A stretch of 64,000 nt of DNA. Origin: Haloferax litoreum. GTDB taxonomy: Archaea; Halobacteriota; Halobacteria; Halobacteriales; Haloferacaceae. Both the position numbers and the translations under genes were made by a program. The DNA lies in NCBI RefSeq assembly GCF_009674605.1, contig NZ_WKJO01000001.1, positions 2,728,001 to 2,792,000 of the forward strand. The letters are read 5' to 3'. The notes under the pieces were generated by a model, which did no database searches, was not told the DNA's origin, and saw only the letters and a program-made list of their open reading frames with translations. Below, one piece after another: positions 1 to 64,000 of the stretch; within the stretch, counting starts at the first letter, position 1, and every line of letters starts with the position of its first letter.

Positions 1-54
1 CGCCTGCTCTCCGGCAGGACTTCCGTCGACTGGAAGCAGAATCTCGTCGTACAT
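1..54 (-). CDS. Universal stress protein (UspA family), N-terminal fragment
   Basis: Only the first 18 codons lie in the window; the gene runs off the left edge on the minus strand. Reading from the ATG at 54 gives MYDEILLPVDGSPAGEQA. This is the usual opening of UspA-fold proteins: a beta strand ending in the nucleotide-proximal VDGS turn. Members of the family are small cytoplasmic proteins, often ATP-binding, produced under stress. Too little is visible to say whether this one has the ATP-binding GxxG(x)9GS motif. It is on the same strand as the aminotransferase that follows, 76 bp away, but probably has its own promoter. Confidence 0.75.
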   Translation of the reverse strand, partial: MYDEILLPVDGSPAGEQA

Positions 55-130
55 ACGATACTATTCGTGCCCAGAGTGTGTGAATGCTTCGCACGGGCGT
101 GTGCAAAAAGTAGGCGGTGAGTGGGCCTGA

Positions 131-1282
131 TTACCCGTTCACGTACGCTTCGATTCGGTCCATCGCTTCGCGGAGTTCGCGCATGCTCGTCGCGTAGGAG
201 ACGCGGAGGTGGCCCTCCCCGCCCTCCCCGAAGACGCTCCCCGGAACGAGTGCGACGTTCTGTTCTTCGAGGAGTCCCTCGGCGAACGCCTCGTCGTCAC
301 CGTCCGGGGCCTCGGGGAAGACGTAGAACGCGCCTTTCGCCTCGAAACAGTCGATGCCCATCTCCTCGAACCGAGCGAGGACGAATCGACGCCGACGGTC
401 GTATTGGCTACACATTTCGTCGACGGCGTCGTCACAGGACCGTAGTGCTTCGAGCGCCGCGTACTGCGCCGTCGTCGGGGCAGATAGCATCGCGTACTGG
501 TGGACCTTGTTCATCGCGTCGATGGCCTCTGGCGGGCCCATCGCGTACCCGAGGCGGAGTCCCGTCATCGCGTACGCCTTCGAGAACCCGTTGAACACGA
601 CGGTTCGCTCACGCATCCCCGGATGGGTCGCGATGGAGGCGTGGTCGTCTTCATAGCGGAGGTCCGCGTAAATCTCGTCGGAGAGGACGATGAGGTCGTG
701 TTCGCGAACGAACTCGGCCACGTCGGAGAGTTCGTCGTCGGTCATCACCGCGCCAGTCGGGTTGTTCGGGTAGCACAGGACGAGCACGTCCGCCTCGTCC
801 GCGCCTGCCGCTTCGAGACTCTCCCGCGTGAGTTTGAACTCGTCTTCGGCGTACGTCGGCACCGGGAGTGGGTCGCCGCCGGCGAATATCGCACCCGGCG
901 TGTACGAGATGTACGACGGTTGCGGGATAGCGACCACGTCGCCGTCGTCGACGAACGCTCTGAACGCGAGGTCGACCGCTTCGCTGGCCCCTGTCGTGAC
1001 GATAATCTCGCTTTCGGGGTCGTACTCCTGTCCGTAACGTGTCACGCGCTCCGAAATCGCCTCACGGAGTTCGCGCATCCCGCGGTTCGACGTGTAGGAG
1101 GTCTTCCCGCGTTCGAGCGAATCGATAGCGGCGGTTCGGGCGGCCCACGGCGCGGAGAAGTCGGGTTCACCGACACCGAGAGAGATGACGTCGTCTACCT
1201 CTTCGGCGAGTTCGAAGAACCGCCGGATACCGGATGGCGGAACCGCCTCGACGCGGCCGGAGATGTGGTCTCCGAGCGTCAT
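131..1282 (-). CDS. Class I/II pyridoxal-phosphate aminotransferase
   Basis: A 383-residue fold-type I aminotransferase, probably acting on aspartate, aromatic or other amino acids in the cytoplasm. Landmarks are all present: GVGEPDF near 36, TTGASEA near 97, YPNNPTGA at 171-178 with the PLP-contacting Asn, DEIYADL at 202-208, and the Schiff-base lysine K235 in NGFSKAY followed by GLRLGYA. The C-terminal LRVSYATS supplies the carboxylate-binding Arg. Its start codon overlaps the stop of the Lrp/AsnC gene by 4 bp (ATGA), so the regulator is first in a two-gene operon and the enzyme second. The arrangement suggests that the regulator senses an amino acid handled by the enzyme; the substrate itself cannot be read from the sequence. 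Confidence 0.9.
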   Translation of the reverse strand: MTLGDHISGRVEAVPPSGIRRFFELAEEVDDVISLGVGEPDFSAPWAARTAAIDSLERGKTSYTSNRGMRELREAISERVTRYGQEYDPESEIIVTTGASEAVDLAFRAFVDDGDVVAIPQPSYISYTPGAIFAGGDPLPVPTYAEDEFKLTRESLEAAGADEADVLVLCYPNNPTGAVMTDDELSDVAEFVREHDLIVLSDEIYADLRYEDDHASIATHPGMRERTVVFNGFSKAYAMTGLRLGYAMGPPEAIDAMNKVHQYAMLSAPTTAQYAALEALRSCDDAVDEMCSQYDRRRRFVLARFEEMGIDCFEAKGAFYVFPEAPDGDDEAFAEGLLEEQNVALVPGSVFGEGGEGHLRVSYATSMRELREAMDRIEAYVNG

Positions 1283-1764
1283 GGGGACACAGACAGACGG
1301 TCGTCGTCGTCACCGTCACCGAGTTCGATGCCCTCCTCTTTGTAGGAGTCCATCACGAAGTGCGTCACCGTCTTGGTGACCTCCGGAATCGGGGCGATGC
1401 GCTCGGAGATGAAGTTCGAGATATCGTGCATCGAGTCGCCTTCGACTTCGATGAAGAAGTCGTAGTCACCGGAGACGAGTCGAAGCGTCGCGACTTCGGG
1501 GAACCGAGCGATACGACGGGCAATCTGTTCGTACCCCGTCTCTCGGTCGAGTTCCACGTCGACTTCGACTTGCGCGCGGACGTGTTCGTCGTCCACGCGG
1601 TTCCAGTCGACGACCGCTTGGTACCCGCGGACAACCCCGTCGTCTTCGAGTTCTTCGAGCGCTGCTGCCACTGCATCGGCGTCTGCGCCCAGTTGTCGGG
1701 CAATGTCGTCTACACTCTCTCGAGCGTCGTGACGCAGCAGGTCGAGCAGTGACTGCTTGTCCAT
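1279..1764 (-). CDS. Lrp/AsnC family transcriptional regulator
   Basis: A 161-residue feast/famine regulator. Residues 1-60 form the winged helix-turn-helix (MDKQSLLDLLRHDARES, then an LEELEDDGVVRGY wing). Residues 65-145 form the RAM effector domain, with the family pattern EVATLRLVSGDYDFFIEVEG. The frame is open further upstream to 1989, but the ATG at 1764 is preferred: it begins exactly at the conserved HTH start, and a TATA-like ATTTTAC (1787-1793, read on minus) sits 26 nt upstream, which suits a leaderless transcript. The C-terminal tail is acidic. A perfect palindrome at 1815-1826 lies 51 nt upstream of the start and is a candidate self-operator. The gene is coupled to the aminotransferase. 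Confidence 0.9.
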   Translation of the reverse strand: MDKQSLLDLLRHDARESVDDIARQLGADADAVAAALEELEDDGVVRGYQAVVDWNRVDDEHVRAQVEVDVELDRETGYEQIARRIARFPEVATLRLVSGDYDFFIEVEGDSMHDISNFISERIAPIPEVTKTVTHFVMDSYKEEGIELGDGDDDDRLSVSP

Positions 1765-1786
1765 GGGCAGTCCGTTGCAGGCATCA

Positions 1787-1793
1787 GTAAAAT
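1787..1793 (-). promoter_or_regulatory. TATA-like element of the Lrp/AsnC gene
   Basis: ATTTTAC on the minus strand, centred 26 nt before the ATG at 1764. The distance fits a transcript starting at or next to the start codon. Confidence 0.45.
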
Positions 1794-1814
1794 GGTTTGC
1801 CCAACCGGGATGAA

Positions 1815-1826
1815 TTGTCGTGACAA
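1815..1826. promoter_or_regulatory. Palindrome TTGTC-GT-GACAA upstream of the Lrp/AsnC gene
   Basis: A perfect 5+2+5 inverted repeat. Its proximal edge is 51 nt upstream of the regulator's start codon and about 22 bp beyond the TATA-like element, where archaeal activators commonly bind. The same ten specified bases recur at 5435-5446, again 51 nt upstream of a start codon. It is a candidate operator for the adjacent Lrp/AsnC protein; binding is inferred, not shown. Confidence 0.5.
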
Positions 1827-1905
1827 CCAATCGAGCGGACAGACCGCAAACCACCCCCACCAGTCTGCGGAAAACTATTCCAGTGCGGGCTGAGACGTGG
1901 CCGAT

Positions 1906-2541
1906 ATGGAAACCGAATTCGAGCCCTCCGAGTTCGATTGGCTGACCCTCGACGCCGACGAAGAAGTTCTCTGGGCAGACACGCCCCACCCCTACAGTCT
2001 CGTCCCTATCCTCGTCGTCGGTATCCCGCTCTCACTGTTCGTCATCGGCATCCCCCTCGTCGTGGGTGCGTACCTCTCGTTCAAGAACACGAACTACGTC
2101 GTCACCTCCGACGCACTGTACAAGAAGACGGGCGTCCTCTCGCGGAACGTCCAGCGAATAGAGTTCGACAAAGTACAGGACACCTCGTACAGTCAGTCGT
2201 TCCTCGGCGCGCAGTTCGGATTCGGGTCTGTGAACATCAGCACTGCCGGTGGAAGCGGTATCGAGATGAGTTTCCAGAACGTCTCGGAACCGCAGTCGCT
2301 GCAGACACTCGTCAACGAACGAATAAAACGTCGTGGTGGCCGCGACTCGGAGTCTGGAGGAAAAGCGGCCGTTCTCGACGACATCCTCGCAGAACTCCGA
2401 GCGATTCGCGGAGCGGTCGAAGGTGGCAACGGCGTGTCGGCGTCGGCGACGAATCCCGAAGACTCGCCAACTGACGACGCCCCCGAACCGGTCGAATCGA
2501 GCGACTTCGACTTCGACCAGTCGGTAACCGACGAACGATGA
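1906..2541 (+). CDS. Membrane protein with bPH2 (YdbS/YdbT-type) domain
   Basis: 211 residues starting at the ATG at 1906; a GTG three codons earlier is less likely. Residues about 30-62 are hydrophobic and form one or two membrane segments. The bacterial PH-like domain (bPH2, formerly DUF304) follows, with the typical run NTNYVVTSDALYKKTGVLSR and a later FGFGSVNISTAGG. The last 70 residues are acidic and low in complexity, probably a cytoplasmic tail. An AT-rich AAAACTATT at 1871-1879 is 28-30 nt upstream and could be its TATA element. Its stop overlaps the next gene by 4 bp. YdbS/YdbT-type proteins usually occur as pairs and may act together at the membrane; their biochemical role is unknown. 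Confidence 0.85.
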   Translation: METEFEPSEFDWLTLDADEEVLWADTPHPYSLVPILVVGIPLSLFVIGIPLVVGAYLSFKNTNYVVTSDALYKKTGVLSRNVQRIEFDKVQDTSYSQSFLGAQFGFGSVNISTAGGSGIEMSFQNVSEPQSLQTLVNERIKRRGGRDSESGGKAAVLDDILAELRAIRGAVEGGNGVSASATNPEDSPTDDAPEPVESSDFDFDQSVTDER

Positions 2542-3068
2542 CCGTCGACGAGTGGATGGCCCGCGCTCCCGACGAAGTCGTCGTCTGGGAGGGCCGGCCA
2601 CGTGCTCAGACGATTATCCCGTCGCTCGTCGTCGGGGTGGTCATCGTCGCCGGTGCTATCGCCGGTGCGACGGTGACGAACGAACCCCTCGTGGGTCTCG
2701 TCGGTGTCTTCGGAGTGTTCCCACCGGTCTGGTCGTACGCCCGCGTGACCAACACTCGATTCGTCGTCACGGACCGAGCACTCTACCGAAAGACGGGCGT
2801 CCTCTCACGGAACGTCCAACGCGTCTCGCTGGACCGGGTACAGAACAGCACGTTCTCACAAGGTATCGCCGGGTCACTGTTCGACTACGGCACAGTCACC
2901 GTCGAAGCGGCCGGTGGCGGCAGAATCCAGTTCGAGAACGTGAACGACCCGCGGGCGGTCCGCACCGAAATCGACCGTCGACTGGACCGTGACGAGATTC
3001 CGGGAACTATCGACCAGTGGACTGCGGTCCTCGACGAAGTTCGAGCACTCCGGACTGCGCTCCGATAG
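2538..3068 (+). CDS. Second bPH2 domain membrane protein
   Basis: 176 residues, translationally coupled (ATGA) to the preceding bPH2 gene and clearly its paralogue: both carry the TGVLSRNVQR segment followed by a VQ(N/D)(T)xxSQ block. Residues about 28-70 hold two hydrophobic segments, with the bPH2 strands from about 75 to 140. It lacks the long acidic tail of its partner and ends in a short helix. The pairing argues for a hetero-oligomer in the membrane. No catalytic residues are evident. Confidence 0.85.
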   Translation: MTVDEWMARAPDEVVVWEGRPRAQTIIPSLVVGVVIVAGAIAGATVTNEPLVGLVGVFGVFPPVWSYARVTNTRFVVTDRALYRKTGVLSRNVQRVSLDRVQNSTFSQGIAGSLFDYGTVTVEAAGGGRIQFENVNDPRAVRTEIDRRLDRDEIPGTIDQWTAVLDEVRALRTALR

Positions 3069-3134
3069 GCAGTCGTCGGGGGGAGTTGTTCGCCGTTGCA
3101 GACGTTCTGAGCCCCGACGCTCGACTCGCACTGG

Positions 3135-3926
3135 TTACGCTTCGTCCTGACCCGGAATGCCGTGAGCGCCCTCGACGAGTTCACCGAACCGTTTGACGAA
3201 CCGAGTCGCGGGCGCACCGTCGACGATGTCGTGGTCGAACGTCACAGTGAGGTGGAGGAACTCGCGGTTTTCGAGTTCTCCGTCGACGAACCGCGGTTTC
3301 GTACTGATGCCGCCCACGGCAACCTGCACCGTGTAGTTCGTCGGCGTAATCGCCCACCCGCCACCGCTCCCAAACATCCCCACAGAGGTCACAGAGACGG
3401 TCCCTGCCATCCGCTTCCACCGTCTGGGGAACGATTGCGGAAGTCGCCACACGAGACGGCGAACGAATCCGGGGAGGCGAAGACCCAACTCGCTCCACCG
3501 GGAGAGTTCGGTCGGGTCAGCGGACGATTGCGCAGTTCGGATTTCGTCGTGAATCGACCGCAGAGACCGGCGATTCGCGCCTCTGACGACGTGAGGTGCA
3601 CCAACTTGTGTGCCTCGGATTGTCGTCTCGACGAGGACGTTCACGTCCACGTCGTCGAAGACGTGTACGCGACCACGCCAATCGCGGTACGCGTTGATGT
3701 GCGGGTGTTCGTCGATGGCGTCAGCGAGACAGACCACGACGAACGCGGTGAACGACAGTCGCTCACCAGTCTCTTCTTCGATCGTTCGAAGACGGTCTCT
3801 CGCGTCGGTCACGTCGAACTCGACGAGGCCGTGGACGTTGCTTCGCTTCCCTGCGACACGCATGTAATCGACTGTCCCCCGGCGACGGGTGGGAAGCGGT
3901 TCGATGCGCTCACCTCCTGTCCTCAT
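3135..3926 (-). CDS. Stand-alone 2-oxoacid dehydrogenase E2-type acyltransferase domain
   Basis: About 263 residues homologous to the catalytic domain of dihydrolipoamide acyltransferases, part of the chloramphenicol acetyltransferase-like fold. The signature HDIVDGAPATRF near the C-terminus carries the catalytic His and the DG. An earlier EFDVTDAR and SFTAFVVVCLADAI match the domain's N-terminal half. There is no lipoyl domain and no E1- or E3-binding region, so it is not a conventional E2 subunit. The ATG at 3926 is chosen because a GGGAG lies about 10 nt upstream; an ATG at 3953 (nine residues longer, AGAGGT directly upstream) is an alternative. It lies 72 bp downstream of the histidine kinase on the same strand. 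Its acyl donor and acceptor are unknown. Confidence 0.8.
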   Translation of the reverse strand: MRTGGERIEPLPTRRRGTVDYMRVAGKRSNVHGLVEFDVTDARDRLRTIEEETGERLSFTAFVVVCLADAIDEHPHINAYRDWRGRVHVFDDVDVNVLVETTIRGTQVGAPHVVRGANRRSLRSIHDEIRTAQSSADPTELSRWSELGLRLPGFVRRLVWRLPQSFPRRWKRMAGTVSVTSVGMFGSGGGWAITPTNYTVQVAVGGISTKPRFVDGELENREFLHLTVTFDHDIVDGAPATRFVKRFGELVEGAHGIPGQDEA

Positions 3927-3998
3927 GCGAATTCGTACTCCCGCGAGAAACATACCTCTTGAGTCGATATCGCTCTCGGAGAACGTCCGCCCTGTGTC

Positions 3999-5384
3999 TC
4001 AGGGACTCGGGAGGCAGATGGTCACGACGTTCCCGCGTGGTTCGTTCTCGTCGAACGTCAGCACTCCGTCGGAGTGCCGGACGATGAGCGTCACCAGCCA
4101 CAATCCCATGCCACTCCCGTGGTACAGTGGTTCGATATCTTCGTCCCACGAGAGCACGTTTCGTTCCATCTCGGGAATCGGGTCACCGTCGTCGGCGACG
4201 TGAATCGTCGTGGTGTGTCCCCCCGGTTCGATTCGAACGCCCACAGACGGCGTTTCTCGGGGTGAGTGAACGACCGCATTTTCGAGGAGTTCCCGAATCG
4301 CCCGTTGGATGGCCCGTGTCGTGACGACACGACACTGGTCGGGGCAGGTGACCGAGATGTCTGCGTCTGGGTGCTGTGATTCGACGCGGGACACCACGGT
4401 TTCGACGATTGGAACGACGTCGATGGCCTCGTTCGCCGGCGGCGACGAGAGGAACGACGTGATTCGTCGCCACTTGGACGCAGTTCGGAGCAGTTTCTCA
4501 CTGGTCTCGTATATCTTCTCGGCGTTCGACGCAGACTCCGTGTCGTCTATCAACTCCGCAGACCCCTGAATGACGTTCAAGTCGTTACGGAGGTTGTGTC
4601 GGAGGACTCGGTCGATAACCTTCATCTGCTGGAGTCGGTCTTCGCGGTCGGAGATGTCTCGAATGAGGCCGACGAATCCGCCTTCGACGTCGCGGGCGTT
4701 TCGGTCGAATATTGTCACCTCCGCCGGGAACACCTGCCCGGATTTCTTCTGGCAGTGTATCGTGGTGGATACCGTGTCGTTGTGGGACTTCGTTTCGAGC
4801 GTCTCGCCGACTGCTTCGAAGTCGTCTGCCTCTGCGTAGATGTATCTCACAGACTCTCCTTCGATTTCGGCGACGTCGTAGCCGAAGAGCGTCGAAAATG
4901 CCGAGTTCCCGTCGACGATTCGACGGTCGCTGTCGACGACTAATATCGCATCCTGAATGCTATCGAAGAGCGACGAGTACCGTTGCTTTTGTGCTCGAAT
5001 CTCGCGTTCTCGCGCTTTCGCTTCGGTGATGTCCTTGACGACACCGACGCCGGTGAGCGCTCGCCCCGATTCGTCGAACTCGAGTTCTCCCTTCTCGCGG
5101 ACCCACTTCGTCTCGCCGTCGACGACGATTCGGTGTTCGACGTCGTATGGTTCACCGTCGAGCGCCGTGTCCCACTCGTCTTGGACGTACGCCCGGTCAT
5201 CCGGGTGGACGCGTTCTAAGAACCGTTCATACGTCATCTCCACGTCCTGCGGAATACCGAAGATTCGGTGACACTCGGCGGACCAATCGAGCGTCCCTTC
5301 CAAGAGATTTAACTCCCAACTGCCTACGTTCGCTATCTCTTGGGCTTGTGCGAGGTGTTTCTCTCGCTCACGAGCGTCGTCCAT
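3999..5384 (-). CDS. PAS-domain sensor histidine kinase
   Basis: 461 residues with no predicted membrane segment, so probably a soluble cytoplasmic sensor. Two PAS domains are visible (about 15-125 and 135-250). The phosphoacceptor region follows with H263 in VLRHNLRNDLN, a form common in haloarchaeal kinases. The ATPase domain has its N-box at ELLENAVVH (N369), G1 at VADDGDPIP and G2 at GSGMGLWLV. There is no receiver domain in the protein and no response regulator next to it, so it is an orphan kinase. The gene lies upstream of the E2-like acyltransferase on the same strand and may share its transcript. A palindrome at 5435-5446 sits 51 nt upstream of its start. Confidence 0.9.
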   Translation of the reverse strand: MDDAREREKHLAQAQEIANVGSWELNLLEGTLDWSAECHRIFGIPQDVEMTYERFLERVHPDDRAYVQDEWDTALDGEPYDVEHRIVVDGETKWVREKGELEFDESGRALTGVGVVKDITEAKAREREIRAQKQRYSSLFDSIQDAILVVDSDRRIVDGNSAFSTLFGYDVAEIEGESVRYIYAEADDFEAVGETLETKSHNDTVSTTIHCQKKSGQVFPAEVTIFDRNARDVEGGFVGLIRDISDREDRLQQMKVIDRVLRHNLRNDLNVIQGSAELIDDTESASNAEKIYETSEKLLRTASKWRRITSFLSSPPANEAIDVVPIVETVVSRVESQHPDADISVTCPDQCRVVTTRAIQRAIRELLENAVVHSPRETPSVGVRIEPGGHTTTIHVADDGDPIPEMERNVLSWDEDIEPLYHGSGMGLWLVTLIVRHSDGVLTFDENEPRGNVVTICLPSP

Positions 5385-5434
5385 AGGGAGTGGTCCGTCG
5401 TTGGTAGTGACTGGTGTGAGAACAGTTATTGTAG

Positions 5435-5446
5435 TTGTCGGGACAA
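5435..5446. promoter_or_regulatory. Palindrome TTGTC-GG-GACAA upstream of the histidine kinase
   Basis: A perfect 5+2+5 inverted repeat whose proximal edge is 51 nt from the kinase start codon, matching the element at 1815-1826 in both sequence and spacing. It is nested in a wider imperfect repeat (TTATTGT at 5426-5432 and ACAATAA at 5443-5449). It could serve the kinase gene on minus or, less likely, the membrane protein gene 124 bp away on plus. Confidence 0.45.
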
Positions 5447-5569
5447 TAATCTAATTTGATAATTCACGACGGGTGTTGAACCGCCCGACACCGGCTCACT
5501 CGGTGTATTCGTGGACGACGTGTTGGAGAAACGAAACGTTGTTGACGTCACCGGGTGCAGTTGACGAGT

Positions 5570-5977
5570 ATGACCTCGTGGAAACACTTCGTCGCGTTCT
5601 TCGTGTTCGGGTCGCTGGTACTCGTCGGTGTTGCCCTCTTCGTCGTCCACGTCGACTACGACTACCACTACACGTACGAACGTGAGGTGGACGAATTTCC
5701 ACGTGACACACTCACGATGGAGTACGCAGCACTCCAGCCCGACGAGCGACGAGTCGTCGACGAGGCGTTCGAGACTGGCGGTGTCGTGATGCAAGACGGG
5801 TCGACGATACCGGATGAAGGAATCAAAAAAGATGGCCACAAGTACCTGTTTTCGGCCTACAAATCGTTCGACTGGACCGACCCCGGAACGTTCGGGCCAA
5901 CATTCGTCGGACTCGTCGGCGGGTTCGGCGTCCTCGCGACCATCAGGGCTGACATGAAGAACTCGTTGATTCGGTGA
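5570..5977 (+). CDS. Small membrane protein, haloarchaeal, unknown function
   Basis: 135 residues from the ATG at 5570; a GTG five codons upstream is possible. A strong hydrophobic segment spans about residues 6-27, then an extracytoplasmic or cytoplasmic middle part rich in Tyr, Asp and Glu, and a second hydrophobic segment near 110-128 (GPTFVGLVGGFGVLATI). The two-helix topology with a soluble loop of about 80 residues gives no clue to function, and I recognise no catalytic motif. It converges on the NhaC gene, with only 14 bp between stops. Base composition is like its neighbours. Confidence 0.7.
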   Translation: MTSWKHFVAFFVFGSLVLVGVALFVVHVDYDYHYTYEREVDEFPRDTLTMEYAALQPDERRVVDEAFETGGVVMQDGSTIPDEGIKKDGHKYLFSAYKSFDWTDPGTFGPTFVGLVGGFGVLATIRADMKNSLIR

Positions 5978-5991
5978 GGACGCCCGTGAGG

Positions 5992-7446
5992 TCAGTCGTC
6001 TGCGGGACTCGCCGGTGCGTCCCCTGCTCCCGTCGCGTTCCCGGCGAACCCGACTCCTGCGAGCACGAAGGCGAACAAGACGAGTGGCGAGAGATAGCCG
6101 AACAGGTAGTACGGGGCGTACGAGAGCGTCGCCACACCGAGGACGCCCGACATGTACGCGCCGCCTGCGTGCCACGGGAGGAGTGCACCCGTCGGCGTCC
6201 CGGCGGATTCGATGGCCTGCGAGAGGTCCGAACTGTCGAGGCCGAACTCGTCGTAGGTGTTCCGGAGCGTCATGCCCGGCACGACGATGCTCATGTACTG
6301 TTGGGCGGTGAGCGCGTTAGTCAGAATCGCGGAGACACCAGTGGCGGCGACGAGCGACCCAGTACTCCGAACGCCGCGTTCGAGGCGGTGCGCGAGGACG
6401 GCGAGGACACCCGTCTGTTCGAGGAGACCACCGAGGGTTAGCGCGGCGACGACGATGGCGATGGTCCACGCAGACCCGGAGACGCCGCCGGCGGCGAGGA
6501 GACTGTTGACGAGGTCAGACCCCGTCTCGGGGCTGGTTCCGCGCATGAAGACTTGCCACGCCGTGACGAACGTGGTGCCCTGAACGAGGAGACTCGTGAA
6601 GGCACCAGCGAACGCGCCGGCGAGGAGGACGTTGAGTGCCGGATAGCCGGCGGCGGCGAGGCTGAAGGTGACCGCGAGTGGGAGGAACGCGAGGAGTGAG
6701 ATGTTGTACGAGGACGCGAGTGCGGTCTGAATCTCGTTGATTTGGCCGGCGGGAATCGACCCAGAGAAACCGAGGCTGAGGACGACGAACCCGACGACAG
6801 AGAGACCGAACGCGAGCAGCGTTCCGTTGCGCATCGCGCGGATGTGCTCGTAGAGGTCGGTGTTCGTCACCGCCGCGGCGAGGTTCGTCGTGTCCGAGAG
6901 GGGCGACTGCTTGTCACCCGCGTACGCGCCGGTGAGGATGGCACCGGCAGTCATCGGTTCGGGGACGCCGAGTCCAGACCCGATGCCGATGAACGCGACA
7001 CCGAGTGTCCCGACTGCCGTCCACGACGACCCGATGGCGAACGTGGTGACGCCGACGAGGATGGCCGTCGCCGGCAGGAAGATTTCCGGCGTGAGCAGGT
7101 CGAGACCGAAGTACATCAGCGTCGGAATCGTCCCGGCGGAGACCCACGTCGCGACGACGCCGTAGATGATAAACAGGATGAGGAGCGCTTGCAGACCCAT
7201 CGAGAGGCTTCGCTCGATACCCTCGTAGAGGTCCGTCCACGTGTAGCCCCAGACGTATCGGCCGAGGAGGCCGACGAGTGCGATACTCCAGATGAGCGGG
7301 ATGTGCGGGTCGAGTTTCAATACAGCGGACCCGATGCCGAGGAACGCGACGAGACCCAAAACCGGAACCAGCGCCTGCAGGAAACTGGGGCGCGTCTCCG
7401 GGGAGAGGTCCTCGAACGACCGCGGCGTGTAACTGTCTGTTCTCAT
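5992..7446 (-). CDS. nhaC: NhaC-family Na+/H+ antiporter
   Basis: 484 residues with about eleven or twelve membrane helices. Family marks include FAIGSSWTAVGTLG and the polar YAGDKQSPLSDTTNLAAAV loop, which in NhaC proteins lies in the ion pathway. Such carriers exchange cytoplasmic Na+ for external H+; some relatives carry organic acids or amino acids. The ATG at 7446 has a TATA-like AATTTTAT (7472-7479 on minus) centred about 29 nt upstream. It is transcribed alone, divergent from the VWA/MoxR operon. Confidence 0.88.
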   Translation of the reverse strand: MRTDSYTPRSFEDLSPETRPSFLQALVPVLGLVAFLGIGSAVLKLDPHIPLIWSIALVGLLGRYVWGYTWTDLYEGIERSLSMGLQALLILFIIYGVVATWVSAGTIPTLMYFGLDLLTPEIFLPATAILVGVTTFAIGSSWTAVGTLGVAFIGIGSGLGVPEPMTAGAILTGAYAGDKQSPLSDTTNLAAAVTNTDLYEHIRAMRNGTLLAFGLSVVGFVVLSLGFSGSIPAGQINEIQTALASSYNISLLAFLPLAVTFSLAAAGYPALNVLLAGAFAGAFTSLLVQGTTFVTAWQVFMRGTSPETGSDLVNSLLAAGGVSGSAWTIAIVVAALTLGGLLEQTGVLAVLAHRLERGVRSTGSLVAATGVSAILTNALTAQQYMSIVVPGMTLRNTYDEFGLDSSDLSQAIESAGTPTGALLPWHAGGAYMSGVLGVATLSYAPYYLFGYLSPLVLFAFVLAGVGFAGNATGAGDAPASPADD

Positions 7447-7471
7447 CGTACCTCAGCAAATAACTTTGGAG

Positions 7472-7479
7472 CATAAAAT
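7472..7479 (-). promoter_or_regulatory. TATA-like element of nhaC
   Basis: AATTTTAT on minus, about 29 nt from the start codon, within the AT-rich 208-bp spacer between nhaC and the VWA operon. Confidence 0.45.
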
Positions 7480-7654
7480 TGTGTCGTGTTATGAATCAAG
7501 AGCATTGTTATGCAGTCACGTAGTTAGAATTGACAAGTATATTAGTCTCAGTAATACAATATCGTCGGACTGTTCACGATTGTGGACAGGTCCGAATCTC
7601 AGAACGTGTCAACGAGGAAAAGTTCAATGCCCGTCGCGCGCGAGAAGTAACGAT

Positions 7655-9451
7655 ATGGTCCTCGACGAGTTCTTCTTGTTTCCCCTCGGGCTCGTGGCAC
7701 TCCTCGGCGTCGTTCCACTCATCGTCCTCTACTTCCTGCGACCGGAACCGACGCGCCGAGTACTGCCCACGTTCCGGTTTCTCGCAGAATCTGCTGGACG
7801 AAGTGCGACGAACCCCCTCTTCGACAGATTGCTTCGGAGTCTCCTCCTCCTCATCCAACTGCTCGCTATCGTCGCCTTGGTCGCATCGCTCGCGACGCCG
7901 TACGTTCTGGTTCCGGAGTCCGAGACGGTCTCCGAGACAGTCGTCGTCCTCGACACCAGCGCGAGTATGGCCGTGCAGGACGGGGGTGGAACGCGATTCG
8001 ACCGTGCGCTCGGTGCTGCACGTGACGAAGTAACCGGAACCACCTCCATCGTCGCGGCAGGGTCGACTGCCGACGTGGTGGTTCGGCGGGGGAGCGGAAC
8101 CGACGCACGTGCAGCACTCGATGGCCTCGGCGTAACTGCCGTTCCGGGGGACCTCCGCACGGCGATTACGACGGCGACGACGATTGCCGGCGAGGACTCG
8201 CGTATCGTCGTTCTCAGTGACTTCGCAGACGACTCACCGTGGGAAGAGGCCGTCCGTGAGGCCCGTGCACGGGGACTCGTCGTCGAACTCCGCCAGTTCG
8301 CCGGCGGCGGCGCGAACAACGTCGGTATCGTCGACCGGCAGTTCTCGGGGACGAACGTCACCGTGACGGTCAAAAACTACGGCGATAGCCCGACTAGACG
8401 GTCGCTCTCGCTCGCTGGGGCCACAGAGCAGGTCGAACTCGACGCAGGTGGCGTCGCGACGGCGACGCTCCCAGTTCCTCCGGGTGGAGGCCAAGTCCAA
8501 CTCTCACCGGGTGATGGGTTCCCGACCGACGACAGATTGTACGTCGCCGCACCGGAGGACGCATCGATAGACGTACTCGTCCTCACGAACGACGAGAACC
8601 GATACCTCACGGCGGCGTTGTCGGTCATCCCAGAGGTGTCGCTGACGGTCGACAACCCACCGACGAGCGTCTCGTCGTCGTACGACGTCGTCATCTACAG
8701 CAACGTCAACCCCGGACGCCTGCTCAGGGGGAACGTCGATGCGGGGCGTGCCGTGCTCGCAGACGGCGGTGGCGTCGCGATACAGGCCCAAGAAGAGACG
8801 CCCAATTACGGTGACCTCCTCCTCGTCGCCCCCGAACGAATCGGTACGACACCGACGGTTCGGTCTGTCGAGGAACACGACGTAACCCGTGATATCACGT
8901 TCCCGCCACCGACCGAATACGTCGTCGGGGACCTCCGTGACGGAGAGTCACTGGTGACCGCGACCGATGGAACGTCGCTGGTCGCCATCTCTGACCGCGG
9001 TGACGGTCGAATCGTCTACTACGGGTTCATAGAAGAGCAGTCTGCGTTCAAGTTCAACTACCAGTACCCGGTGTTCTGGAAGCGCACCGTGTTCTACCTC
9101 GCCGGACGCTCGACACTGACCGAACTCAACCGGCCGACTGGGGGGTCACTCGGCGTCAGTCCGAACCAGACAGTCGAGACGCCGACCGGTCCCGCATCCG
9201 GGCCGGAGATTCGACTCGACGACGCCGGATTCTACCGTGTCGGTGACGAACGGTTCGCGGCATCGCTCCTCAGCGAATCGGAGTCGGACGTGGTCGCACC
9301 GTCGCTGACGGACGAAGCCGCGCCCGACGATTTCCCGACGAGAGTCGAAGAACGACTCGTTCCCGACCCGTTGACCGAGTGGGTCGTCTTCGTCGCTCTC
9401 GGCATCACGTTCCTCGAACTCGTCTACCTACGACAGCGGGGTGACCTCTGA
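7655..9451 (+). CDS. BatA-type membrane protein with von Willebrand factor A domain
   Basis: 598 residues. The ATG at 7655 starts directly at the conserved BatA N-terminal region: a hydrophobic segment (residues 5-25), an FLRPEPTRRVLPT loop and a second hydrophobic segment (about 55-80). The vWA domain follows with an intact metal-ion-dependent adhesion motif DTSAS near residue 100. A long beta-rich middle part resembles CARDB-type and glutamine-amidotransferase-like segments. A final membrane helix at about 570-590 is followed by a short charged tail. Most of the protein should face the outside. The frame is open upstream to 7466, but that extension does not look like protein. The gene heads a six-gene operon and overlaps the next by one base (TGATG). 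Confidence 0.85.
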   Translation: MVLDEFFLFPLGLVALLGVVPLIVLYFLRPEPTRRVLPTFRFLAESAGRSATNPLFDRLLRSLLLLIQLLAIVALVASLATPYVLVPESETVSETVVVLDTSASMAVQDGGGTRFDRALGAARDEVTGTTSIVAAGSTADVVVRRGSGTDARAALDGLGVTAVPGDLRTAITTATTIAGEDSRIVVLSDFADDSPWEEAVREARARGLVVELRQFAGGGANNVGIVDRQFSGTNVTVTVKNYGDSPTRRSLSLAGATEQVELDAGGVATATLPVPPGGGQVQLSPGDGFPTDDRLYVAAPEDASIDVLVLTNDENRYLTAALSVIPEVSLTVDNPPTSVSSSYDVVIYSNVNPGRLLRGNVDAGRAVLADGGGVAIQAQEETPNYGDLLLVAPERIGTTPTVRSVEEHDVTRDITFPPPTEYVVGDLRDGESLVTATDGTSLVAISDRGDGRIVYYGFIEEQSAFKFNYQYPVFWKRTVFYLAGRSTLTELNRPTGGSLGVSPNQTVETPTGPASGPEIRLDDAGFYRVGDERFAASLLSESESDVVAPSLTDEAAPDDFPTRVEERLVPDPLTEWVVFVALGITFLELVYLRQRGDL

Positions 9452-11826
9452 TGACGTTCGTCGCGTGGACGACCGAACTGGGTGACATCACGCTCGGACT
9501 GTCGAGGCCCCTGTTCCTCGTCGCCTTCCCAGTCGCCGTCGTCCTCACGTGGTTCCTCATCTTCGGCCGTGCGAACGGGACCGCTGGAACGCGGTCACGG
9601 CGCTTGCTGTTCGCCTCGCGCCTGTTCGTCGCACTCTTGCTGGTCGTCGCCGCCGCAGGTCCGTACACGATTACGACCAGAGAGACAGACGGCGACCCAC
9701 GAGTGACGCTCCTCGTCGACGAGTCCGACAGCATGACGGTGTCGTCCAGCATCGCAGAACAACTCGCAGAAGACATCGAAGACGAGGGGATTCCCGTGAC
9801 TGTCTCGACTATCGCCCGCGGCGACGAATCCGCCCTCGGCGAGGCGTTGGCCGCAAACCTCCGACCGGAGGGGACAGTCGTCCTCGTCTCCGACGGACGG
9901 GTGACGAGGGGGCGAAGTCTCGGGTCTGCCGCCTCCCTCGCGAGCGACCTGAACGCGACGGTGAGCGCGGTTCCCCCGACGACGAGCGACCGTGAACAGT
10001 ACGTCTCGGTGAGTGGCCCGTCGAAGACGAGTGTCGGCGTCGACAACGCGTTCCTCGCGCAGGTCAGTGGTATCTCCCCCGACGGTCCGTCTGACGTCGA
10101 ACTCGTCGTCGAAATCGACGGCGAGGAAGTCGCCCGCGAGACTGTCCAGTCGTCGGGTGGCATCCAGTTCACTCGGACGTTCAATTCGACCGGTGTCCAC
10201 CGAATCACCGCTCGAATCGACAGCGACGACCAGTTCGACCGAAACGACGTGTTCCGGAAGACGGTCCGCGTCGTCGAACCGCCGAAGGTACTCTACGTCT
10301 CGCGGAGCGCCTACCCATTCCGGTCGTACCTCTCTGAGTTGTACGAAGTCGACACCGCAGACCAGGTCCCCTCGGACCTCTCGCGGTACCACGCCGTCGT
10401 CCTTCAGGACGTTCACCGAGACGATGTCGGCGACGTGGACACACTCCAGCGGTTCGTCATCGACGGTGGTGGTCTCCTCGTCGTCGGTGGTCGCAACTCG
10501 TTCGAAAACGGTGAGTACGACGGTTCCAGTCTCGCGTCGATGCTCCCGGTCACGACTGGTGAAGGTGCGTCGCAGAGTACGAACCTCGTCTTCGCCATCG
10601 ACGTGTCCGGGAGCGCCGAGTCCGGCATGCGCGTCCAGAAGAGCGTCGCGCTCAACGCACTCGACCAACTCGGCGACGAGAATCAAGTTGGCATCGTCGG
10701 GTTCAACTACCGCGCGTACGAGGTTGCGCCGCTTCGCCCGATTGGACCGAATCGAGAGTCGACTGCCGACCTGATTCGTCGCCTCGAATCTGGCGGTGCG
10801 ACGGACATCGCTGTCGGACTTCGGGGGGCAGAACAGCAACTCGGCGAGCGTCGCGGGACGGTCATCCTCATCAGCGACGGTCAGGACCGGTTCGAAGACG
10901 CGGCAACCGTCGCCGACCAACTCGGCCGCAACGACATCCGCGTCATCGCTATCGGGACCGGACCGAGTCCGAACGAGAAGACGCTCCGTGAAATCGCCCG
11001 CGCGTCTGGCGGGAGTTACCTGCGCGCCGACGAGACGAATCGCCTGCGAATCCTCTTCGGCGGTGCTGACCGCCAGTACGCCGGCGACGGGTTGACCATC
11101 GTCGACCAGAACAACTTCGTCACCGCTGGGGTGGAGTTGACCGCGAACCCGGGCAACGTCAACGACGTGTCGATGCGTCGTGGAGCGTCGTTCCTCGTCG
11201 CGGCAGACGACGGGACGCCCGCGGTGGCGACGTGGCGCTACGGACTGGGCCGTGTGGCGACCATCACCTCCTACGGGGGCGATGGGTCGCTCGATGGACT
11301 CCTCAGTCGGCCTGACTCGTTGTTGCTCACGAAGTCGACGAACTACGTCATCGGTGACCCTGAGCGAAAAGCCGGGGGCGTGACGGATGTGAGCGACACC
11401 CGCGTAGGGTCGCCCGTCACCGTCGTCTACCGCGGAGAGGCACGCCCCGAAGCGACGGAGAACCTCTCGTTTTCGACGGTCGGTCCCGGCGTCTACGAGG
11501 CGACTATCGTTCCGACAGAACAGGGCTATCAGGACGTGCTCGACAGCGCGTTCGCGGTCAACTACCCCGTCGAGTACGGCGGATTCGGCACGTCACCAGC
11601 ACTCGAAGCGGCCGTCGCCGACACTGGCGGCCAACTGTACAGCGAGAACGAAGCCGCCGAAATAGCCACGTCTGCGCGCGACAATGCGTCGGGTGTGAAG
11701 CCCGTTCGCGACGACTGGGCGAGATACCTCGTCCTCAGCGCCTTCCTCGTGTACCTCGGAGAGACCCTCCTCCGGCGTCTTCAAGTGTATCGGGGTCGAA
11801 CCCAAAGTGAAGGTGGTTTGATATGA
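9451..11826 (+). CDS. Large membrane protein with two von Willebrand factor A domains
   Basis: 791 residues. Two hydrophobic segments at the N-terminus (about 15-37 and 50-72) precede a first vWA-like region with a DESDS metal motif near residue 90. A glutamine-amidotransferase-like segment (VVLQDVHRDDVG, GGGLLVVGGRNSFENG) occupies about 300-360. A second, canonical vWA domain begins at DVSGS near 383 and continues through GGATDIAVGLRGA and VILISDGQDRFEDA. A C-terminal membrane helix lies near 760. Architecture and position match the second Bat-type protein of MoxR/Bat systems. It overlaps the coiled-coil gene by 4 bp (ATGA). Bat proteins are thought to act with MoxR in envelope or stress functions; the client here is unknown. 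Confidence 0.85.
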   Translation: MTFVAWTTELGDITLGLSRPLFLVAFPVAVVLTWFLIFGRANGTAGTRSRRLLFASRLFVALLLVVAAAGPYTITTRETDGDPRVTLLVDESDSMTVSSSIAEQLAEDIEDEGIPVTVSTIARGDESALGEALAANLRPEGTVVLVSDGRVTRGRSLGSAASLASDLNATVSAVPPTTSDREQYVSVSGPSKTSVGVDNAFLAQVSGISPDGPSDVELVVEIDGEEVARETVQSSGGIQFTRTFNSTGVHRITARIDSDDQFDRNDVFRKTVRVVEPPKVLYVSRSAYPFRSYLSELYEVDTADQVPSDLSRYHAVVLQDVHRDDVGDVDTLQRFVIDGGGLLVVGGRNSFENGEYDGSSLASMLPVTTGEGASQSTNLVFAIDVSGSAESGMRVQKSVALNALDQLGDENQVGIVGFNYRAYEVAPLRPIGPNRESTADLIRRLESGGATDIAVGLRGAEQQLGERRGTVILISDGQDRFEDAATVADQLGRNDIRVIAIGTGPSPNEKTLREIARASGGSYLRADETNRLRILFGGADRQYAGDGLTIVDQNNFVTAGVELTANPGNVNDVSMRRGASFLVAADDGTPAVATWRYGLGRVATITSYGGDGSLDGLLSRPDSLLLTKSTNYVIGDPERKAGGVTDVSDTRVGSPVTVVYRGEARPEATENLSFSTVGPGVYEATIVPTEQGYQDVLDSAFAVNYPVEYGGFGTSPALEAAVADTGGQLYSENEAAEIATSARDNASGVKPVRDDWARYLVLSAFLVYLGETLLRRLQVYRGRTQSEGGLI

Positions 11827-12464
11827 GTTCCATCGGCCGGTCCCTGAACCTCGGCCTCGTTGCCCTCGTCGTCCTCCTCACCGCTGGAACCGTCGGTGCG
11901 ACGATGTTCTACCAACATTCCGTCGACACGCTCGACCAGCAAAACGAGCAGTTGCGGGAGCAAAACGAAGCGTTAGAGACTGACCTTTCACAGACCAGAC
12001 AGAACCTCTCGGTGGCCAACGAAGAACTGGCCAACCTGAACGATAGCCTCGAACGGACGCGCGGCGACGTGTCGCAAGTCTCGACGAACCTCGAAGACAC
12101 CGAGGCGAGACTCGATTCGACACAGACCGAACTCGAGTCGACTCGTGCGGTACTGACGCAGACTGAAGAAGAACTCAGTACCTCTCGGAACCGTATCGAT
12201 GCACTCGTCGCCGACTTGAACGACCGGAGAGCGATTCAGGAGCGACTGGAGACCGAACTCAGCACGCTCGAACGGGTGAACGAAGACCTGGAATCGGCGA
12301 ACGACAACCTCGAATCCCAAATCGACAACCTCGAAACCGACGTCGAACTGCTTGGAGCGGAAATCGACCGCCTCGAACAGCGTGTCGACCGCCTCGAATC
12401 AGACCTTCAATCTGCGTGTGCGGCCATCGAGGGCGACAAACCCCCTGCGTGTGATGGCGTCTGA
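11823..12464 (+). CDS. Membrane-anchored coiled-coil protein
   Basis: 213 residues. One membrane helix (about 8-30) is followed by nearly 165 residues of heptad-rich coiled coil dominated by Leu, Glu, Asn, Arg and Asp (for example LEDTEARLDSTQTELEST). A short tail contains two cysteines (CAAIEGDKPPAC), which could form a disulfide if it is outside the cell. It is coupled by an ATGA overlap to the double-vWA gene and overlaps the next gene by 11 bp, so it belongs to the MoxR/vWA operon. In bacterial Bat operons a TPR protein often takes this place; a coiled coil is an alternative scaffold. No enzymatic motif is visible. Confidence 0.85.
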   Translation: MSSIGRSLNLGLVALVVLLTAGTVGATMFYQHSVDTLDQQNEQLREQNEALETDLSQTRQNLSVANEELANLNDSLERTRGDVSQVSTNLEDTEARLDSTQTELESTRAVLTQTEEELSTSRNRIDALVADLNDRRAIQERLETELSTLERVNEDLESANDNLESQIDNLETDVELLGAEIDRLEQRVDRLESDLQSACAAIEGDKPPACDGV

Positions 12465-13353
12465 ATATCCCTCCTCCGACGACCCGAACGCCTCACCGTC
12501 AGCGACTGCTGCCGACCACCGTGCCAAGATGGCCACTGCCGTCGCCGACGTTCGACGCGAGGTCAAGAAGGCCGCAGTCGTCCCGAGTATCGTCGATGCC
12601 GCAGCGGTGACACTTCTCGCAAACGTCGTGTTGCGAGTCGTCGAGCTGCCGTTTTCGGACTCGCTCTCACTCGCGCGACTCCCCGTCGTCGACACGACTG
12701 CGATGGTCCACGTGGCCGTCCCAATCGCACTCGTCCTCGGACTCCTCGTCGCCGTCGCCGAGTACACACTGCGGATGTGGGAACCGCCAGTCGAACAGTT
12801 CGAGCAGGTCAACCCGTCGGTGGCCGAAGCCTTGCGGACTGCCCGCGATACGATGTCGTCCGACACCACCTCGGAGATGACGCTCGCACTCTACGACGAC
12901 GTTACCACTCGGCTGAAGTCGACGTCGTCAGTGGAGTTGCTCCCGACCCGACGTGTCTTTTTGACGCTGGTGTTCGCACTCCTGCTCTCGGTTGCGAGCA
13001 TACAGGTCGCTATCGAGGACATCCAACTCGACGTGCCCGGTGGACAAGCAGGCGACGGTGGGAACGAACTCGACGCGCAGGACCCATCGACCGAACTCCA
13101 GAACGGGAGTGCAATCCTCGGGGACCCCGAAGACGTGACCGCCGGGTCCGAAGAACTCAACGCGACGCTGTCCGGGGTGAGCGGTGGCAGTGACGACCCG
13201 AGTTCGTCCGCGGCGGCTTACGACTCGACTGGATTCAGCGGTGAGTCTGGCGTCGAGAGTCAACGCGCTGGCTACCTCGAAGACGACACCCTCGAAGAGG
13301 CCGAACTGATTCGCAACTACACCCTCAAGATACGTGACCAAGACGATGAGTGA
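12454..13353 (+). CDS. Haloarchaeal membrane protein (DUF7502-like) of the MoxR/vWA operon
   Basis: 299 residues from the ATG at 12454, which lies inside the end of the coiled-coil gene. Hydrophobic segments fall at about 45-68, 82-105 and 168-188; a disordered, Ser/Gly/Asp-rich region (about 195-270) and an acidic C-terminus follow. I remember comparable haloarchaeal proteins labelled DUF7502, but that assignment is from memory. Its stop overlaps the MoxR start (13346), so all six genes of this cluster are translationally linked. It is a candidate membrane partner of the MoxR ATPase. Confidence 0.75.
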   Translation: MASEYPSSDDPNASPSATAADHRAKMATAVADVRREVKKAAVVPSIVDAAAVTLLANVVLRVVELPFSDSLSLARLPVVDTTAMVHVAVPIALVLGLLVAVAEYTLRMWEPPVEQFEQVNPSVAEALRTARDTMSSDTTSEMTLALYDDVTTRLKSTSSVELLPTRRVFLTLVFALLLSVASIQVAIEDIQLDVPGGQAGDGGNELDAQDPSTELQNGSAILGDPEDVTAGSEELNATLSGVSGGSDDPSSSAAAYDSTGFSGESGVESQRAGYLEDDTLEEAELIRNYTLKIRDQDDE

Positions 13354-14365
13354 CGAACACAACTGGAATCCCGCAGACGACGCCGAAACGAAACTCTCGG
13401 ACGATATCGACCGAGCGAACACGACTCTCGAAGACCTGACCATCGAAGACCTCCAGTCGAGCGTCGCGTCGGTCACAGACGAAGTCGGAAAACGAATCAT
13501 CGGACAGGAAGACGTCGTCGAACGACTCTTGGTCTGCGTCCTCTGTGACGGTAACGCGCTCCTCGAATCCAACCCCGGCCTCGGGAAGACGACACTCGTG
13601 CGGACCCTCGCGGCGGCGACCGACCTGCAATTCTCGCGCGTCCAGAACACGCCCGACCTGATGCCGTCCGACATCACCGGGACCGAGATTATTCGGGAGA
13701 CGCCGGAGGGCCGAGAGTTCGTCTTCGAGCGCGGGCCAATCTTCGCCAACGTCGTCCTCGCCGACGAGATAAACCGCGCGACGCCGAAGACCCAGTCCGC
13801 GCTCCTCGAAGCGATGCAAGAAAAGCAGGTGACGGCCGCCGGCCACACCTACACGCTCCCCAGACCGTTCTTCGTCCTCGCGACGCAGAACCCCATCGAC
13901 CAAGGTGGGACGTACCCACTTCCGGAGGCACAGACCGACCGCTTCCTGATGAAAATCCTCGTCGATTATCCGGACTTCGACGACGAACGGACTATCGTCA
14001 AGCAGTACGCAGAAGGTGCGGTCCTCCCCGATGTCGAACGCGTGCTTCCGCGGATGCACCTCCTCGCCGCCCAAGAACTCGTCCGAAAGGTCCCCATCGC
14101 CGACGACATCCGCGACCGAACCATCGAGTTGGTCCGGCGGACCCGAGAAGACGAGGCAATCGAATTCGGTGCCAGTCCCCGCGCGAGCATGGCACTCGTC
14201 CTCGCCGCGAAGGCGCGAGCCTTCGTCAACGGTCGAACGTACGTCTCGTGGGAAGACGTTGCCGAGATGGCGGCACCAGTCATTCGACACCGCATCATCC
14301 TCGACTTCCGCGCGGAACGCGAGGGCCTCACGCCCGACGACGTGGTCCAGCGACTGTTGGAATGA
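13346..14365 (+). CDS. MoxR-type AAA+ ATPase
   Basis: 339 residues. After an acidic N-terminal helix the AAA+ core carries IIGQEDVVERLL (51-62), the Walker A motif NPGLGKTT (76-83), Walker B VVLADEINRATPKTQ (136-150), sensor 1 in VLATQNPIDQGGTYPLPEAQ, and the C-terminal lid with ASPRASMAL. MoxR ATPases act as chaperones that remodel or load metals into vWA-containing partners, two of which are encoded upstream. It is in the cytoplasm and probably works with the membrane complex through the DUF58 protein. The start at 13346 overlaps the previous stop; the next gene overlaps by ATGA. Confidence 0.95.
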   Translation: MSDEHNWNPADDAETKLSDDIDRANTTLEDLTIEDLQSSVASVTDEVGKRIIGQEDVVERLLVCVLCDGNALLESNPGLGKTTLVRTLAAATDLQFSRVQNTPDLMPSDITGTEIIRETPEGREFVFERGPIFANVVLADEINRATPKTQSALLEAMQEKQVTAAGHTYTLPRPFFVLATQNPIDQGGTYPLPEAQTDRFLMKILVDYPDFDDERTIVKQYAEGAVLPDVERVLPRMHLLAAQELVRKVPIADDIRDRTIELVRRTREDEAIEFGASPRASMALVLAAKARAFVNGRTYVSWEDVAEMAAPVIRHRIILDFRAEREGLTPDDVVQRLLE

Positions 14366-15252
14366 TAGACCCCGACTTCCTCGACGAACTCGACCGATTC
14401 GACACGGCGCTGAAGCGTACCTCGAACGCACCGCTTCAGGGCGACCAGCAGTCCCCAGACGTGGGTGAGGGCCTCACCTTCAGCGACTACCGGCGGTACG
14501 TCGCGGGCGACGACCCTCGACTCATCGACTGGCGAGTCTTCGCTCGAACAGAGGAGTTGTTCATCAAGCGATTCGAGGCAGAACGAAACCTGACCCTGCA
14601 CGTCCTCCTCGACGCCACGGCGTCGATGGATTTCGGCGACGGTGACCGCAACAAGTTCGAGTACGCCGCGAAACTCGGTCTGGGCTTTTGTCACCTCACG
14701 GCCGAGGACCACAACGACTTCCAGTTCTCCCTCATCGGCGAGTTACCCGACCGAATCGACACCGACACCTCGACACAGGGTGAGGTGCTTCGACTCGTCG
14801 ACCACCTGAACCAGACGACACCGAGTGGCGACGGCGACATCAAGACGGCCCTCGAAGCGTACGCCGACACGATTCACTCGCGTTCGCTCGTCCTTGTCGT
14901 CAGCGACTTCCTGTTCGACCCCGACGACATCGCGGACGGACTCGGCGCACTCTCCCGAAACGACGTGCTCGTCGCACAGGTACTGACGCCCGAAGAACTC
15001 GGGCCGGCGACGACTGGCGACGCAATCTTCGAAGACCCGGAGTCCGACGAGACGCGACGGACCTACTTCGGCGGGACGGCGGCACGACGCTACGGCGACC
15101 GACTCCGTGACCACCTCGACGCCGTCGACGAACGGTGCCGTATCCTCGGCGTCGAACGCGAACTAATCGATACGGGCAGCGACTTCTTCGACACGTTTGC
15201 GAGACTCTGGCTCGGTGCTCGACTCGGCGGCGAGCGTCGTGTCAAGCGATGA
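14362..15252 (+). CDS. DUF58 (vWA-like) protein, MoxR partner
   Basis: 296 residues beginning at the ATG coupled to the MoxR stop. The DUF58 signature is clear: FSDYRRYVAGDDPRLIDWRV followed by ARTEELFIKRFEAE, then a vWA-like core whose metal motif is DATASM. No membrane helix is visible, so it is probably cytoplasmic, as most DUF58 partners of MoxR are. It is the last gene of the operon. The order vWA-vWA-coiled coil-DUF7502-MoxR-DUF58 is the reverse of the usual bacterial order, in which MoxR comes first. Confidence 0.92.
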   Translation: MIDPDFLDELDRFDTALKRTSNAPLQGDQQSPDVGEGLTFSDYRRYVAGDDPRLIDWRVFARTEELFIKRFEAERNLTLHVLLDATASMDFGDGDRNKFEYAAKLGLGFCHLTAEDHNDFQFSLIGELPDRIDTDTSTQGEVLRLVDHLNQTTPSGDGDIKTALEAYADTIHSRSLVLVVSDFLFDPDDIADGLGALSRNDVLVAQVLTPEELGPATTGDAIFEDPESDETRRTYFGGTAARRYGDRLRDHLDAVDERCRILGVERELIDTGSDFFDTFARLWLGARLGGERRVKR

Positions 15253-15330
15253 CGACCGTTCCCACTCTGCACCGCGGTCGGTCTCGCCGCGGACGGCGCG
15301 CTTTTCACGACTGGAACTGACCACTCTCCT

Positions 15331-16569
15331 GTGACGGATACGCAGGAACGTCGGGTCGTCGGCCTCGTCGCCGGGTCGCACGTCGTCAACCACGCCTACT
15401 TGGTCGCGCTCGCGCCGGTCATCGGTGCCGTCGCGGCGGAGTTCGACGTGAGCATCGCGGCAGTCGGCCTCGCAATCGGCGTCCAAGGGGGCGTCGTGAC
15501 GCTCTTACAACTCCCGTTCGGGTACCTCTCTGACACCAAGAGTCGCACGCTCGTCCTCGCCATCTCGCTCGTCGTCGGGACACTGGGCATCGTCGCGACG
15601 GCGTTCGCCCCGACCTATCGATGGCTGTTGGTCTCGCAGGCCCTCCTCGGTGTCGGTATCGCGGGCCACCACCCTGCGCACTATCCACTCCTCGCCACCG
15701 CCTCGTCGGAGACGAATCGCGGCCGCGCGTATTCCTTGCACGCACTCGGCGGGTCGCTCGGGTTCGCCGTCCCGTACGCAATCGCGGCGGGAACCGACTT
15801 CCTCGGCTTCGACTGGCGCTGGGTCATCGGCATCGTCGCGGTCCTCGGCGCGGGGTTCGCACTCGTCGCACTCCCGGTCGCCCGCGGGTTCGCACCGCGA
15901 ATCGCCCGACCGGCAACGCCCGAACAGCCATCGTCTCGCCCGTCCCTCGCGGGTGTCCGCCGCGGTGCGCTCGCACTCGTTAAATCGTCCGGGTTGATGG
16001 GTCTCGCCCTGCTGTCGTTCCTCACCTCGGCGGCGGCGTGGTGTATCAGGACGTACTCCCCGCAACTCCTCTCCGACGGGTATGGTCTCGCACCCGGCAC
16101 CGCGAACCTCCTCGTCTCCGGGATGCTCGTGACCGGTGCGGGAATGATTCTTCTCGGTGGCACGCTCACCGACCGAATCGGCCCCGGAGACGTTGCGCTC
16201 GGTGGCTACGCGGCACTCGCCGGCCTCGCAGCACTCCTCGCCAGTGGGTCGCTCCCGCTCGCACTTCTCGTCTTGGTACTCCCGTTCAGTGGGACGATTA
16301 GCGTCTCCCGGCCGGCACGCTCGACGCTCGCCGACCGACTCTCCGAGCGGAGTGACCTCGGCAAGAACTTCGCCGTCGTCACTATCGGCATCTCGCTGGG
16401 CGGTGCCATCGCCCCGCCCGCCTTCGGGGCACTCATCGACCTCGGGAGCGTCGAGGCGGCGTTCGGCGTCGTCGCCGTCCTCGGCGTCGTCTCACTCGGA
16501 CTCACGCAGTGGTTGCTCGGGCACGTCGATGGGTCGGCGAGAGACCCAGAGGCCGCCGCGAGTGACTAG
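15331..16569 (+). CDS. MFS transporter, fosmidomycin-resistance-like
   Basis: 412 residues with about twelve membrane helices. The opening VAGSHVVNHAYLVALAPVIG and the fourth-helix region GVGIAGHHPAHYPLL resemble the Fsr (fosmidomycin resistance) branch of the major facilitator superfamily. The motif-A loop after helix 2 is GYLSDTKSR. The start is a GTG at 15331, since no ATG fits upstream of the first helix. The substrate is unknown; drug or small-metabolite export is typical of the branch. It follows the DUF58 gene by 78 bp and may or may not share its transcript. Confidence 0.85.
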   Translation: MTDTQERRVVGLVAGSHVVNHAYLVALAPVIGAVAAEFDVSIAAVGLAIGVQGGVVTLLQLPFGYLSDTKSRTLVLAISLVVGTLGIVATAFAPTYRWLLVSQALLGVGIAGHHPAHYPLLATASSETNRGRAYSLHALGGSLGFAVPYAIAAGTDFLGFDWRWVIGIVAVLGAGFALVALPVARGFAPRIARPATPEQPSSRPSLAGVRRGALALVKSSGLMGLALLSFLTSAAAWCIRTYSPQLLSDGYGLAPGTANLLVSGMLVTGAGMILLGGTLTDRIGPGDVALGGYAALAGLAALLASGSLPLALLVLVLPFSGTISVSRPARSTLADRLSERSDLGKNFAVVTIGISLGGAIAPPAFGALIDLGSVEAAFGVVAVLGVVSLGLTQWLLGHVDGSARDPEAAASD

Positions 16570-16735
16570 CGCTGCGCTCGGTCCGAATCCGCCTGAGGAA
16601 AGTCGCTGGGACGAACACGGCGAGTGGTGAAACCGTTGCGAGTGCTCTCACCCGATTAGTTTCTCTGTGGACGTTCGTGACGGGAAGAATCCATTACTAA
16701 GCCACCTCTCGGCGTCTGTTCTAGTGGTGGTAGAG

Positions 16736-17182
16736 ATGGCGACACTTACCGAGAAGGAACAACAGAACAGGGAGACAGCACTTCGAGTGGCAGAAGAACT
16801 GTGGAACAAGCGCGACTACGGCATCGTGGACACCGAGTACGACCCTCTCATCGAGATGCATACGTTCTCCGAACCGGACGCAATCGTCGGGGCGCAAGCA
16901 GTCAAAGACTTCGCACAGAAGTACCACGACGCGTTCTCCGACTTCCACGTCGAACTGTACGACCTGCTGGCCGTGGACGACCACGTCTACGCGCGGTACC
17001 ACATGACCGGGACGCACGATGGGACACTCGTAACCCCGTCCGGGGATATCCCGCCGACCCACCGCAAGATGGACACGTGGGGACTCGTCGAATCACGCTT
17101 CGAGGGCGGACTCTGTGTCGAAGAGTGGAACAGCACCGATCAGATGACGCTTATGCGGCAACTGGGCGTCGTGCCCGAGTGA
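16736..17182 (+). CDS. SnoaL-like (ester cyclase / NTF2-fold) protein, copy 1
   Basis: 148 residues with the fold of SnoaL-type polyketide cyclases and related NTF2-like proteins: an N-terminal helix (EELWNKRDYGIVD), YHDAFSDFHVELYD, and the C-terminal RFEGGLCVEEWNSTDQMTLMRQLG. Enzymatic activity cannot be inferred, since many proteins of this fold bind small ligands or act as hydrolases or isomerases. The ATG at 16736 makes it the same length as the neighbour at 17292, with which I count about 71% identity without gaps, so the two arose by tandem duplication. The upstream 167 bp (16570-16735) hold an AT-rich ATTACTAA at about 16692 that could be a promoter. Confidence 0.85.
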   Translation: MATLTEKEQQNRETALRVAEELWNKRDYGIVDTEYDPLIEMHTFSEPDAIVGAQAVKDFAQKYHDAFSDFHVELYDLLAVDDHVYARYHMTGTHDGTLVTPSGDIPPTHRKMDTWGLVESRFEGGLCVEEWNSTDQMTLMRQLGVVPE

Positions 17183-17291
17183 CCGCCGTTCTGGTCGGAC
17201 GTGTTCATATTTCTATTCGCCTTCGTCTTTCATGACAGCAAGAATACACAATTATGTCGACACCTCGCGTCTGTACGACTGGTGACAACTG

Positions 17292-17738
17292 ATGGCTGAA
17301 CTAACCGAACAGGAACAAACGCACCGCGAGATGTCGTTTCGAATCATCGAAGAGTTGTGGAACAAGAGGAACTACGACATCGTCGACGTCGAGTACGACC
17401 CACTCGTCGAGGCGCACGTGTTCTCTGAACCGGAGGGAATCGTAGGGATACAGGCAGTGAAAGACTGGGCGAAAAAGTACCACGACGCATTCTCGGACTT
17501 ACACGTTGAAGCGTTCGACGTGAAGGCGGTAGACGACCACGTCTATGGGCGGTATCGCCTGACTGGGACACACGATGGAACGCTTCACAGCGCACGAGGC
17601 GACATTCCAGCGACGAACAATACGATGGATACGTGGGGACTCTACGAGGTTCGCCTCGAAGGAGGACTCGTCGTCGAAGAGTGGAACAGCACTGACATCA
17701 TGACGATGATGCGGCAACTCGGCGTCGGTCCGGAGTGA
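17292..17738 (+). CDS. SnoaL-like (ester cyclase / NTF2-fold) protein, copy 2
   Basis: 148 residues, the tandem paralogue of the gene at 16736. The conserved blocks EELWNKRNYDIVDVEYDPL, KKYHDAFSDLHVEAFD, TGTHDGTL and VEEWNSTD are shared, while the loop before MDTWGL differs (ARGDIPATNN), as does residue use in the core. Such differences suggest that the two have diverged in ligand. It has its own AT-rich promoter region (ACAATTATG near 17247), about 40 nt from the ATG, so it may be regulated separately. A T-rich tract follows at 17755-17762. Confidence 0.85.
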   Translation: MAELTEQEQTHREMSFRIIEELWNKRNYDIVDVEYDPLVEAHVFSEPEGIVGIQAVKDWAKKYHDAFSDLHVEAFDVKAVDDHVYGRYRLTGTHDGTLHSARGDIPATNNTMDTWGLYEVRLEGGLVVEEWNSTDIMTMMRQLGVGPE

Positions 17739-17754
17739 ACACTCTTCGAACAGT

Positions 17755-17768
17755 CTTCTTTTGAAAAA
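17755..17768. terminator. T-rich tract between convergent genes
   Basis: CTTCTTTTGAAAAAT gives a T-run on both strands between the stops of the SnoaL-like gene (plus) and the 65-residue zinc-finger gene (minus). Archaeal termination needs only such oligo-T runs. Confidence 0.4.
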
Positions 17769-17795
17769 TGGTCGTATCCTGCTGAGCGTCGTGAC

Positions 17796-17993
17796 TCAGC
17801 CTGACCACTCGCCGCCCACGTCGTCGGCGACTGCATCGCGCCACATGCCGAATCCCTGTTGGCAGATTGGACTCTCGTCGATGTGGTCGATGAAGCCTGC
17901 GCCTGCGCTCTCTAGTTCGGCGAGGCAAAACGGGCACCGAGTCGGGTCGTCCCACGTGTGTGCGATGACCGAGGGGGACACTTCCTGAGACAT
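17796..17993 (-). CDS. Small zinc-finger-like protein, haloarchaeal
   Basis: 65 residues with TRCPFCLAELESAGAGFIDH followed by HIDESPICQQGF. CPFC, then one or two His and a further Cys, spaced like a C2HC treble-clef or zinc ribbon. Small zinc-finger proteins of this kind are common in haloarchaea and several affect growth or motility, but no role can be assigned here. A TATA-like element, TTTATC, lies 28 nt upstream (18019-18024 on minus), consistent with a leaderless transcript and a real gene. Confidence 0.75.
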   Translation of the reverse strand: MSQEVSPSVIAHTWDDPTRCPFCLAELESAGAGFIDHIDESPICQQGFGMWRDAVADDVGGEWSG

Positions 17994-18018
17994 GTCTACT
18001 CATATGCGATAATACTTG

Positions 18019-18024
18019 ATAAAT
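18019..18024 (-). promoter_or_regulatory. TATA-like element of the 65-residue zinc-finger gene
   Basis: TTTATC on minus within GATTTATCAAG, 28 nt before the start codon. Confidence 0.5.
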
Positions 18025-18167
18025 CTATGTTCTTTTTGGGTTTTTAGAAACAGAGTATTATTCACCCAACGAATTTGTGTTCGAGTATTCAGTCCCTAAC
18101 GGTGGGCTGTCTTCGAATCGTAACCCTATACCTGCTTCCCACCCGGTACTCGAACGGTGACCTCTCC

Positions 18168-18593
18168 GTGAACTACATCTCGTGGGCAGTCGTCGCACTC
18201 GGCGCGTACTCCCTCGTCGCTCCGTTGATGAAAGTGGCGACGACCGGACAGGGAAAGATTCCGAGCGACGTTGCCGCCCTCATCGCGAACGGCGTCCTCG
18301 TGGCGGCGACCATCGGTGTCATCGTCGTCTCCGGACAGAACGTCTCGGACTCGGTCGTGAGTTCGAAACTCCCGTACGTGCTCTTCGCCGGTGTCTGTCT
18401 GGCCGTCGGCATCCTCTCGTACTATCGGGCGTTGGCACTCGGCCCCGTCTCTATCGTCGCCCCTATCTTCGGGATGTTTCTGGCCCTCTCGTCGGTAGTC
18501 GGTATCGTCGCCCTCGGCGAACCCGTCACGATTCGGAAGGCGGCAGGTATCCTCTTCGCCGTCCTCGCCGTCGTCCTCGTCTCCGTCGAGTGA
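18168..18593 (+). CDS. Half-size EamA/DMT transporter
   Basis: 141 residues from the GTG at 18168 with five hydrophobic segments, i.e. one EamA unit rather than the usual two. The closing segment AVLAVVLVSVE and the ALALGPVSIVAPIFGM motif are typical of EamA. The frame is open upstream to 18075, but that part lacks hydrophobic character and a promoter, whereas CCCTATACC (about 18124) lies some 40 nt from the GTG. Half-size members work as dimers. The substrate is unknown, commonly metabolite or drug efflux. The upstream 170 bp (17994-18167) are AT-rich and otherwise empty. Confidence 0.75.
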   Translation: MNYISWAVVALGAYSLVAPLMKVATTGQGKIPSDVAALIANGVLVAATIGVIVVSGQNVSDSVVSSKLPYVLFAGVCLAVGILSYYRALALGPVSIVAPIFGMFLALSSVVGIVALGEPVTIRKAAGILFAVLAVVLVSVE

Positions 18594-18650
18594 GTGGGTT
18601 CCGTCTCCACGGGCCAACGGCTTTTGGTTCTCGCGGGCTAACCTCGGCGT

Positions 18651-19214
18651 ATGGTACTACTGGAATCCGACTCAGAACTCGAACGCGGTGACGGCGCGCC
18701 CGACTTCGAACTGCCGGGCACCGACGGCGAGACGTACTCACTGGAATCGTTCGCCGACTACGACGCCCTGCTCGTCGTGTTCACGTGTAACCACTGTCCC
18801 TACGCGAAGGCGAAGTTCGAAGAACTGAACCACCTCGCCGACGCCTACGACAACCTCGCCGTGGTCGGCATCAATCCGAACGACGCAGACGAGTACCCTG
18901 ACGACTCGTTCGACCGGATGAAAGAACTCGTCTCCGACGGCACGATTCAGTACACCGCTTACCTCCGCGACGAGTCACAGGAAGTCGCCGCCGAGTACGG
19001 CGCGGTGTGTACGCCAGACCCGTTCCTCTTCGAGAACATCGGCGACGGGTTCGAACTCGTCTTCCACTCCCGCATCGACGACGCGATGAGTCCCGACGAC
19101 GAGGTGACGGCCTACGAGATGCGCGAGGCAGTCGAAGCGGTCCTCGCCGGCGACGACATCCCTGTCGACGAATATCCGTCGCAGGGCTGTTCCATCAAGT
19201 GGAAAGACGAGTGA
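18651..19214 (+). CDS. Thioredoxin-fold redoxin with CXXC motif
   Basis: 187 residues of the AhpC/TSA-redoxin type. GAPDFELPGTDGETYSLESF near 15-35 is the usual redoxin opening. The redox motif is FTCNHCPY with C46 and C49, and the family cis-Pro is in CTPDPFLF near 115-125. There is no signal peptide, so it is cytoplasmic and is not part of the exported redox set at 21-27 kb. Proteins of this subgroup act as thiol-disulfide reductases or peroxidases; the partner is unknown. Confidence 0.88.
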   Translation: MVLLESDSELERGDGAPDFELPGTDGETYSLESFADYDALLVVFTCNHCPYAKAKFEELNHLADAYDNLAVVGINPNDADEYPDDSFDRMKELVSDGTIQYTAYLRDESQEVAAEYGAVCTPDPFLFENIGDGFELVFHSRIDDAMSPDDEVTAYEMREAVEAVLAGDDIPVDEYPSQGCSIKWKDE

Positions 19215-19238
19215 GACCCGTCAGTTCGTGAGAAACCG

Positions 19239-19667
19239 TTACTCGTCGTCGAGAAGTGCCTCGCGGGCGTTCTCGACCGCTGCCTCCTTCTTCGCCGGGT
19301 AGGCTTCGACCTTCGCGCGGAGCGTCAGACCGCCACCACGGCGGGCCTCGCCTTTGAACGCGGCCTGCTTGTCCAGTCGCAAGAAGAACTCGGTGTTCTC
19401 CGTGACTCGGTCGTCGAGTTCGTCCAACAACCCTTCGAAGTCGGGGAGTTCCCGAATCTTCGAGAGGATGTGGCGAACGTCGTCTGCTCGCTCGGCGCGT
19501 GCCGAGAAGACGACGATTCTGTCGCCGTGGTGGCCGGTACTCTCCATCCGGTCTATCTCGAAGTCGTCGGGGAGGAAGGTCCGAAGCGCCTCCTCGACCC
19601 GCTTTTCGTCTTCTGTCTCGTAACAGAACGCTCGTAGGTCGACGTAGTGAAACGGAACGCGTGGCAT
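19239..19667 (-). CDS. RNA-binding protein of the COG1325 (exosome-associated) family
   Basis: 142 residues with the archaeal COG1325 layout: an N-terminal strand VPFHYVDLRAFCYETED, then a helix (EEALRTFLPDDFEIDRMEST) and GHHGDRIVVFSARA, and a central FFLRLDKQAAFKGEAR with basic residues for RNA contact. Family members are commonly encoded near RNA-processing or ribosomal genes and are predicted exosome or RNA-binding factors. It is on minus, converging on the redoxin gene with a 24-bp gap and 36 bp downstream of the small gene at 19704. Confidence 0.85.
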   Translation of the reverse strand: MPRVPFHYVDLRAFCYETEDEKRVEEALRTFLPDDFEIDRMESTGHHGDRIVVFSARAERADDVRHILSKIRELPDFEGLLDELDDRVTENTEFFLRLDKQAAFKGEARRGGGLTLRAKVEAYPAKKEAAVENAREALLDDE

Positions 19668-19703
19668 TGTAAGGGTCTTTTCGGAGGCGGCGGTGCGGTC
19701 GGC

Positions 19704-19895
19704 TTACGCTTCGTCTTCGTCGACTGCTTCGAGCTGGTCTTCTGGGATGCCGACTTCCTGACCCTCGTCGAAGCTAATCGTGTAGGTCGGTTCGCCGAAC
19801 ATGCTCTCGATGACCTGCGTGACCGTTCCGGTCTCGCCGTCGAATTCGCTGTGCTGGTCGTGCAGGATGACTTTGTCGTCTTTCTCGAAGCTCAT
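19704..19895 (-). CDS. Small acidic DUF1918/KOW-like protein
   Basis: 63 residues, starting at the ATG at 19895. It reads as one small beta-barrel: DDKVILHDQHSEFDGETGTV, then a second strand pair ending in VGIPEDQLEAVDEDEA. Similar haloarchaeal proteins are labelled DUF1918, and the valine-glycine pattern is KOW/SH3-like, which suggests nucleic-acid or protein binding. It lies just upstream of, and in the same direction as, the RNA-binding COG1325 gene, so co-transcription is likely. Longer frames upstream are poor protein. Confidence 0.75.
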   Translation of the reverse strand: MSFEKDDKVILHDQHSEFDGETGTVTQVIESMFGEPTYTISFDEGQEVGIPEDQLEAVDEDEA

Positions 19896-20069
19896 AGAGA
19901 CAGGTTCCGCCCCGCCGAATAAAAGGGCGATGGTTAGCCGCGAGTCCGTCGTCGCGGGCGGGCGTGGCGACACCGTTCCAGCGACGTGTCGAAGCCGATT
20001 TGTGAACCCACGTCCAACTGCGCGTATGCGGAGTCGTCTGCTCGCACACCGACCGCCGGACGGAAGTCG

Positions 20070-20639
20070 ATGACTGTCGACGACCTGTGGTTTCTCGCCG
20101 ACCAGGCACGACAGCGGGCCGAACAGGCGTATCACCGCCTCCGACGGAATCACACTGATTTTCTCGAACCGGTCCACACGCGGCGCGTCTCACGCGAGCG
20201 GTTTCGAACACTCGCGACGCGTGTCAAGTCGACGGGGACCCCCTACGGCGCGCACACTGTCGTCCGCCGCGGTGACGACGAGGTCCTGTTAGTTCGCCAC
20301 GAGGGCGTCGATATGTGGGTCCTCCCCGGCGGCGGCGTCGACGAGGGTGAGGGCTTCCGAGAAGCAGCACGGCGAGAACTGGTCGAAGAAGCGGGCATCA
20401 CCGCCGACTACGGCGGGTTGGCGATGGCGACACGAGTCGATATTCGGTGCGGCGGCCACCAGACGTGGGGTATCATGCCCATCTATCGGGCGCGGGCCGA
20501 GGGCGAATCGACTCCATCGGCCGACGACCCCGACGGCGAAATCTCTGCGGCACGGTGGTTCTCCGTCGATAACGTGCCCGCCGACACCCGCGACAGAGCG
20601 GACCTTCGGGCGTGGTTCGACCACGTCACCGACGACTGA
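20070..20639 (+). CDS. NUDIX hydrolase
   Basis: 189 residues from the ATG at 20070. The Nudix box GGGVDEGEGFREAARREL continuing VEEAGI (about 87-110) has the full GX5EX7REUXEEXGU pattern, so magnesium-dependent cleavage of a nucleoside diphosphate linked to another group is expected. The first 50 residues form a charged helical extension before the domain (ADQARQRAEQAYHRL), and the C-terminus AARWFSVDNVP is typical of nucleotide-sugar or dNTP-type Nudix enzymes. The substrate cannot be read. It converges on the ferredoxin gene 20 bp away. Confidence 0.9.
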   Translation: MTVDDLWFLADQARQRAEQAYHRLRRNHTDFLEPVHTRRVSRERFRTLATRVKSTGTPYGAHTVVRRGDDEVLLVRHEGVDMWVLPGGGVDEGEGFREAARRELVEEAGITADYGGLAMATRVDIRCGGHQTWGIMPIYRARAEGESTPSADDPDGEISAARWFSVDNVPADTRDRADLRAWFDHVTDD

Positions 20640-20659
20640 CCGGTGGTTCGACCACGTCG

Positions 20660-20992
20660 TCAGTCGGTGGTGTCGTCGGTGACGTGCTGACCCCAAAAGC
20701 CTGGATACTTCTCGACGGTGAGGTCACCCAACACGAGCGTCTGGCACGCCAGTCTGAGTCCCGTGTCCCGGTCGTGCGGAGGGAAGCGAAGTCGCAATCG
20801 CTCTTTTTTCGTCCGGTAGGTGACGGGTCCACGAATGCGGACGGCACAGGTCCCACAGGACCCGCCGCCGCGACAGTTGAACCACGTGGAATTCCCGTTG
20901 TGGGGGGATTCACCGGCTGCTCGAAGCACGTCTCGGAGGACGGCTCCTCGTTCACACGAAATCTCGCGGCCACGAAATCGGACGGTCGGCAC
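20660..20992 (-). CDS. Plant-type [2Fe-2S] ferredoxin
   Basis: 110 residues. The cluster ligands are C40, C46, C49 and C83 in the pattern CRGGGSCGTC and LACQT. The beta-grasp fold is recognisable. It is shorter than the abundant halophilic ferredoxin, with no acidic insertion domain, and is basic around residues 60-80, which is unusual in this proteome. No reductase or oxidase neighbours it, so the partner is unknown. GATTAATC at 21015-21022 on minus lies 26 nt upstream of the start. Confidence 0.88.
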   Translation of the reverse strand: MPTVRFRGREISCERGAVLRDVLRAAGESPHNGNSTWFNCRGGGSCGTCAVRIRGPVTYRTKKERLRLRFPPHDRDTGLRLACQTLVLGDLTVEKYPGFWGQHVTDDTTD

Positions 20993-21014
20993 GTCTGTCG
21001 GGAGGAACTACGCT

Positions 21015-21022
21015 GATTAATC
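21015..21022 (-). promoter_or_regulatory. TATA-like element of the ferredoxin gene
   Basis: GATTAATC, centred about 26 nt before the ATG at 20992 on minus; it indicates a leaderless transcript. Confidence 0.45.
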
Positions 21023-21105
21023 GGTATCGTTCTGCGCGCCACCGACGGTTCGGTCGGTCGGTCGTCCCCGGTGAGTCTAAGTACGACACATCCCTCCGTC
21101 AACGT

Positions 21106-21792
21106 ATGCGACAGACACGACGCGCGTATCTCGCCGCGACGGCGGGTGCGTTGACCCTCGGCACCGCGGGGTGTCTCGGCGGGTCTGGCGGTTCCGGTAG
21201 TGACGACGGTTCCGTCGCTGCCGTTGGTTGTGACGTCCCCGAACGAGAGACGGTCGACTCCCTCCCGACTCCGCAGATGGGTCCCGACGACGCCGCTGTC
21301 GTCGTCGAGGGATGGGAAGACTTCGCGTGCCCCCACTGTGCGACGTTCAGTCTCGAAGTCCTCCCCAAACTCGAATCGGAGTACGTCTCCGAAGGCATCG
21401 TCGCGTACCGCCACCACGACTTCCCGATTCCGGTCGACGAGTGGTGGTCGTGGGTCGGTGCCTCCGCCGCCCGTGCGGTTCAAGACGAAGCCGACGACGC
21501 GACGTTCTTCGACTTCTCGCACACGCTCTACGAGAACCAGTCCACGTTCCGTGGGAGTGACGACGAAGAGGCACTCTCGACCCTCCAGGACTTCGCCGAC
21601 GACGCCGGCCTCGATGGCTGTTCTATCGTCGCCGCCGCCGCACGCGAGCGGTACCGTCCCCTCATCGAAGCAGAGCGAGAAGACGCCGTCGAGGACCGCG
21701 GGTTCCAAGGGACGCCGACCATCCTCGTCAACGGCGAACAGGTCGCCCCTCGATGGGAAGACCTCAAATCGGCTATCGAGAACGCCCGATAA
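21106..21792 (+). CDS. Tat lipoprotein with DsbA-type thioredoxin fold
   Basis: 228 residues. The N-terminus has twin Arg (TRRAYLA) and a lipobox ending GTAGC with C23 as the lipid-modified cysteine, so the folded protein is anchored outside the membrane. The thioredoxin active site is FACPHCATF (C75, C78), DsbA-like, and the cis-Pro is in GTPTILVNG. It should act as an extracytoplasmic thiol-disulfide oxidase or isomerase. It is the first gene of a redox cluster continuing with a TlpA-type protein and CcdA. Confidence 0.9.
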   Translation: MRQTRRAYLAATAGALTLGTAGCLGGSGGSGSDDGSVAAVGCDVPERETVDSLPTPQMGPDDAAVVVEGWEDFACPHCATFSLEVLPKLESEYVSEGIVAYRHHDFPIPVDEWWSWVGASAARAVQDEADDATFFDFSHTLYENQSTFRGSDDEEALSTLQDFADDAGLDGCSIVAAAARERYRPLIEAEREDAVEDRGFQGTPTILVNGEQVAPRWEDLKSAIENAR

Positions 21793-21926
21793 GCCCGATT
21801 CGAGGCGTACACTACCTCTCGCGCACGATTCGCGCACGACACCAGCGCTTCTTTAGGTCGAGGTTGTCTAGCCAGATGTATGAGAGCGATGCGAGTGTCT
21901 CCCGGGACGCGCCGGAGTGGTGATAG

Positions 21927-22499
21927 ATGAATCGGCGTGACCTCCTCGGCGTCCTCGCGGGCGCGGGCCTCACCGGTCTCGCGGGATGTCTCGGCGGGGA
22001 AACCGGCGGTTCGTCTTCCGAAGCGACGACTGACGAGTCTGGGACTGCGTCGTCTGCCACCCCGTCCGACACCGGAGACCTTCCGCTCGTCGTCGACACC
22101 ATCGAGGCGCAGGGGTCGTCCGTCGGCGCGATGCAAATTCCCGTCGACGGGACGCCGACAGTCCTCGACCTCTTCGCGACGTGGTGTGCCCCGTGTGTCG
22201 CGCAGATGGAATCGCTCCGGGCACTCCACACGGAGTTCGGCGACGATGTGGCGTTCGTCTCCGTGACGAACGAGCGACTCGGTGGCGGCCTGACGATGGA
22301 CGACATCCGCGACTGGTGGGCGGACAACGACGGTAACTGGACGGTCGGACACGACCCAGAGAGTCGGTTGATGCGTGCCGTCCGAGCGAGTGGCCTGCCG
22401 TATCTCGTCGTGTTCGACGGCGACGGCGAAGTGACGTGGACCCACCGCGGACTCGCCAGTGAACCGAACCTTCGAGAGGCTATCGAGGACGCGCGTTGA
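21927..22499 (+). CDS. Tat lipoprotein, TlpA-type thioredoxin
   Basis: 190 residues. The NRRDLLG Tat motif and the LAGC lipobox (C21) precede a Gly/Ser/Thr-rich linker. The thioredoxin domain contains FATWCAPCVAQM (C87, C90) and the cis-Pro in GLPYLVV. TlpA/ResA proteins reduce disulfides outside the membrane, for example in apocytochrome c or copper-site cysteines, taking electrons from CcdA-type membrane proteins. The ccdA gene begins one base inside its stop codon (TGATG), so the two are translationally coupled and likely functional partners. Confidence 0.92.
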   Translation: MNRRDLLGVLAGAGLTGLAGCLGGETGGSSSEATTDESGTASSATPSDTGDLPLVVDTIEAQGSSVGAMQIPVDGTPTVLDLFATWCAPCVAQMESLRALHTEFGDDVAFVSVTNERLGGGLTMDDIRDWWADNDGNWTVGHDPESRLMRAVRASGLPYLVVFDGDGEVTWTHRGLASEPNLREAIEDAR

Positions 22500-23167
22500 T
22501 GCTCGGCCTCGACCCCGCATTCGCTGGCACGCTGGCGTTCGCACTCAGTGCGGGCGTCGCCACGTTCTTCGCCCCGTGTGCGTACCCACTGCTTCCGGGG
22601 TACGTCGGGTACTATCTCTCGCGGGACGACGCTGACCTCGGCGGTGCAATCACACGCGGCGGTGTCGCATCGCTCGCCGCCCTCACTGCACTCGCGGGTA
22701 TCGGTGTGATTCTCGCACTCGTCGGCGGGCGAATCGCGTCGCACATCGCACTGTTCGAACCCATCGTCGGCGGCGCACTCGTCGTCTTTGGCCTCCTCTT
22801 GTTCACTGGTCGCGCGCCGAGTCTGCACGTCGTCCTCCCCGAATACCGCTCTTCAGTTGCCGGGTTTGGCATCTTCGGTGCCGTGTACGGCCTCGCCGCC
22901 GCGGGGTGTGTCGTCCCCATCTTCCTCGGCGTCGTCGCCCAGTCGCTGGCCCTCCCGACTGCACAAGCCGTCATCTCACTCGCCGCGTACGCCACTGCGG
23001 CGGCGCTTCCGCTGGCAATCGTGACGGTGCTCGCCGCACTCGGCGGCGACCGAATCCGGTCGCTCTCGGGATACGTCGGGTCAGTTCAGAAAGTCGCCGC
23101 CGGCGTGATGGTCGCCGCCGGCGTCTGGCAGATTTGGCTGGCGCTGTCGTTCCTCGGGTACGTCTGA
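22499..23167 (+). CDS. ccdA: CcdA-type thiol-disulfide membrane transporter
   Basis: 222 residues with six hydrophobic segments. The two conserved membrane cysteines are C27 in FFAPCAYPLLPGY and C137 in AAAGCVVPIFLG. CcdA/DsbD-type proteins pass reducing equivalents from cytoplasmic thioredoxin across the membrane to an exported thioredoxin, here the TlpA protein encoded immediately upstream. The ATG at 22499 is chosen because it overlaps the previous stop by one base. Confidence 0.93.
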   Translation: MLGLDPAFAGTLAFALSAGVATFFAPCAYPLLPGYVGYYLSRDDADLGGAITRGGVASLAALTALAGIGVILALVGGRIASHIALFEPIVGGALVVFGLLLFTGRAPSLHVVLPEYRSSVAGFGIFGAVYGLAAAGCVVPIFLGVVAQSLALPTAQAVISLAAYATAAALPLAIVTVLAALGGDRIRSLSGYVGSVQKVAAGVMVAAGVWQIWLALSFLGYV

Positions 23168-23176
23168 AAGGGTATT

Positions 23177-24103
23177 TCAGTCTTCGATTACAGACCTCTT
23201 TGCCCCAAGAATATCCTCGTATAATTTGATGGCCTGATCGACAGTTCCATCTCTTTCTGCAGGTGTCTTCTGAATCTGATGATATAGTTCGATGTCGTGT
23301 GCATAGTCGTTCCGGGAGTCACGTATCGAATTCACAATTCTGAACTCGCTGTCATCAATTATCCCAAAGTACCAACACTGGTGGAGGATTCGTTCAAATG
23401 GGGTATCCTTATCGATAATTGGGCTTGGTAGGTCGTTTTCTCGAAATGATTCGACCTTAGAGAGAAGTTTGTTGTAATAGTGGGATTCAAAGAACACTGA
23501 TAAAAGAATAATCAACAGTCCAGTTTGGCCATTTTTATACGCCCTTGCAACCTCCTCGCGGTGGAACACCCTTGATTCAATAGATTCGAGGAACTGACTA
23601 ATATGTGGAACATCACTCACCTTAGTAGATTGCAGTTCCATCAAATACGTTGAAATTACAGGACATACATTCGATCTAATTGACCTAGGTTCTGTTAGGT
23701 CTACAGAGATTGTCTCCTTGTCTTTTACCTTCTTTGGGGGTGTGTCACGCGGATTATCTCTGTGTAGTAACCTAATAATTGGAATAGTAGCTCCAGATTT
23801 TTCAGTTCGCTCGGAGTATTCTGCTTGAGTCTGATGCGGTGAGTTATATTCAACTTCGATGCCTAAAACGGGTATCTGTCTAGAGTATTTACTGATCCAA
23901 TCGTCAAGTTCCCCGATCTCATAGAGATGTTTAAATTCTTTTGAGACATCGATGTAGACTACGATGTCGGTTGGCCTTCCAAGCCCGATATATTCGTGTG
24001 AGTAGTAATCGCCATCCAAGCCAAACTCGGGGAATCCGGATTCAATAACCTCGCCCTGTATCTCGGACACTACTGTAGAGACAATACCCTTGAAAGGTAT
24101 CAT
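23177..24103 (-). CDS. AT-rich gene with HEPN-like RX4H motif, unknown function
   Basis: 308 residues, plainly different from its neighbours: AT-rich, with A/T-ending codons, low acidity and many Ile, Tyr, Lys and Ser. The N-terminal part (1-150) has alternating strands (TDIVVYIDVS, VLGIEVEYN) without a motif I recognise. The C-terminal part (about 165-300) is helical and contains IRDSRNDYAHDIE, an R264-X4-H269 motif of the kind that forms the RNase site in HEPN domains, preceded by the usual long helices. Such domains occur in toxins and defence proteins. It stands alone between ccdA (9-bp gap) and the DyP-like gene (26-bp gap), which points to recent insertion by transfer. Function is not established. 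Confidence 0.7.
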   Translation of the reverse strand: MIPFKGIVSTVVSEIQGEVIESGFPEFGLDGDYYSHEYIGLGRPTDIVVYIDVSKEFKHLYEIGELDDWISKYSRQIPVLGIEVEYNSPHQTQAEYSERTEKSGATIPIIRLLHRDNPRDTPPKKVKDKETISVDLTEPRSIRSNVCPVISTYLMELQSTKVSDVPHISQFLESIESRVFHREEVARAYKNGQTGLLIILLSVFFESHYYNKLLSKVESFRENDLPSPIIDKDTPFERILHQCWYFGIIDDSEFRIVNSIRDSRNDYAHDIELYHQIQKTPAERDGTVDQAIKLYEDILGAKRSVIED

Positions 24104-24129
24104 TTAGTCACTGACACAAGTGGCGGGGA

Positions 24130-25416
24130 TTAGAGTGTTTCCCCAGTCGGCGTCGGCAACGCCCGAATCCGACGCGGTGGGACGAGGAAGTTCCCGCGGT
24201 GCTTGGTAAAGAGGTACTCCAAGATGCCGTTGTTGACCCGTTGGCGGATAGTCGGAATGTCGGTCAAGTTGGTGCCGTTCATCGCTTCACGGACGTCTTC
24301 GAAGTCGGAGATGCCCCGCTGAAGCGACGGGAAGTGGAGGCTTGCGATGCCGTCGTCGGCCGACTCGAAGTGTCGGCGGAGGAGTTTGACGTTGCCGTCC
24401 TCGTCGCGGTTGGCACGGGCCGCCTTCTGCGCGTGGCCGACGTGGCCGAACTGCTCGGCGTCGTCGCGGATTCGGTCGAGCATCGCGTCGATACCGCTGT
24501 CGTCACCGAGGTTCTCCCCGATACCGTCGACGAGGCCTTGCTCGGCGTGTCCCGGCGAGAACAACTTCATGATGCGGTGGTACTGGTCTTCTTCGTCGTA
24601 CCAGTCGGCGAGTCGCTGACGGACGTTCGCGACGTGTTTCGTCGTGCCACCGGCGAACGGGCCGTCTGGGATGGTGACGTACTCCTCGGTGGCTTGGTTC
24701 TTGGCGAACCCGGCTTTGAAACCCATGAACAGCGGCGAGTGCTCGGGGACCGGGTTCCCGTCGGGGATGCCGTTGAGGTCCGACTGGTGCTCTGCGGGCA
24801 ACCCGGCACCGACGAACCCGGTCCGCCGAGCATCGACCGAGAAGAGACCGGAGAGGTCGGCATCGACGGCGACACTGTTCGCCGACTCGACTTCGCCGAA
24901 GAGCGCCTGTTCTGCTTCGAGAACGACGTCGGCGCGGTCAGACGCGAGGTGAACGAGTGCGTCCTGTCGGTCGAACTCTGGTGTCTCGAACGGTGAGAGC
25001 GCCCGCGGTTCTGGGAGGTCGATGGCTCCCGGGAGCGGTTCGTCGAAGCGTTCGAAGTAGCGTGGGGAGTAGGCGACAGACCAGAGGAGGCCCTCGTGAC
25101 TCCGTTCGTACGCCCGGTCGAGGACGCGGAAGGCGTTCTCGGCCGTCGAGCGGTCGGACTCTGTCGGCGGACCGTCGTGGTTCAAATCGAGGTACAAGAG
25201 AATCTGATGGCGCGGCACCTCGACGTTTCCATACTCGTCGGTCCGACAGGCGTCGTTCCACGCGTGCTGACTGGCCGGAAGCGTGTCGAAGGCGTCGGTT
25301 CCCGCCGGCACGGGGTCGTCGGGTGCCCTGTCGAGACAGGCCGAAAGCGCCGCTGCGCCACCTGCTGCGACGGCCGCTTTCAGGAACTCTCGGCGGGAGG
25401 GAGACCCGTCGAACAT
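24130..25416 (-). CDS. Tat lipoprotein of the DyP-peroxidase superfamily lacking the catalytic Asp
   Basis: 428 residues from the ATG at 25416. The Tat motif SRREFLK and a lipobox ending LSAC (C27) place it outside the membrane. DyP-type marks are the block FMGFKAGFAKNQAT (231-244), DGPFAGGTTKHVANVRQ (251-267), and GHAQKAARANR with H328 followed by LLRRH. In active DyPs the first block reads GXXDG; here the Asp is Ala (GFKAG, A235). The proximal-His region and the LLRR arginines are kept, so haem binding is plausible but classical peroxidase activity is doubtful. I recall haloarchaeal relatives labelled DUF7405. It lies divergent from the SCO1 gene, 142 bp apart. Confidence 0.75.
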   Translation of the reverse strand: MFDGSPSRREFLKAAVAAGGAAALSACLDRAPDDPVPAGTDAFDTLPASQHAWNDACRTDEYGNVEVPRHQILLYLDLNHDGPPTESDRSTAENAFRVLDRAYERSHEGLLWSVAYSPRYFERFDEPLPGAIDLPEPRALSPFETPEFDRQDALVHLASDRADVVLEAEQALFGEVESANSVAVDADLSGLFSVDARRTGFVGAGLPAEHQSDLNGIPDGNPVPEHSPLFMGFKAGFAKNQATEEYVTIPDGPFAGGTTKHVANVRQRLADWYDEEDQYHRIMKLFSPGHAEQGLVDGIGENLGDDSGIDAMLDRIRDDAEQFGHVGHAQKAARANRDEDGNVKLLRRHFESADDGIASLHFPSLQRGISDFEDVREAMNGTNLTDIPTIRQRVNNGILEYLFTKHRGNFLVPPRRIRALPTPTGETL

Positions 25417-25558
25417 ACCTCGGCTAGGGACTTCTGCGGCAAGTCCGTTCTGGTGTGCGTGTCGAAGAATTGGTTCGGTTCTCGAATCGAATTCAGCCGC
25501 CTGTGCGTTCGAAACACACACCAAACGGCATTTGAAGCTCTGGCCGATAGAGAGAGTA

Positions 25559-26227
25559 ATGAATCGACGAACCTATCTCCGCGCTGTGGGGACGGGCGCG
25601 GCAGTCGGACTCGCCGGGTGTCTCGGTGGGGGCGGCAATCCGAACGTCTCGCTCTCCAAGCCAGACCGTGAGAACGACGTTTCGAGCGAGGATCTGCCCT
25701 ACCCCGCGTGGGGCCAGCAGGTCCCCGACGTGACGCTCACGGACCCAATCAACGGGTCCGAAATCGCGGTCCGCGATATCGACACGCCGCACTTCCACAC
25801 GTTCTTCTTCACGAACTGTATGACCGTCTGTCCGGTCCTCATCAGTGCGCTCCGTGAAGTGCAGATTCACTCGGTCACCGAAGGCTACGCCGACGAGGTG
25901 TCGTTCTACCCCATCACGTTCGACCCCGCCCGCGACGACGCGGCCGCGTTCGAGAAAGAAGCAGCCCAGATGAACGTCGACATGGACGTCGGCAACTGGC
26001 ACTTCCTCCGAACCGCCGACGAGGCAGCAGCGAAGTCCGTCGTCGAAGACCAGTTCGGCGTCTTCTTCCAGAAGAACGAACCGAACGAAGACGGGAACTA
26101 CATGTTCACCCACCTCGGCCTCGTCATGCTCGTCAACGGCGACGGCTACGTCGAGCGAACCTACCGCGGGAACCAACCGGACGAACAGACGCTCATCGAC
26201 GACCTGACTGCTCTTCGGGAGGCGTGA
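25559..26227 (+). CDS. SCO1/SenC-type copper-binding Tat lipoprotein
   Basis: 222 residues. Tat motif NRRTYLR and lipobox LAGC (C21). The thioredoxin fold carries the SCO ligands C87 and C91 in FTNCMTVCP and a downstream His (H185 in FTHLGLVML). SCO1 proteins deliver copper to the Cu-A site of cytochrome oxidases or act as thiol reductases. It overlaps the following Tp34-like gene (26227) by one base and lies in the same cluster as DsbA, TlpA and CcdA, which fits a role in metal-dependent respiration or copper handling. Confidence 0.93.
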   Translation: MNRRTYLRAVGTGAAVGLAGCLGGGGNPNVSLSKPDRENDVSSEDLPYPAWGQQVPDVTLTDPINGSEIAVRDIDTPHFHTFFFTNCMTVCPVLISALREVQIHSVTEGYADEVSFYPITFDPARDDAAAFEKEAAQMNVDMDVGNWHFLRTADEAAAKSVVEDQFGVFFQKNEPNEDGNYMFTHLGLVMLVNGDGYVERTYRGNQPDEQTLIDDLTALREA

Positions 26228-27282
26228 TGCGACGGCGTCAGTTCCTCGCCGCGACAGGGACTGCCGCGGCAGTCGGACTCTCTGGGTGCCTCGCCGAACT
26301 CGGGCGACTCTACACCTCGAACGAACCGCCCGTCGTCAGGAACCGACCGAACGAGGCGTACGTCCCGACTCACGTCGAGGGGATGAAGATGGTCGGCACC
26401 GCCGACGCCGGTGACTACCGCGTCGGCCTCTTCTACAGTTATCCACACCGCTTCTGGGTGATGGACGACGAAGACGGCGACTACGCAACGAGCAAGACGG
26501 CCGTCGAACCGGGTGACGACGTACACCTCATGGCGTCGGTGTGGGACCCCGAGACGGGGACCACCGTCCCCGACACCGGGTTGTCTGTCGAACTCAGTCG
26601 TGACGATGAACTCGTGAGCGAAGAGGTCATCTACGCGATGCTCTCACAACGGATGGGATTCCACTACGGGGCGAACTTCGGCCTCGGCGGGGACGGGACC
26701 TACGAGGTTCGCGTGAACGTCGGCGCGACGTCACTGAACCGCTTCGGCGAGTTAGCCGGCCGATTCGAATCACCTGCTTCCGCCACGCTCGACTTCGAAT
26801 TCACCGAGCGAGACAGAGACGACATCCCGTACACGATGCTCGACGACAAGAAAGGCGACCCGGGTGCGGTCAAACCGATGGAGATGGAGATGGTGCCACT
26901 CGGCCGCGCCCCCGAGACACTCCCCGGTGACCGCCTCGGGTCCGGGATGGCGAGTGGTCTCCGACTGGTCGGGACAGCCATCTCGGAACCGAGGTTCGGC
27001 GAGGATACCTACCTCGCCATCTCGGCACAGACGCCGTACAACCGCCTCGTCGTCCCACGGATGGGTCTCTCGGCGACCGTCTCCGGCGGCGGTCTAGTCC
27101 GATTCGACGACCGACTCGAACCCGGACTCGACCCCGAACTCGGGTTCCACTACGGAGCGACGGTCCCCAGTCTCTCGGCAGACGACACAGTCGAGGTTCT
27201 GGTCGACACCCCGCCGCAGGTTGCCCGCCACGAGGGCTACGAGACGGCATTCCTCGAATTCGACACCACTCGCCTCACGTAG
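26227..27282 (+). CDS. Tp34/P19-like metal-binding Tat lipoprotein
   Basis: 351 residues, coupled to SCO1. Tat motif RRRQFLA and lipobox LSGC (C21). Two similar beta-domains are visible, the first with EGMKMVGTADAGDYRVGLFY then SYPHRFW, the second with PYNRLVVPRMGLSATV and ELGFHYGATVPSL. Met and His at these places resemble the iron or copper ligands of the P19/Tp34 periplasmic metal-binding family (PF10634). A HYGA motif appears in both halves, which suggests an internal duplication. I recall haloarchaeal relatives as DUF7350. Likely role: extracellular metal binding together with SCO1. Confidence 0.75.
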   Translation: MRRRQFLAATGTAAAVGLSGCLAELGRLYTSNEPPVVRNRPNEAYVPTHVEGMKMVGTADAGDYRVGLFYSYPHRFWVMDDEDGDYATSKTAVEPGDDVHLMASVWDPETGTTVPDTGLSVELSRDDELVSEEVIYAMLSQRMGFHYGANFGLGGDGTYEVRVNVGATSLNRFGELAGRFESPASATLDFEFTERDRDDIPYTMLDDKKGDPGAVKPMEMEMVPLGRAPETLPGDRLGSGMASGLRLVGTAISEPRFGEDTYLAISAQTPYNRLVVPRMGLSATVSGGGLVRFDDRLEPGLDPELGFHYGATVPSLSADDTVEVLVDTPPQVARHEGYETAFLEFDTTRLT

Positions 27283-27318
27283 ACAGCCCTATTTTCGCCG
27301 AGTTTCTACCTCTCGTAT

Positions 27319-28518
27319 ATGACCGCGACGCGCCGAGAACGAGTGACGCTCGCCCTCGCCGTCTGGGGCGTACTCGTCTCGCAGGTGTTACTCTACCCCG
27401 GGGTGGCCGACCTCGTCTCCGCACTCGGGGGAAGCGGCGATATCTCGGCGGGGATGTTGTTCCTCGTCGCCGAGTTCGCCGCGTTCGTCACCTTCGCGAG
27501 CGTCTGGGGTGCCGCCTCAGATGCACTCGGCCGGCGAACCCCGCTCATCGTCGTGGGCGCACTGGGTGGCGCGACGAGTTACGTGTTGCTCGCCGGCCTC
27601 GCGACGTTTGGTGCGCCGTTTAACGTCGCACTCGTCGTTCGCCTGTTCGGCGGCGCGATGACCATCGGTGCCTTCTCGCTGGCGATTACGATGCTCGCTG
27701 ACCTCTCGGGCGGGAACGGTCGGAACATGGGTGCCGCCGGCATCGCCATCGGCCTCGGTGCCGCCCTCGGGTCGGTCGTCGGTGGCAGACTCACGACGCT
27801 CGACCCACTCGCGCCCCTGTACGCCGCCGCCGCCGTCCTCGTCGGTGTCGCACTCCTCGTCGCAACCGTCCCCGACAGGTCTCCCGACACGGTCCGCGTC
27901 GGTATCGGGACCGTCCTGCGAAAGTTGGCCGCCAAGCCAGCCTTCGGCGTTCCGTACGCCTTCGGCTTCATCGACCGGATGACGGCCGGGTTCTTCGCAC
28001 TCGTCGGCGTGTTCTACTTCCGGGAGACGTTCGGTGTCGACGCCGCCGTCGCGGGGGCCGTCCTCGCGCTCTTCTTCGTCCCGTTCGCACTCCTCCAGTA
28101 CCCCTTCGGGTCGCTCTCGGACCGCGTCGGGCGGTTCAGACCGGTCGTCCTCGGGTCGATGCTGTACGGCGTCGCCATCGTCGCTGTTGGCCTCGCACCA
28201 ACGTTCGAACTCGCGGCGGGACTGATGGTCGTCGTCGGCGTCTTCGGCGCACTCGTCGCACCGGCGACGATGGCACTCGTGACGGACCTCGCACCGGCCG
28301 GTGAACGCGGCGCGGCGCTGGGTGGGTTCAACGTGTTCGGGAGTCTGGGTTTCCTCACGGGATTCGTCGTCGGCGGCGTCGTCGCCGACGTGGTCGGGTA
28401 TCTCCCGTCGTTCCTCGTCGTCGGGTTCGCAGAAGTCGCCATCGCTATCGTCGCACTTCGAGCGGTCAAGCGACTCGACTCGCTCGGAGAGACACAGACG
28501 CCAGCGAGTGCGGACTGA
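27319..28518 (+). CDS. MFS transporter
   Basis: 399 residues with about twelve membrane helices. Motif A after helix 2 reads GAASDALGRRTP, and the second half repeats it as GSLSDRVGRFRP. Helix 5 contains AGIAIGLGAALGSVVGGRL. There is no large insertion. The closest general resemblance is to drug or small-metabolite efflux carriers; the substrate is unknown. It follows the Tp34-like gene by 36 bp on the same strand, and AT-rich CTATTTTCG lies between them, so it may be separate or weakly linked. Convergent with the small membrane protein at 28550. Confidence 0.85.
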   Translation: MTATRRERVTLALAVWGVLVSQVLLYPGVADLVSALGGSGDISAGMLFLVAEFAAFVTFASVWGAASDALGRRTPLIVVGALGGATSYVLLAGLATFGAPFNVALVVRLFGGAMTIGAFSLAITMLADLSGGNGRNMGAAGIAIGLGAALGSVVGGRLTTLDPLAPLYAAAAVLVGVALLVATVPDRSPDTVRVGIGTVLRKLAAKPAFGVPYAFGFIDRMTAGFFALVGVFYFRETFGVDAAVAGAVLALFFVPFALLQYPFGSLSDRVGRFRPVVLGSMLYGVAIVAVGLAPTFELAAGLMVVVGVFGALVAPATMALVTDLAPAGERGAALGGFNVFGSLGFLTGFVVGGVVADVVGYLPSFLVVGFAEVAIAIVALRAVKRLDSLGETQTPASAD

Positions 28519-28549
28519 GACAGACTGAAGGGGGACAGAGAGACTGAAC

Positions 28550-29044
28550 TCAGACGCCGCCGAGTGCCGCTTGAATCTCGGCGTTCACCACGCGCCACAT
28601 CCCGCGAAGGCACACGATGACCGCGAGGCCGACGCCCGAGAGGATGAGTGCGAAAAAGAGGCCGACGAAGACGCCGCCACCGCGAGGGTTCGGGACGGAC
28701 AGTGCGAACTCTCCGAGTTGAATCGTGAGCGCGACGATTCCGGCGACGAGAAACGCGAGCATCAGTTCGAGCATCCGCCAGAACGACTCGATTTCGAGGC
28801 CGCCACGACCGGTGACGAACCGGACGAATCGACGCGACCCGGCGAGCAACGACGTGACGGTGAGTAACACTGTTGCGACGGCGGCGGTCGGAAACCCAAC
28901 GTCGGCGAGTGGAATCGAGGGAGTAAGCGGAGAGACGAGCGTCAACCCCACGCCGCAGAGAACGAAGGCCGCAAGTAGCAACTCGGCTCCGAGGAATCCC
29001 ATCTCTGGGTCGTCACGGACCGTCTCGACGAGTCGCCTGTGCAC
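28550..29044 (-). CDS. Four-helix membrane protein, unknown
   Basis: 164 residues with four hydrophobic segments (about 20-40, 48-68, 92-112, 122-145). A conserved-looking RRFVRFVTGRGGLEIESFWR lies in the loop between helices 2 and 3. No catalytic or transport motif is recognised. It lies 37 bp downstream of the aldo-keto reductase gene on the same strand and may share its transcript. Confidence 0.65.
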   Translation of the reverse strand: MHRRLVETVRDDPEMGFLGAELLLAAFVLCGVGLTLVSPLTPSIPLADVGFPTAAVATVLLTVTSLLAGSRRFVRFVTGRGGLEIESFWRMLELMLAFLVAGIVALTIQLGEFALSVPNPRGGGVFVGLFFALILSGVGLAVIVCLRGMWRVVNAEIQAALGGV

Positions 29045-29081
29045 GGTCGAATCTCTCGATAGGGAGTGAAGTGTTTTCCCC

Positions 29082-30056
29082 TTATTCGTGCCCGGAGACG
29101 CGCACCGGTTGGTAGGGTTCTTCGAGGTAGTCGATGTCGGACGACGAGAGTTTGATGTCGAGGGCTTCGACGGCGTCTTCGAGGTGTTCGATGGTCGTCG
29201 TGCCGACGATTGGGGCGTCCACCCAGTCTTTGTGGAGGACCCACGACAGCGCGATTTGCGCCATCTTCACGTCCTTCTCCTCGGCGAGTTCCTCCACGCG
29301 TTCGTTCACCTCACGACCGCCGCCTTCGAAGTAGGGGTGGCCCTTGGCGTGTTCGTCAGTTTCGCCGCGGGTCGTCGCGTCGAACTCCTCGTGGGGACGA
29401 GTGAGGTACCCGCGGGCGAGCGGCGACCACGGGATGACGCCCACGCCCTGCTTCTCACAGAAGGGAAGCATCTCGCGTTCTTCTTCCCGATAGAGCAAGT
29501 TGTAGTGGTTCTGCATCGTGGCGAACCGGTCGAGTCCGAGCGAATCCGCTGTGTACTGTGCCTCGGCGAACTGGTGGGCCCACATCGACGACCCGCCGAC
29601 GTACCGCGTCTTCCCGCGGCGAATCGCGTCGTCGAGGGCGCGCATCGTCGTCTCGATGGGCGTGTCGTAATCCCAGCGGTGAATCTGCAACAGGTCGAGG
29701 GTGTCCATCCCGAGTCTGTCGAGCGAGTTGTCGAGTTCCTGCTCGATGGCCTTCCGCGAGAGGCCGCCCGAGTTCGGGTCGTCGTCGTCCATCTGGAAGT
29801 ACACTTTGGACGCGACGACCATCTCGTCGCGGCGGCCGTCGAGGGCCTTTCCGAGGACGCGTTCGGACTCCCCGTTGGAGTACATATTCGCGGTGTCGAA
29901 GAAGTTGATACCGAGGTCGATTGCCCGTTCGACTAGTTCGAGACCTGCTTCCTCGTCCAAGACCCACTCCCTCCAGTCCGGGGTGCCGAAACTCATACAA
30001 CCGAGACAGATTCGCGAGACTTCCATGCCGGTGTCTCCGAGTGTCGTGTACTCCAT
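29082..30056 (-). CDS. Aldo-keto reductase
   Basis: 324 residues from the ATG at 30056. Typical AKR marks: MEYTTLGDTGMEVSRICLG, then GINFFDTANMYSNG with the catalytic Asp and Tyr, VASKVYF carrying the catalytic Lys, LLQIHRWD with the His, and the coenzyme-binding C-terminal VGTTTIEHLEDAV. It should reduce aldehydes or ketones with NAD(P)H in the cytoplasm. The catalytic tetrad Asp, Tyr, Lys and His is complete. The natural substrate is unknown. Confidence 0.92.
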   Translation of the reverse strand: MEYTTLGDTGMEVSRICLGCMSFGTPDWREWVLDEEAGLELVERAIDLGINFFDTANMYSNGESERVLGKALDGRRDEMVVASKVYFQMDDDDPNSGGLSRKAIEQELDNSLDRLGMDTLDLLQIHRWDYDTPIETTMRALDDAIRRGKTRYVGGSSMWAHQFAEAQYTADSLGLDRFATMQNHYNLLYREEEREMLPFCEKQGVGVIPWSPLARGYLTRPHEEFDATTRGETDEHAKGHPYFEGGGREVNERVEELAEEKDVKMAQIALSWVLHKDWVDAPIVGTTTIEHLEDAVEALDIKLSSSDIDYLEEPYQPVRVSGHE

Positions 30057-30207
30057 GCCCACAGGCACACGGGGGAGGGGCAAAAAGGTGGACCTCCGTG
30101 CACAGCAGTATCAGTAATTTGGGACGAACGTCCGAGTTGCCGACTGATTCCCTGTTGATGAGAGACTCTACGGCAGTTTATCCCCTGACGAGTCGTATCA
30201 CCAACTT

Positions 30208-30220
30208 GAGGCAAAGCCTC
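30208..30220. promoter_or_regulatory. Short hairpin before the bactofilin-like gene
   Basis: GAGGC-AAA-GCCTC, a perfect 5-bp stem with a 3-base loop, ends 10 bp before the ATG at 30231. It may be an RNA hairpin or an operator. GCAGTTTATCC, a TATA-like element, lies near 30172-30181, so the hairpin would be in the 5' leader. Confidence 0.3.
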
Positions 30221-30230
30221 GGTGATTCCG

Positions 30231-31346
30231 ATGTTTAGTACAAACAAACTGGTCGCCCTGTTCCTCGTAGCCCTCGTGGTGGGGTCTCTCGCGGGCGTGG
30301 CGACTGCACAACAAGGACCGACTGCCGGCGGTGCAGTGGTCATCGACGAAGGTGAAACCTACGTCGGTGACCTCGAAGCCACCGGTGGGACGGTCATCAT
30401 CGCTGGGACAGTAGACGGCGACGTATCGACCGCAGCAGGCAACGTCGTCGTGACCGAAACCGGTGCAGTAACCGGGTCGCTCGAAGGCGTCGCAGGAAGC
30501 GTGACAATCGAGGGAACAGTCGACGGTGACGTGAACCTCGCCGCCGGTGCCATCTTCGTCCGCGACACCGCCACTGTCGGCGGGTCGATGGAAGCCGCAG
30601 GTGGCGACGTGCGACTTGACGGTGCCATCGGCGGTGACGTGAGAGTCGGTGCTGAGACCCTCACTGTCGGCCCGAGCGCACAGATTGGTGGCTCGATGGA
30701 GTACGACGCCGGAACGGCGGCCATCGATTCCAGTGCCGCCATCGCCGGCGGCGCGACGCAAGTCGACAACATCGAAATCGTCGGTCCGTCCGTCTTCGGT
30801 GTGTCGGTCAGCCAGTTCGAAGGCCCCGTCATCCCGGCGTGGGTGTTCACTGGCTACTGGCTCATCGCAAACTTCGTCCTCGGCGCGATTATCATCCTCG
30901 TCGCTCCCCAGTTCGCCCGCCGCGTGACGGGTCTCGGGACGAAGAAGGCCGTTCGCAGTGGTGGTGTTGGGCTCTTGCTCGTCGTCGCCATCCCCATCCT
31001 CCTGCTCGTGTTGCTCCTGACCATCATCGGCATCCCGCTGTCGTTCGCTGGTGGCGTTGGATTCGCGCTGACTCTCTGGGTCGCCAGCATCTATGGCGCA
31101 CTCGTCCTCGGGACGTGGCTCCTCTCGCTGGCGGACTACGACAACCGCTGGGTGGCCCTCTTCGCAGGGCTGTTCATCCTCGCGTTGCTCGACTTCGTCC
31201 CGCTCGGTGGGGTCATCGACTTCGTCGTCCTCCTCGTGGGTCTCGGCGCGTTCGCGCTAGCACTCCGTGGTGAGTCGGGCGACGACGGTGACGAGAGCGT
31301 CTCGACACCCGACGAGGGACCGCAAGAAGGCTCTCCGATGGCCTGA
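30231..31346 (+). CDS. Exported bactofilin-like beta-helix fused to membrane helices
   Basis: 371 residues. A signal peptide (about 1-27) ends in VATAQQ. Residues 30-190 form a glycine-rich repetitive beta-helix (GGTVIIAGTVDGDVSTAAGN, GSVTIEGTVDGDVNLAAG), the bactofilin/polymer-forming pattern. Four or five hydrophobic helices follow from about 205 to 345 (LIANFVLGAIIILVAP, LLLVVAIPILLLVLLL), then an acidic tail. The beta-helix should lie outside the membrane, unlike classic cytoplasmic bactofilins. It might be a cell-surface or membrane-shaping polymer; no enzyme motif is visible. A GTG at 30222 is a possible alternative start. Confidence 0.8.
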   Translation: MFSTNKLVALFLVALVVGSLAGVATAQQGPTAGGAVVIDEGETYVGDLEATGGTVIIAGTVDGDVSTAAGNVVVTETGAVTGSLEGVAGSVTIEGTVDGDVNLAAGAIFVRDTATVGGSMEAAGGDVRLDGAIGGDVRVGAETLTVGPSAQIGGSMEYDAGTAAIDSSAAIAGGATQVDNIEIVGPSVFGVSVSQFEGPVIPAWVFTGYWLIANFVLGAIIILVAPQFARRVTGLGTKKAVRSGGVGLLLVVAIPILLLVLLLTIIGIPLSFAGGVGFALTLWVASIYGALVLGTWLLSLADYDNRWVALFAGLFILALLDFVPLGGVIDFVVLLVGLGAFALALRGESGDDGDESVSTPDEGPQEGSPMA

Positions 31347-31380
31347 CGGCGGTCCGACACCCTCAAAATCGCGGACGAAC

Positions 31381-31388
31381 AATTATTA
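31381..31388 (+). promoter_or_regulatory. TATA-like element of the acyl-CoA synthetase gene
   Basis: AATTATTA, about 28 nt upstream of the ATG at 31412, fitting a leaderless transcript. Confidence 0.5.
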
Positions 31389-31411
31389 TGGTCCTCTCTG
31401 TCTGTCGAGTC

Positions 31412-33016
31412 ATGGAAGTCGATTACGAGTCCGAGTTGGAATCGTTCGAATGGGACATCCCGGAAGACTACAACATTCCGGCAGTCATCGAGTCCCACGC
31501 CGACTCGTTCGGTGACCGGGTGGCACTGAAGTTCCGCGACGCGGAGGGAACACGCGAAGAGCGGACGTACGAAGACCTTCGACGAGACATGAATCGATTC
31601 GCGAACGCGCTCGAATCGATGGGCGTCGGCAAGGGTGACCGTGTAATCCATCTTCTCCCGCGCGACCCGGACGTCTTCGCCATTCAACTCGGCGCGCTCA
31701 AACGTGGCGCACTGCTCGTCCCGAGTTCGTCGATGCTCAAGCCGAAAGACATCGAGTTCCGCGCCAACGACTGTGAGGCGACGACGGCCGTCGTCCACGA
31801 ATCGCTCGTTGACATGGTGGACGACGTGCGTGACGACACACCACTGGAGAACTTCATCTCGCTTGGGGGCGCACCCGACGGGTGGACCGACTTCGCCGAA
31901 CTCGTCGCTGACGAATCTGACGAACACGACGGCCCAGACCTGAAGGCCGAAGACCCGATGTCCATCAACTACACCTCCGGGACGACTGGCCAACCGAAAC
32001 CCGTCCGCCACCGCCACCGCTGGATGCGCTGCTTCGAACTCATCAACGCACCGTACTGGTGGGGCGTCACGGCAGACGACGACCTCTCGGACAAACTCCT
32101 CTGGGCCACCACCGGAACTGGGTGGGCGAAGTGGTTCTGGAGTCCAGTCGGCGTCGGCCTCACGACGGGCGCGACGCAGTTCGTCTACCGCGGTGACTTC
32201 GAGCCCGACACGTTCCTCGAAATCATGGAAGAAGAGGGTGTCACGCACCTCTGTGCCGTCCCGACGCAGTACCGGATGTTCGCCCAGCGTGACCTCGCCT
32301 CGTACGACCTGCGGATTGAGGAAGTCCTCTCCGCCGGCGAACCCCTCAACCGCGAACCAATCGAGGCGTTCCGGGAAGCCTTCGACGTGATTCCACGCGA
32401 CGGATACGGCCAGACGGAGACAGTGGCACTTCTCACCAACTACCCCGGTATCGACGTGAAACCCGGTAGCATGGGTAAGCCTACGCCGGGACTCGGGACG
32501 ACCATCATCGACGAAGACGAGAACGAAGTCGAGACCGGCGAAATCGGTGAAATCGCCATCCCGGTCGGCTGTCCGGGTATCTTCGACGGCTACTACGACA
32601 AGCCCAACCTCGACGCGAAGACGTTCTCCGGCGACTACTACCGGACCGGTGACCTCGCCTCGCGTGACGAAGACGGGTACTTCTTCTTCGAAGGCCGCGC
32701 CGACGACATCATCATCTCGTCCGGCTACCGTATCGGCCCGTTCGAAGTCGAAGACGCCCTCGTCTCCCACGAGGCTGTCGCCGAAGCGGCAGCAGTCGCG
32801 AGTCCGCACGACGAGCGTGGTAACATCGTCAAGGCGTTCGTCGTCCTCACGGATGGCCACGAGGGGTCCGACGAACTCGTCACCGAACTCCAGGAGTTCA
32901 TGAAAGAGCAGACGGCACCGTACAAGTACCCGCGTGAAATCGAGTTCGTCGACGAACTCCCGAAGACATCTTCCGGCAAGATTCGCCGCATCGAACTCCG
33001 CTCCCAAGAGAAGTAA
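31412..33016 (+). CDS. AMP-forming acyl-CoA synthetase (medium-chain/acetyl-CoA type)
   Basis: 534 residues of the adenylate-forming superfamily. The P-loop motif is INYTSGTTGQPKPV (about 188-201), the adenine-binding motif GYGQTET (near 332), the hinge YRTGDLASRDEDGYFFFEGR, and the C-terminal catalytic lysine in LPKTSSGKIRR. The insertion WATTGTGWAKW is typical of the medium-chain acyl-CoA and acetyl-CoA synthetase branch. It activates a carboxylic acid with ATP and CoA in the cytoplasm. The ATG at 31412 follows a TATA-like element at the leaderless distance; an ATG at 31388 is less likely. Confidence 0.93.
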   Translation: MEVDYESELESFEWDIPEDYNIPAVIESHADSFGDRVALKFRDAEGTREERTYEDLRRDMNRFANALESMGVGKGDRVIHLLPRDPDVFAIQLGALKRGALLVPSSSMLKPKDIEFRANDCEATTAVVHESLVDMVDDVRDDTPLENFISLGGAPDGWTDFAELVADESDEHDGPDLKAEDPMSINYTSGTTGQPKPVRHRHRWMRCFELINAPYWWGVTADDDLSDKLLWATTGTGWAKWFWSPVGVGLTTGATQFVYRGDFEPDTFLEIMEEEGVTHLCAVPTQYRMFAQRDLASYDLRIEEVLSAGEPLNREPIEAFREAFDVIPRDGYGQTETVALLTNYPGIDVKPGSMGKPTPGLGTTIIDEDENEVETGEIGEIAIPVGCPGIFDGYYDKPNLDAKTFSGDYYRTGDLASRDEDGYFFFEGRADDIIISSGYRIGPFEVEDALVSHEAVAEAAAVASPHDERGNIVKAFVVLTDGHEGSDELVTELQEFMKEQTAPYKYPREIEFVDELPKTSSGKIRRIELRSQEK

Positions 33017-33075
33017 TTCCACTTGGGCGGTGCAGACGGTTCACTTTCTTTAGGTGTCGCTTCGTGGTGACTCGC

Positions 33076-33870
33076 ATGTACATCGCGGACCAGACGTGGC
33101 CGGAACTCGGGAACTACGTCGCAGCGGAGTCGTTGGCCGTCGTCCCCCTCGGGTCGACCGAACAACACGGACCACACCTCCCACTCGCGACGGACCACCT
33201 CATCGCGGAGTCGTTGGCCCGCGCAGCGACGGACCGAACCGGCCACCTCTGTACCCCCACGGTGAACGTCGGGGTGAGTCCACACCACCGGCAGTTCCAC
33301 GGGACGATGTGGGTCGACCCGCCGCAGTTCCGGGACTACGTGGAGTCGATGACGCGGAACCTCGCGTACCACGGCATCGACCGGGTCATCTTCGTCAACG
33401 CCCACGGCGGTAACGCCCAGCACCTCCGCGAAGTCGGGCGACGACTGCGCGACGACGGCACCATGTACGCCATCGAGTGGATGTGGGACGAGTCGATTCC
33501 GGACCTCGTGACCGACCTGTTCGACCACCCCGGACCGCACGGCGGCCCGAAGGAGACGGCGATGATTATGCACATCGCCCGCGAACTCGTGAGAGAAGAT
33601 AGACTCGGCGACGCACGTGACGGCGGTGTCGTAGACCTCTCTTCCGACCACCTCCGTGAACACGGTGCGCGGACCTTCTACGACGCAATCGAGAACTCCG
33701 AAAACGGCGTCTTCGGCGACCAGACCGACGCGACACCCGAAGCGGGTGCGAAACTGTTCGAGGCCGCGACGGACCAGTTGGTCCACCTCATCGAGTGGCT
33801 GGACGCCCAACCACGAGACGCACTCATGGCACCCGCACACGTAGACCCGCAACCGGGCGAACGACGCTGA
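33076..33870 (+). CDS. Creatininase-family amidohydrolase
   Basis: 264 residues of the creatininase/MftE/ArfB fold. Metal ligands are recognisable in PLGSTEQHGPHLPLATDH (Glu, two His and Asp), NAHGGNAQH, and a C-terminal acid in HGGPKETAMIM. Family members hydrolyse cyclic amides or formamides, for instance 3-amino-formamide intermediates of archaeal flavin and F420 biosynthesis. The pathway cannot be fixed from the context; the photolyase downstream is flavin-dependent, which makes a flavin link possible but unproven. A GTG at 33064 is an alternative start. Confidence 0.88.
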   Translation: MYIADQTWPELGNYVAAESLAVVPLGSTEQHGPHLPLATDHLIAESLARAATDRTGHLCTPTVNVGVSPHHRQFHGTMWVDPPQFRDYVESMTRNLAYHGIDRVIFVNAHGGNAQHLREVGRRLRDDGTMYAIEWMWDESIPDLVTDLFDHPGPHGGPKETAMIMHIARELVREDRLGDARDGGVVDLSSDHLREHGARTFYDAIENSENGVFGDQTDATPEAGAKLFEAATDQLVHLIEWLDAQPRDALMAPAHVDPQPGERR

Positions 33871-33941
33871 GGCCGGAATCGGACCCTGTCTGGCGCGACG
33901 AGGGCCGACACGCTCTTTCCTGTTCCACCGAACCGACACGT

Positions 33942-35438
33942 ATGACCGTCTGGGTCCTCGGCGACCAACTCGACCCGGAGGCCACCCCACTCCAGCACGA
34001 CGACCACGTGCTCATGATAGAGGCACACGCCTTCGGTGAGCGGATGGCCTACCACCCACAGAAACTGGCGCTCGTCTTCGCCGCGATGCGGCACTTCCGC
34101 GACGAACTCCGCGACCGAGGATACGACGTGACCTACCTGACCGCAGAGACGTTCGGCGAGGGCCTCGACCAGTTCTACGAGGCGGCACCGGGAACGGACC
34201 TCGTCGCGATGGACCCACCGAGTCACGGTGCTGGGGAGCGGTTACGTGAACTCGTCGAATCCCGCGGCGGGTCGCTCACCCTCGTCGAAAACGACCTGTT
34301 TCTGACGACGCCCGCCGAGTTCGACGCGTGGGCGGGCGATTCGGACACCTACCGACAGGAACACTGGTACCGGCACGTTCGTCGGAAGACTGGTATCCTG
34401 ATGGACGGTGACGAACCCGTCGGCGGCGAGTGGAACTACGACGACCAGAACCGGGAAACGCCGCCAGACGACTGGATACCGCCGGAAGCGCCGCGCTTCA
34501 CACCAGACGAGACGACGAAGGAAGCCATCGGGTTCGTCCGCGAACGCTACCCCAACGCGTGGGGGTCGGTAGACGACTTCGTCTGGCCGGTGACCCGTGA
34601 CGACGCACGACAGGCGCTCGACCACTTCGTCGAGACGCGACTCACCGAGTTCGGCCCGTATCAAGACGCGATGGTCGACGGCGAGTGGGCGCTCAGTCGC
34701 TCACTCCTCTCGGCCGCCATCAACCTCGGGTTGCTCACGCCCCACGATGTCGTTGAGGCCGTCGAGGCCGCCTACTGGGACGGTGACGCACCGCTCAACA
34801 GCGTCGAAGGGTTCGTCCGACAGGTGGTCGGGTGGCGAGAGTTCGTGCGGCACGTCTACCGGCGGTCCATGCCCGCGTTGGCCGACGCGAACCAACTCGA
34901 CCAGACCGAGTCGCTACCGACGGCCTACTGGACCGGCGAGACGGATATGCGGTGTCTGTCGGAGGCCGTCGGCCACGTCTACGACCACGGCTACGCCCAC
35001 CACATCGAACGCCTGATGGTTCTGTCGAACTTTGCGCTGGTCTACGGTGTCGACCCGCAGGAACTGAATCGGTGGTTCCACCTCGGGTTCGTCGACGCGT
35101 TCCACTGGGTGACGACACCGAACGTCGTCGGCATGGGGTCGTTCGCCACCGACGTACTCTCGTCGAAGCCCTACGCCTCGTCGGGCAACTACGTGAACAA
35201 GATGTCCGACTACTGTTCGTCGTGTTCCTACGCGGTGTCGAAGACGACGGGTGAGAACGCCTGTCCGTTCAACGCACTCTACTGGGACTTCTTGAAAGAC
35301 AACGAAGAACTGCTGCGCGGGACGGGGCGGATGGGTCTGATGTACTCCCACATCGATAGAAAGGACGACGACGAGTGGGACGCGATTCGGTCGCGTGCGG
35401 ACGAACTCAGGCGGATGGGGAGGGAAGGGACGCTCTGA
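33942..35438 (+). CDS. Iron-sulfur cryptochrome/photolyase (FeS-BCP, PhrB/CryB-like)
   Basis: 498 residues. The N-terminal MTVWVLGDQLDPEATPLQ is the usual start of the prokaryotic (6-4) photolyase clade. The [4Fe-4S] ligands are four cysteines at about 338, 425, 428 and 441 (DYCSSCS, then NACPFN), with the C-X86-C-X2-C-X12-C spacing of the PhrB subgroup. FAD-binding residues lie in RQVVGWREFVRHVYRRSMP and NRWFHLGFVDAFHWVTTPN. Members repair (6-4) UV photoproducts and some act as light sensors; repair is the first guess. It stands alone, 71 bp after the creatininase gene. Convergent with the cold-shock gene. Confidence 0.93.
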   Translation: MTVWVLGDQLDPEATPLQHDDHVLMIEAHAFGERMAYHPQKLALVFAAMRHFRDELRDRGYDVTYLTAETFGEGLDQFYEAAPGTDLVAMDPPSHGAGERLRELVESRGGSLTLVENDLFLTTPAEFDAWAGDSDTYRQEHWYRHVRRKTGILMDGDEPVGGEWNYDDQNRETPPDDWIPPEAPRFTPDETTKEAIGFVRERYPNAWGSVDDFVWPVTRDDARQALDHFVETRLTEFGPYQDAMVDGEWALSRSLLSAAINLGLLTPHDVVEAVEAAYWDGDAPLNSVEGFVRQVVGWREFVRHVYRRSMPALADANQLDQTESLPTAYWTGETDMRCLSEAVGHVYDHGYAHHIERLMVLSNFALVYGVDPQELNRWFHLGFVDAFHWVTTPNVVGMGSFATDVLSSKPYASSGNYVNKMSDYCSSCSYAVSKTTGENACPFNALYWDFLKDNEELLRGTGRMGLMYSHIDRKDDDEWDAIRSRADELRRMGREGTL

Positions 35439-35481
35439 GTGTCGCGTGGCGACGACAGCGGACAGCAGTCGCTCACACCGT

Positions 35482-35494
35482 GAAAATGGAAAAC
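35482..35494 (-). terminator. T-rich terminator of the cold-shock gene
   Basis: The minus strand reads GTTTTCCATTTTC, two T-runs about 45 bp past the stop at 35537; typical archaeal oligo-T termination. Confidence 0.4.
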
Positions 35495-35536
35495 TCTGTT
35501 CTCGAACGCGTCTCTCTCCGGTCGGAACGCCGCAAC

Positions 35537-35731
35537 TCAGAGTCGCGTTACGTTGACCGCACGCGGGCCTTTGTCGGCCTGCTCGATGTCGAACTCCACT
35601 TCTTGGCCCTCTTCGAGGTCCGGGCCGCCGATGTCCTCCATGTGGAAGAACACGTCGTCGTCGTGGTCTTCTGTCTCGATGAAGCCGTATCCGCCGGAGG
35701 ACTTGAAGAATGCAACCTTACCTTTCGCCAT
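35537..35731 (-). CDS. Cold-shock domain protein (CspA family)
   Basis: 64 residues with the five-strand cold-shock barrel: MAKGKVAFFKSSGGYGFIE, then DVFFHMEDIGG and EGQEVEFDIEQADKGPRA. The RNP1 (GYGFIE) and RNP2 (DVFFH) motifs are both intact, so it should bind single-stranded nucleic acid as an RNA chaperone. The ATG at 35731 is taken because a longer frame lacks conserved sequence and a TATA-like CTTATC (35759-35764 on minus) lies 30 nt upstream. An inverted repeat lies just beyond it. Confidence 0.93.
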   Translation of the reverse strand: MAKGKVAFFKSSGGYGFIETEDHDDDVFFHMEDIGGPDLEEGQEVEFDIEQADKGPRAVNVTRL

Positions 35732-35758
35732 TGCGTATCGAGAGTCGGTAGAGAAGAT

Positions 35759-35764
35759 GATAAG
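35759..35764 (-). promoter_or_regulatory. TATA-like element of the cold-shock gene
   Basis: CTTATC on minus, 30 nt before the start codon; an inverted repeat at 35774-35787 sits directly upstream. Confidence 0.4.
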
Positions 35765-35773
35765 GTTTCCGCC

Positions 35774-35787
35774 AATTGACACCAATT
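35774..35787. promoter_or_regulatory. Inverted repeat AATTG-N4-CAATT upstream of the cold-shock gene
   Basis: Perfect 5-bp arms around ACAC, 43-56 nt upstream of the start and about 10 bp beyond the TATA-like element. Its position suits an activator or repressor; the protein is unknown. Confidence 0.3.
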
Positions 35788-35815
35788 CACGTGGTCTCCG
35801 CAGTCCGATACTGCG

Positions 35816-36394
35816 TTAGTCGCGGCGTTCGCGCCCCAGCGTGTGGAATTCTTCGTTTGGCCGCATGTCGGCGAACATCGCCATCCGGTTGCTCAGGTTG
35901 AAGAAGGCGGTGACGGCCCCGATGTCCCAGACTTCCTCTTCGGAGAAGCCGACGTCACGGAGGCGCTGGAGGTCGTCGTCGCCGACTTCGACCGGACGCT
36001 CGGTGAGTTTGACGGCCACGTCGAGCATCGTCTTGTGCTTCTCGGAGATGTCTGCCGACCGGTAGTTGGCGACGAGTTGGTCCGCCAGCAGTGGGTCTTT
36101 GGCGTAGATTCGCAGGAGTGCGCCGTGAGCGACGTTACAGTAGTAACAGTGGTTGACGCCGGAGACGGCGACGATAATCATCTCGACTTCGTGGCGTTCC
36201 AAGTCGGTGTCGTCGACGAGGGCGTCGTGGTAGTCGAAGAACGCTCGCCAGTGCGACGGCTTGTACGCGAATCCGGCGAAGACGTTGGGGGTGAAGCCCG
36301 CGCGTTCGGTCTCGTCTTCGATTCGCTCGCGGAGGTCGTCTGGGAGTTCGTCGAGGTCCGGAACCGGGAATCGGGTCATCGCGTCGTCGTCCAT
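35816..36394 (-). CDS. AhpD-like peroxidase-related protein
   Basis: 192 residues of the AhpD/carboxymuconolactone decarboxylase-like superfamily (uncharacterised peroxidase-related subgroup). The redox motif is VNHCYYCNVAHGALL, with CXXC followed by His in the proton-relay position. Helical content and length match the subgroup. Activity as a peroxiredoxin-linked alkylhydroperoxidase is possible but unproven. The alternative start at M6 (36379) is also good. No linked partner gene; the neighbour on the same strand upstream is the YdjM-like hydrolase. Confidence 0.85.
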   Translation of the reverse strand: MDDDAMTRFPVPDLDELPDDLRERIEDETERAGFTPNVFAGFAYKPSHWRAFFDYHDALVDDTDLERHEVEMIIVAVSGVNHCYYCNVAHGALLRIYAKDPLLADQLVANYRSADISEKHKTMLDVAVKLTERPVEVGDDDLQRLRDVGFSEEEVWDIGAVTAFFNLSNRMAMFADMRPNEEFHTLGRERRD

Positions 36395-36473
36395 GTCTCG
36401 GTGGTCTCCCGGACGGACCTTAACGATTCCTCAGGTTCGAGAACCGATACGCCGGGTCGAGCGTCGGTCCCAG

Positions 36474-36998
36474 TCAGACGACGAGCGACAGGTACGCCGC
36501 CGCAGCGACTGCGAACACGCCCAGACCGAACAGCCCGTAGTTGGCGATGGTGTTGTCCGCTGTCCAGAGTGAGAGGGTGAACTTCCGCGAGGAGAGCGGC
36601 CACAGTGGCCGGATTCCCATGGGCGTGAGGAGGTCGCCGAGGAGGTGCGCGAGGACGGTGAGCGTGCCGACGGCGAATCCGAACGCGCCGAGTGTCGTTG
36701 CGACGGACTCCGGTTGCCCGGCGTTGCTGGCGAGGACGAACGCGGCGGCACCTCCCACACCGCCGACGAGGACGGCGAACAAGAACGTGTGCGTGGGCCC
36801 GCGGTGGGAGATTCCCGGCACACGCACGTCGAGGTCCGGAAGCATCGCGAGCCAACACATCACCCCACCGGCGACGAGTGCGAGTTCGGGATAGCCCGTC
36901 TGAACCAGCGCGAATCCGAGCGGCGCGAACACGACGAGGGAGACACCCCAGTGACCGAATCGGTACATCTGCTTCGTTCTGGTCGCGGTATCGTACAT
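36474..36998 (-). CDS. YdjM-like membrane-bound metal-dependent hydrolase
   Basis: 174 residues with about four hydrophobic helices and conserved metal-type residues: AMLPDLDVRVPG with two Asp, SHRGPTHTFLF with two His, and AHLLGDLLTPMG. These are the marks of the YdjM/LexA-regulated inner-membrane hydrolase family, whose substrate is uncertain (lipid or phospho-compound hydrolysis is suspected). A start at M11 (36968) is a reasonable alternative. It is divergent from mscS, 54 bp away. Confidence 0.85.
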   Translation of the reverse strand: MYDTATRTKQMYRFGHWGVSLVVFAPLGFALVQTGYPELALVAGGVMCWLAMLPDLDVRVPGISHRGPTHTFLFAVLVGGVGGAAAFVLASNAGQPESVATTLGAFGFAVGTLTVLAHLLGDLLTPMGIRPLWPLSSRKFTLSLWTADNTIANYGLFGLGVFAVAAAAYLSLVV

Positions 36999-37052
36999 AA
37001 CCTTTCGGCCCGCGGTGAATCAGCCTTCGAAGAGTGTCAGCAACTCAGAGCA

Positions 37053-38273
37053 ATGGTTAACCCTGACGGCCGCGACGTGCGTTCCATGAGCCAGCACATC
37101 TCTGAACTCCTCTCGGGTCTCTCGGCGGTGGAGGCCACACTCCTCGTGTTGCTCATCTCTCTCGGGGGCGCGTTCGTGATGGAGGCAGTCGTCGTCCGTC
37201 TCTTGTTGCAGTACACGAAGCGCACGAAGACTAGCATCGACAACATCGTCGTCCAGGAACTCCGATGGCCACTCGTCGTCACCATGTCGCTGGCCGGTGT
37301 CTACTTGTTCGCCCAAGCACCGGCGGTGGCGACGGCACTCGTCGTCGACGAGACAGTGCTCGACAGGTTCTTTGGCCTCCCGTCGATTTCCGTCGGCATC
37401 GTCGTCTGGGCGTGGGCGCTCAACCGCCTCGTCAACCGCGTCGTCGAGTCGGTCAAAGACAAGGGGAGTCGCTTCGACTTCGCGCCGGTCTTTTCGAACG
37501 TCTGGACCATCGTCGTCGCGGCCGGGACCATCGGTGCGCTGTTGTACCTCTGGGGCATCGAAATCACTCCACTGTTCGCCGGCGCGGGCATCGCCGGCAT
37601 CGCCGTCGGGTTCGCCGCGAAGGACACCGTCGCCAACTTTTTCGGTGGCATCGCGCTCTACTTCGACGACACGTACAAGATTGGCGACTACGTCGTCCTC
37701 GACTCCGGCGAGGCGGGAACGGTGGTCAAAGTCGGCATCCGCTCGACGACGCTCCTCACCCGCGACGAACTCCTCGTCACCGTCCCGAACTCCGTCCTCA
37801 ACGCGGCGAAGATTATCAACGAGTCGGCACCGAATCGCCGTCGTCGGATGAAAGTCCCCATCGGTGTCGCGTACGGCACGGATATCGACGAGTTCGAAGA
37901 GATTCTCGTCGATATCGCTATCGACGAACCACTCGTCCTCGATTCGCCGCGACCACGCGCCCGCCTCCGCCGGTTCGGTCCCGACGCACTGGAGTACGAA
38001 CTCGTCTGCTGGGTCAACAGTCCACTCAAGCGCGGGAAGGCGACGCACAACGTCAACCGAGCCATCTACAACCGACTCAACGCCGCGGGTATCGGCATTC
38101 CGTTCCCGCAACGAGACGTTCACGTACACACTGGCGATGCAACCGACTCGTCTCGCCAGTCGGTCGTCTCGGAGATGTCCAACGGCGGCCGAACTCGCTC
38201 GCGGACGGACGACACGTTCGACGAGAGTGATGCCGAAGACGACTCCTACGGCGACCTCGTCGGCGACGAGTAA
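37053..38273 (+). CDS. MscS-type mechanosensitive ion channel
   Basis: 406 residues. Four hydrophobic helices precede the pore helix region with GIAGIAVGFAAKDTVANFFGG (about 175-195) and the beta domain IGDYVVLDSGEAGTVVKVG. The C-terminal cytoplasmic domain carries LLTRDELLVTVPNSVLN and ends in a disordered acidic tail (about 365-406). MscS channels open when the membrane is stretched by osmotic down-shock, a role that matters to halophiles in dilution. The alternative start at M12 (37086) is possible. The 45-residue gene follows 40 bp later. Confidence 0.92.
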   Translation: MVNPDGRDVRSMSQHISELLSGLSAVEATLLVLLISLGGAFVMEAVVVRLLLQYTKRTKTSIDNIVVQELRWPLVVTMSLAGVYLFAQAPAVATALVVDETVLDRFFGLPSISVGIVVWAWALNRLVNRVVESVKDKGSRFDFAPVFSNVWTIVVAAGTIGALLYLWGIEITPLFAGAGIAGIAVGFAAKDTVANFFGGIALYFDDTYKIGDYVVLDSGEAGTVVKVGIRSTTLLTRDELLVTVPNSVLNAAKIINESAPNRRRRMKVPIGVAYGTDIDEFEEILVDIAIDEPLVLDSPRPRARLRRFGPDALEYELVCWVNSPLKRGKATHNVNRAIYNRLNAAGIGIPFPQRDVHVHTGDATDSSRQSVVSEMSNGGRTRSRTDDTFDESDAEDDSYGDLVGDE

Positions 38274-38313
38274 CCGCCGAGAACGTTAACCCCGGGGCGT
38301 CCCATCCTCGGAT

Positions 38314-38451
38314 ATGCTCCAACTCGGACCGCTGGACACGCTCATCCAGACGTTCGGGCCGTTCGTCATCCCGGTCGTGCTGTTCGCTCTCGGACTCGTC
38401 GGGTATCTCCTTCTTCTCGTACTCGGACGAACCGGACGGGGCAGCGACTGA
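38314..38451 (+). CDS. 45-residue single-span membrane protein
   Basis: A short frame from an ATG at 38314 to a TGA at 38451. One hydrophobic helix (about residues 15-37: FVIPVVLFALGLVGYLLLLV) is flanked by a short N-terminal part and a basic RTGRGSD end. It follows mscS by 40 bp and may be co-transcribed. Codon use is haloarchaeal (GC at third positions). Small single-helix proteins are common but easily missed. No function is known; a role with MscS is only a guess from position. Confidence 0.6.
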   Translation: MLQLGPLDTLIQTFGPFVIPVVLFALGLVGYLLLLVLGRTGRGSD

Positions 38452-38538
38452 CCAGACTCCGCCCCACCCGGGAACCGAGCAGAATGCCAGCATCGTCGCA
38501 CCGGGAGAAACAGAACACGCCGGTGCCGCGTGTCCCGA

Positions 38539-40992
38539 TTACTCTTCGACGACGACGGTGCCGGTCATGCCCGCCGCCTCGTGCGGGATGCAGAGGTACG
38601 CGTGCTCACCGGCCGTCTCGAAGGTGTGGACGTAGGATTGGCCGGATTGCACAGCACCCTCGCCGTCGTCCCACCCCGCTTCGGCGGCCTCCTGCGACTC
38701 GAAGCCACCGGATGCCCAGTACGCGGCACCTTTGGGGAGGCCACTCTCGGAGGCAGTCGCGGTGTGTGCTTCGCCCGCCGTATGTTCGAAGGCGACAGTG
38801 TCGCCGACCGTCACCGTCAGCTCCTCGGGTTCGAAGGCGACGGCCGTCAACTTCACCACGTGGTCGGCGTCCTCGGGGACGCCTTCGACGACGTTGGGAC
38901 CGCCGGTCAGCTTGGTTTCACCGTCGCCGTGACTGTGGTCGTGCGACGAGTGGTCGATGGGTGCCTCGTCGGCGGCACCGACCACTGCGAACTGCGCGCG
39001 AAGCGTCGACGCCGCGTAGGCGTTGGCTGACGTATCGACGTCGGCACCCTCGTCGAGTGCGTCGACGTAGGTCGAAAGCGCCTCCTCGAACCCTTCGTAG
39101 GCCTCGTGGTCCGATTCTTCGAGCGTCTCGTGGACACGTGCGCCTTCGAACGTCTCGAACACGCCGCTCATGTGTTCGGATGCGGTGGCCGAGAGACCGG
39201 CGTCCGCGGCGGCGGTTGCGACGACGGCGTACATCGAGTCGATGGATTGCTGGTTGTAGGTCTTAGCCGCGCCGTAGGCGTCGCCGTCTTCCTCGGCCGC
39301 CATTCGAATGCCTCCGAGTGCGCCTTCGAACGACTCATAGAGGTCGTGGTCGGCGTGTTCGAGTGCTTCGTGATAGCCGCCGGCACCCTCCTCGAAGAAC
39401 GAGAACGTCTCCTGTACGACTGCGGCGGCACGGTCGGTCGCCCCGACCTGTGCGAGGCCAGCGGCGTCGAATCCGCGGGCACCGAAGAACGCCGCTTCGG
39501 CGGCCGACACTTCGGCAGTCGTCCCGACGGCAGTCTCGAACTCGAAGAGCGCGTCCATCGCGCCTTGCGCGTGAGTCACCGCCGACTCGGAGTCACCGGC
39601 TTTCGTGGCGTCGACGAGGCCTTCGAGGTGTTCCTCTTCGAAGCGGTGGTAGAGGTCTTCGGACTCGTGTTCGATGGCTTCGTGGAGGTTCCCCTCGTTC
39701 TCTTCGAAGCGGGCGAAGAGGCCCTCTGCGACAGATGCGGCGCGGTCGGTGGCACCGAGAGCGACGAGTTCTCGGGCGTCGGCGAGGCGGGCACGGAAGA
39801 ACGCCGCTTCGAAGAGTGTCGCCGAGTCGCCACCGGTGAGGGCCGAGACACCAATGAGGAGGTTGTCGTCTACGGTCTGGAGTGCGTCTTCGGTGGCCGC
39901 GAGGTCACCCGACTCGGCCGCTTCTTTGAGTGATTCGAGGCCGCCTTCGAAGCCTTCGTAGGCGTCGTGGTCTGCGTGTTCCAGTGCTTCGTGAGCGCGT
40001 GCACCCTCGAAGTGGGCGTAGATGTCGCCCGCGAGCGTCGCGGCGAAGTCGGTCTGCCCCTGTGCGACCAGCCACGCAACGTCGGCGGCGCGGGCGCGGT
40101 ACAGCGTGAGTGCCGCGGCGTGGGCGTACTCGTCACCGGGACCACCGAGGCCAGCGAGGACTTCTGCGTCGAATCCGACCGACTGCATGAGCGCGAGGTG
40201 GCCCGCACCGGCGACAGACTTCGGAGCGACTTCGTAACTCGCGTCGACCATCGCGGTGGCGGCGTTCCGCGAGGATTGCTGAATCGTGCTCGCGTCGTTC
40301 GCCTCCGCCGCGCCTTCGATTCCAGCCTCGAACGTCTCGTAGAGTTCGCTGGACGCGTCTTCGATGACTTCGTGTGCGGGTGCGTCCTCGAACGATTCGT
40401 AGACACTGTGTGCGAGTTCCGCGGCGGCCGCTGCCTCGCCGGCGGCGGCGAGCATCTCCACGTCGCGGGCGCGGGACGCGAAGGTGTAGAGACCGAGTGC
40501 GTCGACCACAGCAGGGTCGACGCGGCCACGCTGAGCGGCGAGGAGGTTGTCCGACGCCTGCATCGCGAGGTCGATTCCCTCGTCGGCGTGTCCGTCCGAG
40601 AGGGCAGTTGCCGCGGCCCCGAGGTGTTCTTCGAACGTCTCGTAGTTCTGCTCGTTCGTCGCTTCGAGTTGCTCGTGTGCCCCCCACTCGCCGGAAGACT
40701 GCTCGAACCGGGCGAACACGTCTTCGGCCACGCGTCCCGCAGTTCCCAGTCGTCCGGCGGTGGCGAGCGCAACCGAGTCGTACAGACGGGCGCGCATCGC
40801 GTTCCACTCGGCGGCCACGGCAGTCGTCGCGTCGACGGTCACAGACGACTCGGCGTCCGTCGTCTCGGCGTCTTCTGTCGACTGCGTGGTGGTCGCCGTC
40901 GATTCTTCAGACTGACTGCTACAACCCGCGAGACCGGCGGACGCGACCGCCAATCCCGTCGTCTTCAAGAGTGTCCGTCGGGAATAGCCCAT
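38539..40992 (-). CDS. Tat lipoprotein with six helical HE.(L/I)E repeats and a cupredoxin domain (DUF5059-like)
   Basis: 817 residues. The Tat motif SRRTLLK and lipobox LAGC (C24) place it outside the membrane. Six similar helical units follow, each with a (H)E.(L/I)E motif near residues 106, 207, 334, 437, 541 and 621, for instance HEALEHADHDAYEGFE. A His-rich linker (681-691, HSSHDHSHGDG) leads to a C-terminal halocyanin-like cupredoxin domain with ligands in EHTAGEAHTATA (H737/H743) and YLCIPHEAAGM (C801, H804, M809). The helix-plus-cupredoxin layout recalls the iron-uptake protein EfeO, but over six units; metal capture is inferred. The haloarchaeal label DUF5059 is from memory. Its promoter carries metal boxes (40996-41101). 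Confidence 0.8.
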   Translation of the reverse strand: MGYSRRTLLKTTGLAVASAGLAGCSSQSEESTATTTQSTEDAETTDAESSVTVDATTAVAAEWNAMRARLYDSVALATAGRLGTAGRVAEDVFARFEQSSGEWGAHEQLEATNEQNYETFEEHLGAAATALSDGHADEGIDLAMQASDNLLAAQRGRVDPAVVDALGLYTFASRARDVEMLAAAGEAAAAAELAHSVYESFEDAPAHEVIEDASSELYETFEAGIEGAAEANDASTIQQSSRNAATAMVDASYEVAPKSVAGAGHLALMQSVGFDAEVLAGLGGPGDEYAHAAALTLYRARAADVAWLVAQGQTDFAATLAGDIYAHFEGARAHEALEHADHDAYEGFEGGLESLKEAAESGDLAATEDALQTVDDNLLIGVSALTGGDSATLFEAAFFRARLADARELVALGATDRAASVAEGLFARFEENEGNLHEAIEHESEDLYHRFEEEHLEGLVDATKAGDSESAVTHAQGAMDALFEFETAVGTTAEVSAAEAAFFGARGFDAAGLAQVGATDRAAAVVQETFSFFEEGAGGYHEALEHADHDLYESFEGALGGIRMAAEEDGDAYGAAKTYNQQSIDSMYAVVATAAADAGLSATASEHMSGVFETFEGARVHETLEESDHEAYEGFEEALSTYVDALDEGADVDTSANAYAASTLRAQFAVVGAADEAPIDHSSHDHSHGDGETKLTGGPNVVEGVPEDADHVVKLTAVAFEPEELTVTVGDTVAFEHTAGEAHTATASESGLPKGAAYWASGGFESQEAAEAGWDDGEGAVQSGQSYVHTFETAGEHAYLCIPHEAAGMTGTVVVEE

Positions 40993-40995
40993 ACT

Positions 40996-41011
40996 TTTAG
41001 GCCAGCCTAAA
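40996..41011. promoter_or_regulatory. Metal box 1: TTTAGG-CCAG-CCTAAA
   Basis: Perfect inverted repeat between the start codon (40992) and the TATA-like element of the cupredoxin gene, overlapping the expected transcription start. It resembles DtxR/SirR-type iron or manganese boxes. A repressor here would block initiation. Confidence 0.65.
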
Positions 41012-41019
41012 TTAATAAA
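41011..41019 (-). promoter_or_regulatory. TATA-like element of the repeat/cupredoxin gene
   Basis: TTTATTAATT on minus lies about 20-27 nt upstream of the ATG at 40992, so the transcript is probably leaderless. It lies between metal boxes 1 and 2. Confidence 0.55.
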
Positions 41020-41031
41020 AGACCTTCGATT

Positions 41032-41047
41032 TTTAGGTCTGCCTAAA
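41032..41047. promoter_or_regulatory. Metal box 2: TTTAGG-TCTG-CCTAAA
   Basis: Second perfect copy of the box, 36 bp (start to start) from box 1 and upstream of the TATA-like element. Paired sites suggest cooperative binding of a DtxR/SirR-type regulator. Confidence 0.65.
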
Positions 41048-41085
41048 CTGGGGTGTTGGGTCGTAACTCGGTGACTTCTTCGAGC

Positions 41086-41101
41086 TTTTGGTCCTCCTAA
41101 A
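41086..41101. promoter_or_regulatory. Metal box 3 (degenerate): TTTTGG-TCCT-CCTAAA
   Basis: Third copy, one arm mismatched at one position, 54 bp from box 2. It may be a weaker site or the operator remnant of a lost divergent gene. Confidence 0.4.
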
Positions 41102-41177
41102 CGTTCTTAACGCCGTCGATTGTCTGGTCGTGGCTAGTGTTTGGCCGTGGGTCGTGGGGTGGCGACCACGAGCGTGA

Positions 41178-41193
41178 GAGAGAAAAAACTCTC
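41178..41193 (-). terminator. Oligo-T hairpin downstream of the NCS2 permease
   Basis: GAGAG-TTTTTT-CTCTC on minus, a 5-bp stem with a T6 loop, about 100 bp past the permease stop. The T6 run could end transcription. Confidence 0.4.
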
Positions 41194-41291
41194 GTCGAAT
41201 CTGCGTCTCGAAAGGAAGTGGCAGCGTCGAATCGGAACGAAGCGTCAGAAGGCCGACGACGGTAGTCGCCGGTACAGTGGTCGGTCGTCAG

Positions 41292-42884
41292 TCAGTCGGC
41301 CGTCGTCGTCTCGTCGCCGCGGAGACGGTCGAACGCCGACTGGAATTCGCCGTCTTCCTCGACGGTGTCTTCCCACTCTTCGAGGCCGCGTTCGACGCGA
41401 GTCCCCTGGATGGTGTTGTCGAAGAAGAACGCGAACAGGCCACCGACGGCCATCCCCGTCGACCCGATGACGAAGATGGTGTCGGCGACGAGTTGCGTGC
41501 CGAGGATGGGGCCGACGAATGCGACCTGACTCATGCCCTGCCGGAACGCCTCTGCACTGCCGACGTTACCCATGTACGCCGGGATTGCGAGGCCGGCGAA
41601 CATGGCGACGCCGATGATGAAGATGTTGCGCGAGGAGTCGAGGTCCACGTACTTCAGGTTCGAGAGACCGACGGCGACGATTTGCCCGAACATGGCGATG
41701 TAGAGACCACCGACAATGGGGCCGGGAATCGTCGCGATGAGTTGACCGAAGTAGCCGACGAACCCCATGACGAGCATCAGTGCGGCACCGACCTGCACGA
41801 CGTAGCGCGACGCGACGCCGGTGAGGCCGATAGCACCGATGTTCTCGGAGTAAGAGGTGGACCCGCTTCCGCCCATGACGGCCGAGAAGATGTTCATCAG
41901 GCCCTCCATGCCGATACCGTGGTTGATACGGCGCTTCGAGGGCGCACCGACGCCCGAGAGACGGGCGACGGCGTGGTAGTCACCGAAGGACTCGACCATC
42001 GAAGCGGCAACGCCGGCGAGCATCCCGATGATGAACGACGAGGTGAACTGCGGGATACCGAACGCGATGCTTCCGACGATGGGCAGTGCGACTTCCATCG
42101 TGCCCGGACCGCCCGCGAAGCCCCACTGGAACGGGTAGATTGGCATGAACGCCGGGGCGGTGAGGACGGACTGGAAGTCCACGAATCCGGGTGCACCCGC
42201 GGCGATGACGCCCGTGACGGACAGGATGGCCGCCACGATGTACGAGACGATGACGCCGAGGAGCACCGGGAAGAGTTTGAACGCCGGGTGGGCGGTGTCG
42301 AGGTACTGCGAGAACAGGACGATGAGTGCGAGCGTCAGGCCGAGGAGCCACCAGTTGTTAGTGGCCGACGTGACCTGTGGGACGCTGAACAGCGACAGGC
42401 CGATGAGGGCAATCGTGGGCGCGATGACGACGGGCGAGATGAACTTTCGGAGGCGTCCGAGCAGTCCGAAGTACCCGACCAGCACCTCGACGGCAGCGGC
42501 CACGATGATGGCACCTTGGAGTTGTAAGAGCGCTGTCTGCCACCCGGCCCCTGCCGGGTCTGTCGCGTTCACGACGCCGATGACGGCGATTGCCGGTGCG
42601 AGCATCGAGAACGGTGCTCCCTGCACGATGGGGTAGCGGTTTCCGAACGTCGTCTGCATCAGCGTGGCGATGCCAGAGACGACGAAGAACGTCCCGACGA
42701 ACCGCGGAATCACGTCGCCGGGCATACCGAGGACTCCGGCGAGAATGAGAGGAACGGCGATGTTTGCGCCCACCATCGTGAGGTAGTGTTGGGCGCCGAG
42801 AAGGAGAGCGGTTGGAAGGGGTGGTTTGTCGTCGATACCGTACTGCACGAACGAAGAGGGTGATGAGTCGTCCGTCACGACCAT
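41292..42884 (-). CDS. NCS2-family uracil/xanthine permease
   Basis: 530 residues with about 12-14 membrane segments. Family marks: FGNRYPIVQGAPFSMLAPA near the first third, and SFGDYHAVARLSGVGAP with GIGMEGLMNIFSAVMGG, the substrate-binding and GMG segments of the NCS2/UraA fold. It should take up a nucleobase such as uracil or xanthine with a cation; the substrate cannot be distinguished by eye. A TATATAT element (42942-42948) is about 60 nt upstream of the ATG on minus. Confidence 0.9.
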   Translation of the reverse strand: MVVTDDSSPSSFVQYGIDDKPPLPTALLLGAQHYLTMVGANIAVPLILAGVLGMPGDVIPRFVGTFFVVSGIATLMQTTFGNRYPIVQGAPFSMLAPAIAVIGVVNATDPAGAGWQTALLQLQGAIIVAAAVEVLVGYFGLLGRLRKFISPVVIAPTIALIGLSLFSVPQVTSATNNWWLLGLTLALIVLFSQYLDTAHPAFKLFPVLLGVIVSYIVAAILSVTGVIAAGAPGFVDFQSVLTAPAFMPIYPFQWGFAGGPGTMEVALPIVGSIAFGIPQFTSSFIIGMLAGVAASMVESFGDYHAVARLSGVGAPSKRRINHGIGMEGLMNIFSAVMGGSGSTSYSENIGAIGLTGVASRYVVQVGAALMLVMGFVGYFGQLIATIPGPIVGGLYIAMFGQIVAVGLSNLKYVDLDSSRNIFIIGVAMFAGLAIPAYMGNVGSAEAFRQGMSQVAFVGPILGTQLVADTIFVIGSTGMAVGGLFAFFFDNTIQGTRVERGLEEWEDTVEEDGEFQSAFDRLRGDETTTAD

Positions 42885-42941
42885 CCCCCCGTATGCGGCG
42901 GTTCTCTCCCGAACATGGTTGTTCCAGCATTCTACCGAGAC

Positions 42942-42948
42942 TATATAT
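42942..42948 (-). promoter_or_regulatory. TATA element of the NCS2 permease
   Basis: TATATAT, about 61 nt upstream of the ATG at 42884; a transcript start about 27 nt past it would leave a leader of roughly 30 nt. Confidence 0.45.
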
Positions 42949-42982
42949 GTCCTACTTTTTCGCGCGATGGCGGGGTAACGAC

Positions 42983-42988
42983 TTTATC
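42983..42988 (+). promoter_or_regulatory. TATA-like element of the divergent MFS gene
   Basis: TTTATC, about 25 nt before the GTG start at 43010; leaderless transcript expected. Confidence 0.45.
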
Positions 42989-43009
42989 TCATCGGTTTGA
43001 CTCGTAGTC

Positions 43010-44353
43010 GTGTTCAATCGACCATCGTCTTCTACAACTGGGCGGGACCGATGGCTCGTCGGGTGGGCACTCGGGTACGCCGCCGTCGGAGCGTCGTCCC
43101 TCGTCGTTCCACTCTACGCCATCGAATTAGGTGCCAGTGCGCTCTTCGTCGGCCTCATCGCCGCGACTGCGGCCTTCGCTGGCGCACCCGGGGCGATACT
43201 CTGGGGCCGCCTCGCCGCCCGAACGAAACGGAGACGACCGTTCGTCCTCGTCGCCCTCGTCTCGGCCGCCGGTGTCTTCGGAATTCTCACGCAGGTCGAC
43301 TCACCGCTCGCAGTCCTCGTCGCGAACACACTCCTGTGGTTCGTCGTCGCCGCCGCCGCACCGGTGTTGAACCTCATCGTCGTCGAGGGTGTCCCCGCGG
43401 ACCAGTGGGACCGTCGGTTCGGCGTCCTGAACCACTATCAGGGGTACGGGTGGTTGAGCGGACTCGTCGTCGGTGCAGTCTGGTCGGCGCTCGCCCCACG
43501 AGTCTTCGACCTCAGCGCTCTCGCCGTCCAGCGGTGGTTCCTCGTGATTTCCGCAGTCGCCGCCGGAGCGGGGGCACTCCTCGTTCGCGTGTGGTACCCG
43601 GACCAGTCGACCCTCTCGGCCACACGGTTCGCGCGTCTCTCTGCCGGAATCCGTCGACAGAGCGGTCTCATCGGGCGCTCAGTCCGTGCGGTTCCCTACG
43701 GTCCGTCGCGGATGTACTGGGCACTGCAAGGACTCGATATCGGCGACTTGCGGAGTCGTGTCGGTCCCACGCTCCTCTCTTATCTCGCGGCCGCGACCCT
43801 CTTTTTCGTCGGCTTCTCGGTCTTCTTCGGCCCACTTCCGGCGTACCTCGTCTCGTCGGGCCGAACGGCAGACGAGGTGTTCGTCCTCTTCGTCCTCTCC
43901 AGTCTCGGGTCGGCGGTGAGTTACGCCCGCGTCGGAACGTTGACCGCAACGCACGATTCGCGGCAGTTACAGGTCGGCGCACTGGCGACGCGTGGACTCG
44001 CGTTCCCACTCGTCGCCATCGTCGGGGCGCGTCTCACTGCGGGGACGAGCCTCGTCGTCCTCGGCGCGATATTCGTCGTCGTCGGCGTCACGTGGGCCAT
44101 CATCGCAGTAACGGCCACGGGAATCGTCACTCGTCTCGCCCCCGAGCAGGTTCGGGGTGACGCGCTCGGTGCGTACACGGCACTCGCCAGCCTCGGTGGG
44201 GGTATCGGGTCGGCACTCGGCGGTGTCGTCGCCGATGCGTTCGGGTACGTCGTCACCTTCGTCCTCGCCGGAGGCGTCGTGGTGACGGCGCTCGTCATCG
44301 TCTGGTCGTCGGGCGAAAAAACAGTGCGGGGCCAGTTGCTCTCAGTCGAGTGA
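43010..44353 (+). CDS. MFS transporter
   Basis: 447 residues with twelve membrane helices. Motif A-like loops are GRLAARTKRRRP after helix 2 and less clear in the second half. It starts at a GTG at the leaderless distance from TTTATC. Helix 4-5 includes GVLNHYQGYGWLSGLVVG, typical of efflux-type carriers. The substrate is unknown. Its stop codon directly abuts the stop of cheW (minus), a tail-to-tail junction with no spacer. Confidence 0.82.
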   Translation: MFNRPSSSTTGRDRWLVGWALGYAAVGASSLVVPLYAIELGASALFVGLIAATAAFAGAPGAILWGRLAARTKRRRPFVLVALVSAAGVFGILTQVDSPLAVLVANTLLWFVVAAAAPVLNLIVVEGVPADQWDRRFGVLNHYQGYGWLSGLVVGAVWSALAPRVFDLSALAVQRWFLVISAVAAGAGALLVRVWYPDQSTLSATRFARLSAGIRRQSGLIGRSVRAVPYGPSRMYWALQGLDIGDLRSRVGPTLLSYLAAATLFFVGFSVFFGPLPAYLVSSGRTADEVFVLFVLSSLGSAVSYARVGTLTATHDSRQLQVGALATRGLAFPLVAIVGARLTAGTSLVVLGAIFVVVGVTWAIIAVTATGIVTRLAPEQVRGDALGAYTALASLGGGIGSALGGVVADAFGYVVTFVLAGGVVVTALVIVWSSGEKTVRGQLLSVE

Positions 44354-44824
44354 TTACTCGATTGCGTGGACTGGCGAAATCCAGACCACGAGTTCGCCAT
44401 CGCGCTTGATGACGCCCTCGATGGAGTCGTCTTTCTCTAACGGCGGTTCTTCCACGTCGTTCATCGAGACGCGGACGACCTGATACACTTCGTCGACGAG
44501 CCATCCCGTCGCCGCTTCGTCTTCGAACTTGTTGGGGTCGAAGATGACGATACGTTTGGACTCTCCTTCGGCGTCGATACTGAGGAGTTCTTTCGGGTTG
44601 ATGATGGACGTCGTCCGTCCGCGGAGGTCCATCACGCCCTCGACGTACTCGGGGGCGTTCGGAACGGCTGTGAGTTGTCCTTTGTCGACGATTTCGCTCA
44701 CGTACTCGATGTCGACGCAGTACGTCTCCGGACCCAGTTGGAACTCGAGGACTTGCACCTCTTCTGCGGAGTCCTCCTCGACGTCGTCCTCTGCCATGTC
44801 GGTAGTGATTGCATCCTGTCGCAT
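44354..44824 (-). CDS. cheW: Chemotaxis adaptor CheW
   Basis: 156 residues. The CheW fold (SH3-like double barrel) begins at VLEFQLGPETYCVDIEYVSEI, continues with GVMDLRGRTTSIINPKELL and ends DSIEGVIKRDGELVVWI. CheW couples CheA to the transducers at the cell membrane. Starts at 44845 (GTG) and 44797 (ATG) are also possible; 44824 is a compromise, with the acidic MAEDDVEEDS following. It is divergent from the cheB operon, with a TATA-like ACCTTTATGG near 44881-44890 on minus. Confidence 0.93.
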   Translation of the reverse strand: MRQDAITTDMAEDDVEEDSAEEVQVLEFQLGPETYCVDIEYVSEIVDKGQLTAVPNAPEYVEGVMDLRGRTTSIINPKELLSIDAEGESKRIVIFDPNKFEDEAATGWLVDEVYQVVRVSMNDVEEPPLEKDDSIEGVIKRDGELVVWISPVHAIE

Positions 44825-44929
44825 GGTGATTCTCGGCGGGCACACCGCCGCCTGTCTGCCTCACAGTGGACAGATTCGCTCCATAAAGGTACGTACCCGA
44901 TTATCAGCCCTGATTCTTCTCGGCGAGCG

Positions 44930-44939
44930 TTTATATATC
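44930..44939 (+). promoter_or_regulatory. TATA element of the cheB operon
   Basis: TTTATATATC, centred 28 nt before the ATG of the 36-codon leader frame (44963). The distance puts the transcript start at the leader's start codon. Confidence 0.55.
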
Positions 44940-44962
44940 CGATTTCCGAACCTCGGAGATAG

Positions 44963-45073
44963 ATGAGCGGTCAACGAAACGGCACTCCGACGACTTCTAA
45001 ACGCCATCGACAGGAGGCACTCCCGACGCCTCTTTCGTCGCCTCGGCACGGCCTCCTCGGGTGGGGACGATGA
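44963..45073 (+). CDS. 36-residue leader ORF coupled to cheB
   Basis: A short frame, MSGQRNGTPTTSKRHRQEAL and so on, ending in an ATGA overlap with the cheB start at 45070. Three points favour translation: a strong TATA element 28 nt upstream, a GGAGAT just before the ATG, and the stop-start overlap. Its Arg-rich composition is unlike the acidic halophilic proteins, so it may act as a cis leader controlling cheB translation rather than as a stable protein. It could also be chance. No homologue is known to me. Confidence 0.4.
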   Translation: MSGQRNGTPTTSKRHRQEALPTPLSSPRHGLLGWGR

Positions 45074-46167
45074 GTACGTCCGCCGCCGGCGGGCCGACGC
45101 GTGCTGTCGTCGTCGACGATTCGCGGTTCATGCGGACGCTGATTCGAACACTCCTCGAAGACGCGGACGTGGAAGTCGTCGCCGACGCAAGCAACGGGAA
45201 AGAGGCGATATCGGTGGTCGATGAACATCGACCCGACGTGGTGACGATGGACATCGAGATGCCCGAGATGAACGGCCTCGACGCAGTCGAAGGCATCATG
45301 GACGAGTGTCCGACACCCGTCCTCATGCTCTCGGCCCACGCCGAAGAGGACGCAGACGTCACCTTCGAAGCACTCGACAGAGGGGCGGTGGACTTCGTCA
45401 CCAAACCCGGTGGGGAAGTGACCTCCGAGATGCCTCGCGTGAAACGCGAACTCGTCGAGAAGATTCAGTCGGCGGCGGCAGTGGACCTCAGTGCGACACA
45501 GCGACGGACGCGACCACCGAAGGCCGAGTCGGAACCGCAGACCAAACCCGATTCGTCCGGTTCGGCCGCCACGTCGACGGCGCTCCCACAGGAGGGTTCG
45601 ACACTCGTCGTCGGTGCATCGACCGGCGGCCCGAACGTTGTCGAACGCGTCCTCGCGGCGCTTCCTGCCGACGCGGGACTTCGCGTCCTCGTCGTACAGC
45701 ACATGCCGAAGGGGTTCACCAAACGGTTCGCCGCCCGTCTCGACGGGCGGTGTGACTACGACGTCCGAGAGGCCGAAGACGGTGAACGGGTCGGTCCCGG
45801 ACAGATTCGCGTCGCTCCGGGTGGCTCACACCTCCTCGTCACGGGTGACCGCGCTGGCCGACTCAAACTCGAACTCTCCGACGACGACCCACTCCACGGC
45901 GTCAAGCCAGCTATCGACCTCACGATGGCGTCTGCCGCCGAAGTCGTGGACGCACCCCTCGCCGGGGTGCTGTTGACCGGAATGGGACGCGACGGCGTCG
46001 AAGGGATGACCCGAATCAGTCGCGCAGGCGGGCACACGGTTGCACAGGACGAAGAGACGTCAGCAATCTTCGGGATGCCGAAGCGAGCCATCGAGGCAGG
46101 GTGCGTCGACGTCGTCGCACCCGACGGGCGCATCACCGAAGAAACGCTTCGCGGAATCACTACCTGA
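45070..46167 (+). CDS. cheB: Chemotaxis protein-glutamate methylesterase CheB
   Basis: 365 residues. The receiver domain (about 8-130) holds the phosphoacceptor D61 in VVTMDIEMPEMNG, with D16 and D17 and K112. After a Ser/Thr-rich linker (about 135-175), the methylesterase domain has the catalytic triad S184 (GASTGGP), H211 (VVQHMPKGF) and D308 (GMGRDGVEGM). It removes methyl groups from transducer glutamates and amidates, in adaptation with CheR. The ATG at 45070 is coupled to the leader frame. cheA follows 2 bp after its stop. Confidence 0.96.
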   Translation: MSTSAAGGPTRAVVVDDSRFMRTLIRTLLEDADVEVVADASNGKEAISVVDEHRPDVVTMDIEMPEMNGLDAVEGIMDECPTPVLMLSAHAEEDADVTFEALDRGAVDFVTKPGGEVTSEMPRVKRELVEKIQSAAAVDLSATQRRTRPPKAESEPQTKPDSSGSAATSTALPQEGSTLVVGASTGGPNVVERVLAALPADAGLRVLVVQHMPKGFTKRFAARLDGRCDYDVREAEDGERVGPGQIRVAPGGSHLLVTGDRAGRLKLELSDDDPLHGVKPAIDLTMASAAEVVDAPLAGVLLTGMGRDGVEGMTRISRAGGHTVAQDEETSAIFGMPKRAIEAGCVDVVAPDGRITEETLRGITT

Positions 46168-46169
46168 CC

Positions 46170-48494
46170 ATGGACGAAGAACTCTACCAGGCATTCATCA
46201 CCGAGAGCGAAGAGAGCATCACGCAGTTGAACAACTCCCTGTTGTCGTTAGAGTCCAACCCGGAGGACACGGACGCCATCGACGACATCTTCCGACAGGC
46301 ACACACCCTGAAGGGGAACTTCGGTGCGATGGGGTTCGACAACGCCGCGACGGTGGCCCACGCAGTCGAGGACCTCCTCGACGAGATTCGGCACGACCGT
46401 CTCGACGTGACGCCCGAACGGATGGACCTCGTCTTCGACGGAATGGACCTCATCGTCGACATCCTCCACGACATCGAAGAGAACGGTGAATCCACCATCG
46501 ACCCGTCGGACACGGTCGAAGAGATTCGTGCCGCCGCCGAGACCGGTGGTGACGCGGGAAACTCGAATCCGGCGGCATCTGACGAGGACGACCGCGAAGA
46601 CGTCGACTTCGTCTCACTCGCCGCCGAGTGCGTCGACACCGATACTATCGACGCGGCGACGCTCGCACACGCCCACGTCGAACTGGACGCTGGCCAGATG
46701 AAGAGCGTCGACGCGGGTATCTTCCTCAGCAACATCCCCGACGTGGTCGATGTCGTCGGGTACGCCCCGTCACGAGACGCTATCGAAGGCGGGGAGTTCG
46801 ACGATGGATTCGACCTGTTCGTGGCGAACCTCGCGCCCAAAGCAGTCGAATCGAGACTCGGCGACCTCTGGAAGGTCGACTCGGTCGAGACGAACGACGT
46901 ATCGGACGTCCTCGACGGAGTCGTGTCGGCCGGAACGTCGCAGGAAGCGGCGCCCGATAGTTCTGACGCCGAGGCAGTACCCGGCGAGAGCGACGACGGT
47001 GCGGGCGTGGAACCAGAAGCGGATGTCGACGAATCCGCAGAGGCCACGCCTGCTGACAGTGACGGTATCGAAGACGGGCCAGCAACCGACGGTGACCTTC
47101 CGACAAGCGACGAGACGGTGGACGACGGCGGTGACGACGACGGAAGTGACACCGACGGCGGTGACACTGATGGCAGCGCCGACGCCGACAGCGACGACAC
47201 CAGCACCGACGCCGACGACTCGGACGATGAAGACGACGCGTCGGACGACGAAGACGACGACTCGGAAGAAGCCCGGTCTATCTCCGCGGTCAAGTCCGTC
47301 CGCGTCGACGTCGACCAACTCGACGAACTTCACGAACTCGTCGAACAACTCGTCACGAGTCGCATCAAACTCCGCAACGCTATCGACGAAGAACAGAACA
47401 CGGCGCTGGACACCCTCGACGAACTCGACAAAATCTCGTCGAACCTCCAGAACACCGTCATGGACATGCGGCTTATCCCGCTCAAGAAGGTGTTCGACAA
47501 GTTCCCGCGACTGGTTCGTGACCTCGCGCGCGAACAGGACAAACGCGTCTCGTTCAAGGTCGAAGGTGCGGACATCGAACTCGACCGGACTATCCTCGAC
47601 GAGATTTCCGACCCGTTGATGCACGTCCTCCGGAACGCCGTCGACCACGGCATCGAAGAACCGGACGTGCGCGAGGCGAACGGCAAGCCACGGACGGGGA
47701 CCATCAGACTCTCGGCCCAGCGACAACACGACACGGTCATCGTGACCGTCGAAGACGACGGGAGTGGTATCGACGCAGACGCCGTCCGCGACAAAGTCGT
47801 CGCCGAGGGCGTCGAGACACGCGAAGAGATGAACGCGATGCCCGACTCGGAGGTGTACGATTACATCTTCCACCCCGGTCTCTCGACCAACGATGAGATT
47901 ACCGACGTCTCGGGTCGCGGTGTCGGGATGGACGTGGTGAAGACCACCGTCGAGTCACTCGACGGGTCCGTCTCCGTCGAGAGCGAACCCGGGCAGGGAA
48001 GTACGGTCAACATCCGTCTGCCGGTCTCCGTCGCGATTATCAAGGTCCTCTTCGTGCAGGTCGACGACCGCGAGTTCGGTGTGCCCATCAAGTACATCGA
48101 CGAGATTAGCCGCCGCGACCGCGTCCAGACGGTCAACGGCGCAGAAGTCATCGTCCACGAAGACACCATCTTCCCGTTGATTCGACTCCGGGAAGCGCTG
48201 GAAATCGACACGGACGAACGCGACCACGGGATGGTCGTCCGCATCCGCCCCGACGACAGACAGGTCGCGCTTCACTGCGACGGCGTGACGAAACAAGAAG
48301 AAGTCGTCGTGACGCCACTGCAAGGTCCACTCTCGGGTGTCGGTGGCCTCTCCGGAACTGCGGTCATCGGCGACGGGAACGTCATCCCGATTCTGGACGT
48401 GTCGACGCTCGAACTCCCCGACGACGGGAAACAGGCGATGCGCGAGTTCGACCCGAGTGAACTCCCCGACACGGCCGAGGAGGCAGCAGACTGA
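46170..48494 (+). CDS. cheA: Chemotaxis histidine kinase CheA
   Basis: 774 residues. The HPt domain carries the phosphoacceptor H45 (RQAHTLKGNFGAMG). A P2-like domain (about 145-250) is followed by a very acidic linker of some 115 residues (about 255-370). The dimerisation segment follows, then the HATPase with N-box HVLRNAVDHGIE (near 483), G1 VEDDGSGID and G2 GRGVGMDVVK. The C-terminal CheW-like domain spans about 613-774. It phosphorylates CheY and CheB in response to transducer signals. Confidence 0.97.
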   Translation: MDEELYQAFITESEESITQLNNSLLSLESNPEDTDAIDDIFRQAHTLKGNFGAMGFDNAATVAHAVEDLLDEIRHDRLDVTPERMDLVFDGMDLIVDILHDIEENGESTIDPSDTVEEIRAAAETGGDAGNSNPAASDEDDREDVDFVSLAAECVDTDTIDAATLAHAHVELDAGQMKSVDAGIFLSNIPDVVDVVGYAPSRDAIEGGEFDDGFDLFVANLAPKAVESRLGDLWKVDSVETNDVSDVLDGVVSAGTSQEAAPDSSDAEAVPGESDDGAGVEPEADVDESAEATPADSDGIEDGPATDGDLPTSDETVDDGGDDDGSDTDGGDTDGSADADSDDTSTDADDSDDEDDASDDEDDDSEEARSISAVKSVRVDVDQLDELHELVEQLVTSRIKLRNAIDEEQNTALDTLDELDKISSNLQNTVMDMRLIPLKKVFDKFPRLVRDLAREQDKRVSFKVEGADIELDRTILDEISDPLMHVLRNAVDHGIEEPDVREANGKPRTGTIRLSAQRQHDTVIVTVEDDGSGIDADAVRDKVVAEGVETREEMNAMPDSEVYDYIFHPGLSTNDEITDVSGRGVGMDVVKTTVESLDGSVSVESEPGQGSTVNIRLPVSVAIIKVLFVQVDDREFGVPIKYIDEISRRDRVQTVNGAEVIVHEDTIFPLIRLREALEIDTDERDHGMVVRIRPDDRQVALHCDGVTKQEEVVVTPLQGPLSGVGGLSGTAVIGDGNVIPILDVSTLELPDDGKQAMREFDPSELPDTAEEAAD

Positions 48495-49336
48495 TGCCGT
48501 CGTCGAGCACCGACGACCCGGCATTCGACCGACTCCTCGAGTACGTCGAAGACTCGCTCCAGTTCCAGACGAGTTCGTACAACGACGCCTACCTCGACCG
48601 GCGTATCTCTGCACGGATGCGGCGACGACGCGTCGACGAGTACGAGACGTATCAGGAGATGCTCCGGGAGGACGAAGAGGAACAGCAAGCGCTTCTCGAC
48701 GCACTCTCTGTCAACGTGACGAGTTTCTTCCGGAACCCGGACGTGTGGGAAGCACTGCGCGAGGTACTCCGAGACCTGAGTTCGAAAGGGAGCAGACGCG
48801 ACCCAATCAAGGTGTGGAGTGCGGCCTGTTCGGACGGCCGAGAGGCGTACTCACTCGCGATGCTCGCCCACGACGACGACCAGGTCGACGAACGCCGTAT
48901 CGAAATCGTCGGCACGGACATCAAGCGCGAGATTCTTCGCGCGGCGCGAACGGCCGAGTACCGCGCGTCGGAGACGAACGACGTCGCCGAGCAACTCGAC
49001 CCAATCGGTGACTGGAAACGCTACGTGGACAAGGATGGCGACACGTTCCGCGTCAAGGACAAGGTCACGGATATGGTCAGGTTCAACCGCCGCGACCTGA
49101 TTCGTGAAGACCCGCCGGGGACGTTCGACCTCGTGGTCTGTCGAAACCTGTTCATCTACATCAACGCCGAATCGAAGCGAGCGGTGTTCGAGACGCTCGG
49201 GTCTGCCCTCGAACCCGAAGGCTACCTCACGATTGGGATGACCGAGACGATTCCGCCACGTGTCCGAAAACAGTTCGACCCCGTCGAGAAACGACTCCGT
49301 ATCTACCGCGCGACGGATGCCGCGGTCCAGAGGTAA
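48494..49336 (+). CDS. cheR: Chemotaxis protein methyltransferase CheR
   Basis: 280 residues, overlapping cheA by one base (TGATG). The N-terminal helical domain (about 1-90) precedes a SAM-dependent methyltransferase fold. Motif I reads KVWSAACSDGREAYSLAM, where bacterial CheR typically has AGCSTGEEPYS, so the Gly-Glu is altered. A late DLVVCRNLFIYI and the C-terminal GYLTIGMTETIP are usual for the family. It methylates transducer glutamates; CheB removes them. Confidence 0.95.
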   Translation: MPSSSTDDPAFDRLLEYVEDSLQFQTSSYNDAYLDRRISARMRRRRVDEYETYQEMLREDEEEQQALLDALSVNVTSFFRNPDVWEALREVLRDLSSKGSRRDPIKVWSAACSDGREAYSLAMLAHDDDQVDERRIEIVGTDIKREILRAARTAEYRASETNDVAEQLDPIGDWKRYVDKDGDTFRVKDKVTDMVRFNRRDLIREDPPGTFDLVVCRNLFIYINAESKRAVFETLGSALEPEGYLTIGMTETIPPRVRKQFDPVEKRLRIYRATDAAVQR

Positions 49337-49339
49337 GCA

Positions 49340-50206
49340 ATGAAACCCGGTGAACACAAACTTGGAGACACTCGCGGCCGCTTCCTCCAGGTTATCAAGA
49401 ACGGCCGGGAGATACACGACGTCGATTGGACGAGTGGGCGCATTCTGCTGTCGAACAGACGACTCATCCTCGCTGGGACGGCAGGGAAGCGAACGATAGA
49501 GTTGAGCGCAATCGAGAAACTCGGCGGGCGGTTCGACGTCAATCAGCGAATCGCGACGGTCTCTGATTACTTCAGCATCCACATCCCGTCTGGTGTCGTC
49601 CTCCTCGCACCGGTCGACTACGACGAGTTCGAAATCGACTTTTTCGGTGCGTTGCTCAACTCGAAACAGTTCCTCGCTCGACACCCGGCAGTCGCCGGTG
49701 GTGTCGTCCAGAACACCGAGTGGGAGAAGGCCCGACTGAAGGTCGAAGAAGAGGCCGTGAGTATGGCGACTGTCGGCGGAAAGTTCGTCGAGATTCGCCT
49801 CGACGACATCGGCGCAATCAAGACTGGTGAACGGAAGGTCGTCGACGACGTTCGGAGCCTCATCGAAGTCGAACACTCCGACGACGAAGGGACGAGTCTC
49901 CAGACGTACATCTCCGGGCCGGACAGGGCGATTACGTTCCTCTACTCGCTCTTGCGCGAAGGTGAGGAACTCTCAGAGACCTCTATCGAGTTGAGCGAGA
50001 CGGACAAACAGGTTCTCACCGCGCTCTACTCCGGGGTTGCACCGTTCGACATCCCCGACTTCCTCGGCCTCGACGTAGACCAAGTCGAGGAACTCTTCGA
50101 ACGCCTCATCGACCACAACGTCGTCGAAGAGGTCCGTATCCGACACGAGGTTCAACTCAACGCTCGTGGCCGTAACATCGCTTCGGAAGCCATCAACGAG
50201 CAGTAA
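49340..50206 (+). CDS. cheF: Archaeal taxis protein CheF, copy 1
   Basis: 288 residues of the archaea-specific CheF family, which links CheY/CheC/CheD to the archaellum motor switch. The N-terminal part is PH-like, with ILLSNRRLILAGTAGKRTIE, and the C-terminal part is a winged helix (ETDKQVLTALYSGVAPFDIP, then LFERLIDHNVVEEVRIR). It is the last gene of the cheB-A-R-F operon, 3 bp after cheR. A second cheF lies at 50807, on the other strand, in the archaella operon. Confidence 0.9.
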   Translation: MKPGEHKLGDTRGRFLQVIKNGREIHDVDWTSGRILLSNRRLILAGTAGKRTIELSAIEKLGGRFDVNQRIATVSDYFSIHIPSGVVLLAPVDYDEFEIDFFGALLNSKQFLARHPAVAGGVVQNTEWEKARLKVEEEAVSMATVGGKFVEIRLDDIGAIKTGERKVVDDVRSLIEVEHSDDEGTSLQTYISGPDRAITFLYSLLREGEELSETSIELSETDKQVLTALYSGVAPFDIPDFLGLDVDQVEELFERLIDHNVVEEVRIRHEVQLNARGRNIASEAINEQ

Positions 50207-50358
50207 CCCTCTTTTCGGCGTTCTGACTGACAAACCGGTTGTAGGTGCGATACGTCCGTTCTCATACTCGTAGTTGGGAGTCGCGGTTGCCTCCGTTCAA
50301 ACTTTCAGTCGCTGATAGTTTGTTGAAACCGTGCTGAATACACGGCGCGTTTGTCTCG

Positions 50359-50610
50359 TTAGCGAACGGTCTGCATGGAGTCAGACAGTACTTGATGAAC
50401 AACGCCAACGAGACCCCCGACAAAGAGTGCGAGGCCAAATAGTGACGCAACTGATGAGACGAGATTTTCGAGTAGTGGATTTGGGATGATGAAGAATCCT
50501 CCCTGTGAAAAATCAACAAGAAACCATCCCAGTGCAGCCACGACGTACAGTTTCACCAATTCGGGATTGAGTGCATACCGAAACGAATCGACAGCGGTGT
50601 CTTCGGACAT
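50359..50610 (-). CDS. Small AT-rich membrane protein, unknown
   Basis: 83 residues with two hydrophobic segments (about 20-40, 55-78) and few acidic residues. AT-rich in a GC-rich setting. A TATA-like TAAATTAG lies at about 50628-50636 on minus, about 22 nt before the ATG. It lies between the two cheF genes, at the junction of the che and arl operons. Flanking stretches 50207-50358 and 50611-50806 hold nothing else that I can support. Confidence 0.6.
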   Translation of the reverse strand: MSEDTAVDSFRYALNPELVKLYVVAALGWFLVDFSQGGFFIIPNPLLENLVSSVASLFGLALFVGGLVGVVHQVLSDSMQTVR

Positions 50611-50806
50611 ATAATGAAATTCAGTCTAATTTACAAATGTATTGTCTTATTCAACTACAGACAGGTAATCTGTGCCGGGTCTTTGTTTCATCTCATAACA
50701 CGTAGGCCAAGCAATGCCCGTTTGCTGAACTCTCCCGCTGCCCCTCACCAATCGCACCACTCAGGAACCCGACTCGGTTGCAGAAAAGGGTGACCGAATC
50801 ACCGAA

Positions 50807-51919
50807 TTAGACGTTCACGTCTTCTATCTCTTCGTTCACGACGAAGCGGCCTTGCGGCGTGAGCGACGTCGGAAGCGAGTCGTCCTCGATGAGTTCCTCG
50901 TCGTTGAGCGTCTCCAGTGCCTCGTCGAGGACCGCTTCCTCGACGCCAAGGAGTTCACTGAAGTCCACTTCTGCGGCCATCTCACCCGCAGAGTAGAGGC
51001 CGACGAGAACTTCGAGGCCCTGTTCTGTGACTTCCACGTCGCGGACGTTGGACTTGATCCAGTGGTAGACGAGTCGGAGGTACCGCCCGAGGATGTTCAT
51101 CTTCCGCCGTGATTTGAGAGAAATCTCCGACGTGACCGTTCGCCCCTGCTCGACGTGTTGCACCGAGAGGACGAGGCGTTTTTCGTCGTCGACGGTCCGT
51201 TCGAGCACCTCGAAGAAGATGACGCTCGCGAGGTCGATGTGGAACGGGTCGCCGTCTTCCGTGAGTGGGCCGTCGTCGTCGGGGAACGTGACTGCCTCGT
51301 AATCGAGGTGAAGTCCGGTCGGGCGACGCGGCGTGTCCATGACGCGCCCACCGATTCGGGCGGGGTGCGTGACCTGCGCCTCTGACCCGTTGAGGACGGC
51401 GCGGAACAAGAGCAAAGTGAACTTCTCGATAGTCTCTCTATCGCCGCCGATGACGGTGGTCCGTCGCTGACTCCCGATGATGTACCCGACCATCACGGTG
51501 TAGTCGAAGAACTCCTCGACTTCCGGGGGGACCTGCCCGACGGCGATGTCGAAGATGGACGTAATCGGGATGTCTGTCTTCGACTTCGAGGTGGCGAGGA
51601 TGAGTCTGCGCTGACTCATCAGGACACGGCCCTTGACGGGTTCGAACGAGGCGTTGCCCCCGGCGACGAAACTCGCGACGAAGTCCACGACGATGGACTC
51701 TCCGTTGGCGGTGCGCCGTTGTTGGCGCTGCTTAGACTTCTCGCGTTCTGCCTGCTCGCGTTCGTCCTCGGGTTCCGACTTCTGGCGGCGGTACGCTTGC
51801 AGCAGGTCACTCTCTGCAACGTCACCTCCCTCGGGCGTTCGCGCGCGAGCATTTTCGACCATCTGGTCGTCCGACTCCCCAGAATCTGCAGTTCGTGGGT
51901 GTGTTGAATCGTCCGTCAT
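50807..51919 (-). CDS. cheF: Archaeal taxis protein CheF, copy 2
   Basis: 370 residues, longer than copy 1 because of a highly charged N-terminal region (about 1-70: Glu-, Arg- and Lys-rich). The shared CheF core starts at EPVKGRVLMSQRRLILATSK; the C-terminal winged helix contains VTEQGLEVLVGLYSAGEM and EALETLNDEELIEDDS. It is coupled (ATGA) to arlJ and is the last gene of the arl operon. Two CheF proteins in one locus is the pattern in several haloarchaea; they bind CheY/CheC/CheD and the ArlCE switch. Confidence 0.88.
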   Translation of the reverse strand: MTDDSTHPRTADSGESDDQMVENARARTPEGGDVAESDLLQAYRRQKSEPEDEREQAEREKSKQRQQRRTANGESIVVDFVASFVAGGNASFEPVKGRVLMSQRRLILATSKSKTDIPITSIFDIAVGQVPPEVEEFFDYTVMVGYIIGSQRRTTVIGGDRETIEKFTLLLFRAVLNGSEAQVTHPARIGGRVMDTPRRPTGLHLDYEAVTFPDDDGPLTEDGDPFHIDLASVIFFEVLERTVDDEKRLVLSVQHVEQGRTVTSEISLKSRRKMNILGRYLRLVYHWIKSNVRDVEVTEQGLEVLVGLYSAGEMAAEVDFSELLGVEEAVLDEALETLNDEELIEDDSLPTSLTPQGRFVVNEEIEDVNV

Positions 51920-53658
51920 ATGCTGATCAGTGCTCCTGCGAGCGACGAGGTGGCGACTGCCATGAGCGAACCAACCCAGACGAGTGCCACGAAGTGGAGA
52001 TACGCGTTCGCTTTGTGGCCACCGTCGACCATGCGGATCATGAGCGAAGAGAGGAGGGCGTTGAACAGGATGATGAGCGTGAGCATGTACTCGATGAACG
52101 GCACGTCGTAGACGCCTGCGTAGATGAGCGTCCCGAACTGGAGGCTATCGAGGTTCATCTGGGTCGAGAAGGACGCCAGAATCTCCACGACTTCGAGGCC
52201 GATGAAGAACGCGAACGACGCAGACGCGGTGATACCGTAGAGGACACCGATGAGCGTAATCGTCGACTGCTTGCGCTGCCGACGGAGTTTGATAATCTCG
52301 TTCATGTTCCGACTGATGAGTTCACCGAGGACTTTCGGCTTCCCACCCATCGAACGCCCGACGTTGTACATCTCACTGAACTTCTGGATGAGGTACGAGT
52401 TCGTCTCGGCGGTGAAGAAGAACCACGACCTGTCTGGGTCGAGACGCATCCGGAGTCTGGTGTGCAGACGACCAATCTCACGCGAGAGGACGCCGAAGTC
52501 CTTCTTCCGCAGAGTCTCCAAGACAGCGGTGGTCGTACTCTGTTTTGCCGTCTCGGACGCACCCAGCGCACGAATGAACCCCGGGTACTCCTCGTCACGT
52601 TCGCCGATGCGTTTCTCGTGACGACGGGCGACGATACCGGGGACGGCCAGTGGCGTCAGTGGGGTCGAGATGAGGAGTGGAATCGGCAGGTCGACCATGA
52701 TTGGCCGGACGATTTCGCCGACGATAGTCAGGTTGAACGTCCCCATCGCCAGCACGAACACCATCACGATAGAGAGGCCAACGGCACCGTACAACGTGAT
52801 GTCGATTTGTCGGTCCGCCTTCGTCCGGTACTCACGCTGGTGGAACCACAGTGGGTCGTACGGGGACATCGTCCGAATGACGAAGTAGAACCCCATCTGC
52901 ACGAAGACGAACAGCACGATGACTGCACCAATCGTCATCGTCGCGTCCGTCCCGGTCAGGATGGGGAGGACGATGGCGTTGATAATAGCGAACGTCATCG
53001 AGAGAATCATCGAGAGATAGAGGTCTTTCATGACCTCGAGGTTCCCGAGTGCACTCTCGTAGACGGTGATGTACTTTTGAATCATCGCGTTCTGCTCGCC
53101 GAGCAGGAAGTCGTCGATGCTCTGCCCGGCGTTGATTGCGTACGCGAGACGGTCGAGGAAGTCTGAAAGCGGTTTCGACGGGACCTCACGCGCCCGACGC
53201 ACACAGGCGTCGTCGAGCGACTGGTTCCACGCGTCGACCAACTGGACGATGCGGTTCATCTCCGTCGCCAGTTCGCCGTACTCTTCTTCGCGCGCGAGGG
53301 TACGGAAGACGGCCACACGGTCGATGTTCGTGGTCGAAAGGACCGTCATGTGCGTGATGAGCAGGTGAATCTGGTTTTCGAGGCTTCGCCTCGTCTGCTC
53401 GACGAGGAGTCGTGGATACAGCACTGCGCCACCGAGGAGCAGTGCCCCTAGCATGAAGATAGGGATGCGAACGAGGATGGGGAGCGGAAGTGCAATCGTG
53501 CCCGCGATAGAGATGAAGAAAAACACGATGGACGGACCCAGCACCAACAAGAGGTACCGGGAGAGTTCCATCGGCATCTTCTCGTACGACTCGATGACGT
53601 CGCTGACGAAGTCTCGAACCTGAACCGCTTGCACCGATGCACTCGTTTCCCCAGACAT
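51916..53658 (-). CDS. arlJ: Archaellum membrane platform protein ArlJ (FlaJ)
   Basis: 580 residues with two T2SF/TadC-type membrane modules, each of several hydrophobic helices, separated by a long cytoplasmic middle (about 260-430). ArlJ is the membrane core of the archaellum assembly machine and motor, working with ArlI. 4 bp separate it from arlI. The family-typical RRLEN(Q)-like segment and the C-terminal three helices ending VALVWVGSLMAVATSSLAG are present. Confidence 0.93.
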   Translation of the reverse strand: MSGETSASVQAVQVRDFVSDVIESYEKMPMELSRYLLLVLGPSIVFFFISIAGTIALPLPILVRIPIFMLGALLLGGAVLYPRLLVEQTRRSLENQIHLLITHMTVLSTTNIDRVAVFRTLAREEEYGELATEMNRIVQLVDAWNQSLDDACVRRAREVPSKPLSDFLDRLAYAINAGQSIDDFLLGEQNAMIQKYITVYESALGNLEVMKDLYLSMILSMTFAIINAIVLPILTGTDATMTIGAVIVLFVFVQMGFYFVIRTMSPYDPLWFHQREYRTKADRQIDITLYGAVGLSIVMVFVLAMGTFNLTIVGEIVRPIMVDLPIPLLISTPLTPLAVPGIVARRHEKRIGERDEEYPGFIRALGASETAKQSTTTAVLETLRKKDFGVLSREIGRLHTRLRMRLDPDRSWFFFTAETNSYLIQKFSEMYNVGRSMGGKPKVLGELISRNMNEIIKLRRQRKQSTITLIGVLYGITASASFAFFIGLEVVEILASFSTQMNLDSLQFGTLIYAGVYDVPFIEYMLTLIILFNALLSSLMIRMVDGGHKANAYLHFVALVWVGSLMAVATSSLAGALISI

Positions 53659-53662
53659 GTGT

Positions 53663-55327
53663 TTACACCCTCGCCATATCGAACGGCAGTCCTTCGGTGC
53701 CGTCGCGGTAGTAGTCCTCGATGAGTTCGTTCACTTCGTGGTACCCGAGGACGTTCTCCTGTATCGCACGACGGATGAGTTCCGCCCGGAACTTGATGTC
53801 CTCGTAAATTTTCCGCGTGTCGTCGTACCCGAGGAGGGTCGCGACTTTCTGTTCCATGATGAACGAGTTGTTCATCCCCTGGAAGACGATGTCGTCGTTG
53901 ACCGGGTCCCAGTAGAATACCTCGCGGGTGACGACGCCGCCCATCTCTTTCGAGTACCCCTCTATCTCTTGGACACTCGTCACCCGCCGGAGGATGTCGT
54001 TTCCGCGCTTGACCCGGTTCTGGAACAGCGCGATGTCACAGTTCGACATGAACGTCTCGGGGACGTTGATGGGGTCACCGGTGAAACGCTGAATCATCGA
54101 CACGATGTCGGATGCGTGGAACGTGAGCATGACGGGGTGGCCGGTCTGTGCGGCCTGGAAGGCCATCCGACCCTCTTCACCACGAACCTCCCCGACGATG
54201 ATGTAGTCGGGACGAGAACGGAGTGCTGCGGCGACCAGGTCGAACATGTCGACTTCGGAGTCTGACCCACGGCCCTCACGCGTGAGGAGTTGCTGCCACG
54301 TGTCGTGCGGCGGCAACACCTCGGCAGTGTCCTCTGCAGTGTAAATCTTCGAGTCCTGCGGGATGAACGAGAGGATGGCGTTGAGCGTCGTGGTCTTCCC
54401 CGACGCCGTCTCGCCGACGACGAACACCGTCCGTTCGTTCTCCAGTGCAATCCAGAGGTACGCCGAGAGTTCGGGCGAGAGCGTCCCCCACTTCGTAATC
54501 TGGAGGATGGAGAGTGGAACGTCGTCACCCTGACGAATCGTAAGCGACGACCCTTTCAGCGACACGTCGTCGGAGTAGATGATGTTGATACGTGACCCGT
54601 CGGGGAGCGTCGAGTCCACGATGGGGTGTGCGTCGGAGACAGGGTCACCGATACGCTCACCCATGTTGCGAAGCCAGTTGTCGAACTGCTCGGTGCTGTC
54701 GAACTCGACACTGGTCTCGAGTAAGCCGAACGTCCCGTGGTCGACGTCGACCTGGTTGGGACCAATCACGTGAATGTCCTCGTTCTCCGGGTCGCGCATG
54801 ATGGGTTCGAGTGGCCCGAGTCCCACGATGTCGCGGACGAGTCGGTACTCGATTTTGTCGTACGTGACCTGCGGAACCTCGATACCGACCACGTCGAGTC
54901 GTTTCGCCACCGACCCGAGTGGACCGTTATCCTCGCCTTCGATGTGGACGATCTCTTCGAGGAGTTCGCCGATGCGCTCTTCGTAGTCGGCGCTCTCTTC
55001 GGGTGCCGGCTTCGAGACACTGCGTTCGAGCAGTTTGTCTTTGACCCGCGCGAACACTTCGAGTTCGTCTTCGTCCATCTCCGGTTCGATGACGTAGTAC
55101 TTGGTCGTCTCACCGAAGTTACCGTAGATTTGGCAGAACACGGGCCCACCGAGGTGGTAGATGATGTTCGGACGCCGCGACTCGTAGTCGCCGGGGTCTT
55201 CGACGAGCATCGGGAACTCACCCGTGATCTGACGGAAGCGCTTGAGGTGGTCCCGGAGGTGGGGCCACTTCATAGCGAGGCGTTTGAGGTCGTCCGAGAG
55301 TCTGGCAGAGCCGTGTTCGGTCGCCAT
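53663..55327 (-). CDS. arlI: Archaellum motor ATPase ArlI (FlaI)
   Basis: 554 residues of the secretion-type hexameric ATPase superfamily. The Walker A motif is VVGETASGKTTTLN (near 305-320), the Walker B region IIVGEVRGEEGRMAFQAAQ, and the His box HASDIVSM follows. The N-terminal domain is long, as in ArlI. It powers both assembly and rotation of the archaellum. The gene directly abuts arlH, whose stop lies at 55328. Confidence 0.96.
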   Translation of the reverse strand: MATEHGSARLSDDLKRLAMKWPHLRDHLKRFRQITGEFPMLVEDPGDYESRRPNIIYHLGGPVFCQIYGNFGETTKYYVIEPEMDEDELEVFARVKDKLLERSVSKPAPEESADYEERIGELLEEIVHIEGEDNGPLGSVAKRLDVVGIEVPQVTYDKIEYRLVRDIVGLGPLEPIMRDPENEDIHVIGPNQVDVDHGTFGLLETSVEFDSTEQFDNWLRNMGERIGDPVSDAHPIVDSTLPDGSRINIIYSDDVSLKGSSLTIRQGDDVPLSILQITKWGTLSPELSAYLWIALENERTVFVVGETASGKTTTLNAILSFIPQDSKIYTAEDTAEVLPPHDTWQQLLTREGRGSDSEVDMFDLVAAALRSRPDYIIVGEVRGEEGRMAFQAAQTGHPVMLTFHASDIVSMIQRFTGDPINVPETFMSNCDIALFQNRVKRGNDILRRVTSVQEIEGYSKEMGGVVTREVFYWDPVNDDIVFQGMNNSFIMEQKVATLLGYDDTRKIYEDIKFRAELIRRAIQENVLGYHEVNELIEDYYRDGTEGLPFDMARV

Positions 55328-56071
55328 CTATGCCACACTCCTGGACTCGATGACGAGCCCGATTCCCGACCGCACCGAGAACCCGACGCGGTCACCGACC
55401 TGCTGGCCCATCCCCGCGAACCGCTTCACGAAGATGTTCCGGCGAACGTCGTTCCCGACTTCGACCATCTCCAGTTCGAAGTACACGTCGGCGATAGACC
55501 GGAACGGCCCGATAGAACCCTCGTCGACCGACGACGGGTCGACGGTGAGGATGATGGTCTTGCCTTTCGTCGTCAACTCGCGGAAGAACGAGATGATTTC
55601 GAGGGCCGCCTGTCGTTCTTCGTTCTGCCGAACCAGCGCTTCGAACTGCGGGTCGTTGCGGAGGATGGCGTCGAACGTATCGATGATGATGACGTCTGCG
55701 TCCCAGAGCGTCTCTGCGTCCATCAGACGGCGGAGGAGTTGCTTGCGCTCCTGTTGGCCGCCGGAGAGCGCACCACTACTGTCGATTTCGGCCTGTAAGA
55801 ACAGGATTTCCTCGTTCAGCAGGTGCTTGACGACGTCGTAGGACAACGAGTGCATCTGGTCGAGGAAGCCACGGACGCCCAACTCCGTCGAGACGAGCGT
55901 CACGACGGTGTCTTCCTGGCAGAAGCCGTAGCTAAATCGCTGTGACAGCACGCTCTTTCCGGCACCGTAGTCCCCTTCGATGAGGACGATGGCGCCTTTC
56001 GGCATGCCGCCACCTAGTTCCTTTTCGAGACGGTCGTGCCCGGATAATCCGAGAGAGAATTGACTGCTCAT
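55328..56071 (-). CDS. arlH: Archaellum ATP-binding protein ArlH (FlaH)
   Basis: 247 residues, KaiC/RecA-like. Walker [10 protein letters not shown] (K39, S40) and Walker [11 protein letters not shown] (D131). ArlH binds ATP without hydrolysing much and regulates ArlI; the haloarchaeal ring is formed with ArlCE. Its start overlaps arlG by 4 bp. Confidence 0.95.
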
Positions 56072-56526
56072 GGTACGTAGAATTCGAACACCTCCTCGTC
56101 ACCGTCGACGACGACGTTCAGTCGGTGGTCGGCGGATTGCGTGAGGGTGAGGTTGGTTATCTCCAGTTCAACGACGTTGCTTGGACGCCACTCCGTGCCG
56201 TCCACGACGCTCACGGCCACGTCAGACTGGGAGCGGTACTGTGAATCGACGATGACATCGAACCCGCCACTCGTCGCTGGGAGCGTCCGCAACCCGGTGT
56301 TTTTGACGTACACGGTCAGCGTGCCGCTACCGGTATCGTAGACGCTGCTCTCGGGGTCGCTGATGATTTCGATGTCCGTTCGGATTTCCGTACTCACGTC
56401 ACCGCCACGCTCGTCTACCGAGCTACTGATTCCAGTCACCGTATCGATGAGCACACCGGCGACACCTGCCGCGACGACGATGCTGGCGATGAACAAGATG
56501 AGGCTCGGAACGGAGATGTCTGCCAT
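56068..56526 (-). CDS. arlG: Archaellum stator protein ArlG (FlaG)
   Basis: 152 residues with an N-terminal hydrophobic helix ([20 protein letters not shown]) and a beta-sandwich outer domain. ArlG and ArlF together form the stator, which anchors the motor to the S-layer. It is flush with arlF at 56527. Confidence 0.88.
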
Positions 56527-56964
56527 CTAGTTCACTCCCTCCGTCGAGGCGATGCCAGAACCGGTGACGATTTTCACACGGGAGGGTGAACTGGGCGAGG
56601 ACACTGTTATGGAAAGGTTTCCACCGGGGTGCCACAAGTTTGTCGACTCCACTCCGTCCACAGTCGTGTTGGCCGACGGCGTGGCCGTGTAGGTGTTGTT
56701 GACGAGTAACGTCGTCTCGTCGACTGCGAGCGTCTGTGCACCGGTGTTCGTGACGTTCACGGTGAGGGTCGAGTTCCCGGAATCGTACGTCGCGTTCGTG
56801 ATGGAAATATCAGTGTTCTTTCGTTCGAGGGCCAACTCTGCGTCTGCGTCTTGGGCCTCGACCAAGTTCTCTGCAGCGTGAGACGTCGCTGTGTAGAGCG
56901 TCCCCGTCGCGATGAGGACGCCCAGGAAGATAATCGCGGTCGAACCGCTAACACCGAATCCCAT
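56527..56964 (-). CDS. arlF: Archaellum stator protein ArlF (FlaF)
   Basis: 145 residues. A hydrophobic N-terminal segment (about 8-28) resembles archaellin-type signals, followed by an outer beta-sandwich with LTVNVTNTGAQTLAVDETT. ArlF binds the S-layer and partners ArlG. It overlaps the end of arlCE by 17 bp. Confidence 0.88.
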   Translation of the reverse strand: MGFGVSGSTAIIFLGVLIATGTLYTATSHAAENLVEAQDADAELALERKNTDISITNATYDSGNSTLTVNVTNTGAQTLAVDETTLLVNNTYTATPSANTTVDGVESTNLWHPGGNLSITVSSPSSPSRVKIVTGSGIASTEGVN

Positions 56965-58360
56965 CGATTTCCCCTCCGTAGGCGACGAGCTCTTCGAACA
57001 GACGCCCCGCAGGAACGCCTTCCGCGAGTCGGCTGACGTACGCGAGGCTCGTCTGGTGGTCCTCGATGCGAAGTTCGGTGTCTTCTTCGCTGTCCATCGC
57101 TGCTGCGATTTGCCCGACGTGGGCGTTCAGTTCGTTCTCGACGTGGCGCGAAATCCACTCCTGTTCGCGGTACTGCCGGAGTGCACGAGAGGCACCGAGT
57201 GCACCGCCGACCGAGACGAGGTGCTCGGCCCACTCGAGGACGAGCACTTCGGAGACGTAACTCGCAGGCAACTGCGTGAGGTACGCGTTCGACTCGACCA
57301 CGACTGGCTCGAAGGGTTCTTCGACAGATTCGGTCGGTTCGTCGATGGTCGCCGACGCGTCGGAGTCGTCTTCCTCGTCGGATTCCGTAAGTTCCTCTTT
57401 GGCCATCGCCGCGGAGGCGTACTCGGCTTCCAGTTCGTCGAGAGTCTTTTCCAAGTCGTCCGATTCGTCCTCGGGTTCGTCCGTGACTTCTTCGACCTGT
57501 TCGTCGAGTTCGCCAGCGTCGTCTGCCGGGTCGTCTTCGAGTTCGTCGAGCGTGTCTTCGGCGAGTGCAGGTTCTTCGAGTTCGGCCGCTTCTTCGGCTT
57601 CTTCGGCCGCTTCTTCTTCTTCCTCGTCGTCCCAACCACCGGACTCTTCGTACTCTTGTTTGAGGTCGTCGAAGCTCGCGCCACCGGCGGTTCCGGCGTC
57701 CGAGTCGTCGTCCTCGTCAGTTTCTTCGCTGAAGTCATCGTCCAGTGCTTCCGCAGGGCTCTGACGCTCTGCATCGGTGAGTTCGTCTTCGGCGGCGAGT
57801 TCTGCTTCTTTCTCGCCAGTCTCGGCGTCGAGTTCGCCGAAATCGTCGTCGAAGAACGTCTCGGCCTCCGCGTTCGCGACCTCGGGGTCGAGGTGCTCTT
57901 CGTCTTCTGCTTCTGCCTCGAAGAGACCGAACGAGCCACCACCGTCGAGGCCGCCCATCTCGCGGGCGTCGTCGACGAACGGGTTGATACCGCGGGTGAC
58001 CATCTCGTAGATGTCGAGGAGTTTTCGAATGGTGTCTTCGAGTTCCTCGACGGTTTCGCCTATCTGTTTGTTCTCTTCGCGGACGGTGTTCATCCCTGAC
58101 GAGATGGCGCTCACTTCGTTCTCGAGTTCTCCTACGCGGTCCTCGAGTTCTGCGAGTTCCTCGTTGTTTCCGCCGTCGAATCCGCCGAAGTCGTCGTCGT
58201 CGAATCCATCGTCGAGGTCGTCGCCGAAGTCACCAAACTCGTCGGAGAGGTCGTCTATACCCTCCTCGAAGCCAAGTCCATCGTCTGATGACATATGTTG
58301 TTCTTTTGTTTCAGCTTCGTCCCCGGCGTCGGCCGTCTTCGAATCGTCTGTCTGTTCCAT
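56948..58360 (-). CDS. arlCE: Archaellum switch protein ArlCE (FlaC/FlaE fusion)
   Basis: 470 residues from the ATG at 58360. The start could also be an ATG at 58294 or a GTG at 58423. The N-terminal part has a coiled coil (ELEDRVGELENEVSAISSGM) typical of FlaC; a very acidic, Glu/Ala/Asp-rich middle (about 170-340) follows; the FlaE domain lies at the C-terminus (YLTQLPASYVSEVLVLEWAE). Fusion of FlaC and FlaE is usual in haloarchaea. It forms the cytoplasmic ring that receives CheF/CheY signals. First gene of the arl operon. Confidence 0.92.
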   Translation of the reverse strand: MEQTDDSKTADAGDEAETKEQHMSSDDGLGFEEGIDDLSDEFGDFGDDLDDGFDDDDFGGFDGGNNEELAELEDRVGELENEVSAISSGMNTVREENKQIGETVEELEDTIRKLLDIYEMVTRGINPFVDDAREMGGLDGGGSFGLFEAEAEDEEHLDPEVANAEAETFFDDDFGELDAETGEKEAELAAEDELTDAERQSPAEALDDDFSEETDEDDDSDAGTAGGASFDDLKQEYEESGGWDDEEEEEAAEEAEEAAELEEPALAEDTLDELEDDPADDAGELDEQVEEVTDEPEDESDDLEKTLDELEAEYASAAMAKEELTESDEEDDSDASATIDEPTESVEEPFEPVVVESNAYLTQLPASYVSEVLVLEWAEHLVSVGGALGASRALRQYREQEWISRHVENELNAHVGQIAAAMDSEEDTELRIEDHQTSLAYVSRLAEGVPAGRLFEELVAYGGEIDGIRC

Positions 58361-58671
58361 CTTGCTCGGAGGAGACAGCCCACACCACGTGTGGGGTGCC
58401 TCGCCCGCGCGACTGCCTGTCACCCGCCTGGTCGTCGGACGGGCCGGGGAGGTCCAACAGACCCGGGGGAGCAGGTAACATTACTGCAAGGTACGTAAGT
58501 CGATACAAGAAAGTTCCCGTCCCGTTATCAGACGAGATATTCGGGGTGAAGAGAATTTTACCTACTCAGACGCATAATAAAAGTCTGACGTAGGCCTAGC
58601 GCCGGTGAGAAGAATTATCCGGCGGGGGAACAGATGGACGTTCGACAGTCAACACTCGTCTCACTCAAACT
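58361..58671. other. 311-bp divergent spacer between arlCE and the KaiC-like gene
   Basis: Holds AT-rich candidates on both strands: TAAAATTC on minus at about 58553-58560, which would leave arlCE a leader of some 165-190 nt, and CATAATAAAAG on plus at about 58573-58583. A 17-base perfect hairpin (58379-58395) lies 19 nt upstream of the arlCE start. No other gene is visible. Confidence 0.5.
58379..58395. promoter_or_regulatory. Inverted repeat CCCACAC-CAC-GTGTGGG before arlCE
   Basis: Perfect 7-bp arms around 3 bases, 19-35 nt upstream of the arlCE start. It is either a leader hairpin that could control translation or a binding site. Confidence 0.35.
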
Positions 58672-59412
58672 ATGACAGAACTAGTCAAGACCGGTGTCGA
58701 AGGGCTCGATTCGATCCTGAACGGTGGTATCGTGAAGGACGCCGCAGTACTCATCAGCGGCAACCCAGGGACAGGAAAGAGTATTCTTGGGTTGCAGTAC
58801 CTCTACAACGGCGTCGACCAGTTCGACGAAGGTGGGTTGTACCTGACGTTCGAAGAGGCTGAAGACGACATCCGGCAAGCGGCGGAATCTATCGGGTTCG
58901 ACCGCTGGCACGAGTACGTCGAATCCGGCCAGATCAAAGTCTACGACAAGCGGACGCTCCTTCGTGACGGCGACTTCTCCTCGACGCTCGACCGCATCCT
59001 CGACGACCTCCAAGACACCAGCTACGACCGACTCGTCCTCGACTCGCTCACGATGTTCCAACTCTTCTTCGACGACGAGAAGGAACAACGACAGTATCTC
59101 CTGAAGTTCATCGACATCCTGAAAGACAGCGGCCTCACGTCGCTGCTGACGACAGAACAGTCCGCAATCTTCCCGGAGACGGACATCGGCCTCGAGAACT
59201 TCCTCACCGACGGGAACATCTACCTCATCCAGAGTCCTGCCGGCGCGACGAGCAACCGGTACATCTGGGTGGCCAAGATGCGCAAACAGAGCATCAAGAA
59301 CTCGATGTTCCCACTGGAGATTGCACACGGTGGAATCAAGATATACGAGCAAGCGGCGGGCTTCTCGATGGTCGGCGAATCGCCGCCGTGGTTCGGCGAA
59401 GAGACCGAATAA
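58672..59412 (+). CDS. KaiC-like RecA-superfamily ATPase
   Basis: 246 residues. One KaiC domain with Walker A GNPGTGKS (30-37), acidic FEEAEDD (60-66), and Walker B LVLDSLTMF (D124). Unlike circadian KaiC there is only one domain and no clear phosphorylation site. ArlH in the operon across the spacer is also KaiC-like, but this protein has the hydrolysis-type acidic pair and is separately transcribed, divergent from arlCE. Position suggests a regulator of motility; the role is unknown. Confidence 0.85.
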   Translation: MTELVKTGVEGLDSILNGGIVKDAAVLISGNPGTGKSILGLQYLYNGVDQFDEGGLYLTFEEAEDDIRQAAESIGFDRWHEYVESGQIKVYDKRTLLRDGDFSSTLDRILDDLQDTSYDRLVLDSLTMFQLFFDDEKEQRQYLLKFIDILKDSGLTSLLTTEQSAIFPETDIGLENFLTDGNIYLIQSPAGATSNRYIWVAKMRKQSIKNSMFPLEIAHGGIKIYEQAAGFSMVGESPPWFGEETE

Positions 59413-59423
59413 CCGGACGACCG

Positions 59424-59428
59424 TTTTT
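59424..59428 (+). terminator. Oligo-T terminator of the KaiC-like gene
   Basis: T5 run 12 bp past the stop codon at 59412. Confidence 0.4.
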
Positions 59429-59658
59429 CGCTACCGACGACTTCCCTTCTTAGTCGACCTCCCGAATTCTCTCCGTCGACGAACGCATGGTCCAGTGACG
59501 AGTCACGAGACGCGGCGTGTCCTTCAGCAGAGCGCTGTCAGGCGCGATTCAGCAGTCGTGTTGACGCTCTCGGCACTTCCTGTCAGCCCTCGTCGAAACC
59601 TGTCGACACTCGTTGCGATGCGTAGCCGACAGAGCGCGTCCGCTCACCGGTCAGCGTC

Positions 59659-59671
59659 AAGAAAATGAAAA
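59659..59671 (-). terminator. Oligo-T terminator of the archaellin genes
   Basis: On minus the sequence reads TTTTCATTTTCTT, about 16-28 bp past the stop of the second archaellin gene. The rest of 59413-59686 holds nothing that I can support. Confidence 0.45.
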
Positions 59672-59686
59672 CGTTGGAAACCGAAG

Positions 59687-60325
59687 TTACAGTTCGACCG
59701 GTTCGCCTTGTTTCTTTCCGGCGAGCTGCTGCGGCATCGTCAGGATGACCTGCGTCGTACCACCGGTGCGGGAGGTAATCTCGAGGGTGACCTGTTCACC
59801 GGTCGAGAGACCACCAGCAAGGTCGGTGTTACCGTCCTCGATGGCCGACGGGGCGATGAGGACTTCGTAGCGGTCGTTCATGCTGTTGAGCACACCGAAC
59901 GACGTGTCGTCGTCCGTGACTTCGACGAGACCGAACTCGTCTTGGTCAGGGGTCTGGGCCGCCGTACCATCACCGTCGCCCGTCGTCTGGTTCGTCAGCG
60001 TGACGACGTTGTCCCCGCTGAGGTACTTGATAGACGTCTCGTTCATGTCCACAGCGTCGGACCCTGCTGCGAGACGGACCGTCATGGTGATGTTGTCGAT
60101 GTCGTCTTCAGCGCCGACCGTCCCGTGCGTGTTGAGGACTTCGACGCGGTTCGTGACCTTGTTCACAGATTGCTGTCCAGCGTCCTCGGCGGTGGCCTGC
60201 AAGAAGCCAGCCGTGTTCACGAGGACACCCGCTGCGATTGCAGCGACCAGGACCATCGCGATGAAGACGATGAGCGTACCGATACCGACCTGACCGCGGT
60301 CGTCGTTAGTGAGTTTGTTGAACAT
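59687..60325 (-). CDS. arlA2: Archaellin (flagellin) ArlA2
   Basis: 212 residues. The class III signal peptide MFNKLTNDDRG is cut before QVGIGTLIVFIAMVLVAA by the prepilin-type peptidase PibD, leaving the hydrophobic assembly helix. N-glycosylation sequons NIT, NET and NQT are present. The surface domain is acidic. It follows arlA1 by 12 bp in the same direction, so the two are co-transcribed. Archaellins form the filament; one of two related copies usually dominates. Confidence 0.93.
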   Translation of the reverse strand: MFNKLTNDDRGQVGIGTLIVFIAMVLVAAIAAGVLVNTAGFLQATAEDAGQQSVNKVTNRVEVLNTHGTVGAEDDIDNITMTVRLAAGSDAVDMNETSIKYLSGDNVVTLTNQTTGDGDGTAAQTPDQDEFGLVEVTDDDTSFGVLNSMNDRYEVLIAPSAIEDGNTDLAGGLSTGEQVTLEITSRTGGTTQVILTMPQQLAGKKQGEPVEL

Positions 60326-60337
60326 TGGTTTCTCCAG

Positions 60338-60979
60338 TTATAGTGCGATTGGGTCGTTGTTGTCCTTGCCCGCGAGCTGCTGGGGCATCGTCAGGATGAC
60401 CTGCGTCGTGCCACCGTTTCGGCTCGTGATGTCGAGCTTGACCGTCTCACCCGTGGCCGTGCCGTTGACAGTGGCGCCTTCGACGACGGACGTGTTGATG
60501 ATGAGTTCCGCGCGGTCAGACTGTTCGTTGAGGACTTCGAACGAACCGTCAGAGTCTTCGAGGACACCAGCGGTGAAGTTCTGACCCGTGGTCAGGTTCG
60601 TTGGGTCCGCCTGGTCGTTCGCGTCGTTCGTGTCGTTGTACGTCAGCGTCTCCGCGGTCGTTCCGCTGAGGTATTTGACAGTGGTGTCTTCGAGTGAGAC
60701 ACTACCGGAACCTGCAGCGAGGCGAACGGTGAGGTAAATCTGGTCGACTTTCCGTTCTTCACCGGTCTTGTTCACGAGACCGTGTGCGTTGACGACGTCG
60801 ACGCGGTTCGTGACCTTGTTCACAGATTCCTGTCCAGCGTCCTCGGCGGTGGCCTGCAAGAAGCCAGCCGTGTTAACGAGGACGCCCGCCGCGATTGCGG
60901 CGACCAAAACCATCGCAATGAAGACGATGAGGGTCCCGATACCGACCTGACCCCGGTCTTCAGTTATGTTTTCGAACAT
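60338..60979 (-). CDS. arlA1: Archaellin (flagellin) ArlA1
   Basis: 213 residues from the ATG at 60979. The class III signal MFENITEDRG precedes QVGIGTLIVFIAMVLVAA, nearly identical to ArlA2 over the first 60 residues. Sequons include NKT, NDT, NLT, NFT, NTS and NGT, more than in ArlA2. First gene of the pair. A 13-base palindrome (60988-61000) lies 9 nt upstream of the start; the promoter TATA is not clear (perhaps TTATGT near 61055 on minus). Confidence 0.93.
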   Translation of the reverse strand: MFENITEDRGQVGIGTLIVFIAMVLVAAIAAGVLVNTAGFLQATAEDAGQESVNKVTNRVDVVNAHGLVNKTGEERKVDQIYLTVRLAAGSGSVSLEDTTVKYLSGTTAETLTYNDTNDANDQADPTNLTTGQNFTAGVLEDSDGSFEVLNEQSDRAELIINTSVVEGATVNGTATGETVKLDITSRNGGTTQVILTMPQQLAGKDNNDPIAL

Positions 60980-60987
60980 GGGTTGTC

Positions 60988-61000
60988 GTGGGGGCCCCAC
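60988..61000. promoter_or_regulatory. Palindrome GTGGGG-G-CCCCAC before arlA1
   Basis: 6-bp arms around one base, 9-21 nt upstream of the arlA1 start. It may be a leader hairpin or a binding site; a similar GC-rich repeat precedes arlCE. Confidence 0.3.
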
Positions 61001-61147
61001 TCTGGCGAGCGGCGACCTTCGACTGTTCACTTGAGCAGGGTGTACATAACGGTACGGACCTCAATATCAAGACTGATACTGGTGGACTGTTGCGTGATTA
61101 CAGATAATACTTCGCGCCCACACGCGAGAGTAAGCACGTCGATAGCT

Positions 61148-61168
61148 CAGAAAACGGAGAAGAAAGAT
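61148..61168 (-). terminator. T-rich terminator of the winged-helix gene
   Basis: On minus the sequence reads ATCTTTCTTCTCCGTTTTCTG, with two T-rich runs about 20-35 bp past the stop at 61185. Confidence 0.35.
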
Positions 61169-61184
61169 ACGGAGCCGAGGAGCG

Positions 61185-61523
61185 TCAGTCTTGAGCGATT
61201 TTGCGCCAGACGTCGTCGAGTTTGTTCTTGACTTCTGGCCGCTCGGTCACACTCACAGTGTAGTCGTCACTTTCGAAGCGGACGACAATTTCGTCTACTT
61301 CTCGCCGGTAGACGTTCGTCCGGCGGTGTTCGTCGGAGAGGACGCGGTCGTGAAGTTCGAGAAGCCCGGCAGCCGTCAGTTCCTCGATTCGGCGATAACA
61401 GGTTGCGATGGGGATATCCAGCATCTCACTGAACTCCTGTGCCGAATGAGGTTCGTCGGCGGCACGGAGGATGTCAGGGTTGTATTCGTTTCCCAAGGCG
61501 GAAAGTGTCCTGTCAGACTCCAT
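61185..61523 (-). CDS. Winged-helix (ArsR-like) transcriptional regulator
   Basis: 112 residues from the ATG at 61523. The core is an HTH: ADEPHSAQEFSEMLDIPIAT as helices 2-3, and the recognition helix TCYRRIEELTAAGLLELHD. A C-terminal strand-helix region may form the dimer. No sensor motif is visible. It lies just upstream of the archaellin genes, in the same direction, and is a candidate for controlling them. Confidence 0.85.
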   Translation of the reverse strand: MESDRTLSALGNEYNPDILRAADEPHSAQEFSEMLDIPIATCYRRIEELTAAGLLELHDRVLSDEHRRTNVYRREVDEIVVRFESDDYTVSVTERPEVKNKLDDVWRKIAQD

Positions 61524-61664
61524 AGATGGATTTGCATCGGTACGCACGGCTTGTTAATATGTTGGTTACCGAGTTGCCACATTCTCAGTTGTAGTATTGG
61601 ATACACGAATTCAGTTCGGTGTGGGGACGATGGTATTATATGTCGCCACTCCGAGCATCTGGCG

Positions 61665-62324
61665 ATGGACGACGAGCGTCCAAGGCGTCGACAACGTGAG
61701 CAAGGCGTGGTCGACACTGACGACCTCGATATCAGCCACGACGAGCGTGTCGCCCAGATAGAATCGGGACGGTACGTCATCACGACCGGTGGTGACAAAC
61801 CACCGAGTCGGGAACAACTCGCCACCGACGACGCTGACGATGAGACGAACGACCAGCAGACAGGTGACGGCAGTCCCGACGGCGACGGCGACGACGCTGC
61901 ACAATCCGACCAGACCTCGGACCGTCCGGAAGTAGTCCTCCCTCGCGACCCCCGAAAACGCGCGATTCTCGCTCGCCGACTCCTCACCGAACGAGTTGGG
62001 TCGATTAAAGCAGACCACGCGTTGGTCGCCACGGCACTCGTCGATGGGAACGTGGAACGACACGAGAGTGTCTCCGACGACGTGACCGACGTCTTCCACT
62101 CGATGATGAGTTGGTACGCAAACGCAGTCGGGAGCGGTGAAACGCCTCCCGACGAGGTACTTGGAATCTTGCTCCTCGCTTCCGAAGTTCAGGTCACGTA
62201 TCCGAGTCGAGCGATTGCAGCACTCGCTGCCTCGTACGGACTCGACCGCACCGACTCCATCGGCAACCTACTCGACGTGATAGAAGACGACGGTGCGTCG
62301 TTCCCGCCGCGCGGAAGTCGGTAG
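61665..62324 (+). CDS. Acidic protein in the motility locus (DUF7500-like)
   Basis: 219 residues. The first 35 residues are charged (DDERPRRRQREQGVVDTDDL), a disordered acidic region follows (about 60-90: Asp, Gln, Gly), and the C-terminal 120 residues form a helical domain (PRDPRKRAILARRLLTERVG to the end). I recall similar haloarchaeal proteins as DUF7500, but from memory. No catalytic motif. It lies between the winged-helix gene (divergent) and cheY, 145 bp upstream of it, so a role in motility is inferred from place. Confidence 0.7.
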   Translation: MDDERPRRRQREQGVVDTDDLDISHDERVAQIESGRYVITTGGDKPPSREQLATDDADDETNDQQTGDGSPDGDGDDAAQSDQTSDRPEVVLPRDPRKRAILARRLLTERVGSIKADHALVATALVDGNVERHESVSDDVTDVFHSMMSWYANAVGSGETPPDEVLGILLLASEVQVTYPSRAIAALAASYGLDRTDSIGNLLDVIEDDGASFPPRGSR

Positions 62325-62438
62325 TCACGTCCGTCCGTGACCGACCGGCCCGTTCGACGCTCTACCGCCCGACTCATCTGGGTCCACAGTGGAACCACGA
62401 CCACAACTCGTATCAGCCTTGATAATGGGGTGGAAGGC

Positions 62439-62445
62439 TTTATAG
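62439..62445 (+). promoter_or_regulatory. TATA element of cheY
   Basis: TTTATAG, centred 28 nt upstream of the ATG at 62470; leaderless transcript expected. Confidence 0.5.
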
Positions 62446-62469
62446 TCTGATTTTTGGAAATCTGGAAGT

Positions 62470-62838
62470 ATGGCAAGCAAGGTACTGGTCGTGGACGACT
62501 CTGCGTTCATGCGGAACCTCCTCAAACAACTCTTAGAGGGCGAACACGAAGTCGTCGGCGAGGCAGAGAATGGCGTCGAGGCGGTCGAACTCTACCGAGA
62601 ACTCGACCCGGACGTCGTCACGATGGACGTCGTCATGCCGATTCGAAACGGCATCGAAGCCACGTCAGAAATCAAGTCGCAAGACCCGGGTGCGTCTGTC
62701 ATCATGTGCACCTCCGTGGGTCAGGAAGAAAAGATGCGAGAGGCCGTCGAGGCCGGTGCGGACGGATACATTACGAAGCCGTTCCAGAAGCCGAACGTCC
62801 TCCAGGCCATCGCCGACGTAATTCAGGCCGAGGCATGA
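62470..62838 (+). CDS. cheY: Chemotaxis response regulator CheY
   Basis: 122 residues, a single receiver domain. D9 and D10, the phosphoacceptor D53 (TMDVVMP), T81 and K103 (TKPF) are present. CheY carries the signal from CheA to the motor, in archaea through CheF. Coupled to cheC by an ATGA overlap. Confidence 0.96.
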   Translation: MASKVLVVDDSAFMRNLLKQLLEGEHEVVGEAENGVEAVELYRELDPDVVTMDVVMPIRNGIEATSEIKSQDPGASVIMCTSVGQEEKMREAVEAGADGYITKPFQKPNVLQAIADVIQAEA

Positions 62839-64000
62839 ACCTCGACGTACGGTCGCTTCGCACGTTCAGCCGACTCGCCCACTCGGGCGCCGAGAAGGCC
62901 GCAGGGTCGTTGACCACCCTCGCCGGCATCGATACGTACGTCAACGTCACGAAGGTCGAACTCGGCACGAAGGCGGACGTCGAAAACGAATTCGCCGAGC
63001 GAGACTTGGTCAGTGTCAACATCGGATTCAGCGGTGGATTAGATGGGCGCACGATATTGGCCTTCTCACCCGAGTCTGCCGAACGGTTAGTCGACGCACT
63101 GGTGCCCGGGATGGACCCGACGAGCGGCGACGGCGAACTCGCCGCGAGCAGTCTGAAGGAAGTCGCCAACATCATGCTCGGTGGGTTCATCGACGGGTGG
63201 GCCGACTACCTCGACACGTCTATCGATATCACGACGCCAACGTACGTCGACGAAGACAGCGGCGGTCCACTCGAAGAAGTCGAGACCGACGGGTTCGAAC
63301 ACCAAGACGACGAGCGAATCCTCGTCTTCCGCAACCAACTCGAAGCGGCAGACGACGCGATTGGATTCGACCTCTACATGGTCCCGACGTCACAGTCGAT
63401 TGGAACCATCGTCGAGGCCAGTGGTGACGACGGTGCACTCCCCGTCGAGTCGTTCGCCGCGTTCTCCGAGATGATTTGTGACGGAGCGAATCAGGCCTCA
63501 GACGACATCACCGCGATGACGGGCATCGACACTGCGGTGGAGGTCAGTCGCCTGAGTTTCGTTCCGATAGAAGGTGTTCCGATGTCGCTGACGGACGGCG
63601 TCCGCCGCGGTGTCGTCTTGGAGTTCACCGGGACGCCGAGCGGATACATCGCTATCCTCTTCGACGAACCCTCCGCCGAGAACATCGCGAGTTCGCTCCT
63701 TCCGGGCATGGAAGCAGACGAGGCGATGCGGCAGAGCGCTATTCAGGAGATTGGGAACATCGTCACGTCGGGATTCCTCGATGGGTGGGCGAACGCGTTG
63801 GAGACGACCATCGAGATCTCACCACCGAGGCACGTCCACGACATCGGGTCAGCAATCGTCGACCCGTTGGCGACAGACCTCGCCCAGTCACAAGAGTACG
63901 CGTTCCTCATCGACTCGACCATCCGGACAGACGACGACGAGTTCACGTGCGACATCTACGCACTCCCGGACGAGAACGAGTTGCGGAAGGCTCTCGAACA
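62835..64000 (+). CDS. cheC: CheC-family CheY phosphatase, C-terminally cut by the window
   Basis: 388 codons to the right edge, no stop yet. Two CheC phosphatase-type motifs are visible: ELAASSLKEVANIMLGGFID in the first domain and QSAIQEIGNIVTSGFLDGWA in the second, each with the E...N pair that attacks CheY phosphate. Such two-domain CheC proteins stimulate dephosphorylation of CheY. It shares a transcript with cheY. How far it extends is unknown. Confidence 0.9.
   Translation, partial: MNLDVRSLRTFSRLAHSGAEKAAGSLTTLAGIDTYVNVTKVELGTKADVENEFAERDLVSVNIGFSGGLDGRTILAFSPESAERLVDALVPGMDPTSGDGELAASSLKEVANIMLGGFIDGWADYLDTSIDITTPTYVDEDSGGPLEEVETDGFEHQDDERILVFRNQLEAADDAIGFDLYMVPTSQSIGTIVEASGDDGALPVESFAAFSEMICDGANQASDDITAMTGIDTAVEVSRLSFVPIEGVPMSLTDGVRRGVVLEFTGTPSGYIAILFDEPSAENIASSLLPGMEADEAMRQSAIQEIGNIVTSGFLDGWANALETTIEISPPRHVHDIGSAIVDPLATDLAQSQEYAFLIDSTIRTDDDEFTCDIYALPDENELRKALE

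Follow-up and report, generated by a model that had tools for sequence, protein, structure and literature searches.

To our knowledge, how iron is delivered to the haloarchaeal cell surface is poorly understood. A described protein with a comparable layout is EfeO, in which a cupredoxin (PF13473) is placed before a single M75 domain with an HxxE motif, and which acts within the EfeUOB system alongside the permease EfeU/FTR1. In EfeM, the ligands of site III are Tyr82, His126, Glu129, Glu189 and Asp190 (PMC9174327). SmbP (SMBP; PF16785, PDB 3u8v) is a metal-binding protein consisting of a single four-helix bundle, and the halocyanins and plastocyanins (PF00127) carry His-Cys-His-Met ligands in a cupredoxin fold. 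Finally, the haloarchaeal family PF16502 (DUF5059) is already catalogued, with no function assigned. Its members include HVO_1228 of Hfx. volcanii (hcpE in PMC9051519) and ‘hcpG’ of H. mediterranei, and both have the same architecture as the protein described here. In the accessible text of the papers naming DUF5059 members, the repeat architecture, the invariant residues and the conservation of the promoter are not described, though the gene could already be named as a target in work on haloarchaeal DtxR regulons. Going by the accessible papers, a repeat site combined with a near-universal DtxR-type promoter appears not to have been reported before.

Gene and protein architecture

We analyzed a 64,000-nucleotide stretch of the Haloferax litoreum genome (hereafter the window), in which one gene encodes an 817 aa protein with the following features.

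38539..40992, minus strand: complete gene for a DUF5059 + cupredoxin lipoprotein (open reading frame; PF16502 and PF00127 matches)
40921..40992, minus strand: Tat-type signal and lipobox, residues 1-24, with Cys24 (RR pair and AGC both invariant across homologues)
40519..40830, minus strand: repeat 1, residues 55-158; E97, H106, E107, E110, Y117, E121 (invariant, 45/45)
40225..40518, minus strand: repeat 2, residues 159-256, degenerate in many homologues (profile E 6e-15)
40141..40224, minus strand: extra helix between repeats 2 and 3, residues 257-284, with invariant D275 (model and alignment)
39832..40140, minus strand: repeat 3, residues 285-387; D304, E329, H334, E338, Y345, E349 (45/45)
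39523..39831, minus strand: repeat 4, residues 388-490; D405, E430, H437, E438, E441, Y448, E452 (45/45)
39199..39522, minus strand: repeat 5, residues 491-598; D509, E534, H541, E542, E545, Y552, E556 (45/45; E542 44/45)
38962..39198, minus strand: repeat 6, residues 599-677; E616, H621, E625, Y632, E636 (45/45)
38917..38961, minus strand: His-rich linker, residues 678-692 (not conserved)
38542..38904, minus strand: cupredoxin, residues 697-817, with type-1 copper ligands H743, C801, H804, M809 (45/45)

The N-terminus (MGYSRRTLLKTTGLAVASAGLAGC) contains a Tat motif and a lipobox ending in Cys24 (...LAGC24). It is followed by a low-complexity stretch of Thr, Glu and Asp, the helical domain (to about residue 677), the short linker, and the cupredoxin. 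In Pfam, PF16502 matches residues 57-677 (E 1.6e-260; 866.7 bits against a curated cut-off of 25) over positions 1-619 of the 619 in its profile, and PF00127 matches residues 713-815 (E 3e-14). An earlier reading made from the sequence alone had described a new six-repeat lipoprotein ending in a cupredoxin. The open reading frame, the six repeats, and a cupredoxin with its full set of type-1 copper ligands were all confirmed. As a full-length member of PF16502 the gene itself is not new, and what survives of that claim is that the family has no assigned function.

This is the only DUF5059 gene in the host genome, and it stands by itself, with a xanthine/uracil-type permease gene upstream (same strand) and a mechanosensitive channel gene past the 3′ end (opposite strand). 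A small convergent ORF just past the 3′ end (38315-38452, plus strand) likely encodes one transmembrane stretch (MLQLGPLDTLIQTFGPFVIPVVLFALGLVGYLLLLVLGRTGRGSD, judged by eye).

Helical repeats and copper domain

The protein contains six copies of the motif FE.{3,9}H...E.{5,7}Y..FE (at residues 96, 201, 328, 429, 533, and 612), compared to a mean of 0.0001 across 20,000 shuffles. A profile built from repeats 1, 3, 4, 5, and 6 of nine species, with repeat 2 left out, recovered all six repeats of the window protein, the weakest being the unused repeat 2. This agrees with the description in the sequence-only reading of a similar helical unit per repeat with (H)E.(L/I)E and Y-rich FE segments.

Across 45 homologues from many haloarchaeal genera, the F, E, H, E, Y, and E of repeats 1, 3, 4, 5, and 6 are present in every sequence. 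The sole exception at the second F of the motif is a Tyr, which five sequences have in repeat 6. Helix A also keeps an Asp, in 45/45 homologues for repeats 3, 4, and 5 and in 44/45 for repeat 1; in repeat 6, Val591 stands at its position. Repeat 2 is decaying, with H207 kept in 27/45 homologues and E211 in 34/45. Outside the seven invariant columns, different repeats within one protein are 27% identical, whereas the same repeat compared across species is 48% identical (nine species in each case), so the repeats were duplicated before the sampled genera split, each then being held to the same residues.

The AlphaFold2 model built with the 45 homologues has a mean pLDDT of 90.4 and a pTM of 0.67, and repeat 4 folded alone reaches 97.7 and 0.90. 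Each modelled repeat is made up of helix A, helix B, a short H-E-x-x-E helix, a longer Y-x-x-F-E helix, and helix D (residues 55-78, 82-98, 105-112, 114-132, and 136-157 in repeat 1). As we read the model, the H, E, Y, and E at i, i+4, i+11, and i+15 would lie on one helix face, with a break in the helix between E and Y. Ferric and ferrous iron are classically bound by carboxylates, His, and Tyr. An invariant set of such residues on an outer-surface protein, together with its resemblance to EfeM site III (Tyr, His, Glu, Glu, Asp; PMC9174327), argues strongly that the repeats carry a candidate metal site.

Searching the repeat fold against the PDB gave no match at E ≤ 0.001, and the weak matches were four-helix bundles alone (PsbQ, SMBP, and designed bundles). 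The best sequence match to the repeat was 8e1e (E 0.0008), which is apparently a designed bundle, and the match looks compositional. SmbP appears in both the fold and the sequence scans, with weak likeness (Foldseek E 0.096; best Pfam E 0.0013, in 4/45 single repeats). PF16785 had no match up to E 1 in the scan of the full protein, and the window protein falls outside that family.

EfeO and the window protein are both extracytoplasmic and iron-linked, with an all-helical acidic/His domain joined to a cupredoxin. The sequence-only reading had compared the two and proposed a structural comparison with M75/imelysin, and neither the Pfam searches nor the structures bore this out. PF09375 (M75) has no match in the protein or anywhere in the host genome, hhalign against E. 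coli EfeO gave a probability of 0.1-0.2%, and no M75 structure was among the top 50 fold matches. EfeO has one M75 domain placed after a PF13473 cupredoxin, whereas the window protein has six small bundles placed before one of PF00127. The spacing also differs (HxxE in M75 versus an invariant H-x3-E, or i+4, in the repeats), and the EfeU/FTR1 permease family (PF03239) that EfeUOB includes is absent from the host genome. On the Pfam and hhalign results, the order of the domains, and the spacing of the motif, homology to EfeO/M75 is rejected. The window protein is not an EfeO; the resemblance is one of analogy, and it may work in a similar way.

In contrast to ordinary halocyanins, which share its fold and copper ligands, the window protein has a 620-residue repeat domain. 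The cupredoxin itself has the His, Cys, His, and Met of the type-1 blue copper family (PF00127), and its top 50 Foldseek matches were all plastocyanin, pseudoazurin, or amicyanin. The His-rich linker that precedes it, and that the sequence-only reading had noted, is present in this species. However, 30/45 homologues have no His at this position, so the linker is ruled out as a metal site and a functional role for it is unsupported. Its pLDDT is below 50 at residues 682-692.

Promoter boxes and probable iron-starvation control

Three boxes lie upstream of the gene.

40997..41010, no strand assigned: DtxR-type box 1, TTAGGCTGGCCTAA on the gene strand, start -18 (57/57 homologues)
41033..41046, no strand assigned: DtxR-type box 2, TTAGGCAGACCTAA, start -54, 36 bp from box 1 (51/57 homologues)
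41087..41100, no strand assigned: third box with one mismatch, TTAGGAGGACCAAA on the gene strand (also in the loci L041 and L044)

The boxes at 40997 and 41033 are perfect and the one at 41087 has one mismatch, where 0.16 would be expected. A TATA-like TTTTAT lies between boxes 1 and 2. The box sequence is identical to the leftmost 14 bases of the DtxR consensus TTAGGTTAGCCTAACCTAA from the literature (PMC7762939). Among homologues with readable promoters, the box TTAGGNNNNCCTAA is found at -17 to -22 in 57/57 (54 perfect, 3 with one mismatch), and a second box lies 33-37 bp further upstream, across the core promoter, in 51/57, again with a TATA-like stretch between the two. The remainder of the homologue loci has 34 perfect matches in 813 kb. 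Within the window, only one of 245 long ATG-started frames, the DUF5059 gene, has a box just upstream. The ‘metal boxes’ that the sequence-only reading had noted in the promoter are therefore real, and the gene has a conserved inverted-repeat box at its core promoter, as in a DtxR-type iron regulon.

Elsewhere in the host genome, two PF01497 siderophore-type binding-protein genes share this paired layout: their two boxes are separated by 36 bp and begin about 55 and 19 bp ahead of the start codon. Single or variant boxes also precede an operon of an ABC binding protein and a two-domain permease, and a ZIP transporter gene. The other host cupredoxin genes found (L001, L002) were not among the box sites. 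When one mismatch was allowed, the genome-wide count of boxes was not above that of a reversed-pattern control; the argument rests on the perfect box pairs, on where they lie, and on their being conserved from one species to the next, not on the genome-wide count. The host genome encodes two PF02742 regulators, and its full-length DtxR-family regulator scores best against an MntR model, below the cut-off. A perfect DtxR-type box also precedes a gluconate-2-dehydrogenase-subunit-3-like gene that is followed by a GMC oxidoreductase (L011 906-1490, near C1:2704200), making the former a candidate, if unexpected, member of the iron regulon.

Two published transcriptomes give expression data for the Hfx. 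volcanii orthologue, HVO_1228. PMC7714728 lists it as up 4.2 log2 on splicing endonuclease knockdown, among the ten most induced genes and alongside the siderophore cluster (iucA/B/D) and iron ABC genes. PMC9051519 lists it as down 2.9 log2 in a cas1 fen1 deletion strain, where iucA, dat, bdb, and an iron ABC gene fall with it. Neither paper, in the text available, ties HVO_1228 to iron, and the gene goes unmentioned in the main text of the proteome study of iron-starved Hfx. volcanii. Taken together, the conserved boxes, the paired layout found at siderophore-type genes, and the Hfx. volcanii expression make predicted iron-starvation control of the DUF5059 gene well supported.

Proposed function and distribution

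With the promoter switch of iron-uptake genes, the DUF5059 gene probably encodes an iron-handling protein that is made when iron is scarce. Our best reading, from sequence and predicted structure, is an extracytoplasmic multi-site iron-binding and redox protein. More fully, it would be induced by iron starvation and anchored to the membrane, would bind metal, iron being the likeliest, at five to six equivalent sites along a chain of small helical bundles, and would exchange electrons through its cupredoxin. We give this account a slightly better than even chance (roughly 0.55). The proposed electron partner of the cupredoxin is either the repeat sites or a respiratory partner. Of the iron or copper acquisition role suggested by the sequence-only reading, a metal-related extracytoplasmic lipoprotein, probably for iron acquisition, is kept, since its boxes are common to iron-uptake genes, and copper as the regulated metal is dropped.

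The sequence of events would be as follows. At low iron, a DtxR-type repressor would leave the two boxes flanking the core promoter, a step strongly suggested by the conservation of the promoter sequence. The protein is predicted to be exported through Tat and tethered by Cys24. The E...H...E...Y...E set of each repeat would then hold an iron ion on the outer face, as the invariance of these residues suggests for five to six sites, and the cupredoxin, with its intact copper site, may change the oxidation state of the iron or move electrons. Speculatively, ABC-type binding proteins for iron that belong to the same regulon could then take over the iron.

A bolder version is possible, though doubtful. 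Here the protein would be a haloarchaea-specific extracellular string for iron trapping or ferroxidation. Its tandem four-helix bundles, related to neither ferritin nor imelysin, would provide as many as six independent E/H/E/Y/E iron sites with electrical coupling to the type-1 copper domain of the lipoprotein, and it would give the archaeal cell surface a general means of capturing iron.

The strongest rival, which we consider unlikely, is an iron-sparing electron carrier, a copper-based replacement for iron-containing carriers at low iron in which the helical string would serve chiefly as a stalk or docking platform. The complete type-1 copper site and the induction together with iron-starvation genes are both as this predicts, and PMC6267482 lists the orthologue hcpE among the halocyanins, which are mobile electron carriers. 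It accounts for the copper domain and for the regulation but leaves the invariance of the repeat residues unexplained, as a stalk or platform has no need of an E/H/E/Y/E set held in five repeats.

Alternatively, what the repeats bind could be heme or a siderophore, as an organic ligand of iron, and not bare ions, with the copper domain reducing or releasing the iron. The regulon is common with siderophore-type binding proteins, and the repeats contain His and Tyr, which are common heme or ferric ligands. However, five or six near-identical acidic sites suit metal ions better, and no heme-binding Pfam family matched the protein, making this quite improbable. A copper or manganese acquisition or buffering protein is very unlikely: the invariant copper domain, the MntR-like score of the host regulator, and the ZIP gene with similar boxes point that way, but the paired-box genes of the host encode siderophore-type binding proteins and the expression of HVO_1228 follows that of siderophore biosynthesis genes.

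If the repeats of this putative iron-binding redox protein do bind iron, they would represent an all-helical iron-binding module with no detected relation to M75, present as a tandem array fused to a copper domain for electron transfer. The protein is a widely spread, strongly conserved candidate that is genetically tractable (HVO_1228 in Hfx. volcanii), and it offers a clear prediction for a family known only as a DUF.

The family is patchily distributed, found in 18 of 393 sampled genomes of the phylum, all within the window organism’s own order. When named genomes were scanned, about 70 haloarchaeal loci came up, among them loci in Halobacterium salinarum, Haloarcula, Natrinema, Halorubrum, and Haloferax. 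There were no free-standing single repeats among 295 genomes of the phylum, where profile matches were confined to DUF5059-bearing genomes. An all-against-all comparison of open frames in 70 flanks, noisy from shadow frames, identified no family-wide neighbour and no iron permease or other iron gene conserved beside DUF5059. One recurrent neighbour pair, at nine loci, looks unrelated to iron by eye.

Short forms of 503-523 aa (L106 7856-9364, L107 5995-7503, L109 7671-9179, and L104 3138-4706) have canonical sites in the first and last repeats only. In the short Halopiger and Halobiforma forms these are repeats 1 and 6, so high capacity is not essential. Each of these Halopiger and Halobiforma forms has just one promoter box, and at the copper site of the Halopiger form that was checked, the axial Met appears as Gln. 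In both genera, a small separate gene for a Tat lipoprotein cupredoxin lies just upstream of the short DUF5059 gene.

L106 about 5950-6382: small Tat lipoprotein cupredoxin gene
L109 about 5890-6322: small Tat lipoprotein cupredoxin gene

At the one locus checked for this, in Natrinema thermotolerans (L137 10646-11905), an Nramp metal transporter lies ~2 kb downstream of the DUF5059 gene.
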